From positions 1 through 34,207 of the IMG/VR virus record IMGVR_UViG_3300046751_000707: 34,207 nucleotides of DNA; one strand, written 5' to 3'. Both the position numbers and the translations under genes were made by a program. This stretch comes from a virus. The notes under the pieces were generated by a model. That model did not search any database and was not told the DNA's origin. It was given only the letters and a program-made list of their open reading frames with translations. Shown piece by piece: positions 1 to 34,207 of the stretch. The first letter of the stretch is position 1; each line of letters opens with the position of its first letter.

Positions 1-88
1 TCAGCGACTTGAAATACATATCATTGCTGACAAGCCTCTTGTCTGCTTGCGTTCCAATGAACACAAACAATAAAAAAGCGTGGGTCAT
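1..88 (-). CDS. N-terminal part of a small exported or lipoprotein-like phage protein, cut by the window end
   Basis: An ATG at 88 opens a reading frame that runs off base 1: 29 codons, beginning with a short hydrophobic, signal-like stretch (AFLLFVFIGTQ) followed by KRLVSNDMYFKSL. The missing C-terminus appears to be at the other end of the window (34129-34207), where a frame without a start ends in QDVKVY. I recall small proteins of this layout in lysis or fibre regions of marine podoviruses, but the function is unknown. The start lies 6 nt after the stop of the preceding peptide gene, and no strong ribosome binding site is visible. The two halves join in frame only if 3n+1 bases are missing between the window ends. 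Confidence 0.6.
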   Translation of the reverse strand, partial: MTHAFLLFVFIGTQADKRLVSNDMYFKSL

Positions 89-94
89 TCATGA

Positions 95-169
95 TTATTT
101 TCTGTTTTGGATTATGACGACGATCAATAGCGTTATGGTTATCGCATCGATGATTGATAGTGGTATCAT
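95..169 (-). CDS. 24-aa single-pass membrane peptide
   Basis: The ATG at 169 is preceded by GGAAAGA at suitable spacing. The frame encodes 24 residues, of which about 16 are a continuous hydrophobic segment (IIDAITITLLIVVII) ending in a basic tail QNRK, so a single transmembrane helix is expected. It overlaps the stop of the preceding tiny frame by ATGA and lies between the tail-fibre accessory gene and the lysis cassette. A role as a small holin-type or spanin-accessory peptide is possible but unproven. It is too short for usual gene callers. The ribosome binding site and coupling are the main support. Confidence 0.4.
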   Translation of the reverse strand: MIPLSIIDAITITLLIVVIIQNRK

Positions 170-234
170 GTCAGTCTTTCCATAGCTTTAGCAAGATGCA
201 ATGACGCGGCGTGATCAATGTCGGACTCGACCAT
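166..234 (-). CDS. Possible 22-aa peptide coupled to the upstream gene
   Basis: The ATG at 234 follows the stop codon of the upstream gene directly (TAAATG). The frame encodes 22 mostly charged or helical residues and ends by overlapping the next ATG (ATGA). There is no visible Shine-Dalgarno sequence other than possible re-initiation. It may be a real leader peptide or only a chance frame between two genes. Confidence 0.25.
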   Translation of the reverse strand: MVESDIDHAASLHLAKAMERLT

Positions 235-477
235 TTAAGAAGCGTAATCGTTACCAGCCGTGATAGCGGCATTTACTGCTGTCATGTTTTCATCTGTCCA
301 GTAGTCTTTGGCTACCATCAGTTCAAGATGTTCAACATTCCTGTCTACACAGTTCTGCTTCTCTGCGGCTTCTTTGTCAGCCATAGCTTCACCAGCAATG
401 ATGGCATTGATAAGGTCAACACTATCGCCCATAGCTGAATAATGCTTTGCGATTTGTTCTGCTGTTAGCTCATCCAT
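235..477 (-). CDS. Small tail-region protein of unknown function (80 aa)
   Basis: The start is placed at 477 because GGAGAA precedes this ATG; a longer upstream frame begins inside the previous gene. The 80-aa product is acidic and predicted helical, with the recognisable phrase EQIAKHYSAMGDSVDLIN near the N-terminus and RNVEHLELMVAKDYW in the middle. I recall similar short proteins beside tail fibres in marine podoviruses, with no assigned role. It follows the S74 fibre gene with 1 nt between them, so it is co-translated with the late operon. Confidence 0.7.
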   Translation of the reverse strand: MDELTAEQIAKHYSAMGDSVDLINAIIAGEAMADKEAAEKQNCVDRNVEHLELMVAKDYWTDENMTAVNAAITAGNDYAS

Positions 478-478
478 T

Positions 479-2086
479 TTATTCTCCTTCAAGCGTAGAG
501 ACTTTAGCCTCAAGCGTTTCGATGCGGGTCATTGCTTCTTGCAGAGCTTTGACTGCTTTCATATAGAGGACAGAATAATTGACGGTCTTGGTAGTCTCAT
601 TAGTTTCATCATCAATAGACTGACCAACTAAGTTAGGCGAGATAAGCTCAACCTCTTGAGCTATAAGGCCAATTTGAGTGTGAGAACTGTACCCTGTTTC
701 TGCCTTAAAATTATAGTTCCGAACTTGCAGAGCTTTCAAATCATCCCACTGAGATTTAGCATTAACAATGTTTTCTTTAAGTTTTATATCCGAAAGAGAC
801 CCATAAGAATTATTTGCATTTTCTACATCGCCATCGCACATAACACGAAACACTTGACCTGTGAAACTCCCTATGTGTGATGCGGTGTTACAATAAGCAA
901 GCCCAGTAACAGAACCACTAGTATTATTTCTGCCCCAAATCATAGGTGCGGCAGTAGACCAAACATAATTTGTTCCTGCGTTATCAATATAAACTCTAGG
1001 ATTACCATCCCCATCAGACAGCACGACATTGTTGCTGGCTGTGCGGATGTCTAGGCCACCCTGATTGCCAGCATATCTTCCAATGATTGTATTTTTTGTG
1101 CCGCTAGTCATGTCTCCACCAGCATACCTACCAATGTAAGTATTGTGGTCTGCGGAAGTTGCGTTTTGACCAGCGCCAACACCGACAAAGGTTCCATCAC
1201 CTGTGGTAGTAGTCGCGTAACCCGCATGACTTCCGATAGCGACATTAGATGAACCGCTACTGTTTGAAACTAATGCGTTATACCCCATCGCCACATTGTT
1301 CGTGCCTGTCGTATTTAAGAACATACAACTGTCGCCAACAGCCACATTGCCAGCCGCAGTGGTGTTTCCGCTTAAAGCATTTCTTCCAACAGCCACGTTG
1401 TTTGCGCCTGTCGTGTTTGCATCAAGAGATTGCAAGCCGACCGCTACATTTTCTGAGCCTGTAGTGTTTGCCTCTAATGCACCCAAACCAACAGCCGTAT
1501 TACTTGAGCCTGTACTGTTTGATAATAAAGCAATATCGCCAACTGCTGTGTTATAGTTTCCAGTAGAATTTGCGCTTAAAGAAAGATAACCAACTGCTAC
1601 ATGCCTTGTTCCAGTTGTGTTTGCATCTAAACTTTCATATCCAACTGCGGTATTTCTAGCACCTGTTGTATTTAACTTTAATGCAGAATGTCCTACTGCA
1701 ACATTATCTGATGCGGTAGTGTTTTCGCCAAGTGCATTGACGCCGATTGCTATATTCGTTGTGCCTGATGTGTTTGCATCAAGTGCTGATGTGCCGATTG
1801 CTACGTTAGACCCGCCACTAAGCGAACCTCCTCCAAGTGCGGCATCACCTAACGCCACGTTGTTTGTGCCTGTCGGGTAGTTACCGTCCAGCTTGATTGT
1901 GCCATCAACAGAGAGCCCATCAATCGCATCAGTGCCGTTAGCAAATGCGCCTAACTGCTTGGTCAATTCCCGCATAGAGTTATTGACAGCACTTGGCAAC
2001 ATTCCTTCGGCTATAGAAATGCCGCCGATGTCGGTGTTGTTTCCGGCTGTGGAGCCGTCATAGTCTGCGATTTTATCTTTCGACAT
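479..2086 (-). CDS. Tail fibre with YadA-like repeats and a C-terminal S74 autocleaving chaperone domain
   Basis: This 535-aa protein has three parts. Residues 1-50 (MSK..I..Y.....N.DI.GI.I.EG....NN..R.L) match the N-terminus of the neighbouring fibre (2433-3389) and probably anchor it to the tail. Residues about 70-300 are a run of 17-residue repeats of the type TGxxNxAVGxxALxxNT, a trimeric beta-roll seen in YadA-like adhesins. Residues 432-535 are an intramolecular chaperone of the peptidase S74 family: SDIKLKENI at the start carries the conserved cleavage serine, IGLIAQEV follows, and a terminal coiled coil (ALQEAMTRIETLEAKVSTLE) closes it. The family trimerises the fibre and is then cut off. 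GGAGGC precedes the ATG. Likely host-receptor binding. Confidence 0.88.
   Translation of the reverse strand: MSKDKIADYDGSTAGNNTDIGGISIAEGMLPSAVNNSMRELTKQLGAFANGTDAIDGLSVDGTIKLDGNYPTGTNNVALGDAALGGGSLSGGSNVAIGTSALDANTSGTTNIAIGVNALGENTTASDNVAVGHSALKLNTTGARNTAVGYESLDANTTGTRHVAVGYLSLSANSTGNYNTAVGDIALLSNSTGSSNTAVGLGALEANTTGSENVAVGLQSLDANTTGANNVAVGRNALSGNTTAAGNVAVGDSCMFLNTTGTNNVAMGYNALVSNSSGSSNVAIGSHAGYATTTTGDGTFVGVGAGQNATSADHNTYIGRYAGGDMTSGTKNTIIGRYAGNQGGLDIRTASNNVVLSDGDGNPRVYIDNAGTNYVWSTAAPMIWGRNNTSGSVTGLAYCNTASHIGSFTGQVFRVMCDGDVENANNSYGSLSDIKLKENIVNAKSQWDDLKALQVRNYNFKAETGYSSHTQIGLIAQEVELISPNLVGQSIDDETNETTKTVNYSVLYMKAVKALQEAMTRIETLEAKVSTLEGE
1180..1870 (-). repeat. Array of degenerate 51-bp coding repeats in the fibre gene
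   Basis: The DNA encodes about a dozen 17-residue units, each with A(V/I)G near the middle and (T/S)TG or STG at the junction. Units differ in sequence but keep the 51-bp period, as expected for a structural beta-roll that can grow or shrink by recombination between copies. Confidence 0.75.
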
Positions 2087-2105
2087 TATTCAGCCTCCAA
2101 AGCTG

Positions 2106-2396
2106 TTATATTGATGCGTCATCCCGCGCTTTACGATTTTTGTAGTCACTACGTGCAAGCACAAGCGCAACAAAGTCAGCTTGATTTGATGGGATGGCGT
2201 CAGTGAATCCATCATCATTCATTAGCTTAACTGTCCACTCTTGTTGGAATCTTTTCCAACAATTAGCAATCTTGCCATCTACTGCCGCCTGTATCCACGC
2301 ATCTATGCCAGCGTTATCTGTGTCGTTTAACAAATCATTGGACAGGATTTGCTGTTGTAGGTCAGTTAAAACTACTGATTTAGTATGATTTGCCAT
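2106..2396 (-). CDS. Small conserved phage protein between the two tail fibres (96 aa)
   Basis: The ATG at 2396 has a strong AAAGGAGA ribosome binding site. The 96-aa soluble protein contains LTDLQQQILSNDLL, then DAWIQAAVDGKIANCWKRF, and ends in a basic LARSDYKNRKARDD. I recall this pattern from small proteins next to tail fibres in marine phages, where no function is known. Its position between two fibre genes suggests a fibre-associated role such as assembly, but that is inference only. Confidence 0.7.
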   Translation of the reverse strand: MANHTKSVVLTDLQQQILSNDLLNDTDNAGIDAWIQAAVDGKIANCWKRFQQEWTVKLMNDDGFTDAIPSNQADFVALVLARSDYKNRKARDDASI

Positions 2397-2432
2397 TTTG
2401 TGTCTCCTTTAAGACAGGATTGTTTCACCCGA

Positions 2433-3389
2433 TTAACCAAGTAAGTAACCGCTAAAATATGATTCATCGTCTATATCGGCCTGTTGAGTCCCGCCACTTT
2501 GAAAAAGTATAACCTTAGTGGTGTCATTTGCGTCCATATCCGCAACTATTGATATAGACATTGTGCCGTAGAGCATATCGGCTGTGAAATTTGGGTCTAA
2601 TGTCATTACATAAGTGTGATTGGTTGTCTGAATTTTTAACTGATAATAATTAGCACCAGTGTCGATTTGCTCTACCCGCAACTGAGTATCAAGATAATAT
2701 TTACCAGTGACTGGCGCAGTAAATGTGTTGCTTGCAAAGTTAGAACCTACATCAAACCTTTCAGTACCAAATATAATAGTTACCTCTGTATTCAAAGCTA
2801 TGTTATTTTGGTTGCTAGAAGGAATAGCTTGAAACGCTGGCTGGCTTGGTTTTGTAACACGGCCTGACGAATCAATACGCATCCGTTCAGTGTCACCAGT
2901 AAGGAATGTGGTATTCCCTGCAAAGGCATTGCCAAAGGCAACAGTGCCTTCGTAGCCTTTTACATACTGTGTCCCAGAGCCAGAACCACCCATAACAATA
3001 TAGTTGCCGCCTCTGGCTACACGCACAGCGTTGCCTGTTGTGCTTTCTTCAACGTGCAAAGTTTCGCTTGGCGAACTCGTCCCAATGCCCACGTTGCCTG
3101 ACGCAATAATAGTGTCGCCAGTTCCATCAGGGTCAATCGTGATGTCGCCATTCGTATCTGTGGAAGAAATCGTATTGCCATCAAGCCGCAGATTATCGAC
3201 ATTTAGCTGACCCATCGATGGGCTGGTCAAAGCACTTGTGCCATCGTCCATTTCTTTCAGGTGACTCATCAGCGAACGCTGTGCATTATTCAAATTTGAT
3301 GCGGGGCAACCTTCCGAAATGTCAATGCCGTCAACATCCGAATTTGAACTTGGCGTCGAGCTATATTGTGAAATTGCTGTCTTTGACAT
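2433..3389 (-). CDS. Tail fibre / receptor-binding protein with a C1q-like tip
   Basis: A 318-aa fibre. Residues 1-45 (MSKTAISQYSST...GIDISEG...NNAQRSLMSHL) resemble the start of the S74 fibre at 479-2086, so both probably plug into the same tail site. The middle is a beta-rich shaft with IDPDGTGDTIIASGNVGIGTSSP, common in phage fibres. The last 120 residues (from about PAFQAIPSS; then NTFTAPVTGKYYLD) look like a C1q/TNF-type jelly-roll, a frequent trimeric receptor-binding tip. GAGGT precedes the ATG. The C1q assignment is by motif recognition. Confidence 0.8.
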   Translation of the reverse strand: MSKTAISQYSSTPSSNSDVDGIDISEGCPASNLNNAQRSLMSHLKEMDDGTSALTSPSMGQLNVDNLRLDGNTISSTDTNGDITIDPDGTGDTIIASGNVGIGTSSPSETLHVEESTTGNAVRVARGGNYIVMGGSGSGTQYVKGYEGTVAFGNAFAGNTTFLTGDTERMRIDSSGRVTKPSQPAFQAIPSSNQNNIALNTEVTIIFGTERFDVGSNFASNTFTAPVTGKYYLDTQLRVEQIDTGANYYQLKIQTTNHTYVMTLDPNFTADMLYGTMSISIVADMDANDTTKVILFQSGGTQQADIDDESYFSGYLLG

Positions 3390-3396
3390 GCTTACC

Positions 3397-5409
3397 TCAA
3401 TTCGTTAAAAGGCCGGTGCTGGCACCAATGCCGCCACCCAATTTTGATGCTGATATTCCTGAACGCTCCAAGCGAGCTTTTTCACTTGCACGAAGCTGGT
3501 TTAGCCGCCGCAATGTTTCTTTTTGCGATGCCAGATTTGTATCAAACAAATCACCGGATACATTAGTGCCAATGCGCTTGCCTAAGCCACCGCCGCGCGT
3601 TACTAGATCGCTAGAAACACCGCTTATATTTCCTGAAAGTAAGTTCATAAGCAAACCAGCGTCGCGCTGTATGTCACGCCCATCTTCAGTCATAACAGGC
3701 GTGCGGCTACCGGCTGATGGCTTTGTTCTTGCCCGCGTAACAGCCTGATTCATTCGCTGTTCCATCCGGCTTGAGAACGCTTGCCAAGCCTTTGCACCGG
3801 CTTCTGTGTTTGTGTCAAATGTCAGCTTTAGCAAATTACGATAATCTTCATTTCCAAACAAAAACTTTGCATTGTTTTTAAGATCATCTGATTTTGTGCC
3901 TTTGTTTTTGACTGCTTCAGCAACGCCAGCACGAAACGCATCTTTTTCTGTTTCGTTCATATCTTTAACAGCGCGGCGTAGCGATGGAACGCTAAATTCT
4001 TCTTTTGTGCTGAATATTTTGCGGCCTTTTTCGACAGCATCAAATACGCTTTGACGATCGCCAAACTGCTTGCGCGCTTGTGCGTATGCAGGCACTTCAT
4101 CATCGATTGCATCGCGAAAGTTTCTGATTATGTCAGTCAATGCTTTTTTCTCTTGACCGCCAATGCCACTTTGAAATGCTGTGCCAACTTTGTCATCCAA
4201 GCCGCGCTTTATATAATCAAGCTGGCGAACTGTCGGAATGGCATCAGAACGAACCAGATTTCCATCTTTGTTTTTAACAAATAAATTTGAAAAATTTACA
4301 TCTGCCAAACTGTCATCTGTAAGACGCTCACGTTCAAAAAGCCGCTTGCCACGCTGAAACGCATCAACAAAATCATCAGACTTTAGATATCTTTCGACCG
4401 CATCGCTTTGCACTAAACGCTCTGTGCCATCTTCAGCCATATAGGCTTTATCATACGCAGGCTTTGACATTGTTTTGTTTTGCTGAACAAGACCATCGAA
4501 AACTTCTTCGGCGGTTTTACCTGATACAACATTGTCAGCAAGATCGTCTGCAATCTGTTTGCCGCTTTTCATCTGACGATTATCCAAAGCTTCTTCAGCA
4601 ATGGTTCTGGCTTTTGTTGATACGGTGTTTGCGCCCTGTGCTAAACCTCTGCCAGATTCGTTCATAACATCGACCAGCATCGTATCTTCAACGCCGCCAC
4701 GCTTTGCTTGTGCCAGCTTTCTATAAGCCTGCGTCGGTGAAATATCTTCGGCTTCCATTGCCTGCAAAATCTTCAAGTCAGATGCTTTTTGCGCGCCTTT
4801 ATCTGAAATCATATCAGTAGCAGAACGCACACGATTAACTGTGCCTTTAACAAGATTGCCAGCCGCCGGTAATGCCGCACCAAGAGCGCCGCCAGCACCG
4901 GCACCAATCGCCGCGCCTGTCAGACTGCCTTCAAGACCTTCACCGCTACCAAATCCAGCGACCCCGCCAACGCCTGCACCAGCTTTTGCACCAGCTTTAA
5001 GTGCGCCTCTTGCGCCTGCCGCTAGTGCGGCTCGACCAGCGCCATAGCCGCCAGTTAGCAAGCCACCGCCCAATTCCATAGCCAGCGCTTTACCCGCATT
5101 GTCTTTGCGATAATCATCCATATCGGCACGAATGCGACCAACGGCTTCGTCATAGGTTTCATCACCAAGCAGGCTGGCTCCAAGCGCTTCTATTTCATCG
5201 CCAAAGCCCAATGCCAAGCCCTGCCCAAGACCAAATCGAGCAACGTCTTTTAGACCTGTGCCGCGCTCTTGCTTTGCAGGCTTTGAAGAACTAACACCAA
5301 GATCGCGTTCAATTCTGCGGATGACCTTTTTCTGGCCTGCGGCATCTAAGTCGTTAAAGCTGTCGTCAACTTTAACTTTTTTGCCGCCGATATTAAGGGT
5401 GGTTGCCAT
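3397..5409 (-). CDS. Large internal virion / DNA-ejection protein
   Basis: This 670-aa protein is the largest of three consecutive genes that sit where podoviruses encode ejection proteins. The N-terminus (IGGKKVKVDDSFNDLD) is small and soluble. Residues about 85-190 are Gly/Ala-rich and could insert into or cross a membrane (alternating GAGVGGVAGFGSG types). The remainder is charged, helical and probably coiled. I see no lytic transglycosylase motif. Its ATG overlaps the stop of the upstream gene (TAATG). By position it corresponds to T7 gp15/gp16-type proteins that form the trans-envelope conduit, but sequence homology is not claimed. Confidence 0.72.
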   Translation of the reverse strand: MATTLNIGGKKVKVDDSFNDLDAAGQKKVIRRIERDLGVSSSKPAKQERGTGLKDVARFGLGQGLALGFGDEIEALGASLLGDETYDEAVGRIRADMDDYRKDNAGKALAMELGGGLLTGGYGAGRAALAAGARGALKAGAKAGAGVGGVAGFGSGEGLEGSLTGAAIGAGAGGALGAALPAAGNLVKGTVNRVRSATDMISDKGAQKASDLKILQAMEAEDISPTQAYRKLAQAKRGGVEDTMLVDVMNESGRGLAQGANTVSTKARTIAEEALDNRQMKSGKQIADDLADNVVSGKTAEEVFDGLVQQNKTMSKPAYDKAYMAEDGTERLVQSDAVERYLKSDDFVDAFQRGKRLFERERLTDDSLADVNFSNLFVKNKDGNLVRSDAIPTVRQLDYIKRGLDDKVGTAFQSGIGGQEKKALTDIIRNFRDAIDDEVPAYAQARKQFGDRQSVFDAVEKGRKIFSTKEEFSVPSLRRAVKDMNETEKDAFRAGVAEAVKNKGTKSDDLKNNAKFLFGNEDYRNLLKLTFDTNTEAGAKAWQAFSSRMEQRMNQAVTRARTKPSAGSRTPVMTEDGRDIQRDAGLLMNLLSGNISGVSSDLVTRGGGLGKRIGTNVSGDLFDTNLASQKETLRRLNQLRASEKARLERSGISASKLGGGIGASTGLLTN

Positions 5410-6620
5410 TAATCGTCATCCTCCACAACAGAATAACCAACACCGTCAGCCGTTGCCGTATTGTTGAAATCATAGTTATCCAGACCTTTAGCTTTGCGCC
5501 GGTTTTGCACTTTTGCTTTGAGGCGGCGAACTGTTTTGTTTTGAACATCTCTTAGCTTTACAAGAGCGTTTTCAACAGCATCGGTGTTTTTAGACTCAAT
5601 GCCTGTTACCAATTCTTTAATCACTCTGTCAGCATCAGCGTCAGTCTGTACGCCTCTTGCCATCCGCAACAATTCATTGCGGAGCCTATTGATGTAGCGA
5701 TCGAACGATTGTGAATTCATAGCTTCTTGCGTGTCGCCAATACCGGTAGCAAGCGATAAACTGTCACTAACTGAGTCAATAAAACCAAACTCCAATTCAC
5801 CATCAGCAATCATATCCAAAAAGCCGTCAGTTTCAGAAATAAGGTCATTTGTCGACGCGATGTTATCTAACTCATCAGTTTGTGCTTCGATCTGTTTGTC
5901 AGACAAATTAATGTTTTTGGTTTGCTTTTTTGTAGCTTGGCGTTCCAGATATTCTTTAACATCATTGTTTTCGACGATTTTGCTTTCGCCTGTGACCGGA
6001 TCAGTTACGCGGGTAAATGCGCCATTGCCCAAGTCTGTCAGGATTGGGCGGGTTGCAGATGACTCCATTTGCTTCGCTTGAGCCAGCTTATATTGCTGAT
6101 TAATTTCTGCATCTTTGCGCGCCGCTTCGGCTGACTGCGCGCCGGAATAACCAGCCGTTCCAGCCGTTAATGCACGCCCCAAAGCCTGACCAATACTAAC
6201 AGGTGCGCCGGTGCGATTGCCACCAGACTCAAGCAGTGAAGCGCTTGCCGCAAGAATCCCCTGCGTGCGCGGATCGTTAAAGCTTGTGCCAAGTAGGCCA
6301 CCAAAGCCGCCTGTCTCTGCCGGTGTTGCGGCTGGCTGTTCTGCCTGTGGCTGTGGTGCGGCCTGCAACAATGTTGGTGCCGGATTGCGTGCCTGACGCA
6401 TGACTGCATCATCATAAGGCGATGGCATCATTGCTGGCTTTGATTGCGGCAAAACTGTTGGCATAGGCATGCTGGCTTGCATCTGGCGCGGCAATGGCGA
6501 ACGCGTGCGCCGCATGATAGCGTCATCATACATTGTCGGTGCAATAGCCGCAGTCACAGGACGCGATGCCTGTTGAATTGCACGTTGTTCAGCGTCTATG
6601 AAATCAAATAATGAAGCCAT
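5409..6620 (-). CDS. Internal virion / ejection protein (403 aa)
   Basis: GAGGAAA precedes the ATG at 6620. Residues 1-110 are Pro/Gln/Met-rich and disordered, with an internal repeat (MYDDAIMRRTRSPLP and, 40 residues on, PYDDAVMRQARNPAP). Residues about 115-180 resemble the GGALGRALTAGTAG-type segments of phage ejection proteins. The C-terminal third contains LLRMARGVQTDADADRVIKE, a phrase I recall in many podoviral internal proteins. It ends in an acidic tail. It is likely packaged in the capsid and released with the DNA, as judged by position between two other internal-protein candidates. Confidence 0.7.
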   Translation of the reverse strand: MASLFDFIDAEQRAIQQASRPVTAAIAPTMYDDAIMRRTRSPLPRQMQASMPMPTVLPQSKPAMMPSPYDDAVMRQARNPAPTLLQAAPQPQAEQPAATPAETGGFGGLLGTSFNDPRTQGILAASASLLESGGNRTGAPVSIGQALGRALTAGTAGYSGAQSAEAARKDAEINQQYKLAQAKQMESSATRPILTDLGNGAFTRVTDPVTGESKIVENNDVKEYLERQATKKQTKNINLSDKQIEAQTDELDNIASTNDLISETDGFLDMIADGELEFGFIDSVSDSLSLATGIGDTQEAMNSQSFDRYINRLRNELLRMARGVQTDADADRVIKELVTGIESKNTDAVENALVKLRDVQNKTVRRLKAKVQNRRKAKGLDNYDFNNTATADGVGYSVVEDDD

Positions 6621-6630
6621 CGTGTTTCCT

Positions 6631-7374
6631 CTAGCCTAATAGACCTAAAATGCCGCCTGCCGCCGCACCATACATCGGATTAAAACCGGCAAGACTTCCA
6701 AGCTGTGCGCCTGCACCAGCACCGCCCAAAGCCGTAGCCATTGGGTTGCGACTGACCGGATTGATTGTGTTGCTTCCAACCGTACCGCCGCCAACCAGCG
6801 ACATATATTGCTGAAGCTTTTTCTGATCGATGTTCTGGTCGTAGTTAAACCGATTAATATTGTCTTGCAGTTCAGCTTCGGCTTGTGCCTCTCTCGCGCT
6901 TCCAACGCCTGCAAGCTGTTGTGCTGTCAGGTTTGCAAATTGCGGTGCTTGTGAGATAGCGTTTTGCTGTGCCTGCAAAGCGGCTGGTGCAAGTGCGCTT
7001 GCAAGTGCTTGCTGATTTGCGCCAGAACCATAACGACCAGCTTTTGCAAATTGACTTTGCACCTGATTGATGACCGGTGCGAAAGCTGCCGACATTAGCG
7101 GGTTTGTACCCATCAAATTTTGCTGAACAACATTCTGCGCAGTCTGCGACATGCCTGTTGGATCAAGCGCCTGATCGCGAATGCTGTTAAGAGCCATTTC
7201 AGATTCAGGTGCAAAACCGACAACTGTGCTGTCAGGATAGTAATCAGGCATAGTGCTATTATACTGATCTTTTGCCTGCGCAAGTCCATATTCAAGAAAT
7301 GGTTTTGCATATTCTGGTGGTTCAACCTGAGTATTTACAGTCTGTGAACCGCCGCCGCCGCCACCTTTACCCAT
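6631..7374 (-). CDS. Internal virion protein / ejection protein (247 aa)
   Basis: The start is taken at 7374 because this ATG lies 1 nt after the stop of the upstream gene; the frame extends further upstream only inside that gene. The protein starts with a Gly-rich MGKGGGGGG, then a helical Gln/Ala-rich body (ALASALAPAALQAQQNA) and a Gly/Ala-rich C-terminus (GGAGAGAQLGSLAG) that could be membrane-active. This layout is typical of the smallest podoviral ejection protein (T7 gp14 position). The role is inferred from composition and gene order. Confidence 0.68.
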   Translation of the reverse strand: MGKGGGGGGSQTVNTQVEPPEYAKPFLEYGLAQAKDQYNSTMPDYYPDSTVVGFAPESEMALNSIRDQALDPTGMSQTAQNVVQQNLMGTNPLMSAAFAPVINQVQSQFAKAGRYGSGANQQALASALAPAALQAQQNAISQAPQFANLTAQQLAGVGSAREAQAEAELQDNINRFNYDQNIDQKKLQQYMSLVGGGTVGSNTINPVSRNPMATALGGAGAGAQLGSLAGFNPMYGAAAGGILGLLG

Positions 7375-7375
7375 A

Positions 7376-7735
7376 TCAAAAATCCTTTGCCATAATTGTC
7401 GCGGTTGCTTCGTAGCCATCCAAAGCCCGAACCCATCCGCGTCTGCCGACGATTTCGACAGATGTGCAGTCAAATTGCTTTGACCAATTAATCAGCTTCG
7501 GCTCTGCCTCTGCCAATGTTTCAAAATTTCCACCGGCTAACCAAAAGCGCAAAGTTGTGCGCTGTGGATAGCGAATTATTTCTGTAACGATTGCCGCATC
7601 GTCAAAAGGCCAGAACTGCGCATCGCCTTTTTTAACAATGTCTAAAACATCTTGAAGCGTATGACTGCCGTGTGCATGTACCAGAGCCGCTTCAATCCAC
7701 TCTGAACATCGGCTCCATTCATCCAATAACGACAT
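7376..7735 (-). CDS. Conserved phage protein of unknown function (119 aa)
   Basis: The preferred start is the ATG at 7735 (MSLLDEWSRC), which overlaps the end of the upstream gene by 17 nt. The product contains WIEAALVHAHGSHTLQDVLD, then IVTEIIRYPQR and LRFWLAGGNFE, and ends with VEIVGRRGWVRALDGY. I recall this set of phrases in small proteins next to internal virion genes of marine podoviruses, without an assigned activity. The AGGN segment followed by GRRGW somewhat resembles a GNAT-like fold, but I would not assign it. Confidence 0.65.
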   Translation of the reverse strand: MSLLDEWSRCSEWIEAALVHAHGSHTLQDVLDIVKKGDAQFWPFDDAAIVTEIIRYPQRTTLRFWLAGGNFETLAEAEPKLINWSKQFDCTSVEIVGRRGWVRALDGYEATATIMAKDF

Positions 7736-8042
7736 AGCCGAAAGTGCGATCTGACTGGCTATTGTTTGCGTGCGTGATCGTGAATGATCGCTTTGTGCGG
7801 GCGCTGATATATGCTGTGCCTGCACCAATCTCTGCCGCCGCATTTGCCGTTGTTGGCATCAACAAAATGATGCTTGTTGAGCCTGCGCGCTCATCTGCTA
7901 CGGCTGTCGATGTAGCTGATGCCGCAAGCGTTACAGTGCCGGTGCTGTTAAGTTTGCCATCAAGAATGTTGTTGACGACCTGACTGATTTCACGCGGGTT
8001 GTTGGCCTCTACCGGAAGCCGTCTAAAATTAACGTCTGCCAA
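7719..8042 (-). CDS. Small virion-region protein with a beta-rich domain (about 107 aa)
   Basis: No ATG is suitable. A TTG at 8042 has GAGGGC about 9 nt upstream and gives a protein starting (M)ADVNFRRLPVEANNPREIS, which I recall as the normal N-terminus of this family. The body is Ser/Thr/Ala-rich and ends in RTFGYVVIG. It overlaps the beta-propeller gene upstream by 14 nt and the next gene by 17 nt. The function is unknown; by context it is a tail or neck decoration protein. Confidence 0.6.
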   Translation of the reverse strand: MADVNFRRLPVEANNPREISQVVNNILDGKLNSTGTVTLAASATSTAVADERAGSTSIILLMPTTANAAAEIGAGTAYISARTKRSFTITHANNSQSDRTFGYVVIG

Positions 8043-9486
8043 GTGGTCTGCCCTCAATATCTAAGCCCTGCGCAAAATCCCAATCGCCTGAGATGTTCAT
8101 GCGGGCGCGATGAAATCTGCCCTGAACCCGATGTTCACAAAAGCCTTCGTCTGTCAGGCTTGATGCTGTGTCAAAAGTCACTGCATCATCTTGCCTATCC
8201 CGCACGCCGACTTGCATTGTGACCGAACCATCTCTGAAATATGGAACCGTTCGCGCAACCAATGTGTGACGCCCATTTGTCAAAGTGAACTCACCGGTTT
8301 CAATAGTCGCCGGTAGTGGCTGGCCTGTGAAACCATAAATCTTTTTGTTTAGCGATCCACCAAACAAGAACGATCCACCTTTGAAAAGCGGGCTGTCTAA
8401 AGATGCAGGCAGGCTATCAATCGATGATGACAAATTATCAAGTGCTTCTAAGGTGTAACCGGCTGTAAAAAACGGCGCGATTAAATCTGCTTCAACTTCT
8501 GCATATGACCATTTGCCGACAGCATAGTTATAAATAAGAATTTTATCAGGCGTCCCGCCGACTGAGTCATTCGATACAAAAGACCAAGCGACAATCTGGT
8601 TCGTCGGGTCAATAGCGGCTGACATCTTATCAATATGCGCTGAGTTGAAATTGTCAAAAAACCACTTATTGACCTTTTCAGCCCCTATGGCATTGCTTTT
8701 CTGACCGTCGAAAGCGTAAAAGCCATCGTCTGACAAATAGAAAACCAGCCTGCCGATTGATGCTACTGATCCGGCGTAATTACAGCCACGCGCATTTTCA
8801 ATACGATCGATCTGATAGATCAATGGGCTACCAACATAGGTCGCTGTCGCGATCCCGCGTTCTAGCAAAATTACAGCGTAAGAACCGCCAACCAGACCAG
8901 TGATAGCACCAGCATCAACGATATCCTGAAAGTCAGATTGGTTTGTTCCGGTCGTCCATCCGGTTTCATCGTTGATCGCAGACCAACGTGTTCTGAACGG
9001 CACGCGCCCGCTACCTTCGTCAATATTAGCAAGCCAGACCTGATCGCGAACGACTGCGATAAAGTCTGCTTTTGGCGGCGAGTTAGCCACATCGGCGAAA
9101 GCTGATGAACTGCCAAGCGTCCACTTTTGTAAAGTCTCGCCAATACCGCCTGCCGCGATAACGCTTGTGCCAAACTGGACAAACCGCCACTTTTCTTTAG
9201 ATGTCAGGCTATAGCCGCCACCTTTACTTTTGTCATCCAACGCATTTGTGCCAGCGTTAAATGCGTATAACTTGCCAGAGTCGCCGGCAAACAAACTGAC
9301 ATTGTCAGCATTATCTTTTGCCGCAAAAATGCCTTTTAACTCATTTGTGGCGGCATTTGATACTGCCTCAAACGAATTAAGCCCGCGATAGCCTGCGGCG
9401 GCTGGAATTACGTTTTTTGCTACTGTTTCGCCTTTGTTATTCAAGTCGGGCTGATCCGGTAGCCACCCACCACTAAAACCAATCAT
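8029..9486 (-). CDS. Tail-hub / DNA-stabilisation protein with a beta-propeller-like fold
   Basis: The start at 9486 (MIGFSGGWLPDQPDL) overlaps the previous stop by ATGA. The 485-aa product has repeated short WA/W-K strands (KWRFVQFGTSVIAAGG, VWLANIDEGSG, RLVFYLSDDGFYAFDG, KWSYAEVEADLIAPF), as in proteins that close the neck of podoviruses after packaging, of which P22 gp10 is the best known. DNA packaged through the portal would be held by this ring until infection. Assignment rests on strand pattern and its place after the adaptor gene. Confidence 0.68.
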   Translation of the reverse strand: MIGFSGGWLPDQPDLNNKGETVAKNVIPAAAGYRGLNSFEAVSNAATNELKGIFAAKDNADNVSLFAGDSGKLYAFNAGTNALDDKSKGGGYSLTSKEKWRFVQFGTSVIAAGGIGETLQKWTLGSSSAFADVANSPPKADFIAVVRDQVWLANIDEGSGRVPFRTRWSAINDETGWTTGTNQSDFQDIVDAGAITGLVGGSYAVILLERGIATATYVGSPLIYQIDRIENARGCNYAGSVASIGRLVFYLSDDGFYAFDGQKSNAIGAEKVNKWFFDNFNSAHIDKMSAAIDPTNQIVAWSFVSNDSVGGTPDKILIYNYAVGKWSYAEVEADLIAPFFTAGYTLEALDNLSSSIDSLPASLDSPLFKGGSFLFGGSLNKKIYGFTGQPLPATIETGEFTLTNGRHTLVARTVPYFRDGSVTMQVGVRDRQDDAVTFDTASSLTDEGFCEHRVQGRFHRARMNISGDWDFAQGLDIEGRPLGRR

Positions 9487-10208
9487 TGCTGTAACCAAAC
9501 CTCTGTGCCTGCCGAAACTTGACTCCACACTTCAGAGCCAGCCGTGATGTCTGTCCAAGTTTCCGAACCAACGCCAACCAATGACCAATCTTCACCAAGC
9601 ACTTTGCCAACAACGGTGCCAGACACTGCGCACGCGCCTGTCGCTGTCATTGCAAATTCAGCAACCGGTGATGCAGATGTTGATGCGCTTGTATCGACCG
9701 AAGCCGATGCCGTGATGACAATATTTGCCGAAGCCGAAACGGTTGCTGATGTGCTGGCGCTTGCTACTAGCTGGCGAACTGGTGTTGCTGACGCTGTTGC
9801 TGTAGCTGTTACCGAAGCGCTGGCAACCGGTATCTTGATTGCTGTGGCTGTGGCACTTACTGAGCCAACCGAAGCAACCGATGCCGCCATCTGAACGATG
9901 CGAGTCGGCGTTGCTGTAGCTGTTGCCGATGTTGAAACTGTTGCCTCAACTTCGATTGCAAAGACCAGTTCAGCCGTTGCCGTTGCAGACGTTGCCGCCG
10001 TTGCGGATGCCTGCAAAACAGCAAGTGAAGTCAGCGCATCTAAGTTGCCATAACTGTCTAGCTGTTCAAGCGTTCCCCAACTATCAAGCTGGTCAAGCGT
10101 AGGGTTTGACCATTCGACTTTGTGCAGATCAGCATCGGTGTCAAGACTTCCAACAATGCTATCAAGCGCTGTTGTAATCTGGTCAAGATTCGGAATACCC
10201 AATGCCAT
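9483..10208 (-). CDS. Low-complexity Ala/Ser/Thr-rich virion protein
   Basis: GAGGGC precedes the ATG at 10208. Residues 1-60 contain a WGTLEQLDSYGNLDAL-type repeat (LDQLDSWGTLEQLDSYGNLD). Residues about 65-190 are almost only A, S, T and V in ATATA/SASVT patterns. The C-terminus repeats GSETWTDITAGSEVWSQVSA three times. The extended Ala/Ser/Thr body suggests a stiff surface fibre or decoration, possibly glycosylated, but no family is recognised. The DNA is correspondingly repetitive. Confidence 0.6.
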   Translation of the reverse strand: MALGIPNLDQITTALDSIVGSLDTDADLHKVEWSNPTLDQLDSWGTLEQLDSYGNLDALTSLAVLQASATAATSATATAELVFAIEVEATVSTSATATATPTRIVQMAASVASVGSVSATATAIKIPVASASVTATATASATPVRQLVASASTSATVSASANIVITASASVDTSASTSASPVAEFAMTATGACAVSGTVVGKVLGEDWSLVGVGSETWTDITAGSEVWSQVSAGTEVWLQQ

Positions 10209-10219
10209 TGATTAGCCCT

Positions 10220-10606
10220 CTAAGCGGCTGTGATGGTCAGTGAGCCGCTTGCTATTTTAAGAATATCGCCCGAACCGATTGCTTTGCTTTGCGTAAAGCT
10301 ACCGTGAAAAAGCTGATTGCCTGATGATGAGGCATCGTAGATAGCCCAATGGGAAATTGTACCCCATGAGCCTGATGCGGCGTCAAATTCGACGGCGGCA
10401 TTGCTTGATATGGAACCGCCTGATGCGGCGGCAAAGGTCACAGCTTTTCGTGAATAGTTGTTGCCCGATAGTTCAGTGCCGCCGTTATCATCGCCCATCG
10501 ATCCTGTTGATAGGCCGACATAAACCGCAGATGGCGCAGATGTTGAACTTGTGCCGGTGAAGTGTGATAAGAAAACGTTCTCTAAATAATCGCTCATTGC
10601 TGACAT
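10220..10606 (-). CDS. Tail-fibre-like structural protein (128 aa)
   Basis: AGGAGC precedes the ATG at 10606. The protein begins with an amphipathic helix (MSDYLENVFLSHF), then the beta-rich body has APSAVYVGLSTG, NGGTELSGNNYSRKAV, WGTISHWAIYDA and ends GSLTITAA. I recall this architecture in the small 'phage tail fibre/head decoration' proteins present in many siphoviruses and podoviruses. It lies between the adaptor and the low-complexity protein, so it is probably part of the neck or capsid surface. Confidence 0.68.
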   Translation of the reverse strand: MSAMSDYLENVFLSHFTGTSSTSAPSAVYVGLSTGSMGDDNGGTELSGNNYSRKAVTFAAASGGSISSNAAVEFDAASGSWGTISHWAIYDASSSGNQLFHGSFTQSKAIGSGDILKIASGSLTITAA

Positions 10607-10615
10607 GATATGCTC

Positions 10616-11254
10616 CTACGCGCTAGCATTTTGGCGTTGATAAATTGACTGCATTTGAAGCGTGCCTGTGCCGTAATGTGCGCGCTGTTCGTCTTTCTGG
10701 ATTTCGGCAATCGCTCTGGTGAACTTCGTGTCGTAAATTTGCGCACGCTGTTCATCCATTAGATATGTGTATGCTTCTGAGAGCGCCCCAGCTAAATAAG
10801 CGTCTGGATGGCGGGACAGAACATTGTTTGTGACGTTGCTGTCTGAAAGCGCAGTTAGGCTTCCAATATAAACGATTTCGGCAGTGTAGGTGTCATCCGG
10901 CACAGGCCGCATTTTTAACTCTGCACCAATGATCGAATATGCTTGCGGCTTGCCACTTGATCCGGTTGCATAATCTGTATCAAGCGCGGTCGGGCTTTTA
11001 TACTCAAGCACAGTGATCGGGCTTGTGTTTAATTTTACTTCGCGGATTTCTCTCATATCGGTCGGCAATGCGATAAACTCATCGCCGGTTGTAAGCGTAG
11101 CTGTTGCACGCTTTTCCTGTGAACGTGTTTCCAACTCGCGCGACAGACGGCCTTCAGCCAAAGCAATAAAGTCTGGAATCTGTGCCGTTAGGTCACTACG
11201 CGCCAAGAAGTTAGCCACAGCCGTTTGCAGTTCTGCATATGTTGAGATGCTCAT
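10616..11254 (-). CDS. Head-tail adaptor protein
   Basis: The ATG at 11254 overlaps the previous stop by ATGA. The 212-aa product opens with TYAELQTAVANFLARSDL and IPDFIALAEGRLSRELETR, the helical bundle of the podoviral adaptor family (SU10-type, related to P22 gp4 in role). Its middle forms a beta extension (FIALPTDMREIREVKL, AYSIIGAELKMRPVP) and its end has a helix with LSEAYTYLMDEQRAQIYDTKF. This protein would form the ring under the portal that connects it to the tail hub. Confidence 0.78.
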   Translation of the reverse strand: MSISTYAELQTAVANFLARSDLTAQIPDFIALAEGRLSRELETRSQEKRATATLTTGDEFIALPTDMREIREVKLNTSPITVLEYKSPTALDTDYATGSSGKPQAYSIIGAELKMRPVPDDTYTAEIVYIGSLTALSDSNVTNNVLSRHPDAYLAGALSEAYTYLMDEQRAQIYDTKFTRAIAEIQKDEQRAHYGTGTLQMQSIYQRQNASA

Positions 11255-11577
11255 AGGCGTCCACCACTTGTCCTAAAAAACCGGTTTTCTGGATCGTTTA
11301 ACCAACGCTTCCATGCCTTCGGATTGTCACGCATGTCGCCATATTTTTCACGCAACTGCATGTAGATGATCGATGGGATTTCAGCGACTTTCTGATGATG
11401 CGCTTGGGTGTTGCCAATTAGTTTGCCATACTCCCAATCGTTTGCTTGCCGCTTATTAGCTTCGATCAGGCCATCAACATTTTGCTGTGACTCAATAATC
11501 ATCTTGCCATCGTCGACATCGTGCAGATAAGTCGTTTTGCCTGTTTCCGCATTTTGCGAAACAATTCTTTTGCCCAT
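11251..11577 (-). CDS. Small conserved head protein after the capsid gene (108 aa)
   Basis: GAGGT precedes the ATG. The product contains TTYLHDVDDGKMIIE, then YGKLIGNTQAHHQKVAEIPS and ends AWKRWLNDPENRFFRTSGG. I recall this last phrase from small proteins immediately downstream of the capsid gene in many podoviruses; it has no established activity. It is separated from the capsid gene by the terminator at 11598-11623, so its expression should be lower than that of the capsid unless the terminator leaks. Confidence 0.7.
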   Translation of the reverse strand: MGKRIVSQNAETGKTTYLHDVDDGKMIIESQQNVDGLIEANKRQANDWEYGKLIGNTQAHHQKVAEIPSIIYMQLREKYGDMRDNPKAWKRWLNDPENRFFRTSGGRL

Positions 11578-11597
11578 CTTAAAACCTCAATTTTGCA

Positions 11598-11623
11598 ATA
11601 AAAAAAGGCGACCGAAGCCGCCT
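11598..11623 (-). terminator. Rho-independent terminator after the major capsid gene
   Basis: On the minus strand a 7-bp stem AGGCGGC / GTCGCCT (one G-U pair) closes a TTCG tetraloop and is followed by seven or more T residues. It lies 27 nt after the capsid stop codon and before the next late gene, so it probably lowers downstream expression relative to the capsid. Confidence 0.85.
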
Positions 11624-11649
11624 CTTTTCGATGTTTATTAAAGTGCTAT

Positions 11650-12866
11650 TTAAGCACCTGACAGGCCGATAACTGCGGCATGCGCTTTAGGTGCTTTGAC
11701 CTTCAGTGACCATTCACAAATGATCTGGCGCTTTTCTGCGTCACCTGTTGCGGCAATTTCGTTTTCAGCGAAGTTGCGACCATTAAGTGTGCTGATGCAC
11801 ACATAATCAGGATCGATCAGGAACAGCTTGTCGTCAGACATAAAGCGCGAAGGCGTAATGTCCAAAGTGCCAAAGTCAGTCATATAGACTGACACGGCAC
11901 CTGTAAATTGCGGCAGTTTTGATGCTGTCGCATTCACCTGATTTGTGACCATATTAGTGCCAGCTTGTGCCAGATCAGAGATGTTGGCGCGGTTAGTAGC
12001 ATCACACACAAGCATGCGTGGGTTGCCACCGTCCTGCCATGCCTGTGTCATAGCATTGTCAATTTTGGCAAGAGTCAAAGCGGCTTCTGTACCTGTCAGA
12101 TCAGCAGTGTCAGAACCGTCGCCGGTTGCAAAGCTGATGTCTGATGGTGATGCGTCGCCGTTTGTGATCCATGTGATCAAAGTCGCAGATTTGCGCGGCT
12201 CTGATGCAGATTTTGCAACGTTAAGGTCGCCAACGATTTTTTCAATATCGCGACGAAGCTCAAGTCCTTTTAGAACCTTTTGGTCGTTTGCCTTCAATCA
12301 AGATCGCTAATCTTGATCCGTCTTTCGACTGCCCTGTCTTTCGATCAGGGACGAGACTATATCATCACCCGCGTTTGCGGGGTTGGGCGCTTCCACCGCG
12401 CTTGCGGTGTACTCCTTACGGATAGTCGTTGAACCTTCCCCCTGTGGGGGCTTGGCTGCTGATTGCCATATCCTTACAGACTTAGGTTTCCCAGCAATTC
12501 ACCCAATTTTACTTGCGCTTAATGGTAGGTTAAACCATTGTTAATTAACGCAACCTCAGAATCGCGACCCGCTTTGCTGACGCTATCCAAAGTTTTACTG
12601 ATCAAATACCCTTTTTGTGAGATTTGATGATAGTTACCCATCCGGACTGTGGCTGTTACGCCAGTATCCGACATATCAGCTCCTTCCTGTACGGAATTTT
12701 GTCCCGCGGCAGAAAGCTCCTGAACTTGCCATTCAGTGAAAATACCGTTGCTTGTTTCTTTGTTAGCGGCGGTAAAGATTGGGGTTTCGTCGGAATCAAT
12801 CTTATAGATGATGTCCGCAAGTGTTTCGCGTTCGCCGACGGCGGTTGCGGTGGTTGCTGTAGCCAT
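11650..12866 (-). CDS. Major capsid protein, split by a group I intron (exons 12866-12548 and 12284-11650)
   Basis: Exon 1 starts at an ATG with AAAGGAGG upstream; exon 2 ends with stop at 11650. The unspliced frame hits a stop at 12519 inside the intron. Removing 12547-12285 joins GCG T and AC CAA so that the protein reads DSEVA-Y-QKVLKGLELRRDIE, which restores the phrase EVAYQ...KGxELKRDME I expect in the DUF5309-type capsid family. The spliced gene is 954 nt, 317 aa. Exon 1 carries the N-terminal arm and MGNYHQISQKGYLISKTLD; exon 2 carries ATLITWITNGD and PRMLVCDATNR. Family and HK97 fold are assigned from memory. Exon sum is an exact multiple of three, supporting the splice sites. Confidence 0.85.
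12285..12547 (-). ncRNA. Group I intron (ORF-less, subgroup IA-like) in the capsid gene
   Basis: The catalytic core can be drawn on the minus strand. P1: exon TTGCGT (12553-12548) pairs with the guide GCGCAA (12518-12513), with the obligatory U-G pair at the splice site. P3: TTGGGTG (12506-12500) pairs with CGCCCAA (12389-12383). P4: TGCTG (12496-12492) pairs with CAGCA (12461-12457). P7: GACTAT (12427-12422) pairs with ATAGTC (12360-12355). P8: CCCCGC closed by GCGGG (12382-12368). Two extra hairpins between P7 and P3 (TCC-GTAA-GGA and CACCGC-AAGC-GCGGTG) are a mark of subgroup IA. P3 and P7 interlock as a pseudoknot. The intron ends at G 12285. It has no room for a homing endonuclease. P9-side hairpins (CCCTG..CAGGG; GTC-GAAA-GAC) follow P7. 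Confidence 0.93.
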
Positions 12867-12883
12867 TATGGCCTCCTTTGAGT

Positions 12884-13903
12884 TTAACCAAGTAAGAGAT
12901 TAACCGCAGATTCAATACTGCGTTCTGTGTCCAGACGTTTGCGCAACTCGCGCTTGCGCCTGCTCTGGCTTTCACCTTTAGTTTTCGGAGCGCCCGCTTT
13001 TGCCATCTTCGGTGCTTTACGCACCCGCTTTTTAGCTGTGGTGGCTTTTTCATCTAACTGACTAAGCCGCCATGAATCATACAAAGCTTTGACCGCACGA
13101 TGATCTGAAGCCTGCTTGACTTCTTCTTCTGTGTAGCCAATCGTTTTGGCGTATGCGATGACCTTTTGACGTTCGCTTTCACGAACTTTTTCATCACGCC
13201 AAGCCGGTATAACGTCCAGCATTCGCTCTGCCTCATTAGCTAAATGAGCCTGATAGCGATGTTGCTGTTCCGCGCTTTGCTCTTTGGCAATGCGTTGCTG
13301 TTCAACTTGCACATTTCGCAGATGTTCTTTTCGCTCATTGTGCAACCGAACTGCGTCGGCATATTCCATTGGTTCTAACTGTTGCTTGAGGCTATTCCAA
13401 TCCGGCTCTTGACCGGCGCTGGCTTGTAGCATTTCACTCAACTGGTTTAAGCCAATCGCATACTGATCCCGCATTTGCTTCGTTTCAGCCGCTTCGGCCT
13501 CAATCGATTTGCGTTCTTCTGCAAGATTTTGCATGCGTTTTGTGAACGCACTTTGTCTCTGATAACCGGCTAATGCTTCGTCAAGCGTGACCTCTATTTC
13601 TTGACCGTCAACTTTTACGGTGTGAAAAACAGGTTGCTCGTCATCTGCATCATCTTCATCGTCGTCAAAGGCATCTTCCTCATCATCTTCATATTCAGAT
13701 TCTTCGGCTTCAGCTTCGGTTTCATCTTCCGAATCTTCTGCATCAAAATCTTCATAGTCAGCGTCAGAGGGTTGAACATCAGCATCGGCTGGCTGTTCTG
13801 CGGCAAGTTGCTCGTCTGGTTTTTCTGTTACAGAATCCATCAAAAGCGAAGCCGCTTCATTCAAAGAATAATTGCTGGTTTCCGGTGTGGAATTGTCAGC
13901 CAT
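12884..13903 (-). CDS. Capsid scaffolding protein
   Basis: AGGTGA precedes the ATG. The 339-aa protein lies directly upstream of the capsid gene, the usual scaffold position. Residues 1-90 are highly acidic and disordered (runs of D/E). Residues 95-125 contain a small conserved segment (HTVKVDGQEIEVTLDEAL then GYQRQSAFTKRMQ) frequent in podoviral scaffolds. The middle is a long coiled coil, and residues about 285-320 are strongly basic (KKRVRKAPKMAKAGAPKTKG), suitable for binding the capsid's inner face. It is expected to guide shell assembly and leave before packaging. No protease motif is seen. Confidence 0.8.
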   Translation of the reverse strand: MADNSTPETSNYSLNEAASLLMDSVTEKPDEQLAAEQPADADVQPSDADYEDFDAEDSEDETEAEAEESEYEDDEEDAFDDDEDDADDEQPVFHTVKVDGQEIEVTLDEALAGYQRQSAFTKRMQNLAEERKSIEAEAAETKQMRDQYAIGLNQLSEMLQASAGQEPDWNSLKQQLEPMEYADAVRLHNERKEHLRNVQVEQQRIAKEQSAEQQHRYQAHLANEAERMLDVIPAWRDEKVRESERQKVIAYAKTIGYTEEEVKQASDHRAVKALYDSWRLSQLDEKATTAKKRVRKAPKMAKAGAPKTKGESQSRRKRELRKRLDTERSIESAVNLLLG

Positions 13904-13911
13904 AAAATCAC

Positions 13912-14175
13912 CTATTTGTTATGTTGATCCAAATTCGCCTGTGCCAGTTTGCCGGTGTCGACAACCGTTTTCAGATGCGCTTTGACGCCTTCCAACGCCT
14001 GACACAGATTATAGATACGCTCACGCGCTTCAGTATCCGCGACTGCGGATTGACGCCACGCTTGCATAAATTCGTTTTCTAATACGTCAAATGCTTCGAC
14101 CAAAAGCGGGTCACGCAATAAGCGTTCAGCCTGCGCGCCACGGTCGCGATCTTCGTTCAGCTTGCCTTCGCGCAT
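13912..14175 (-). CDS. Small helical head-region protein (87 aa)
   Basis: The ATG at 14175 overlaps the preceding stop (TAATG). The product is all-helical: RLLRDPLLVEAFDVLENEF, then ARERIYNLCQALEGVKAHL. I recall proteins of this type between the portal and scaffold genes in many phages, sometimes described as head or DNA-binding accessory proteins with no tested activity. It is co-translated with the 427-aa protein upstream and lies 8 nt before the scaffold gene. Confidence 0.68.
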   Translation of the reverse strand: MREGKLNEDRDRGAQAERLLRDPLLVEAFDVLENEFMQAWRQSAVADTEARERIYNLCQALEGVKAHLKTVVDTGKLAQANLDQHNK

Positions 14176-15458
14176 TACAGCAAGCCCGACACTTTGCTGA
14201 AACCATCCAAGCCCATCGGCTTGCGATAATTAAGCGGGTTATAAGCAAAGCTGTCGACAAAGTTTCTGTTAGCCGCCGCGAAGTCAAAACCGGCTGGCAC
14301 ATTAGCTGGTGCATTATCCAGAGATGTCGCACGATAATAACGTTCGCCGCTAGTATCCCGCGTGCCTGTTTTGCGCTCTGACTTCATTTTGCAAGCTTGC
14401 AAATCTTCGTCAAATTCATAGCCGTCAGGACATTGATCTGTGCCTGTTAGCGGGTTTTGCTGTAAAGGCACAATCGGGTCATCATTATTATTGCGATTTG
14501 CATCATCTGCATTTGGTGCAAACTCCGGTCTGCCGGTATAGGTCGTGACCGGAAAGCCCATAAAGTCGCGGGTCGTATTAACGCCCATAATCTCACCGTT
14601 CTGGTTAAGAACAGGAACGCCACCAGCGCCAATGCCAGCCGCTATTTGATTGCCTAAAAAGCCGCGATCATCAAGCCGACGTACTTCTTCCAGATAGTCG
14701 TTGCCCTGACGCGCGTTGCCAGCCAGACTCATATAAAAGTCACGTTCTTCGGCATTAGCAAAGCCATCAGCCTGCGCCATTGCATCATCACCAGCATCAC
14801 GAATAACTTTGTCTTTATAGACATCCGGCCTGCCAGCTACCGTCAGATCAGTGATAGGGGTGCCACTACCCATATCATTAGTACCACCGCCCATAACAAC
14901 TGGTGCGGTTTGTGAAGTTTGTGAATTCACAGGCAAGCCAGTGCGCAGATCAATTTGACCGCCCTGCGATGCCGGTAGGTTCAAAAACTGTGACTGTGCA
15001 ACATTCGGGAGAACAGTATTTGGTGACATAGCCGCACGATCAGCCGCAAATCGCTCTAAAATTGGTGCGTCATTATTGTTGCTCTGTGCCTGCGCTTGCT
15101 GGTTTGCAACCGCCATCTGTGCTTGCTGGCGAAATGAATTTTCTCTTGCGTCAGCTAATTGCGCTTGTGCCGCTTCTGCCGCCGCTTGCTGTCGTGCGGC
15201 TTGCTCTACGCGGGCGCGCTGTTCACCAGCCTGTCGCTGTGCTTCGGCCTGTGCGGCCTGATTGTTTCTATTATTGTCGCGATCATAAGCTTCCTGATTG
15301 CCAGAAAAGCGCGCAGAACCATCTTCAGCATTACCAAGAAACTCGCCGGTCGGCTGGCTATCGTTGCCGCCGCCAGAGTCATCGCTACCACCGCTACAAT
15401 GGCAAGTGAGGGTGTCGATAAACTCAAACTCCAATGTGTCTTTGTTTAGCTTAATCAT
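14175..15458 (-). CDS. Gln/Ala/Asn-rich virion-associated protein of unknown function (427 aa)
   Basis: Its ATG overlaps the GNAT stop by ATGA. Residues about 20-35 are Gly/Ser/Asp-rich with CHCSGGSDDSGG; 60-130 form a Gln/Ala-rich coiled coil (QAEAQRQAGEQRARVEQAA); the middle has turns and charged segments; near residue 345 there is DQCPDGYEFDEDLQACKMK, which resembles the short Cys-containing 'CPDGYxFdxxLxAC' element seen in phage structural proteins. No enzyme motif is visible. Its place between portal and scaffold suggests a head protein, but a role in ejection or packaging is also possible. Confidence 0.6.
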   Translation of the reverse strand: MIKLNKDTLEFEFIDTLTCHCSGGSDDSGGGNDSQPTGEFLGNAEDGSARFSGNQEAYDRDNNRNNQAAQAEAQRQAGEQRARVEQAARQQAAAEAAQAQLADARENSFRQQAQMAVANQQAQAQSNNNDAPILERFAADRAAMSPNTVLPNVAQSQFLNLPASQGGQIDLRTGLPVNSQTSQTAPVVMGGGTNDMGSGTPITDLTVAGRPDVYKDKVIRDAGDDAMAQADGFANAEERDFYMSLAGNARQGNDYLEEVRRLDDRGFLGNQIAAGIGAGGVPVLNQNGEIMGVNTTRDFMGFPVTTYTGRPEFAPNADDANRNNNDDPIVPLQQNPLTGTDQCPDGYEFDEDLQACKMKSERKTGTRDTSGERYYRATSLDNAPANVPAGFDFAAANRNFVDSFAYNPLNYRKPMGLDGFSKVSGLL

Positions 15459-15907
15459 GGTGCCGCCTTAAACGTACCGCCGACATGAGTGAACCCCATC
15501 CGGCTTAAAAGTTTGTGTGTTCTGTCAATATCCAAAGCTGTCGAAACGCCAATGCAGATTTCATTTGCACCAGCTTCTTTTGCCCAAGCGCGAAACGCAT
15601 TCAACAGACGAATGCCTGTGATCGTGCCGCGACGCTCTTTTTGCACATACCAAAGTTTGTCAGATGCGATTTTGTCATTGCCAAAATAATAAAGGCTAAT
15701 GTCGCCCATAATCATGCCGACCAACTCATCAGCGTCATAAGCGCAAAAGCCGAAATGCGTTTGCGGGTTATTAATATAACGCTCACCAAATCGGCGACAT
15801 TTATCTGTGCAATATTCTAAACCAGCGAATGCACCTTCAGCGTGCATTTCAGCACCCAAAGCGATCATCGCCGGAATGTCTTTCGCGGTCATTCGGCGGT
15901 AGATCAT
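15455..15907 (-). CDS. GNAT-family N-acetyltransferase
   Basis: The 150-aa product is one GNAT domain: MIYRRMTAKDIPAMIALGAEM at the start (strand-helix), the central strand LVGMIMGDIS, then KLWYVQKERRGTITGIRLL, which holds the acetyl-CoA pyrophosphate loop (RRGTITG in place of the usual R/Q-x-x-G-x-G/A), and a C-terminal RMGFTHVGGTFK. It overlaps the portal gene by ATGA and is translated with it. I recall GNAT enzymes in the structural operons of marine podoviruses; the substrate is unknown and might be a virion or host protein. Confidence 0.85.
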   Translation of the reverse strand: MIYRRMTAKDIPAMIALGAEMHAEGAFAGLEYCTDKCRRFGERYINNPQTHFGFCAYDADELVGMIMGDISLYYFGNDKIASDKLWYVQKERRGTITGIRLLNAFRAWAKEAGANEICIGVSTALDIDRTHKLLSRMGFTHVGGTFKAAP

Positions 15908-17901
15908 ACGCGTGGCAGATTTGTGCTTATTTCTGCGTCTGTGATTGCTTTGGCTGTTCTCAACTGACTTTCAAGCGCCAGTTCTTCGCGGCGCAACTGC
16001 AATTCAGCTTCCATCTTTTCACGATCAAGCTGGATTTCAGCTTCGATCTTCATCTTCTTCAATTCGTAATCTTGCTGCGCTTTGACAACTTCAGGCGATG
16101 GCTGTTGTTGCTGGTTAGCTTGAGCCTGTTGCTTTAGCTGTGCAATCTGCATCGGGTCGTTAAAGAATTTGCCACTGTCTTTGAAGCCGCCGATTTCAGC
16201 AATTTCGCGCAATGTCTGTGCATATTGCTCCATTGAGCATAGCGGGTTGTTAGCGCCCATCTGCATTAATATCTGCTCTTGCTTTGCGGCGATTGCTTGT
16301 AAGAAAGCGATCTTTTGTTCGTCGTCTGCCGTACCCAAGCCAACATTGACAACCACATCAAACTCGCTGTCAAACTCGCGCGGATCAACCGGCACAAACT
16401 TATTGCGCAAACGCACGATGCGCTCTTGCTGTTGGTATTTCGTAATCAAAAGCAAGATGCCTTTGAACAAGTCTTTCATGCCGGTTTCCGCAATGGTTCT
16501 GGCATATGATTCCAGCTTTTGACTTGCGCCTTTGGTAACTGCCGCAACTGCGGAAGCTGTTGTGCTTTGAAGCACTTCGGGCGATAGACCAGCGCTGGCT
16601 TTGCTCATGCCTGTGCGCGCTTCTTTTACTTCGTCCATATAGCGCATCAATGGCTGAACTTCAGAGCCAACGCCATTACCGTTAAGCATTTGCACTGCAC
16701 CAGCAGAACGAACACGCACGATTCCGCCAGCCGTCGACGAAAGCAGATCATCGATATTAACCTGATTTTCGACTGCCACTGTGCGCGGATTGACCGTTAG
16801 ATATGTTGCGTCCAGATATTGCCGCATCAAAGTCGATTTGATCACTTGCAAATCTTTAGTCAGATCAAAGATGCTTCTGCCGACAAGCCTGTGGCTTTGC
16901 AGGATCGGGCTGATAACAGCAAATGGTATATGATCTGTTATTTCGTTTTCCAGAACATGCTCACCGCTATCACCGATCGACAAAACGCGGCGGCGCTCTG
17001 ATATACCGTCGCCATCGGCATCGACCAAGACAATGCTTTCAAAGACCGCGACCTGTCGCTGGCTTTCGTCGGCTGGATCAGTTTCGGTTGCCGCGCCCAG
17101 ATCGCCAAAACGAACATCGCGTTCTTCTTCGTTTTCAACTTGCGAATAACCGGCATGTTCTTCGATCTCATCTATGTCATAGCCCATACTGACCAAATCG
17201 CTGATCGACATCGATGTCCGATGGCAGATGAAGCGGGCATCCTGTAAAGACTTTGCGCGCCGGTTAAACAAAAATTCTTCCGGCGGGACGTTTTCGATTT
17301 TAACTTTGCCAGATTTTTTTTGAATCTTGACGCGCAGATCATAGCTTTCTGTGACCGGCTCAAGCATGCCCATTTCATTCATAACTTCAGTTATGTTTTC
17401 AGCCTGCTCGACAACTTCAACATCAGGATTTGCCAGTAACAAAGCTAGTTCAGCATCAGTCAGATTTTCATATTCGGCTTCTTCAACGGTCGTTGTGTCG
17501 TCATAATAGAACTTCAGGACGCCCAGCTTAAAGAGCAAAGAATCACGCAACCAGTTATCAATAATGCGATAACCGTTATTGTCGTGGCTGATTATGTAGT
17601 TCACATAGTCGCTGATCTGTTCAGCCGCTTCAGTATCTTCAGCCGAACGCGGTGCAAAGCGCACATATTTGTCAGAGCCGCAGAAAATACGCATGAGTGA
17701 CGGCATGATCTGTTCGACTGTATCAGCAACTTCGGTTGAAATAACCTGTGATTTGCCTTCAAGTTCGTTGCCTAAAGGCTCACCCAAATAATAGTCGAGC
17801 GCCTTAATACGGTCAGCCGCATATTCGGAGTCATGGTGCGAAAGCGCGTCAGATATTTCGCGCGCAACCACCTGTCCGATTTCGTCGTTGTCCATTTTCA
17901 T
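15904..17901 (-). CDS. Portal protein
   Basis: This 665-aa protein lies four small genes after the terminase. It begins with a helical clip/wing region (RIKALDYYLGEPLGNELEGKSQ, PSLMRIFCGSDKYVRF), has the typical portal core phrases YIISHDNNGYRIIDNWLRD and HIPFAVISPILQSHRLVGRS, then SKASAGLSPEVLQSTTASAV, which I recall from portal crown/stem regions of podoviruses. The last 100 residues are a long charged coiled coil rich in Q and E (QLKQQAQANQQQQ). It forms the 12-subunit ring for packaging. Its ATG overlaps the stop of the Cys-rich gene upstream (ATGA). Confidence 0.87.
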   Translation of the reverse strand: MKMDNDEIGQVVAREISDALSHHDSEYAADRIKALDYYLGEPLGNELEGKSQVISTEVADTVEQIMPSLMRIFCGSDKYVRFAPRSAEDTEAAEQISDYVNYIISHDNNGYRIIDNWLRDSLLFKLGVLKFYYDDTTTVEEAEYENLTDAELALLLANPDVEVVEQAENITEVMNEMGMLEPVTESYDLRVKIQKKSGKVKIENVPPEEFLFNRRAKSLQDARFICHRTSMSISDLVSMGYDIDEIEEHAGYSQVENEEERDVRFGDLGAATETDPADESQRQVAVFESIVLVDADGDGISERRRVLSIGDSGEHVLENEITDHIPFAVISPILQSHRLVGRSIFDLTKDLQVIKSTLMRQYLDATYLTVNPRTVAVENQVNIDDLLSSTAGGIVRVRSAGAVQMLNGNGVGSEVQPLMRYMDEVKEARTGMSKASAGLSPEVLQSTTASAVAAVTKGASQKLESYARTIAETGMKDLFKGILLLITKYQQQERIVRLRNKFVPVDPREFDSEFDVVVNVGLGTADDEQKIAFLQAIAAKQEQILMQMGANNPLCSMEQYAQTLREIAEIGGFKDSGKFFNDPMQIAQLKQQAQANQQQQPSPEVVKAQQDYELKKMKIEAEIQLDREKMEAELQLRREELALESQLRTAKAITDAEISTNLPRV

Positions 17902-18065
17902 TTGCGTTTAGCTCGCTTTTTGGCTGGCTTTTTAAGATTTGCAACATCGCAACCAGTGTTTGATTTACAGAATTTTGGCGTTACGCACCCGCTACACAGT
18001 TCAAATGATGGCTTTTCTGCCACCGGTGCAGGCTTTGGACGCCTTAAAACTCTTTGAAAATACAT
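17898..18065 (-). CDS. Cys-rich 55-aa protein, paralogue of 18470-18688
   Basis: This frame is too short for the usual length cut-off. The ATG at 18065 gives 55 residues: a basic N-terminus, the motif CSGCVTPKFCKSNTGC (C-2-C-5-C-5-C) and a basic tail LKKPAKKRAKRK. The neighbouring gene at 18470-18688 has the same C-2-C-5-C-5-C spacing and a KKPAKK tail, so the two are paralogues on either side of the inserted rightward gene. It overlaps the portal start by ATGA. Four cysteines at this spacing suggest zinc binding. Only a weak ribosome binding site (GGAAAA) is seen. Confidence 0.6.
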   Translation of the reverse strand: MYFQRVLRRPKPAPVAEKPSFELCSGCVTPKFCKSNTGCDVANLKKPAKKRAKRK

Positions 18066-18087
18066 TTTTTATGCTTTTTCCACATAT

Positions 18088-18132
18088 ATATGCGCATATA
18101 TGCTTTACTTTAGGTAAATACAGGCGCATTAT
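18088..18132 (+). promoter_or_regulatory. Promoter with operator-like element for the rightward gene at 18165
   Basis: An ATATGCGCATATATGC element (18088-18103) abuts a -35 box TTTACT (18104-18109). After 17 nt comes CATTAT (18127-18132) as -10; TATAAT at 18130-18135 overlaps it. The same operator/-35 arrangement occurs at five other places in the window, so it is probably under the phage repressor. Confidence 0.7.
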
Positions 18133-18164
18133 AATTGAGTAAGTTGATAAATCAGGAGAGTGTG

Positions 18165-18458
18165 ATGATTAAATTTAACCACGAAGGCACAGTTGTTTAC
18201 GGTCATTTTAACGATGCCGTTCAAAACAGTTTTAACATTATTAAAATTTCAGATTTTCGCGAAACTCATCAAGTTATTCGCATTGAGCAGATTGACGTTG
18301 CTGAGTCAGGTCTTGGTCAAGCCGAAGATTTATGTGATCTATATGATAAAGAAGCGGCGTTTTTTGAGACCTATACTTGGGTCGGCGGAATACCAAAAAG
18401 CGAAAGCGATGTTATTAAAATACTTAATAATGCAAAGATCATTAAGGTGGCGGCTTAA
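18165..18458 (+). CDS. Isolated rightward gene in the late operon (moron-like), 97 aa, unknown function
   Basis: The start is the ATG at 18165 because AGGAG lies 6 nt upstream; an earlier TTG frame lacks this. The product (MIKFNHEGTVVYGHF, then NIIKISDFRETHQVIRIEQIDV, WVGGIPKSESDVI) is a soluble, mixed alpha-beta protein that I do not recognise. It runs against the late genes, has its own repressor-type promoter and a terminator immediately after, and splits a pair of paralogous Cys-rich genes. That is the layout of a moron, a gene expressed from the prophage and often serving the lysogen. Confidence 0.75.
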   Translation: MIKFNHEGTVVYGHFNDAVQNSFNIIKISDFRETHQVIRIEQIDVAESGLGQAEDLCDLYDKEAAFFETYTWVGGIPKSESDVIKILNNAKIIKVAA

Positions 18459-18478
18459 CAGCCGCCAGACTATTTTTT
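18449..18478 (+). terminator. Rho-independent terminator of the moron-like gene
   Basis: A perfect 7-bp stem GGCGGCT / AGCCGCC (18449-18455 and 18460-18466) includes the stop codon in its loop and is followed, after a short spacer, by TATTTTTTCTTTTT. It separates this rightward unit from the leftward late gene that ends at 18470. Confidence 0.75.
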
Positions 18479-18688
18479 CTTTTTAGTAGCCTGCTTTTTA
18501 GCGGGCTTCTTTTTTGTGTAATTCATGACTTTTTCCTTAATTGATGTCACGCCTTCGCCAGTGGTTGTCTTTACAGCCATAGGCTCTGGCTTTGCTAATA
18601 CGATCGATGCCACTGGCAAACGATTATCGAAGCATTTTGTGCGCCTTACACAGCGAACCGGAGTCGGGCATTTTTCACATAATTGCAT
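18470..18688 (-). CDS. Cys-rich, Lys-tailed 72-aa protein, paralogue of 17898-18065
   Basis: AAGAAGG precedes the ATG at 18688. The N-terminus holds CEKCPTPVRCVRRTKC, with the same C-2-C-5-C-5-C spacing as the 55-aa paralogue, suggesting a small zinc site. The rest is basic and ends in KKKPAKKQATKKKK. It lies in a run of small Lys-rich late proteins between terminase and portal. The Lys-rich tail suggests DNA binding or packing into the head with DNA. Function unknown. Confidence 0.65.
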   Translation of the reverse strand: MQLCEKCPTPVRCVRRTKCFDNRLPVASIVLAKPEPMAVKTTTGEGVTSIKEKVMNYTKKKPAKKQATKKKK

Positions 18689-18691
18689 TTG

Positions 18692-18955
18692 TTAAACCTT
18701 CTTTCGCGGCGACCTTTTTCTTGCCGCCTTATAAATTGCTTTGTCGGCTGTGCGGGCTTTGTCGCCTCTAACGTAGCTGTTTACGCGCCCCATAGCCCAA
18801 GCACTCATCGGCACGTTTCTTGATCCGCTACCCAAATAAGCGCCCTGACCTTTGCGATAAACTTTGCTAAGTTCGCCATAAGTAAGGCCAGATTTTTTCG
18901 CTTTGTCTTTAAGCGCTTTTTTTGTTTTTTCGTTTAGCGGTTTTGCTTTTGTCAT
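18692..18955 (-). CDS. DUF5824-like small basic protein (87 aa)
   Basis: The start at 18955 (MTKAKPLNEKTKKALK) is chosen because the frame before it lies within the previous gene and lacks family-like sequence; it overlaps that gene by 47 nt. The sequence KKSGLTYGELSKVYRKGQGAYLGSGSR then WAMGRVNSYVRG recalls the DUF5824 family in phages, where basic, helical proteins of about this size occur. Role unknown; in other phages these are found near terminase and portal. Named from memory only. Confidence 0.68.
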   Translation of the reverse strand: MTKAKPLNEKTKKALKDKAKKSGLTYGELSKVYRKGQGAYLGSGSRNVPMSAWAMGRVNSYVRGDKARTADKAIYKAARKRSPRKKV

Positions 18956-19133
18956 TTTTAGCCTGCATCGCTCTTGACTTAGAAACTGCGGCAACATCAA
19001 TCTTTTTGCCTGCCTTATATGCTTTAGCAGTGCGTTTTATTTCAGATGCTTTTGCCGATTTATTTTTTGCGCCAGACAGGTATTTTTTTGGGACGCCTGT
19101 CTTTTTATCTCTTGCTACTTTGCGCATCACCAT
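18909..19133 (-). CDS. DUF5872-like Lys-rich protein (74 aa)
   Basis: The ATG at 19133 (ATGGTGATGCGC) overlaps the upstream stop by 7 nt; a second ATG at 19127 is an alternative. The protein is 40% Lys/Arg, with VARDKKTGVPKKYLSGAKNK near the start and a KSKTAKRKNKKSA tail. I recall this as a DUF5872-type phage protein. It is one of four adjacent small basic proteins that could bind packaged DNA or assist terminase. Confidence 0.65.
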   Translation of the reverse strand: MVMRKVARDKKTGVPKKYLSGAKNKSAKASEIKRTAKAYKAGKKIDVAAVSKSRAMQAKNDKSKTAKRKNKKSA

Positions 19134-19420
19134 TTCTCACGATTTGCCCAAAAGGCCGCAGACATCTTGCCCTTTGCAATATTCTTGGCATGTCTTGCTT
19201 TGAAAGATGCACGCTTTTGTTTCATCGCTTTGCTTTCGCCTTTTTTCGGCGCGCCAGATGTCTTTGCGCCCTGTTGCCCAAAGCGGATGGTCTTGACCTT
19301 ATCGCCTTCTTTAGCAACTACGATATGCGATTTTTTCGGATGCTTTGGTGTACGGCGTGGCTTGTTATAGCCAGTAACGCCAGCACGCTCCAAACGCGGG
19401 TCTTTTTTATTCGGCATCAT
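19127..19420 (-). CDS. DUF6321-like conserved phage protein (97 aa)
   Basis: ATGATG at 19420 starts a basic protein with KKDPRLERAGVTGYNKPRR, then SHIVVAKEGDKVKTIRFGQQ, and KRASFKARHAKNIAKGKMSA near the end. I recall this as one of the most frequent small proteins between terminase and portal in marine podoviruses (DUF6321). It has no proven activity. It overlaps the upstream gene by 14 nt. Confidence 0.72.
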   Translation of the reverse strand: MMPNKKDPRLERAGVTGYNKPRRTPKHPKKSHIVVAKEGDKVKTIRFGQQGAKTSGAPKKGESKAMKQKRASFKARHAKNIAKGKMSAAFWANREKW

Positions 19421-19673
19421 GCGGCTCCACTCTGATGCTTTGAAACACTTCAGTCAGTTCTGCCGCGCTATAGCCAGCCTGTTTTGCTGACCAGCTTGCC
19501 GCCATAATGCAGGCATCAACGCAATCTTCAAAGCGGGCATGCTCTCCGGCGGTCATGCCTTTAATCATTATCTGCAATGCAAAAAAAACATCACTAATAA
19601 CGTCGTCGTCAAATTCCACTTCAATATGCAAATCATCTGCTTTTGAAGGGAACTCGATGATGTTGTCGGTCAT
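19407..19673 (-). CDS. Small acidic protein translated with the large terminase (88 aa)
   Basis: The start at 19673 overlaps the large terminase stop by ATGA (MTDNIIEFPSKADDL). The product is acidic and helical, with VEFDDDVISDVFFALQ and MAASWSAKQAGYSAAELTEVF. I do not recognise a family. It is translated from the same message as the terminase and may be a packaging accessory; no motif decides this. Confidence 0.6.
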   Translation of the reverse strand: MTDNIIEFPSKADDLHIEVEFDDDVISDVFFALQIMIKGMTAGEHARFEDCVDACIMAASWSAKQAGYSAAELTEVFQSIRVEPHDAE

Positions 19674-21079
19674 ACGATCCAGCTTGTGCTTTGCTTCAAT
19701 GTTGTGCGGCTGTTCCATCTGCTTGAATTGCCCGCCGCCATAGCGCCGTCACCAGCAAATGTCAGTACAAAGCTGTCAGCAACGTCAGGACTGCGCTGCC
19801 CGCGACGCTTCATTTCATCTTTGCTTTCTATCTTCAGCTTGCCACTTGATTGATACTTATAACGCACGCTGGTTATCTCACTGATAAGCGTTTCGTCATT
19901 CTCAATATGAACATCACGGCCTTCAAACCATTCGCGCGCCTTCCAGAATAATTCATCCCGCAAGCGCATAAACTTGTCTTTCAGGCTTGGTGACTCCGAA
20001 ACAGCCACGCCAATCGCCGGCATGTCCAATTCAGCTAAACGGTCAGCAAGACCAGCACCAATGCCAATGCTGTCAATGTAAATATGCGTCGGACGATCCA
20101 TATAGCGGGTCGCCTCATATTCAGTTAAAATGATGCCCGCAAGCTCCATCAAATCTTTGTTCTGCCATGTCTTAATCGGCTCAAGAACGATCTGCCCCTG
20201 CCGCTTGCAGAGCGCCGAACGGTCGCCGCCAAATCTGGCAACATCCAAGCCCCAAACAACCGGTGTCGTCGGGCTGGCTTCGATGTCTCGTTTAACTGCG
20301 CTTTCAACCAAGTGTAGTGGCACCAGAACATCATCCGATTGAGTCGGGAATTCACCCAAGACGCGAACGCGGTATACATTGCTATCTTCCCCATATTTTG
20401 AAGCCATATCGGCAAGAAACTTTTCAGAAACAGTGTCAGCATCTTCGCAAGAAACCGTGATGCAATGCCATTGGTCGCGGTCGCTATGAAAGGCATCATA
20501 GAAATAACCATCGGCTCTGGTCGGGTTGCCACACATCAGCGTTTTAGCGCCTCTTGTAGACATAGAGCCTTCGCCAACCTGAAACACAACATCAGGAATA
20601 CCGGATGCTTCTTCACAAATAAAAAGCATGTTTTCGCTGTGAAAGCCCTGAAGCGCCTCTGGATTTTCACGCCTGCTTGTACGCGCAACAGCAAATGAGT
20701 CGGTTGCACCTTTGAGGCTGATCTTGTCGCTCTTGAACTCAAGTAGGTCTTTGAATCCGGCTGGTAGCTTGCGCGCCCATTTATCTATTTCAGTCCATAG
20801 CACATCGTTAAGCTGGTGCGCCGTATTCGCCGTTATAGCGGCCTTACAGGGGTAATGGGTTAATAACCACCATAATGCTACCCACGATTCAAAGGCCGTC
20901 TTGCCGACGCCGTGACCGCTCTTAATGGCTACTTTGTCATGCTTGGAAATGGCACGTAATGCTTCAGCTTGCCAGCGTTGCGGTTTAGCGCCGATAACTT
21001 GCTCAACGAATAAAACAGGATCGTTGCGCAAGCGTAAAATGGTATCTTCGATGTCAGTCAATGCCCGCCCCGATCCCAC
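19670..21079 (-). CDS. terL: Terminase large subunit (packaging ATPase/nuclease)
   Basis: The 469-aa protein has an ATPase domain with Walker A GHGVGKT (residues 55-61) and Walker B MLFICEEA (151-158), followed by the RNase H-like nuclease domain with aspartates at 279 (WGLDVARFGGD), 336 (YIDSIG) and 432/435 (SPDVADSF). It drives packaging of DNA through the portal. The start is uncertain: GTG at 21079 opens the frame without a good ribosome binding site; TTG at 21061 has a G-rich sequence upstream and gives a more usual N-terminus. It is separated from the small subunit by an unusual 240-nt gap. Confidence 0.93.
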   Translation of the reverse strand: MGSGRALTDIEDTILRLRNDPVLFVEQVIGAKPQRWQAEALRAISKHDKVAIKSGHGVGKTAFESWVALWWLLTHYPCKAAITANTAHQLNDVLWTEIDKWARKLPAGFKDLLEFKSDKISLKGATDSFAVARTSRRENPEALQGFHSENMLFICEEASGIPDVVFQVGEGSMSTRGAKTLMCGNPTRADGYFYDAFHSDRDQWHCITVSCEDADTVSEKFLADMASKYGEDSNVYRVRVLGEFPTQSDDVLVPLHLVESAVKRDIEASPTTPVVWGLDVARFGGDRSALCKRQGQIVLEPIKTWQNKDLMELAGIILTEYEATRYMDRPTHIYIDSIGIGAGLADRLAELDMPAIGVAVSESPSLKDKFMRLRDELFWKAREWFEGRDVHIENDETLISEITSVRYKYQSSGKLKIESKDEMKRRGQRSPDVADSFVLTFAGDGAMAAGNSSRWNSRTTLKQSTSWIV

Positions 21080-21243
21080 AGCGCATGTAAAATTGCGCCA
21101 GTGCCAAAATTTTTTTTCTGATAGCGGTATGGTGCTTGGTTGATGAAAGGGGGGGGTTGATGCTTGGGGGATAAACCAAGACCGCCCCGCCCGCGATTTT
21201 TAGGGGGGGGTGTCAGCCAGATCGCTATAAATTAGCCAGCCGT

Positions 21244-21264
21244 CATAGCACCACCGTAGCACCA
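21244..21264 (-). repeat. Distant copy of the integrase arm-type repeat
   Basis: On the minus strand TGGTGCTACG-G-TGGTGCTATG matches 20 of 21 positions of the repeat at 31344-31364 beside attP, including the 11-bp period between the two units. It is about 10 kb from attP, in the terminase gap. Confidence 0.8.
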
Positions 21265-21297
21265 ACCGGCGCAAACCCGCAGTATATATAAGCTTTC

Positions 21298-21316
21298 GTC
21301 AGGCTATCAGCCTAAC
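21298..21316 (-). other. Hairpin after the small terminase gene
   Basis: On the minus strand GTTAGGCT and AGCCTGAC pair (8 bp, one G-U) around a GAT loop, 2 nt after the terS stop codon. There is no T-run, so it may stabilise or process the message rather than terminate. Confidence 0.5.
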
Positions 21317-21318
21317 GC

Positions 21319-21831
21319 CTATTGCATTGTTTCTTTGTTAACCGAATTTTGGTTGTCGCGCGCGCGTAGTGTGTCAGTAGCTTGCTTTACGCCCTCAATC
21401 ACACTTACGTCCCCATCCCCATCAATGCGCTCTGCAACGCTCTTTAGCGCATCCACGTAGCTAGATTCGTGCTTTACTTCCATGCGATGAATATCGCCAA
21501 ATCTTTTTGGCGCTAATTTGCTTGATGTCCATTTCAAAGCATCTATCGCAACGCGTGCCGCATTCGGATCAATATCACCAGTAACAACGCGCTCAACTAA
21601 TTCGCTGATCTTATCAGCATAAACCTGACCACGATTTTCCATAGCCAATGAATAGCACATAGCAAACTCTGGCTCACTGTTCAGCTTATCGCTGACCAAA
21701 CGCCAAGCTGGCATGTCTTTGTCGTTCTGGCAAATGTCACGCGCTGAACGCCCTTCACCGATACGCTTTAAGAACTCCGACCACGCTGTTGCGTCATACT
21801 TCTTTGCGCCTTTGACTCTACTGTGCGTCAT
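21319..21831 (-). CDS. terS: Terminase small subunit (Sf6-type)
   Basis: The ATG at 21831 is preferred over a TTG at 21852 because the latter lies inside the T-run of a terminator. The 170-aa product contains RIGEGRSARDICQNDKDMPAW, then DKISELVERVVTGDIDPNAARVAID and KWTSSKLAPKRFGD, the arrangement of Sf6-like small terminases: an N-terminal HTH DNA-recognition part and a C-terminal oligomerisation part. It selects phage DNA and hands it to TerL. It is the first gene of the leftward late operon. The binding site may lie in the non-coding gap following it. Confidence 0.85.
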   Translation of the reverse strand: MTHSRVKGAKKYDATAWSEFLKRIGEGRSARDICQNDKDMPAWRLVSDKLNSEPEFAMCYSLAMENRGQVYADKISELVERVVTGDIDPNAARVAIDALKWTSSKLAPKRFGDIHRMEVKHESSYVDALKSVAERIDGDGDVSVIEGVKQATDTLRARDNQNSVNKETMQ

Positions 21832-21850
21832 GTCTGCAAATAATTCCCAC

Positions 21851-21873
21851 AAAAAAAGCGCCCAATCGGACGC
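21851..21873 (-). terminator. Terminator immediately upstream of the late operon
   Basis: On the minus strand GCGTCC and GGGCGC form a 6-bp stem (one U-G pair) with a GATT loop, followed by seven T residues. It stands 20 nt before the terS ATG, so leftward transcription entering the late operon meets it first. Such a leader terminator is the usual partner of a late antiterminator. Confidence 0.75.
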
Positions 21874-21915
21874 AATAATTCACTATGACAACACCCTACC
21901 ACATATCGCCCCTAC

Positions 21916-21964
21916 GCGCAATATGCGCATATATGTTGACACAAATTACTTTAAGTAATAGATT
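21916..21964 (+). promoter_or_regulatory. Repressor-type promoter for the ParB-like gene, with a palindromic operator
   Basis: A perfect arm palindrome GCGCA-ATA-TGCGC (21916-21928) overlaps ATATGCGCATATATG (21921-21935), which abuts TTGACA (21936-21941). After 17 nt comes TAGATT (21959-21964). On the opposite strand CATATT with a poor -35 may give a weak leftward promoter toward terS. Confidence 0.72.
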
Positions 21965-21999
21965 ATGACCTATTGTAAACCATGTTAGGGAGCCAAGTT

Positions 22000-22869
22000 A
22001 TGGCAGTTATGAGAGCAAAGACTTTGAATGAGAGTCAACTTAACAAGCATATAAGCAAACCACCGGCTGGTAGTGTAATCATTCAGATTACGCCAAAGGT
22101 GGCAAAGTTTGCTTTGAATGCTACTAATCAAAACAATCGCCCGATAAGTTCATCAAAAGTTTTAAGTTACAGCAAAGATATGATGACAAAGAACTGGTCA
22201 TTAACAGGAGAAACTATAAAGTTTGGCAATGATGGGCTTCTAAAAGATGGTCAACATAGGCTAGAAGCTTGTGTTCGCGCCAACACCCCTTTTGAAACGC
22301 ATGCCTGTTTTGGTATTGATCCTGAAACATTTCAACATATTGATGTCGGCAAGAAACGTGATGGCGCTGATACTTTGGCAATGATGGGCGTGCCAAATTA
22401 TAAAAGAGCATCAACAATCATAAAAATGATTATAGCTTATGAAGCTGGCATGTCAGAGTCACCCAAATCAGGTGTTTCAAATGATTGGTTAAAATCAAAA
22501 TATTTGACTGAAATTGATCATGACTTGCTTCAGGAAGCAATTAATGTAGCTAACAGAGTATATAAAACAACAAAGTGGCAAACTGGTGTAATTGGTGGCT
22601 TTTTCTATGTTGCTTGCCAACATGGGCAAAAAGAGCAAATCACAGCTTTTTTTGATGATATGTGCAAAGGCATAGGCTCAAAGCCACGCGCACCAATTCC
22701 GTTTTTGCTTGAAAATGTAAATCGCATGCGCATGGATAGAGCATATCAGTTACGCGCGCATCAATATGGCGTAATGTTGAGTCGCGCATATAAGAATTAC
22801 AAAACAGGCAAATCATCAACTAAAGCTGATGTTATCGTTGGATTAGCTGACAAATTATCACCGTTTTAA
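22000..22869 (+). CDS. ParB/DGQHR-like protein with its own promoter and terminator
   Basis: The start is placed at 22000 because AGGGAG lies 7 nt upstream, not the earlier ATG at 21982. The 289-aa protein has NQNNRPISSSKVLSYSKDM then GETIKFGNDGLLKDGQHRLEA; the DGQHRL element belongs to the ParB/Srx-like nucleotide-binding fold (DGQHR proteins). HIDVGKKRDGADTL follows. The C-terminal half is helical. I recall such proteins in marine phages, with DNA-binding or nuclease activity only suggested. The gene faces away from the late operon, has its own operator promoter and terminator, and is more AT-rich than its neighbours, suggesting later acquisition. Confidence 0.75.
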   Translation: MAVMRAKTLNESQLNKHISKPPAGSVIIQITPKVAKFALNATNQNNRPISSSKVLSYSKDMMTKNWSLTGETIKFGNDGLLKDGQHRLEACVRANTPFETHACFGIDPETFQHIDVGKKRDGADTLAMMGVPNYKRASTIIKMIIAYEAGMSESPKSGVSNDWLKSKYLTEIDHDLLQEAINVANRVYKTTKWQTGVIGGFFYVACQHGQKEQITAFFDDMCKGIGSKPRAPIPFLLENVNRMRMDRAYQLRAHQYGVMLSRAYKNYKTGKSSTKADVIVGLADKLSPF

Positions 22870-22891
22870 GCCAAAAAAAATAAACAAACAA

Positions 22892-22923
22892 AGACGCTTC
22901 CATTATTGGCGGCGTCTTTTTTT
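22892..22923 (+). terminator. Terminator of the ParB-like gene
   Basis: AGACGC (22892-22897) pairs with GCGTCT (22912-22917), with CC/GG pairs further inside, followed by a run of seven or more T residues. It lies 22 nt after the stop codon. Confidence 0.85.
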
Positions 22924-22933
22924 ATGCACGCAT

Positions 22934-22978
22934 ATATACGCATATATGTTGACATCATATTACCAATACGCATAAAAT
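22934..22978 (+). promoter_or_regulatory. Repressor-type promoter for two small genes
   Basis: ATATACGCATATATG (22934-22948; one mismatch to the copy at 21921) abuts TTGACA (22949-22954). TAAAAT (22973-22978) 18 nt further is the likely -10, and ATGCGCAT overlaps it. It precedes the ATG at 23006. Confidence 0.7.
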
Positions 22979-23005
22979 GCGCATATAACCAATATGGAGC
23001 GTGTA

Positions 23006-23146
23006 ATGCACTATTTAGACAAACGAGCAGTTATCGAAGGCGCAATCTTTCTAGCGATCTTTATGACCTTTATGGCAAGCGTATTAGGCGGGCGTGACAG
23101 CTATTTCTGGAAAGCATTCCAATATATGTGCGGCATCGATGTCTGA
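23006..23146 (+). CDS. 46-aa membrane protein
   Basis: The ATG at 23006 has GGAGC upstream. The 46-residue product has one hydrophobic segment, GAIFLAIFMTFMASVLGG (about residues 12-29), flanked by charged residues: an N-terminal MHYLDKRAVIE and a C-terminal GRDSYFWKAFQ. One membrane helix is predicted. It overlaps the next gene by 8 nt (ATGTCTGA). It is transcribed from the repressor-type promoter at 22934-22978, so it may be an early or prophage-state membrane factor such as a superinfection protein; this is inference. Confidence 0.6.
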   Translation: MHYLDKRAVIEGAIFLAIFMTFMASVLGGRDSYFWKAFQYMCGIDV

Positions 23147-23279
23147 TTGCAAAACCTGTAAAGGCACAGGCTGGATCAGGATCAGAGATTGGTTTGATCC
23201 GACCGACACTGTGCCTGACTTTTGCCATGATTGTAATGGCGAAGGCAAAGTGCCAGCTAACGATCCCGCAGACGCTTAA
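23139..23279 (+). CDS. 46-aa zinc-ribbon protein with DnaJ-type CxxCxGxG motifs
   Basis: The preferred start is the ATG at 23139, overlapping the preceding stop. It encodes two copies of the motif of the DnaJ central zinc domain: CKTCKGTGW near residue 4 and CHDCNGEGK near residue 29, with an acidic linker (DWFDPTDTVPD) between. This would bind one zinc ion. I recall such tiny proteins in phages and mobile elements, where the partner is unknown. The 3' end overlaps the convergent gene at 23257-23748 by 23 nt. Confidence 0.65.
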   Translation: MSDCKTCKGTGWIRIRDWFDPTDTVPDFCHDCNGEGKVPANDPADA

Positions 23280-23748
23280 AAGCATCTTCCAGATCATCTA
23301 AAGCCATTCTAAATATTTCGGGTGCGGCCTTCGGGTTGCGCCCATTTATTCGCGCCCATTCTGCCGCGCTAATATCATGCAACACGACCGACTCAACACA
23401 GCTAAAGCTATTAGCCCCCATGCGGCGCGCAATCCTGTTAAAGTCAGCTAATGAGTTAGCGCTGCGATCACTCATGTCACCATTACCGCCTTTAGGCATG
23501 CCATCAAGACTGCCTGTTACCTTCTGCGCCCTACCAGCCGCCCTATACAGTGCCAGCAAGCGCGTAGCGGTCAAATACTGCGCATTGTCGATATGCTTGT
23601 GCTTGAGATAGTAATCTATCCAAAGCTGGTCAGTTACGCGCATCCGCTTCTTACCAGCAACGCGCGTTTCAATATGCTCAACGCTGTGCTTTTCAAGAAA
23701 CTCCGGCGTTGGCACGACACCAACCTCTAGCATATCTTTTTTACTCAT
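23257..23748 (-). CDS. DUF6456-like regulatory or DNA-binding protein, last gene of the cro operon
   Basis: The start at 23748 (MSKKDMLEVGV) overlaps the replication gene stop by 8 nt. The 163-aa protein has an N-terminal basic part (KKRMRVTDQLWIDYYLKHKH) and a C-terminal helical domain with ATRLLALYRAAGRAQKVTG and CVESVVLHDISAAEW, which resembles the DUF6456 domain I recall in alphaproteobacterial regulators and phage proteins. As the last gene of the leftward early operon it sits where lambda-like phages place the late regulator. A Q-like role is inference from position only. Confidence 0.6.
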   Translation of the reverse strand: MSKKDMLEVGVVPTPEFLEKHSVEHIETRVAGKKRMRVTDQLWIDYYLKHKHIDNAQYLTATRLLALYRAAGRAQKVTGSLDGMPKGGNGDMSDRSANSLADFNRIARRMGANSFSCVESVVLHDISAAEWARINGRNPKAAPEIFRMALDDLEDAFKRLRDR

Positions 23749-24523
23749 TGAGCCATCCATTCTGTTTAGCCTGCGCAATTATGTCAGGCCGGTTCATCCT
23801 GTAGTAATCTGGCATCGCATTAAACTTGGCTAGAAACTCATCCTGCGTTGCAGGCATCCATCTGCGAGATACGCCAAAATTATCTGTTGAAGCTGGTGCG
23901 GCTGTTTCTTCATCATCCCATCGACCCTCATTCAGCCACGTTGATGGATGGCAAATAAACTTAGGCTCGACCTTTTCTCGCAAGACCTTATCAGCATAGG
24001 CATTCATGCCAGCCATAATCGCATCAGGTTCAGCATCTCTTAATGCGTTCTTGAAAGCCTTTAATGCGGCTTTTTTCCCCACCTTTTTTGGCACGACATT
24101 CCAGAACAAAGCAAAAGAATCGATGATATATTTATTGTTAATATAGTTATTATTATAGTTAGGGTGAACAGGTTGCTTCACCCCTCCCCCTGAAGCAGTT
24201 GCTTCACCCCCCCCCTGAAGCAGTTGGTTCACCCCTGAAGGATTTTCACCCCCCCCTAATGGCGGGATATGGTAATGATTTGTATCGTTCGTTTTGCCGT
24301 TTTTCTGCATGACACGAACCAGCATTCCGACTTCTTCAAGCAGTTTGATTTTGCTTTGAACGGTGCGCGTTGTGCAGTCAGCTACTTCAGCCAGCCATTT
24401 AACCGAAGGCCAAGCATAGCCGCGTTCTTCGTTATATTTATCTGCAATCCCGATCAGAACTAACTTTGCAATCGGATCATTGACCTTCTGCTTAAAAGCC
24501 CAACTAACTGCGGCAATACTCAT
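23741..24523 (-). CDS. Replication initiator / replisome organiser (O-like)
   Basis: The 260-aa protein has an N-terminal winged helix (SVKWLAEVADCTTRTVQSKIK, residues 39-59), a low-complexity linker (residues 88-125, encoded by the iterons), and a C-terminal domain with KKVGKKAALKAFKNALRD and KFICHPSTWLNEGRWDDE, the helicase-loader phrase of phage replication organisers. The last residues (DYYRMNRPDIIAQAKQNGWLNE) may contact host proteins. It should bind the origin in its own gene and load the host helicase. No phage helicase, primase or polymerase is present, so host replication is required. It is coupled to the upstream gene (ATGA). Confidence 0.8.
   Translation of the reverse strand: MSIAAVSWAFKQKVNDPIAKLVLIGIADKYNEERGYAWPSVKWLAEVADCTTRTVQSKIKLLEEVGMLVRVMQKNGKTNDTNHYHIPPLGGGENPSGVNQLLQGGGEATASGGGVKQPVHPNYNNNYINNKYIIDSFALFWNVVPKKVGKKAALKAFKNALRDAEPDAIMAGMNAYADKVLREKVEPKFICHPSTWLNEGRWDDEETAAPASTDNFGVSRRWMPATQDEFLAKFNAMPDYYRMNRPDIIAQAKQNGWLNE
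24119..24256. other. Putative replication origin: iterons and AT-rich stretch in the initiator gene
   Basis: Three iterons on the plus strand, each GTTG(C/G)TTCACCCC...CCTGAAG: 24172-24197, 24198-24222 and a shorter 24223-24242, plus a partial one after it. Each holds an inverted pair GCTTCA/TGAAGC. Next to them, 24119-24161 is almost only A and T (ATATTTATTGTTAATATAG..). Iterons plus an AT-rich unwinding region inside the initiator gene is the plan of lambda ori. Confidence 0.75.
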
Positions 24524-24993
24524 TTCAAACTCCCTAAACTAATTAAATCTGCCTGCGGGACAAAGAAGCGCTGGCCTATAACCGGATGCTCTTTGTAATA
24601 TTTTGGGTGCTTCCCATCGGCACCCAATATCCAGCCATGCACCTGATAAGTTGGTGCAGTGCCGGTAACTAAAATATATTTGCGGTCGTCTTTGTCATTG
24701 GCGTGCAACAACAAATCATGATGATGCTTTGAGCGCGTGCGCACTTCCCAGCCAGTGCCATCGATGTCGCCATGCGTATCAAATGTGCTGATGCCACCGC
24801 CCCAATAAACACCAAGCACCTTTGCAACCGCTATTTCGCCACAGGCACCTTCAATGTGCCTTTGCCAGAAATTAGGCTCACGATGACGCCCACGATCCTG
24901 ATCGTAGCCAGCTTCTATGGCCTTAATATGGCGCATATATCCAGTCTGACATGCTTGCGCTAATTCATAGCTTTTTAGTTCCACATTAATCAT
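24520..24993 (-). CDS. Nuclease-like early protein (PD-(D/E)XK-type suspected)
   Basis: The start at 24993 (MINVELKSYELAQA) overlaps the previous stop by 8 nt (ATGATTAA). The 157-aa protein contains HIEGACGEIAVAKVLGVYW (GE at residues 52-53), then HGDIDGTGWEVRTR (D76, D78, E83, R85). This is the G-x-x-GE ... D ... ExR/K layout of restriction-like nucleases, although the usual ExK lysine is Arg here. The last part has HGWILGADGK and FFVPQADLISL. It may act in recombination or host DNA cleavage; it is the weakest part of the assignment. Confidence 0.55.
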   Translation of the reverse strand: MINVELKSYELAQACQTGYMRHIKAIEAGYDQDRGRHREPNFWQRHIEGACGEIAVAKVLGVYWGGGISTFDTHGDIDGTGWEVRTRSKHHHDLLLHANDKDDRKYILVTGTAPTYQVHGWILGADGKHPKYYKEHPVIGQRFFVPQADLISLGSLK

Positions 24994-25378
24994 CTGGATA
25001 ACCCCGCCAGCTATGGTCTGTGCCGAAGTCAGAGTCACCGGTTATGCACCTGTTGCACATACGGTTGCCGACATGGCTGGAGCGAAACATATCACCGCAT
25101 GTAAGGCACTTTCGTTGCTTGACGCGCTCATCCATCAATTCCTCCGGATGCCAGTAAAAGCCACATTCTTGCGCCAGCGCCATCAATGCTTTGAAGCGCT
25201 CTTGCGGAATGCGTTCATGCACATGCACCCAAGCCTCAACGGCTTGTCTACGCATGCCCATATATTCTGAAATCTTTTTGAAACCGGCGCTCATCTTGCC
25301 GTCGCCAATGCGCGTAATGAACTTTTCGATGCTATCGATATGCTGTGGAATATGAATGTTATAATGCCTGCCGGTCAT
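24986..25378 (-). CDS. DNA-binding protein with helix-turn-helix and zinc ribbon (130 aa)
   Basis: The ATG at 25378 overlaps the resolvase stop by ATGA. Residues 24-70 form a YdaS- or Cro-like HTH (MSAGFKKISEYMGMRRQAVEAW, then RIPQERFKALMALA). Residues 90-113 form a four-Cys zinc ribbon (CLTCGDMF...NRMCNRC). The two halves suggest a regulator or an origin-associated protein. It is the third gene of the leftward cro operon. I do not recognise a named family. Confidence 0.65.
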   Translation of the reverse strand: MTGRHYNIHIPQHIDSIEKFITRIGDGKMSAGFKKISEYMGMRRQAVEAWVHVHERIPQERFKALMALAQECGFYWHPEELMDERVKQRKCLTCGDMFRSSHVGNRMCNRCITGDSDFGTDHSWRGYPDD

Positions 25379-25683
25379 ATCTTACCCGCCAGCAAATTCA
25401 AGAAATCTTCATAATCCAAAACCGCAAGTGGCTTTCGCCGGTCAGCACCAACCACCAACACATCAGCACCTTCAATGTTGTCATATAAAAACTTAAAACC
25501 GGTCGCTCTTTTTTTGGCTTCAATTTCCCAAGTGGTGCGCCCAATCTTTATGATTATGTCATTCTTAAAGCCTTCTGCCGCACCAGATAGCGGGACACGA
25601 TAGCTTTCAAGTTCATGCGCGCGGGCAGTATTTACCAACTCACGCTCAAAGCGCCCGCCTTTATCACGGCTGGCCTTACCCAT
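25375..25683 (-). CDS. Holliday-junction resolvase-like nuclease (102 aa)
   Basis: The frame opens with four consecutive Met codons; the fourth (25683, ATGGGTAA) is chosen because it overlaps the cro stop by 8 nt as neighbouring genes do. The product has the restriction-like core: GRFERELV (Glu about residue 13), GFKNDIII (Asp about 42) and WEIEAKK (ExK about 55-57), as in archaeal-type Hjc resolvases and phage relatives. The C-terminus has ADVLVVGADRRKPLAVLDYE. It should cut branched DNA from recombination, together with the YqaJ/ERF proteins. Confidence 0.78.
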   Translation of the reverse strand: MGKASRDKGGRFERELVNTARAHELESYRVPLSGAAEGFKNDIIIKIGRTTWEIEAKKRATGFKFLYDNIEGADVLVVGADRRKPLAVLDYEDFLNLLAGKI

Positions 25684-25888
25684 CATCATCACCGATCTGG
25701 TGCATATCCATCCAATCAGTGACCGTAACTTTACCTTTAGTCAGGCTGTGAATCTGCATGATGCGTTTGCCAGACGGCACTGTGTCTTTGTAAAGATATT
25801 TATGAATCGTGGCCTGACACACCCCAAGCTTTTCAGCAAAATCTTTTTGAGTGATGTTTTTAGACACTAAATATTGATTAAGTCTCAT
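25676..25888 (-). CDS. cro: Cro-like HTH repressor
   Basis: The 70-aa product has one helix-turn-helix (KDFAEKLGVCQATIHKYLYKD, residues about 15-35, with the recognition helix around CQATIHKYL). It is the first gene leftward of the control region and faces the S24-type repressor gene, the standard cI/cro layout. The likely promoter is at 25923-25951. It probably competes with the repressor for the same operators to favour lytic growth. Confidence 0.8.
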   Translation of the reverse strand: MRLNQYLVSKNITQKDFAEKLGVCQATIHKYLYKDTVPSGKRIMQIHSLTKGKVTVTDWMDMHQIGDDDG

Positions 25889-25920
25889 TGATCTCGCCTA
25901 TATATTGATATGCACTATAG

Positions 25921-25951
25921 GCAATATGCGCAGACCACAAATATATGTCAA
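25921..25951 (-). promoter_or_regulatory. Leftward promoter of the cro operon with overlapping operator
   Basis: On the minus strand TTGACA (25951-25946) is followed after 17 nt by CATATT (25928-25923). TGCGCATATTGC, a near copy of the palindromic operators opposite, overlaps the -10 box, so repressor binding here would block this promoter directly. Confidence 0.72.
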
Positions 25952-25997
25952 TAAATTAAATCTATAAAAAATACTTATTCAGCTAAGTTATTGAATA

Positions 25998-26050
25998 TGC
26001 GCAATTTGCGCAGATATTTGACATTGATAATTAAAAGGCGCATTATGCGC
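25998..26050 (+). promoter_or_regulatory. Rightward repressor promoter with two palindromic operators
   Basis: A perfect palindrome TGCGCAA-T-TTGCGCA (25998-26012) lies just before TTGACA (26018-26023). After 17 nt CATTAT (26041-26046) is the -10, itself inside a second perfect palindrome GCGCAT-T-ATGCGC (26038-26050). This suits autoregulation of the repressor by one upstream and one blocking site. Confidence 0.8.
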
Positions 26051-26077
26051 ATAAGTAATATGAGAAAGGTGTTAAAA

Positions 26078-26275
26078 ATGTTAAATGTATCAAACAGCCA
26101 AGCGTTTTTGGCTTCAGAAAACAACACACATATAGAAGGCGACGCAGATTGGCCTGCCGCCCCGCCAATGATGAAAGACCATTTAGCCACCATAAATCAA
26201 CAAAAGTTAAATTTTGGCGCAGAACATAAATCTGCCGCAAAGGGAAGCCCTCTATGGAATACGTTAATAATCTAA
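26078..26275 (+). CDS. 65-aa protein co-transcribed with the repressor
   Basis: GAAAGG lies 8 nt before the ATG at 26078. The product (MLNVSNSQAFLASENNTHIE, then DWPAAPPMMKDHLATINQQ) is soluble, with no recognised domain. It is the first gene after the repressor promoter and its last 22 nt overlap the repressor start, so the two are co-translated. It might modulate the repressor, or it may only serve as a leader that sets repressor translation. No homologue comes to mind. Confidence 0.55.
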   Translation: MLNVSNSQAFLASENNTHIEGDADWPAAPPMMKDHLATINQQKLNFGAEHKSAAKGSPLWNTLII

Positions 26276-26856
26276 AAGAATTACGCAGTGCATCTAAATT
26301 GCACCAATCACAGGTTGCCGAAGCCGTTAATATCGGGCAGGCAGAATACAGCAGAATGGAATCCGGCAGAAGATCAGTCGGGCATCATAAAAAAGCGATA
26401 GCAAAGGTATTTGGCGTTAAGCCAGACGCAATAATTGAAAGAGTAAAACAAGACGACTCTGTTTTTGCTACGCATACCGAACTGCCTGTTTATGGTTTTC
26501 CAATACCAAATTCAGACGCTTTTGATTTCAGTAAAAAGATGATGAGCCGCGTGGATTGCCCGCCAGAACTTGAGTCTGTCGAAGGCGCATATGCCGCTTT
26601 TTGCTACGGCGATGCTTTGAAACCGAAGCTGTCAAATGGTGATCTGGTGTTTGTCAATCCATTGCTTGAAGCAAAGGCTGGCACGCTAGTCGTTGTTAAA
26701 TGGAAAGCCGGTGATAAATTATATGGCAAGATCGTCGAACTGGTGCATATGCGCAAAGGCTCTTGTGAAGCGCGCATGCTGGCACCGGAAGAATTTATAA
26801 CGTTCGACAAAATCGAAAGCGTGGATCAAGTAGTGATGTTGAAGTACGATATATGA
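26254..26856 (+). CDS. Phage repressor: HTH + S24-like domain with the catalytic serine replaced
   Basis: The 200-aa protein has an N-terminal HTH (KLHQSQVAEAVNIGQAEYSRME, residues 15-36) and a C-terminal LexA/CI-like S24 domain. That domain reads YGDALKPKLSNGDLVFV, where the usual GDSMxP has Ala at residue 121 in place of the catalytic Ser, while the Lys (residue 159 in KLYGKI) is kept. The linker has PVYG and no clear Ala-Gly cleavage pair. Self-cleavage is therefore not expected, so induction should use another route. The domain can still dimerise. It should bind the GCGCA-N3-TGCGC operators. Promoter and operators are immediately upstream. Confidence 0.88.
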   Translation: MEYVNNLKELRSASKLHQSQVAEAVNIGQAEYSRMESGRRSVGHHKKAIAKVFGVKPDAIIERVKQDDSVFATHTELPVYGFPIPNSDAFDFSKKMMSRVDCPPELESVEGAYAAFCYGDALKPKLSNGDLVFVNPLLEAKAGTLVVVKWKAGDKLYGKIVELVHMRKGSCEARMLAPEEFITFDKIESVDQVVMLKYDI

Positions 26857-26860
26857 TTGC

Positions 26861-26904
26861 TATGCGCATATATGCTTGACGTATGTTATGCGCTGTAGTA
26901 ATCA
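26861..26904 (+). promoter_or_regulatory. Repressor-type promoter of the rightward early operon
   Basis: TATGCGCATATATGC (26861-26875) abuts TTGACG (26876-26881). After 17 nt there is TAATCA (26899-26904), a weak -10. TATGCGC at about 26887-26893 may be a second half-site. The promoter faces the YqaJ-ERF genes. Confidence 0.65.
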
Positions 26905-26910
26905 TGAGGA

Positions 26911-27855
26911 ATGACAGAGACATTTTCCTCCCAGAACTCTGACACACTACAGGCCAGCGTTGGCGTACCATCTGACGCTGTGCCTGCCTTTTTTCGTCAG
27001 TTTCAAATGGGCGGTAAAAGCCTGTCAGAACGCCAGACAACGATCGGCGGCTCCGATATTAACATCATTGCTGGCGACAACGCTGAACGCATACACCAGC
27101 TATATTTGCGTAAGCGCGGCGAAATAGAAGGCGATGACCTGTCTATGGTCTGGCCTGTTTTAATGGGTCATATCACTGAAGAACTGAATCTTGAGTGGTG
27201 CCAGCAAAAGCATGACATCAAAATCATAAACCGCCAGCTTGTCATTCAAAGCAAAAAGAATCCTATGATGCGTTGCACGTTGGATGGCTCTGTCCCGAAT
27301 TATCGCGGCAAGCAGGCTGTCATCGATGCAAAATTTACAATGGGTAGGCCGCAGTCTGGCGAAGAATGGCGGGACGTTATCCCCCGCTTGTGCCGCCACT
27401 ACAGCCCGCAACTACATTGGAACGCTTACTTGCTTGAAGAACACACAGGCAAGAAAGTGCCTTATGGCCTGCTATCAATTATCAAAGCTGGCAACGAACC
27501 AACATTCCACGAAATTGAAATCGATCCGGCTTACCAAGCTGAACTGATCGGGCTTGCCACATATTTTATGGGGTGTGTTGAAATGGGTGTTTTACCTAAT
27601 GACATTCAGCCACCCGAAGCGCCTGTGCCGGTCGAAGATACGGTGCCTGTCGATATGGAAAAATCTGATGTGCATCCCAAATGGCGGCAGTGGTGCGAGA
27701 TATGGTTGCAGACTTCTGGCGCGGCTGACACATGCAAAAAAGCAGAGGCACAACTTAAAAAGATGGTGCCGAAAGAAGCCAGCGTGGCTTATGGCAACGG
27801 TGTGCAAATCAAAGTTGCAAAGAATAAATCGAAACGCATAGAGGTGCAAAAATGA
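26911..27855 (+). CDS. YqaJ-type exonuclease/recombinase
   Basis: The 314-aa protein matches the YqaJ viral recombinase layout: TIGGSDINIIAGD (residues 44-56), then YLRKRGEIEGDDLS, VLMGHITEELNLEW (GH..E, residues 86-90), MMRCTLDGSVPN (catalytic Asp 125), and QAVIDAKF (D-x-K at residues 139-141, where many members have E-x-K), followed by YSPQLHWNAYLL. It should degrade one strand from DNA ends to give single strands for the ERF protein. The ribosome binding site AGGA is unusually close to the ATG. Its stop overlaps the ERF start by ATGA. Confidence 0.85.
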   Translation: MTETFSSQNSDTLQASVGVPSDAVPAFFRQFQMGGKSLSERQTTIGGSDINIIAGDNAERIHQLYLRKRGEIEGDDLSMVWPVLMGHITEELNLEWCQQKHDIKIINRQLVIQSKKNPMMRCTLDGSVPNYRGKQAVIDAKFTMGRPQSGEEWRDVIPRLCRHYSPQLHWNAYLLEEHTGKKVPYGLLSIIKAGNEPTFHEIEIDPAYQAELIGLATYFMGCVEMGVLPNDIQPPEAPVPVEDTVPVDMEKSDVHPKWRQWCEIWLQTSGAADTCKKAEAQLKKMVPKEASVAYGNGVQIKVAKNKSKRIEVQK

Positions 27856-28433
27856 GTGAATTAGCAAAATCATTAATAGGCTTTCAATCGGCGATGCCTG
27901 CCGTCAAGAAGTCTGGATATAACCCGCATTTTAGGAACAAGTTTGTCACATTGACCGATTTGATTTCAGTCGTTTTGGGCGCAAGCAATTTTAATTTGGG
28001 CTTTACGCAAGAGATAGATTTTGCTGATGGCACTATATTTGTGCGCACCACAATGATTCACACATCAGGCGAAACCCGCGAAAGCCGGACGCCGGTACTG
28101 ACCAAAGATGCGACTAACCCGCAGGCAATGGGTAGCGCAATATCTTACGCAAAGCGTTACGGCTTGCAGGCGATGTTTGGCATACCGGCTGACGACGATG
28201 ATGACGGCACCGCCGCTAATAAAGCACCCAGCGCGTCGCACTCTCCGCGCTCCGGTGCGGTCGCGCCACAGGGTTCATCCCTTGCTCCTGTCGGCGCGGC
28301 CACCTTAGATGACCGCATAAACGCCGCTAAAACAGAACAGGATTTGTTGGCATTGTTTAACGAAGTGAAGCCAACCGATAACCCGACTATCCAGAAATTT
28401 TCAGCACGCAAAAAGGAGATTGCAAATGTCTGA
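27852..28433 (+). CDS. erf: ERF-family single-strand annealing protein
   Basis: The 193-aa protein has NPHFRNKFVTLTDLISVV (residues about 24-41), MIHTSGETRES, then DATNPQAMGSAISYAKRYG (86-104) and GIPADDDDDG, the signature of the ERF family known from phage P22. Residues 115-150 are a Pro/Ala/Ser linker, followed by a helical C-terminus. It anneals complementary single strands made by the YqaJ exonuclease upstream, giving recombination or circularisation of phage DNA. The next gene overlaps by 8 nt. Confidence 0.9.
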   Translation: MSELAKSLIGFQSAMPAVKKSGYNPHFRNKFVTLTDLISVVLGASNFNLGFTQEIDFADGTIFVRTTMIHTSGETRESRTPVLTKDATNPQAMGSAISYAKRYGLQAMFGIPADDDDDGTAANKAPSASHSPRSGAVAPQGSSLAPVGAATLDDRINAAKTEQDLLALFNEVKPTDNPTIQKFSARKKEIANV

Positions 28434-28689
28434 TTATGATAACACCGATCGCGGTGCATTATTTAAGAATGAAAAAAAAGAAAATGAAAGCCAGCCTGAC
28501 TATACTGGTAACATTAATGTCAAAGGCACTGAGCAACGCATCAGCGCTTGGCTAAACACTAGCAAGTCGGGCATCAAGTATTTGTCGATCAAATGCTCTG
28601 ATCCGATGCCGCGTGACGATGCAGGCGCACCATCTGCCCCTGCTCCAGCAACAGCACCAGCACCGTTAGATGACAACATACCTTTCTAG
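28426..28689 (+). CDS. Small SSB-like protein with the DDNIPF tail
   Basis: The ATG at 28426 has AAAGGAGA at 7-nt spacing. The 87-aa product begins MSDYDNTDRGALFKNEKKEN, has DYTGNINVKGTEQRISAWL and KYLSIKCSD, and after a Pro/Ala linker ends in LDDNIPF. This ending equals the acidic tip of bacterial SSB proteins, which recruits repair proteins. The N-terminal part resembles the DUF736-like small proteins. It probably binds single-stranded DNA or the partners of host SSB, next to ERF and YqaJ. Confidence 0.75.
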   Translation: MSDYDNTDRGALFKNEKKENESQPDYTGNINVKGTEQRISAWLNTSKSGIKYLSIKCSDPMPRDDAGAPSAPAPATAPAPLDDNIPF

Positions 28690-28882
28690 CGTTTCCGAAG
28701 ATAAACAACATCCACTCCTTATCATTCCAAATGATGAGGGGTGTTTGATCGTGTTAGGTGCGAACCAAGCACAAAAAGATATGTCGCCAAAACAAATGTG
28801 CGAACTGGCGGCAAATTTAATACAACGCGCAAGCAGACGGCTCAAGAATGGCGCGCAAGAAAAAACCACCGATAATACATAA
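28670..28882 (+). CDS. Hypothetical early protein (70 aa)
   Basis: The ATG at 28670 lies within the 3' end of the SSB-like gene (20-nt overlap), with no clear ribosome binding site, so it relies on coupling. The product has PLLIIPNDEGCLIVLGANQAQ, then MSPKQMCELAANLIQRASRR. Its C-terminus overlaps the next gene by 35 nt. No family is recognised. The reading frame is protein-like and dense overlaps are usual in this operon. Confidence 0.5.
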   Translation: MTTYLSSVSEDKQHPLLIIPNDEGCLIVLGANQAQKDMSPKQMCELAANLIQRASRRLKNGAQEKTTDNT

Positions 28883-29036
28883 TGAGCGCAGGCCAGCTAC
28901 ATGCGTCCAATGCGGCACAGAGTTTGATTTGCGCAGCTTTGGGTGGCTTGTGAACGGCGCTAAAGACATGCTTTGCAGTCATGCTTGCTTTGCTAAACGG
29001 CGCACGCCAGAGCCGCCAAAATGGGATGATATATAA
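28848..29036 (+). CDS. Small zinc-finger protein (62 aa)
   Basis: The 62-aa product has a Lys-rich start (ARKKKPPIIHNERRP), then a four-Cys/His site (CVQCGTEFD ... MLCSHACF) that should bind zinc, and ends PPKWDDI. It overlaps the previous gene by 35 nt and the next by one base (TAATG). It resembles small zinc-ribbon or FCS-like fingers of phages. Role unknown; its place in the recombination operon fits a nucleic-acid role. Confidence 0.6.
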   Translation: MARKKKPPIIHNERRPATCVQCGTEFDLRSFGWLVNGAKDMLCSHACFAKRRTPEPPKWDDI

Positions 29037-29239
29037 TGATACCAAATGCAAAAATAGATTCTGATATTGAAAAGCCAATCAAGACCGGTGAGTTTGTCGC
29101 TAAAATGCAAGTCGGCGACAGCGTGCATTTTGGCAAAGAAATTTTTGCCTTAAGATTGCGCGATGCAATGCGCTATAAAGGCATCAAATATACTATGCGC
29201 AAAATAGATAACGGCTGGCGCGTCTGGCGGGATTCGTGA
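29036..29239 (+). CDS. Small conserved early protein (67 aa)
   Basis: The start codon overlaps the previous stop (TAATG). The product reads EFVAKMQVGDSVHFGKEIFA then LRDAMRYKGIKYTMRKIDNG and ends GWRVWRDS. I recall short phage proteins with the 'GDSV ... RKxxxGxRVWR' pattern, of unknown role and possibly with an HTH-like fold. It is followed by an overlapping GTG start. Confidence 0.6.
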   Translation: MIPNAKIDSDIEKPIKTGEFVAKMQVGDSVHFGKEIFALRLRDAMRYKGIKYTMRKIDNGWRVWRDS

Positions 29240-29418
29240 TTGACGATCGTTGCGGAATCTTCCGCTTTGTCCCGCATAGCGATGTCAGCGCCTACGAACA
29301 AAAAGGCTGGCATATAGCCAGCGATCTTGCAGACAGCCATCATGGGCGGCACGCTGTTATAATGCGGAAAGACGACCGGCTATCGCCTCAATATCGACCG
29401 GTGACTGCGCCTGATTGA
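29236..29418 (+). CDS. Last gene of the rightward early operon (60 aa), overlapping the integrase tail
   Basis: A GTG at 29236 overlaps the previous stop (GTGA). The product contains GIFRFVPHSDVSAYEQKGWH then DLADSHHGRHAVIMRKDD. I recall this phrase from short phage proteins at the end of early operons, with no assigned role. Its last 62 nt are antisense to the 3' end of the integrase, so transcription of one could affect the other. No terminator is seen between them. Confidence 0.6.
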   Translation: MIDDRCGIFRFVPHSDVSAYEQKGWHIASDLADSHHGRHAVIMRKDDRLSPQYRPVTAPD

Positions 29419-30463
29419 TGTCTGTAATAGTGTAATGCACTTGAGCCACATTGCTTTTCTTTGAGTGTCCCATCCGATATTTGCGGATCGAATCTGGCAC
29501 GCCAGCTAACTCCATCTGCGTATGATAGAATTTGCGGAAGCCACCAATGCCGTGAAACTCAACGCCGGCATGCTTACACAAAGTTTCAAGCAATCCTGTC
29601 CAGCTTTTTTGATCTGCCATTAAATTGCGCGCAGATGGAAAAACATACATTTCAGATGGGCATTGCAGTTTCCACTCGCGCATCAATGTCCATAGCTTAG
29701 TCGTTAGCGGCAACGTGCGGATGCGGAACTCTGTTTTTGTTTCTTGCAGGCCACCGCGATAACCTGTGCGGCGTACTGTTAAAGTGCCTGCCTTTAGGTC
29801 AACGCTGTCCCACAACAGCCCCTGCATCTCATTAGCCGCTAGTCCTGTCAGTGATGCAAGCGTGATAAACGTGCGCAAATACTGAGTCATATCTTGCTCA
29901 AGCATTTTGTTAATATCATCGACCGTGTAACCGCCACGTTCTTTTTGTGCGCCGGTAATCTTTTCGCGCGACTCTCTATGGCATGGATTGCTGTAGATAT
30001 AGCCTTTATCCAATGCGTATTTGCAAACCATGTTAAGGCTGGCAATGATATTGCGAATTGATTTAGGGCTACAGCCTTCGATTGTCTTTTCAGTGATGAA
30101 CTGATTAACATCGCCGACCGTCAAGCGTGCCATCTGGATCGATCCCAGCAATGGCAGAATGTGCAGGCGTATGTGCCGTTTATCATTGTCGAAGGTCTGC
30201 GGGCGCATTTTGATCCCGACCAGCCGTTGACGGTTTTCAATGGCCTCATACGCAACCTGTTCAAGCGTTGCTTTGTTGGCGTTATGCTTACCAGCCACTA
30301 ATTCGTCACGCAGTTCTTCACGCCGCTTAGACCAAGCCTTCGGGCAGGCTGGTGTGAATACCCGACGCGATTTGCCGGTTAGGTCACGATAATAAATAAT
30401 GCCAACTTCTTTGCCGCGCTTCATTGCCGTTTTATAAGTTTCGGTGATTGTGATGTCGCTCAT
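29357..30463 (-). CDS. int: Tyrosine integrase, with altered catalytic boxes
   Basis: The 368-aa protein has an N-terminal arm-binding part, a SAM-like core-binding domain (about residues 65-165) and the catalytic domain. Lys 243 (ETKTEFRIRTLPL), Arg 310 (GGFRKFYHT), His 333 (YRMGHSKK) and Tyr 344 (VHYTI) fit the family. Box I reads TGLAANEM where TGLRxxE is expected, so Ala 209 replaces the first Arg, and the box II His position is Gly 307. Next to attP it should insert the phage at tRNA-fMet. GGAGAG before the ATG coincides with the stop of the gene upstream. Confidence 0.88.
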   Translation of the reverse strand: MSDITITETYKTAMKRGKEVGIIYYRDLTGKSRRVFTPACPKAWSKRREELRDELVAGKHNANKATLEQVAYEAIENRQRLVGIKMRPQTFDNDKRHIRLHILPLLGSIQMARLTVGDVNQFITEKTIEGCSPKSIRNIIASLNMVCKYALDKGYIYSNPCHRESREKITGAQKERGGYTVDDINKMLEQDMTQYLRTFITLASLTGLAANEMQGLLWDSVDLKAGTLTVRRTGYRGGLQETKTEFRIRTLPLTTKLWTLMREWKLQCPSEMYVFPSARNLMADQKSWTGLLETLCKHAGVEFHGIGGFRKFYHTQMELAGVPDSIRKYRMGHSKKSNVAQVHYTITDINQAQSPVDIEAIAGRLSAL

Positions 30464-30464
30464 G

Positions 30465-31244
30465 TCACTCTCCTAAAATCTTAGGGCGGTTAATCACAGT
30501 CTGACTAACACCGTTATATTCGCTATGGTCTTTAATGGTCGCTTTAAGCGTAACCACATCGCCAGCGTTACCAAGCTCATTACCCCTATAAACAAAGTGG
30601 TTGCCATCATTATCGACAAGCGTGTTTATGTAAGTAACGCCGTAAAAGTTATCAAAGCCTTTACTAAAAACGATTGTCGCCTCAAGTTCGATGCGATCAC
30701 CAACATTACCAAAATGTTTTGATTTGTTGCGAATTGCTTCTAATTCAAAGTCACGCAATAAAATCTTAACTTTTGTTTCAGTCACATATGCTTTGAACTC
30801 GTCAGCCTTAAACTGAACAACGTATTTGCGGATAATTTCAACAACAGTGTCAGATTTAATGCTGTCTATGTCTTGCGCCAAAATATAATCAGCCAAATAA
30901 GAAACAGGCACATCACTAAGATTTTCACCAAAATACTTGCCAAAAGGCATTACGTGCCGTTTAGCGCGTTGGATACGCTCTTGCTTCAATGGGTCACACT
31001 CACCCCAAGCTGTCAAACCGGAAATGTTTGATGGATCAAAATCATCAAGATCGGCATCAGGATTATAGCCTTCACTTAGAACATAATTTTTGGCCTTATC
31101 AAGCGCCACAAATGGGTCGCGACTTAGGTTTTTGACATATGAATAAATAGGATCGCCATGATGGTCGTAATAATCAAACTGACGCAACGTATAAAGACCG
31201 TTACCGCGTCCTACAGATATTGAAAATGGTGCTATATAAGTCAT
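30465..31244 (-). CDS. DUF3820-like + OB-like protein co-transcribed with the integrase
   Basis: The 259-aa product has residues about 97-130 MPFGKYFGENLSDVPVSYL, the DUF3820 phrase of exonuclease-associated proteins, and a C-terminal domain (residues 175-259) with GDRIELEATIVFS, YGVTYINTLVDNDGNHFVY and HSEYNGVSQTVINRPK, which resembles an OB-like segment often attached to nucleic-acid proteins. The N-terminus (MTYIAPFSISVGRGNGLY) is unassigned. It lies between attP and int, transcribed from a repressor-type promoter; a role in integration or in protecting DNA is inference. Confidence 0.68.
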   Translation of the reverse strand: MTYIAPFSISVGRGNGLYTLRQFDYYDHHGDPIYSYVKNLSRDPFVALDKAKNYVLSEGYNPDADLDDFDPSNISGLTAWGECDPLKQERIQRAKRHVMPFGKYFGENLSDVPVSYLADYILAQDIDSIKSDTVVEIIRKYVVQFKADEFKAYVTETKVKILLRDFELEAIRNKSKHFGNVGDRIELEATIVFSKGFDNFYGVTYINTLVDNDGNHFVYRGNELGNAGDVVTLKATIKDHSEYNGVSQTVINRPKILGE

Positions 31245-31277
31245 TTATCTATCCCTTTCGTTTCACTCTATATGTCT

Positions 31278-31319
31278 AATATATGCGTCTATTTACTATA
31301 ATGCAAGCATATATGCGCA
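31278..31319 (-). promoter_or_regulatory. Repressor-type promoter of the integrase operon
   Basis: On the minus strand GCGCATATATGC (31319-31308) precedes TTGCAT (31306-31301). After 17 nt TATATT (31283-31278) is the -10. The element before the -35 is the same as in the other repressor-type promoters, so int should share their control. Confidence 0.75.
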
Positions 31320-31343
31320 AATAATTGACTTGTCCTGACGGTG

Positions 31344-31364
31344 TGGTGCTATGGTGGTGCTATG
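31344..31364 (+). repeat. Left arm-type integrase sites (two units)
   Basis: TGGTGCTATG-G-TGGTGCTATG: two copies of a 10-bp unit with an 11-bp period, about 80 bp from the att core. Direct repeats on both sides of the core are typical of arm-type sites bound by the integrase N-terminus. Confidence 0.8.
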
Positions 31365-31383
31365 AAATAGGATATTTAACGAC

Positions 31384-31415
31384 AAAAAACCCAGCAAGTC
31401 TTTCGACCTACTGGG
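31384..31415 (-). terminator. Terminator downstream of the tRNA-fMet fragment
   Basis: On the minus strand CCCAGTAGGTC and GACTTGCTGGG pair at 9 of 11 positions with a GAAA loop and are followed by six T residues. It lies 29 nt after the CCA end of the tRNA copy, so after integration it would end transcripts of the rebuilt tRNA gene. It would also stop late transcripts before attP and int. Confidence 0.82.
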
Positions 31416-31442
31416 CTTTATATTATTGATTTATATGGATTT

Positions 31443-31493
<51 letters not shown>

Positions 31494-31526
31494 CAAAAAC
31501 CGCAGAAAACCGCCAGAGAATCGGGC

Positions 31527-31591
31527 TGGTGCTATGGTGGTGCTATATAGTATTTACTTTTAATTTTGGTGCTACGAATCTCATAGCACCA
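31527..31591 (+). repeat. Right arm-type integrase sites
   Basis: TGGTGCTATG (31527-31536) and TGGTGCTATA (31538-31547) have the same 11-bp period as the left arm. TGGTGCTACG (31567-31576) and an inverted CATAGCACCA (31582-31591) follow. The last unit ends directly before the lysis gene stop at 31592. Confidence 0.78.
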
Positions 31592-31975
31592 CTATTTTTT
31601 GCCATAGAATTTGGTGATGCCCCGCATTCCTACGCTACTGGCTACCAGTGCGCCCAAGCTGACCTGATACCAAGTTGGCATCTGTTGAAGCGCTTCAAAG
31701 CCACTAAAGACGATTTCACGCCCCCATTCGCCGCAAAATGCAAGCACCATCGGCAACGCAAAAAGCAGGCTAAAGAACTCATCGCGCCAGCTTGATGACA
31801 TCTGATTAGCCGCCGTTAGGTCATAGTCTATTTCACCGGTAGCCTGTCGCTCTGCAATGTTGGCTTCGGCTTTTGCACGCGCAACTTTAGCGCCGGTGAC
31901 AGCCTTCTTTTCTTCGACTTTGCCTTCAAGCCATGTTGAAGCCAGTGACGAAATCATTGGTAAAAACTGGATCAT
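31592..31975 (-). CDS. Holin-like membrane protein (127 aa)
   Basis: The ATG overlaps the previous stop by ATGA. The N-terminal half is a charged helix (GKVEEKKAVTGAKVARAKAEAN). Two membrane segments follow, about residues 68-82 (FFSLLFALPMVLAFC) and 100-118 (TWYQVSLGALVASSVGMRG). The C-terminus is basic. I recall this layout, with DEFFSLLFALPMV and PTWYQVSLGALV, from holin-like proteins of marine phages. It lies in the lysis cassette with the lysozyme. It is the last gene of the late operon before attP. Confidence 0.72.
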   Translation of the reverse strand: MIQFLPMISSLASTWLEGKVEEKKAVTGAKVARAKAEANIAERQATGEIDYDLTAANQMSSSWRDEFFSLLFALPMVLAFCGEWGREIVFSGFEALQQMPTWYQVSLGALVASSVGMRGITKFYGKK

Positions 31976-32175
31976 CGCTTTGACTCTGCGCCCATAAAGA
32001 TGCCGAAAATGCCGGTGTAAACGCCCATAATTACACTAACAAAAGCGCTTTGGGGCGTTGTCGGGTCTGGTAACTGCATATACCATTCAGCGCAACGCCA
32101 CGCCATGAACGTGCTTACAGCGCACATAATACGCCCCATCAAATTGAATTTGATCCATTCATCTGTCCAACTCAA
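31972..32175 (-). CDS. Small two-helix membrane protein of the lysis cassette (67 aa)
   Basis: A TTG at 32175 has GGAGAG 7 nt upstream and overlaps the lysozyme stop (TTGA); a GTG at 32181 is an alternative but leaves no room for the ribosome binding site. Hydrophobic parts are KFNLMGRIMCAVSTFMAW and SAFVSVIMGVYTGIFGIFMG, so two membrane helices are likely. The size and position suit a holin or antiholin partner of the 127-aa protein next to it. Confidence 0.62.
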   Translation of the reverse strand: MSWTDEWIKFNLMGRIMCAVSTFMAWRCAEWYMQLPDPTTPQSAFVSVIMGVYTGIFGIFMGAESKR

Positions 32176-32609
32176 TGCCACTCTCCTGTCTCCATCATTT
32201 TAGCCAAATGATCTGCGCGCGCGCCAACTTGCTCTGCCCAACGGCTACGCCCGCCATTACTGCCAGAAAGCATTTCATGACTCGCCAGCCGATAATCGCC
32301 AACCAGCAATGCGGCTTGAAAATTCTGGAACTTGTCAAAATTGGGTCTACCCAGATTGAAAAGCATCGAAATAATTACGGCTTTTCTAGCTTCGTCCATC
32401 TTTGCATAAAATGGATATGTGACTGCTTCGGCTTCACAACGCGCTACATCATTCGCCAGCAAATAATCGATCTCATCATCAGACAAACCACCGTCAAGCT
32501 GTTTGTCGATCAGCCTGCCACAGCCTATCGTCAGGTAGCCGCGAGAGTCCTGATAGGCATGTTTCACAACGCCCTCATGCTCACGAATTAAATCAAGCAA
32601 CTTTGTCAT
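32172..32609 (-). CDS. T4-type lysozyme (endolysin)
   Basis: The 145-aa product is one GH24 muramidase domain. The catalytic triad of T4 lysozyme is visible: Glu 12 (REHEG), Asp 21 (YQDSRG) and Thr 27 (LTIGCGR). The later helix has LFNLGRPNFDKFQNFQAAL and a C-terminal RSRWAEQVGARADHL. It has no signal peptide, so it needs a holin to reach the cell wall; holin-like genes are on both sides. It cleaves peptidoglycan for release of progeny. Confidence 0.92.
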   Translation of the reverse strand: MTKLLDLIREHEGVVKHAYQDSRGYLTIGCGRLIDKQLDGGLSDDEIDYLLANDVARCEAEAVTYPFYAKMDEARKAVIISMLFNLGRPNFDKFQNFQAALLVGDYRLASHEMLSGSNGGRSRWAEQVGARADHLAKMMETGEWH

Positions 32610-32820
32610 CGACCGGCTCCTTCTGCATCATCTTGCTTGCCACAACGCCTAAACGATAAAGCGCATCTGTCATCGGGCTATCAGATGCTTTTACGCCTCT
32701 GCCGGTCAGAAACACTTCAACAGGTTCTCCGGTGTTCGGATGATATGAAACCGTGACGGTCATACCTTCACCAACATCTTGAGATTCGCAGGGGCGTCGA
32801 TTAGGCAGACTTTTTTGCAT
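32593..32820 (-). CDS. TSCPD-domain protein (75 aa)
   Basis: The start at 32820 (MQKSLPNRRPCESQ) is chosen over a longer frame that lies inside the previous gene. TVTVSYHPNTGEPVEVFLTG then MTDALYRLGVVASKMMQKEP is the TSCPD pattern seen at the C-terminus of some ribonucleotide reductases and as single small proteins in marine phages. No role is established for the single-domain form. It overlaps the lysozyme by 17 nt and the nuclease gene by 20 nt. Confidence 0.7.
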   Translation of the reverse strand: MQKSLPNRRPCESQDVGEGMTVTVSYHPNTGEPVEVFLTGRGVKASDSPMTDALYRLGVVASKMMQKEPVDDKVA

Positions 32821-33208
32821 TGAGTTTCTCCATTGTGCTGTGAAATGAATTAGCTTCGGCATCAATGTCGTCAAAGAAAACTTTGGTTCGACTCATTGTA
32901 ATTGTATTGATGTCGAATATAGGCACGAAGAATACGCGCCTGTGGGGGATGGATACGCATGCCGCAAAATCATAATCGTCTGAAGTTGGTCTGCGCTTTT
33001 TGCCGCCAACGCCAAAATGAAATTGCAGTTTATTTGGTCGTTCTGTGTGGTAGGTCGAAGCCTTCACCTGACATCTATATATATAAGTGTCGCGAGTAAC
33101 GATTAAATCATAGCCGCGCGATGGGCAAAGAACAGCTTGCCAGCCCTGCAACTCTATAGACGCGCAGGCGATAAACTCACCTATGCGGCCTGTTGAGACT
33201 TCCAGCAT
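32801..33208 (-). CDS. PD-(D/E)XK nuclease-like protein in the lysis cassette (135 aa)
   Basis: The product begins STGRIGEFIACASIELQGW (Glu 11), followed by GYDLIVTRD (Asp 34) and YRCQVKAS (Gln 47-Val-Lys 49): the E..D..QxK pattern of the restriction-like nuclease fold in Hjc-like and related families. The later part has DYDFAACVSIPHRRVFFVPI. It starts directly after the previous stop (TAAATG). A nuclease at the end of the late operon might degrade host DNA, or process phage DNA; the substrate is unknown. Confidence 0.7.
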   Translation of the reverse strand: MLEVSTGRIGEFIACASIELQGWQAVLCPSRGYDLIVTRDTYIYRCQVKASTYHTERPNKLQFHFGVGGKKRRPTSDDYDFAACVSIPHRRVFFVPIFDINTITMSRTKVFFDDIDAEANSFHSTMEKLNAKKSA

Positions 33209-33424
33209 TTATTTTGGCAGCACACCTAAAGCAAAAGCAAACTTAGCAACAAGCGCACCAGCCGCACCCGCGATGCCTGCGATCAAAAGCAATGCTTTCC
33301 AGCCGCCTTTAGCTTGCAAAGCAAGTGTGTGAAGTTCTTTTAATGTGTCTTTTGTTTCAGCCATCTCACGCTCAAGCGTGCGCATACGGCTCGACATTTC
33401 ACCAAGTTCACGTTCCACTGACAT
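33209..33424 (-). CDS. Coiled-coil membrane protein, holin-like (71 aa)
   Basis: AAAGGTG precedes the ATG. The N-terminal half is a coiled coil (EMSSRMRTLEREMAETKDTL), then KELHTLALQAKGGW, one membrane helix (ALLLIAGIAGAAGALVAKFA) and a short tail. I recall this type, with 'HTLxLQAKGGW', as a holin or holin-associated protein in podoviruses. It lies next to the 230-aa membrane protein and upstream of the lysozyme. Confidence 0.65.
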   Translation of the reverse strand: MSVERELGEMSSRMRTLEREMAETKDTLKELHTLALQAKGGWKALLLIAGIAGAAGALVAKFAFALGVLPK

Positions 33425-33434
33425 GCAGGCACCT

Positions 33435-34127
33435 TTAATCTAAAGCGTTTCGGATTGAGTTAAGCGTATCTTTAAGCGTTGCGCCCTTTGGCTTCGGGTT
33501 GTATTCGCATTGATATTGACCTACGCACCCGATATAGATTTCAGATGTGTGTTGCTCTTGAGTGTTTTGCGCGCCCTGATACACACACAAAACTTCTTTG
33601 TCGGAAATCTTTTCCATTGCCGCTAAACGGCATGTCGTCATTTTGGGAATGCTTGCATATGCTTTGAAGGCCACTAACGCAATTAGCCCGACAACAACCA
33701 CGCCCATGATTAAATAAAAGAGCATAGTTAGGCCGTCAAAAATCTCTTTGCGTTGCGCCGCCTTTTCAATAGCGATCTGCTTTTGATGTTGTTTTTGTGC
33801 CTGCAAGCGGCGGGCGCGTTCTTCAACGATAGATCGCCAAGTGCCATTGCCAAAACGCAAATCAACAAGCACAGATACTTCATATAACTTTTCTTGTGCC
33901 AGCTTGGCATCAATCATTTCTGTAGCAACGCCGCCAATGCCGTCCATAGCGCCAACGCCAGATTTCTTGTTGCGTTCACGCTGGCACTGGTCAGTTCCGG
34001 TGAATAATTGATCTATGTAGGTCGCGATATCGCTTATATCATTTGCGGTGCCGATAGCCGATTTTATTGCATCTGTCGCGCCTTTAACCAAAGCGATCCC
34101 AGCTAATGCGGTGCTGATCGGTTCCAT
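33435..34127 (-). CDS. Membrane-anchored virion or lysis protein (230 aa)
   Basis: The ATG at 34127 is 1 nt after the stop of the gene that is cut by the window end. The N-terminus (MEPISTALAGIALVKGATDAIK) is hydrophobic, followed by DQLFTGTDQCQRERNKKSGV, a helical middle part (DLRFGNGTWRSIVEERARRL), and a membrane segment at about residues 135-157 (MLFYLIMGVVVVGLIALVAF). The C-terminal 70 residues contain four Cys (CRLAAM, VLCVYQ, IGCVGQYQCE). I recall this family beside fibre and lysis genes of marine podoviruses; role unknown. Confidence 0.65.
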   Translation of the reverse strand: MEPISTALAGIALVKGATDAIKSAIGTANDISDIATYIDQLFTGTDQCQRERNKKSGVGAMDGIGGVATEMIDAKLAQEKLYEVSVLVDLRFGNGTWRSIVEERARRLQAQKQHQKQIAIEKAAQRKEIFDGLTMLFYLIMGVVVVGLIALVAFKAYASIPKMTTCRLAAMEKISDKEVLCVYQGAQNTQEQHTSEIYIGCVGQYQCEYNPKPKGATLKDTLNSIRNALD

Positions 34128-34128
34128 A

Positions 34129-34207
34129 TCAATAAACCTTTACATCTTGTGAAACCGTGGCTGGCAGACAATAGGCTGTTATCTGCGACCCCTGTTTGTG
34201 AAGTGTT
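34129..34207 (-). CDS. C-terminal part of the gene cut by the window ends
   Basis: A frame without start runs in from the last base and ends at 34129: the codons give LHKQGSQITAYCLPATVSQDVKVY. It looks like the C-terminus that the 29-residue fragment at 1-88 lacks; I recall short marine-phage proteins that end in a very similar phrase. Reading order (1-88 first, then this) and strand agree with a circular genome. The stop is 1 nt before the next ATG. Confidence 0.55.
   Translation of the reverse strand, partial: TLHKQGSQITAYCLPATVSQDVKVY

Follow-up and report, generated by a model that had tools for sequence, protein, structure and literature searches.

The major capsid gene of the virus analyzed here is interrupted by a short group I intron that holds no open reading frame (ORF), and the interrupting RNA almost certainly excises itself from the capsid message. 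The window, i.e., the whole stretch of DNA that was analyzed, is a virus record of 34,207 bases, and the capsid intron is the sole match to the group I intron model RF00028 in that record. Comparison of its anatomy, reading frame and relatives makes it very probable that the element is an ORF-less, self-splicing group IA intron of an SU10-type capsid gene, mobile or selfish in character, gained by recombination and nearly neutral.

The capsid gene lies on the minus strand, downstream of a scaffolding gene (head; phrog_3927) at 12884–13903. Its frame opens at 12866, runs into the intron and ends after 115 residues at a TAA (12521–12519), the position at which a preliminary description of the window had placed the break, and a second minus-strand ORF picks up at about 12297. 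Removal of 12547–12285 joins T12548 to A12284, bringing together the last letters of exon 1 (GTTGCGT) and the first of exon 2 (ACCAAAAGG), and yields a single protein of 317 amino acids with EVAYQKVLKGLELRRD at the join. The spliced protein matches PF17236 (SU10_MCP) with an E-value of 1.6e-75 and 254.8 bits, from profile position 3 to 291 of 292, and the major head protein family phrog_1328 with an E-value of 8.4e-77. The gene thus belongs to the SU10-type family, with the model covered along its length, and excision between T12548 and A12284 restores the frame as had been proposed. A capsid frame that is interrupted and resumes downstream might also be produced by an intein, a programmed frameshift or a readthrough insert rather than an intron, but these readings are scarcely credible for an insert that carries an in-frame TAA, comprises a full group I core and has no counterpart, as inserted residues, in the proteins of the relatives. 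The features of the gene and its intron are collected in Table 1.

Table 1. Features of the interrupted capsid gene and its intron, in window coordinates.
Feature	Position	Strand	Basis or remark
Exon 1, major capsid gene: 106 codons plus base 1 of codon 107 (Tyr)	12548..12866	-	PF17236, phrog_1328
P1 exon side UUGCGU, last U in U.G wobble at 5′ splice site	12548..12553	-	
Group I intron, 263 nt, ORF-less, subgroup IA by anatomy	12285..12547	-	RF00028, intron-less relatives, covariation
In-frame TAA, ends translation of unspliced RNA	12519..12521	-	directly ahead of guide sequence and catalytic core
Internal guide sequence GCGCAA (P1 intron side)	12513..12518	-	
P3 5′ strand UUGGGUG	12500..12506	-	helix 1, 99.1% paired, four pairs with two-sided changes
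P4-P5 domain (P4: 12497-12492 with 12461-12456)	12456..12497	-	helix 2, 93.8% paired
P7 5′ strand GACUA, guanosine-binding helix, pseudoknotted with P3	12423..12427	-	invariant in 16/16
P7.1 and P7.2 hairpins, between P7 and P3 3′ strand	12390..12422	-	helices 7 and 8; 100% and 89% paired; P7.2 covaries
P3 3′ strand CGCCCAA	12383..12389	-	
P8 hairpin	12368..12381	-	helix 9, 74.6% paired
P7 3′ strand UAGUC	12355..12359	-	
P9, P9.1 and P9.2 hairpins	12293..12354	-	helices 10-12
Terminal G of intron (3′ splice site)	12285..12285	-	
Exon 2, major capsid gene: remainder of codon 107 through stop	11650..12284	-	spliced-protein match, relatives

The identity of the intron is established by its fold. 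RF00028 is matched at 12541–12332 over the full model (1–253) with 84.4 bits and an E-value of 2.7e-20, the gathering score being 50, and the group I intron that the preliminary description had recognized from the sequence alone is upheld by this covariance search. The helices that it had named, P1, P3, P4, P7 and P8, were all recovered; P3 and P7 interlock in the pseudoknot by which group I introns are recognized, and the U.G wobble at the 5′ splice site and the terminal G are likewise those of a group I intron. For the homologous introns, boundaries were set under the requirement that the exon end in T and the intron in G, and their agreement is therefore in part built in. No ORF of 60 or more amino acids is confined to the intron, in line with its initial reading as ORF-less, and its 263 nt hold no homing endonuclease ORF, which supports the earlier view that it does not home autonomously.

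Covariation was assessed in an alignment of 16 capsid introns, with the structure from P3 to P9.2 and the P7 pseudoknot scored; the rows for L103 and L108 carry about 38 nt extra at the 3′ end, outside the scored helices. Among the 16 homologues 92.4% of stem cells were paired, compared with 74.2% in shuffled alignments and 31–44% in slid versions of the structure, the latter comparison being somewhat flattering because the structure was written from the window's own row. Two-sided changes occurred in 33 of 56 pairs (23.2 in shuffles) and the covariation score was 0.478 (0.148 in shuffles), with none of 500 shuffles as high by any measure. Most helices covary strongly. P3 covaries, its strands reading UUGGGUG/CGCCCAA in the window intron and CUGUGUG/CGCACAG in that of phage C72C1; P7, being invariant in the 16 sequences, is paired without covariation. 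Hairpins P7.1 and P7.2 between P7 and the P3 3′ strand are the mark of subgroup IA, and the window intron is a member of this subgroup by their presence. Because IA2 makes up more than half of viral group I introns (PMC11835236), assignment to IA2 is likely.

With these splice sites the intron splits codon 107 after its first base. On unspliced mRNA, ribosomes would be expected to halt at the TAA ahead of the guide sequence, so that they would not disturb folding of the core. By established group I biochemistry, the 5′ cut, after U12548, would then be made by exogenous guanosine bound at P7; the U released in this way would attack the RNA behind G12285 and ligate the two exons with the frame intact. 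The exon-1 frame stops within 29 nt, before P3, in all 12 distinct introns with set boundaries, a result with a probability of 3.5e-6 under uniform codons, a figure that relatedness among the introns makes too extreme. In-frame stops of this early kind have been described as keeping ribosomes off the intron fold (PMC3984707). The intron itself would have been gained by DNA recombination, most likely by homing with a nuclease acting in trans or coming from a co-infecting phage, and would be retained because its excision makes it nearly neutral.

Relatives that lack the intron were sought, as had been suggested, and five viral contigs (L002–L006) encode an uninterrupted capsid protein 98–99% identical to that of the window, none of them with an encoded insert or a truncated exon 1. 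Their DNA is 94–98% identical to the window in the aligned flanks on both sides and breaks exactly at the intron site; the intron is missing from most of the window's close relatives. The closest intron-less relative, record 3300046170_000303 (34,311 bases), is mostly 94–99% identical to the window across most of its length, with a few exceptional regions, e.g., parts of putative tail genes at 1–5900. From -94 to +120 of the join, the two records differ only by silent changes at -8, -2, and +1, the clustering of which beside the join has a post hoc p of 0.0065. Since position -2 is one of those paired to the guide sequence, these changes fit short co-conversion or selection on P1 pairing equally, and the sign of co-conversion in the window itself is slight.

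Two further explanations bear on what the intron does in its gene. As the source is a metagenomic contig, the intron might be a nonfunctional remnant that leaves the phage with a broken capsid gene, which is very improbable given that the core is fully conserved, P1 is matched to its own exon, both exons are open with 98–99% protein identity to intact relatives, and the other structural genes of the phage look intact. The intron might otherwise be a regulatory switch, in which splicing efficiency, tied to translation or growth state, sets capsid output. Its location in the capsid gene and an in-frame stop ahead of the core, which would couple translation to splicing, suit such a role, as does the dependence of T4 intron splicing on translation and growth state announced in a title cited in PMC3984707 (Sandegren and Sjoberg, 2007). 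A switch is nevertheless unlikely: any control must be dispensable because most close relatives are without the intron, the variation of sites and introns among phages is more readily expected of a parasite than of a conserved switch, and the capsid intron of mycobacteriophage LittleE is reported to be efficiently spliced (PMC3706429). A nearly neutral, mobile intron is the preferred reading.

Elsewhere in the window, a 241-aa protein encoded at 9483–10208 consists mostly of Ala/Thr/Ser-rich, TATAS-like repeats. Near a tyrosine integrase gene (29357–30463), the stretch 31447–31504 gives an RF00005 tRNA match of 32.2 bits (E 0.0044) at which ARAGORN finds no tRNA, and may be a tRNA-gene fragment belonging to an attachment site. 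A search for the host by way of prophages yielded no relative among genome_contigs.

Codon 107 is occupied by introns in other phages as well. The annotated record nearest to the window's capsid protein, phage C72C1 (GenBank OQ984150; 64%), carries an ORF-less intron of 251 nt that interrupts codon 107 in the same phase, shares its P1 sequence with the window intron and is 76% identical to it over 234 nt, and codon-107 introns occur further in L085, L110, L120, L123, L252, L248, L218, and L262. In an intron tree of 198 columns, whose paired sites are not independent and which includes the second introns of L252, L218, and L262, a single clade of the ten codon-107 introns is rejected at a log-likelihood cost of 132.7 (p-AU 6e-6), and at p 1.5e-6 when L248 and L252 are left out. 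The tree does not place the window and C72C1 introns as sisters, and the window intron is nearest to introns of another capsid family, phrog_9953 (83% over 229 nt), with weak tree support. These results can be read to mean that codon 107 was colonized, or the intron there replaced, more than once. The exact 5′ junction of the window's intron was absent from the other contigs searched. In the C72C1 record the annotation breaks the capsid gene (8530–9731; L082:3001–4202) into two 'major head protein' fragments and places three reverse-strand hypothetical genes across the intron and adjoining exon, likely an error caused by the intron. A literature search on C72C1 returned nothing.

Signs of movement are seen around the C72C1 intron. 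C72C1 and L123/L085 share an identical 251-nt intron and an identical 100 nt of exon before it (100%), and the next 100 nt of exon are 82% identical. L330, in which the site is empty, is 95–99% identical to C72C1 (L329) further upstream, and identity falls to 67–79% over the 200 nt immediately preceding the site. Such a footprint is what transfer leaves and may represent co-conversion during a recent one; ordinary recombination with a divergent allele could also have produced it. Homing endonucleases were found neither in the intron nor among the window proteins scanned, nor in the annotation of C72C1, nor, with 17 Pfam families, among 104 proteins encoded near eight SU10 capsid genes with introns. 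A 135-aa protein of the window (32801–33208) gives a weak, below-cut-off match of 9.8e-5 to PDDEXK_5, a family that includes an intron-encoded nuclease. It was considered as a trans-acting mover and rejected, as it does not track the intron, being 98% identical in the intron-less sister 3300046170_000303 and having distant homologues (35–36%) in three other records with an uninterrupted capsid gene. Mobilization of the window intron in trans is compatible with these findings.

The window intron has many counterparts at other positions in related genes. SU10-type capsid genes contain ORF-less introns at no fewer than seven sites and up to three per gene. Aside from codon 107, these sites are codon 19 (L038, L059, L060), codon 26 (L100, L101, L223), codon 51 (L096), codon 55 (L103, L108), codon 76 (L084, L090, L104, L105, L113, L117), and codon 113–114 (L119, L209), with codons 59 and 244 less certain. 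Splice sites of homologues were set with several reference sequences; boundaries are uncertain for L096, L209, L212, L223, and L257, and none were obtained for L266. Introns with set boundaries are about 250–280 nt long and hence have no room for an endonuclease gene. The SU10-type gene of L084 contains three introns in a row (matches at 534–743, 855–1073, and 1171–1364), all above the gathering score, the second near codon 101 by reading of the sequence. L096, L257, and L218 each have two RF00028 matches, and L252 has a second intron core. Outside the SU10 type, three group I introns were observed in and around one phrog_9953 capsid gene in L089 and L098, two in a phrog_3437 capsid gene in L122 and L112, and three matches in L093.

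The distribution of the introns was surveyed by scanning viral contigs with motifs of the intron itself. A scan for the P8-P7 segment alone, without capsid sequence, found 41 stretches, about 35 of which lie in capsid genes, a fraction that is biased and non-independent in that the motif was derived from capsid introns and several contigs are near-copies. The 35 capsid cases comprise 17 of SU10 type, eight of phrog_3437, eight of phrog_9953, and one each of T7-like phrog_267 and gp23-like phrog_1357; the remaining stretches adjoin genes for a glycosyltransferase (two), a DNA polymerase, a ribonucleotide reductase, a possible tail protein and one unassigned frame. Genes were assigned by clustering the flanking frames and scanning representatives against PHROG rather than contig by contig. 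In the glycosyltransferase cases, L097 and L118, the frame upstream of the intron looks nuclease-like by eye. When the viral contigs were scanned again with a broader P7 motif, at least 79 further loci emerged, and at least 16 of 75 downstream frames matched capsid families (phrog_1328, 8; phrog_1357, 4; phrog_267, 4). Among the matches listed, single-strand binding protein (5) and terminase (5) were fewer than capsid, and SU10_MCP was the commonest Pfam family. The picture looks different in cultured phages: the best 30 of 326 records with similarity to the introns involve DNA polymerase, thymidylate synthase, terminase and other genes, with C72C1 the only capsid case among these 30. The Silence paper was considered as a precedent for a capsid intron and rejected, the intron there lying in a terminase gene.

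Among uncultured phages, shell genes appear to harbor introns of this kind unexpectedly often and to have acquired them repeatedly. A bolder proposal, offered tentatively, is that they form a capsid-specialized guild of ORF-less group IA introns that crosses unrelated capsid families without an endonuclease and repeatedly enters the same positions, perhaps spread by the nucleases of co-infecting phages or by reverse splicing into abundant late mRNA. Phage group I introns are described in a 2025 paper (PMC12350094) as having an apparent, unexplained preference for genes of nucleotide synthesis and DNA metabolism; in the environmental phage contigs studied here, one intron type is found most often in capsid genes. 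Since introns were gained independently at identical positions, their choice of target can be tested by comparison. There is also a practical cost: where an intron-split capsid gene is annotated as fragments, as in C72C1, capsid-based phage classification suffers. Capsid-gene introns are already known from LittleE and crAss-like phages, to which the window intron adds a member; no description of SU10-type capsid genes colonized repeatedly and at multiple sites by ORF-less introns emerged from a literature search conducted mostly outside subscription journals.

Among known systems, C72C1 agrees with the window in gene family, codon 107 position, phase and absence of an ORF, its intron differing in length and in not being a sister of the window's. 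The T4 introns td, nrdB, and nrdD have an IA anatomy with P7.1/P7.2, and the window intron resembles them in this and in its early in-frame stop, a feature of T4-type IA introns (PMC3984707); the T4 introns, however, reside in nucleotide metabolism genes with associated endonuclease ORFs, whereas the window intron resides in a capsid gene with none. In collaborative homing, ORF-less phage introns are moved by free-standing nucleases (PMC3984707); the window intron is likewise ORF-less and its site could be cut by such an enzyme, although none was found around it. Jug phages have many short introns, with splicing backed by metatranscriptomes for 37 of 76 (PMC12363816). The crAss-like phages of the Delta and Zeta groups have capsid-gene introns, with one gene split into five fragments (PMC7886860), and share with the SU10-type genes described here an interrupted capsid gene and, in several of the latter, multiple introns per gene; their introns were recognized mainly by encoded endonuclease domains in larger gut phages, whereas that of the window is ORF-less in a 34-kb record. 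In LittleE (Cluster J), splicing of the capsid intron was proven by RT-PCR and N-terminal sequencing in a study that also cites lactococcal phage Tuc2009 (PMC3706429). The LittleE intron is 819 bp long with a LAGLIDADG-like endonuclease gene and interrupts the HK97-like capsid gene of a large siphophage, unlike the shorter, ORF-less intron of the SU10-type gene, but both lie in a major capsid gene, that of LittleE is also thought to be group I, and both are preceded by U and end in G.
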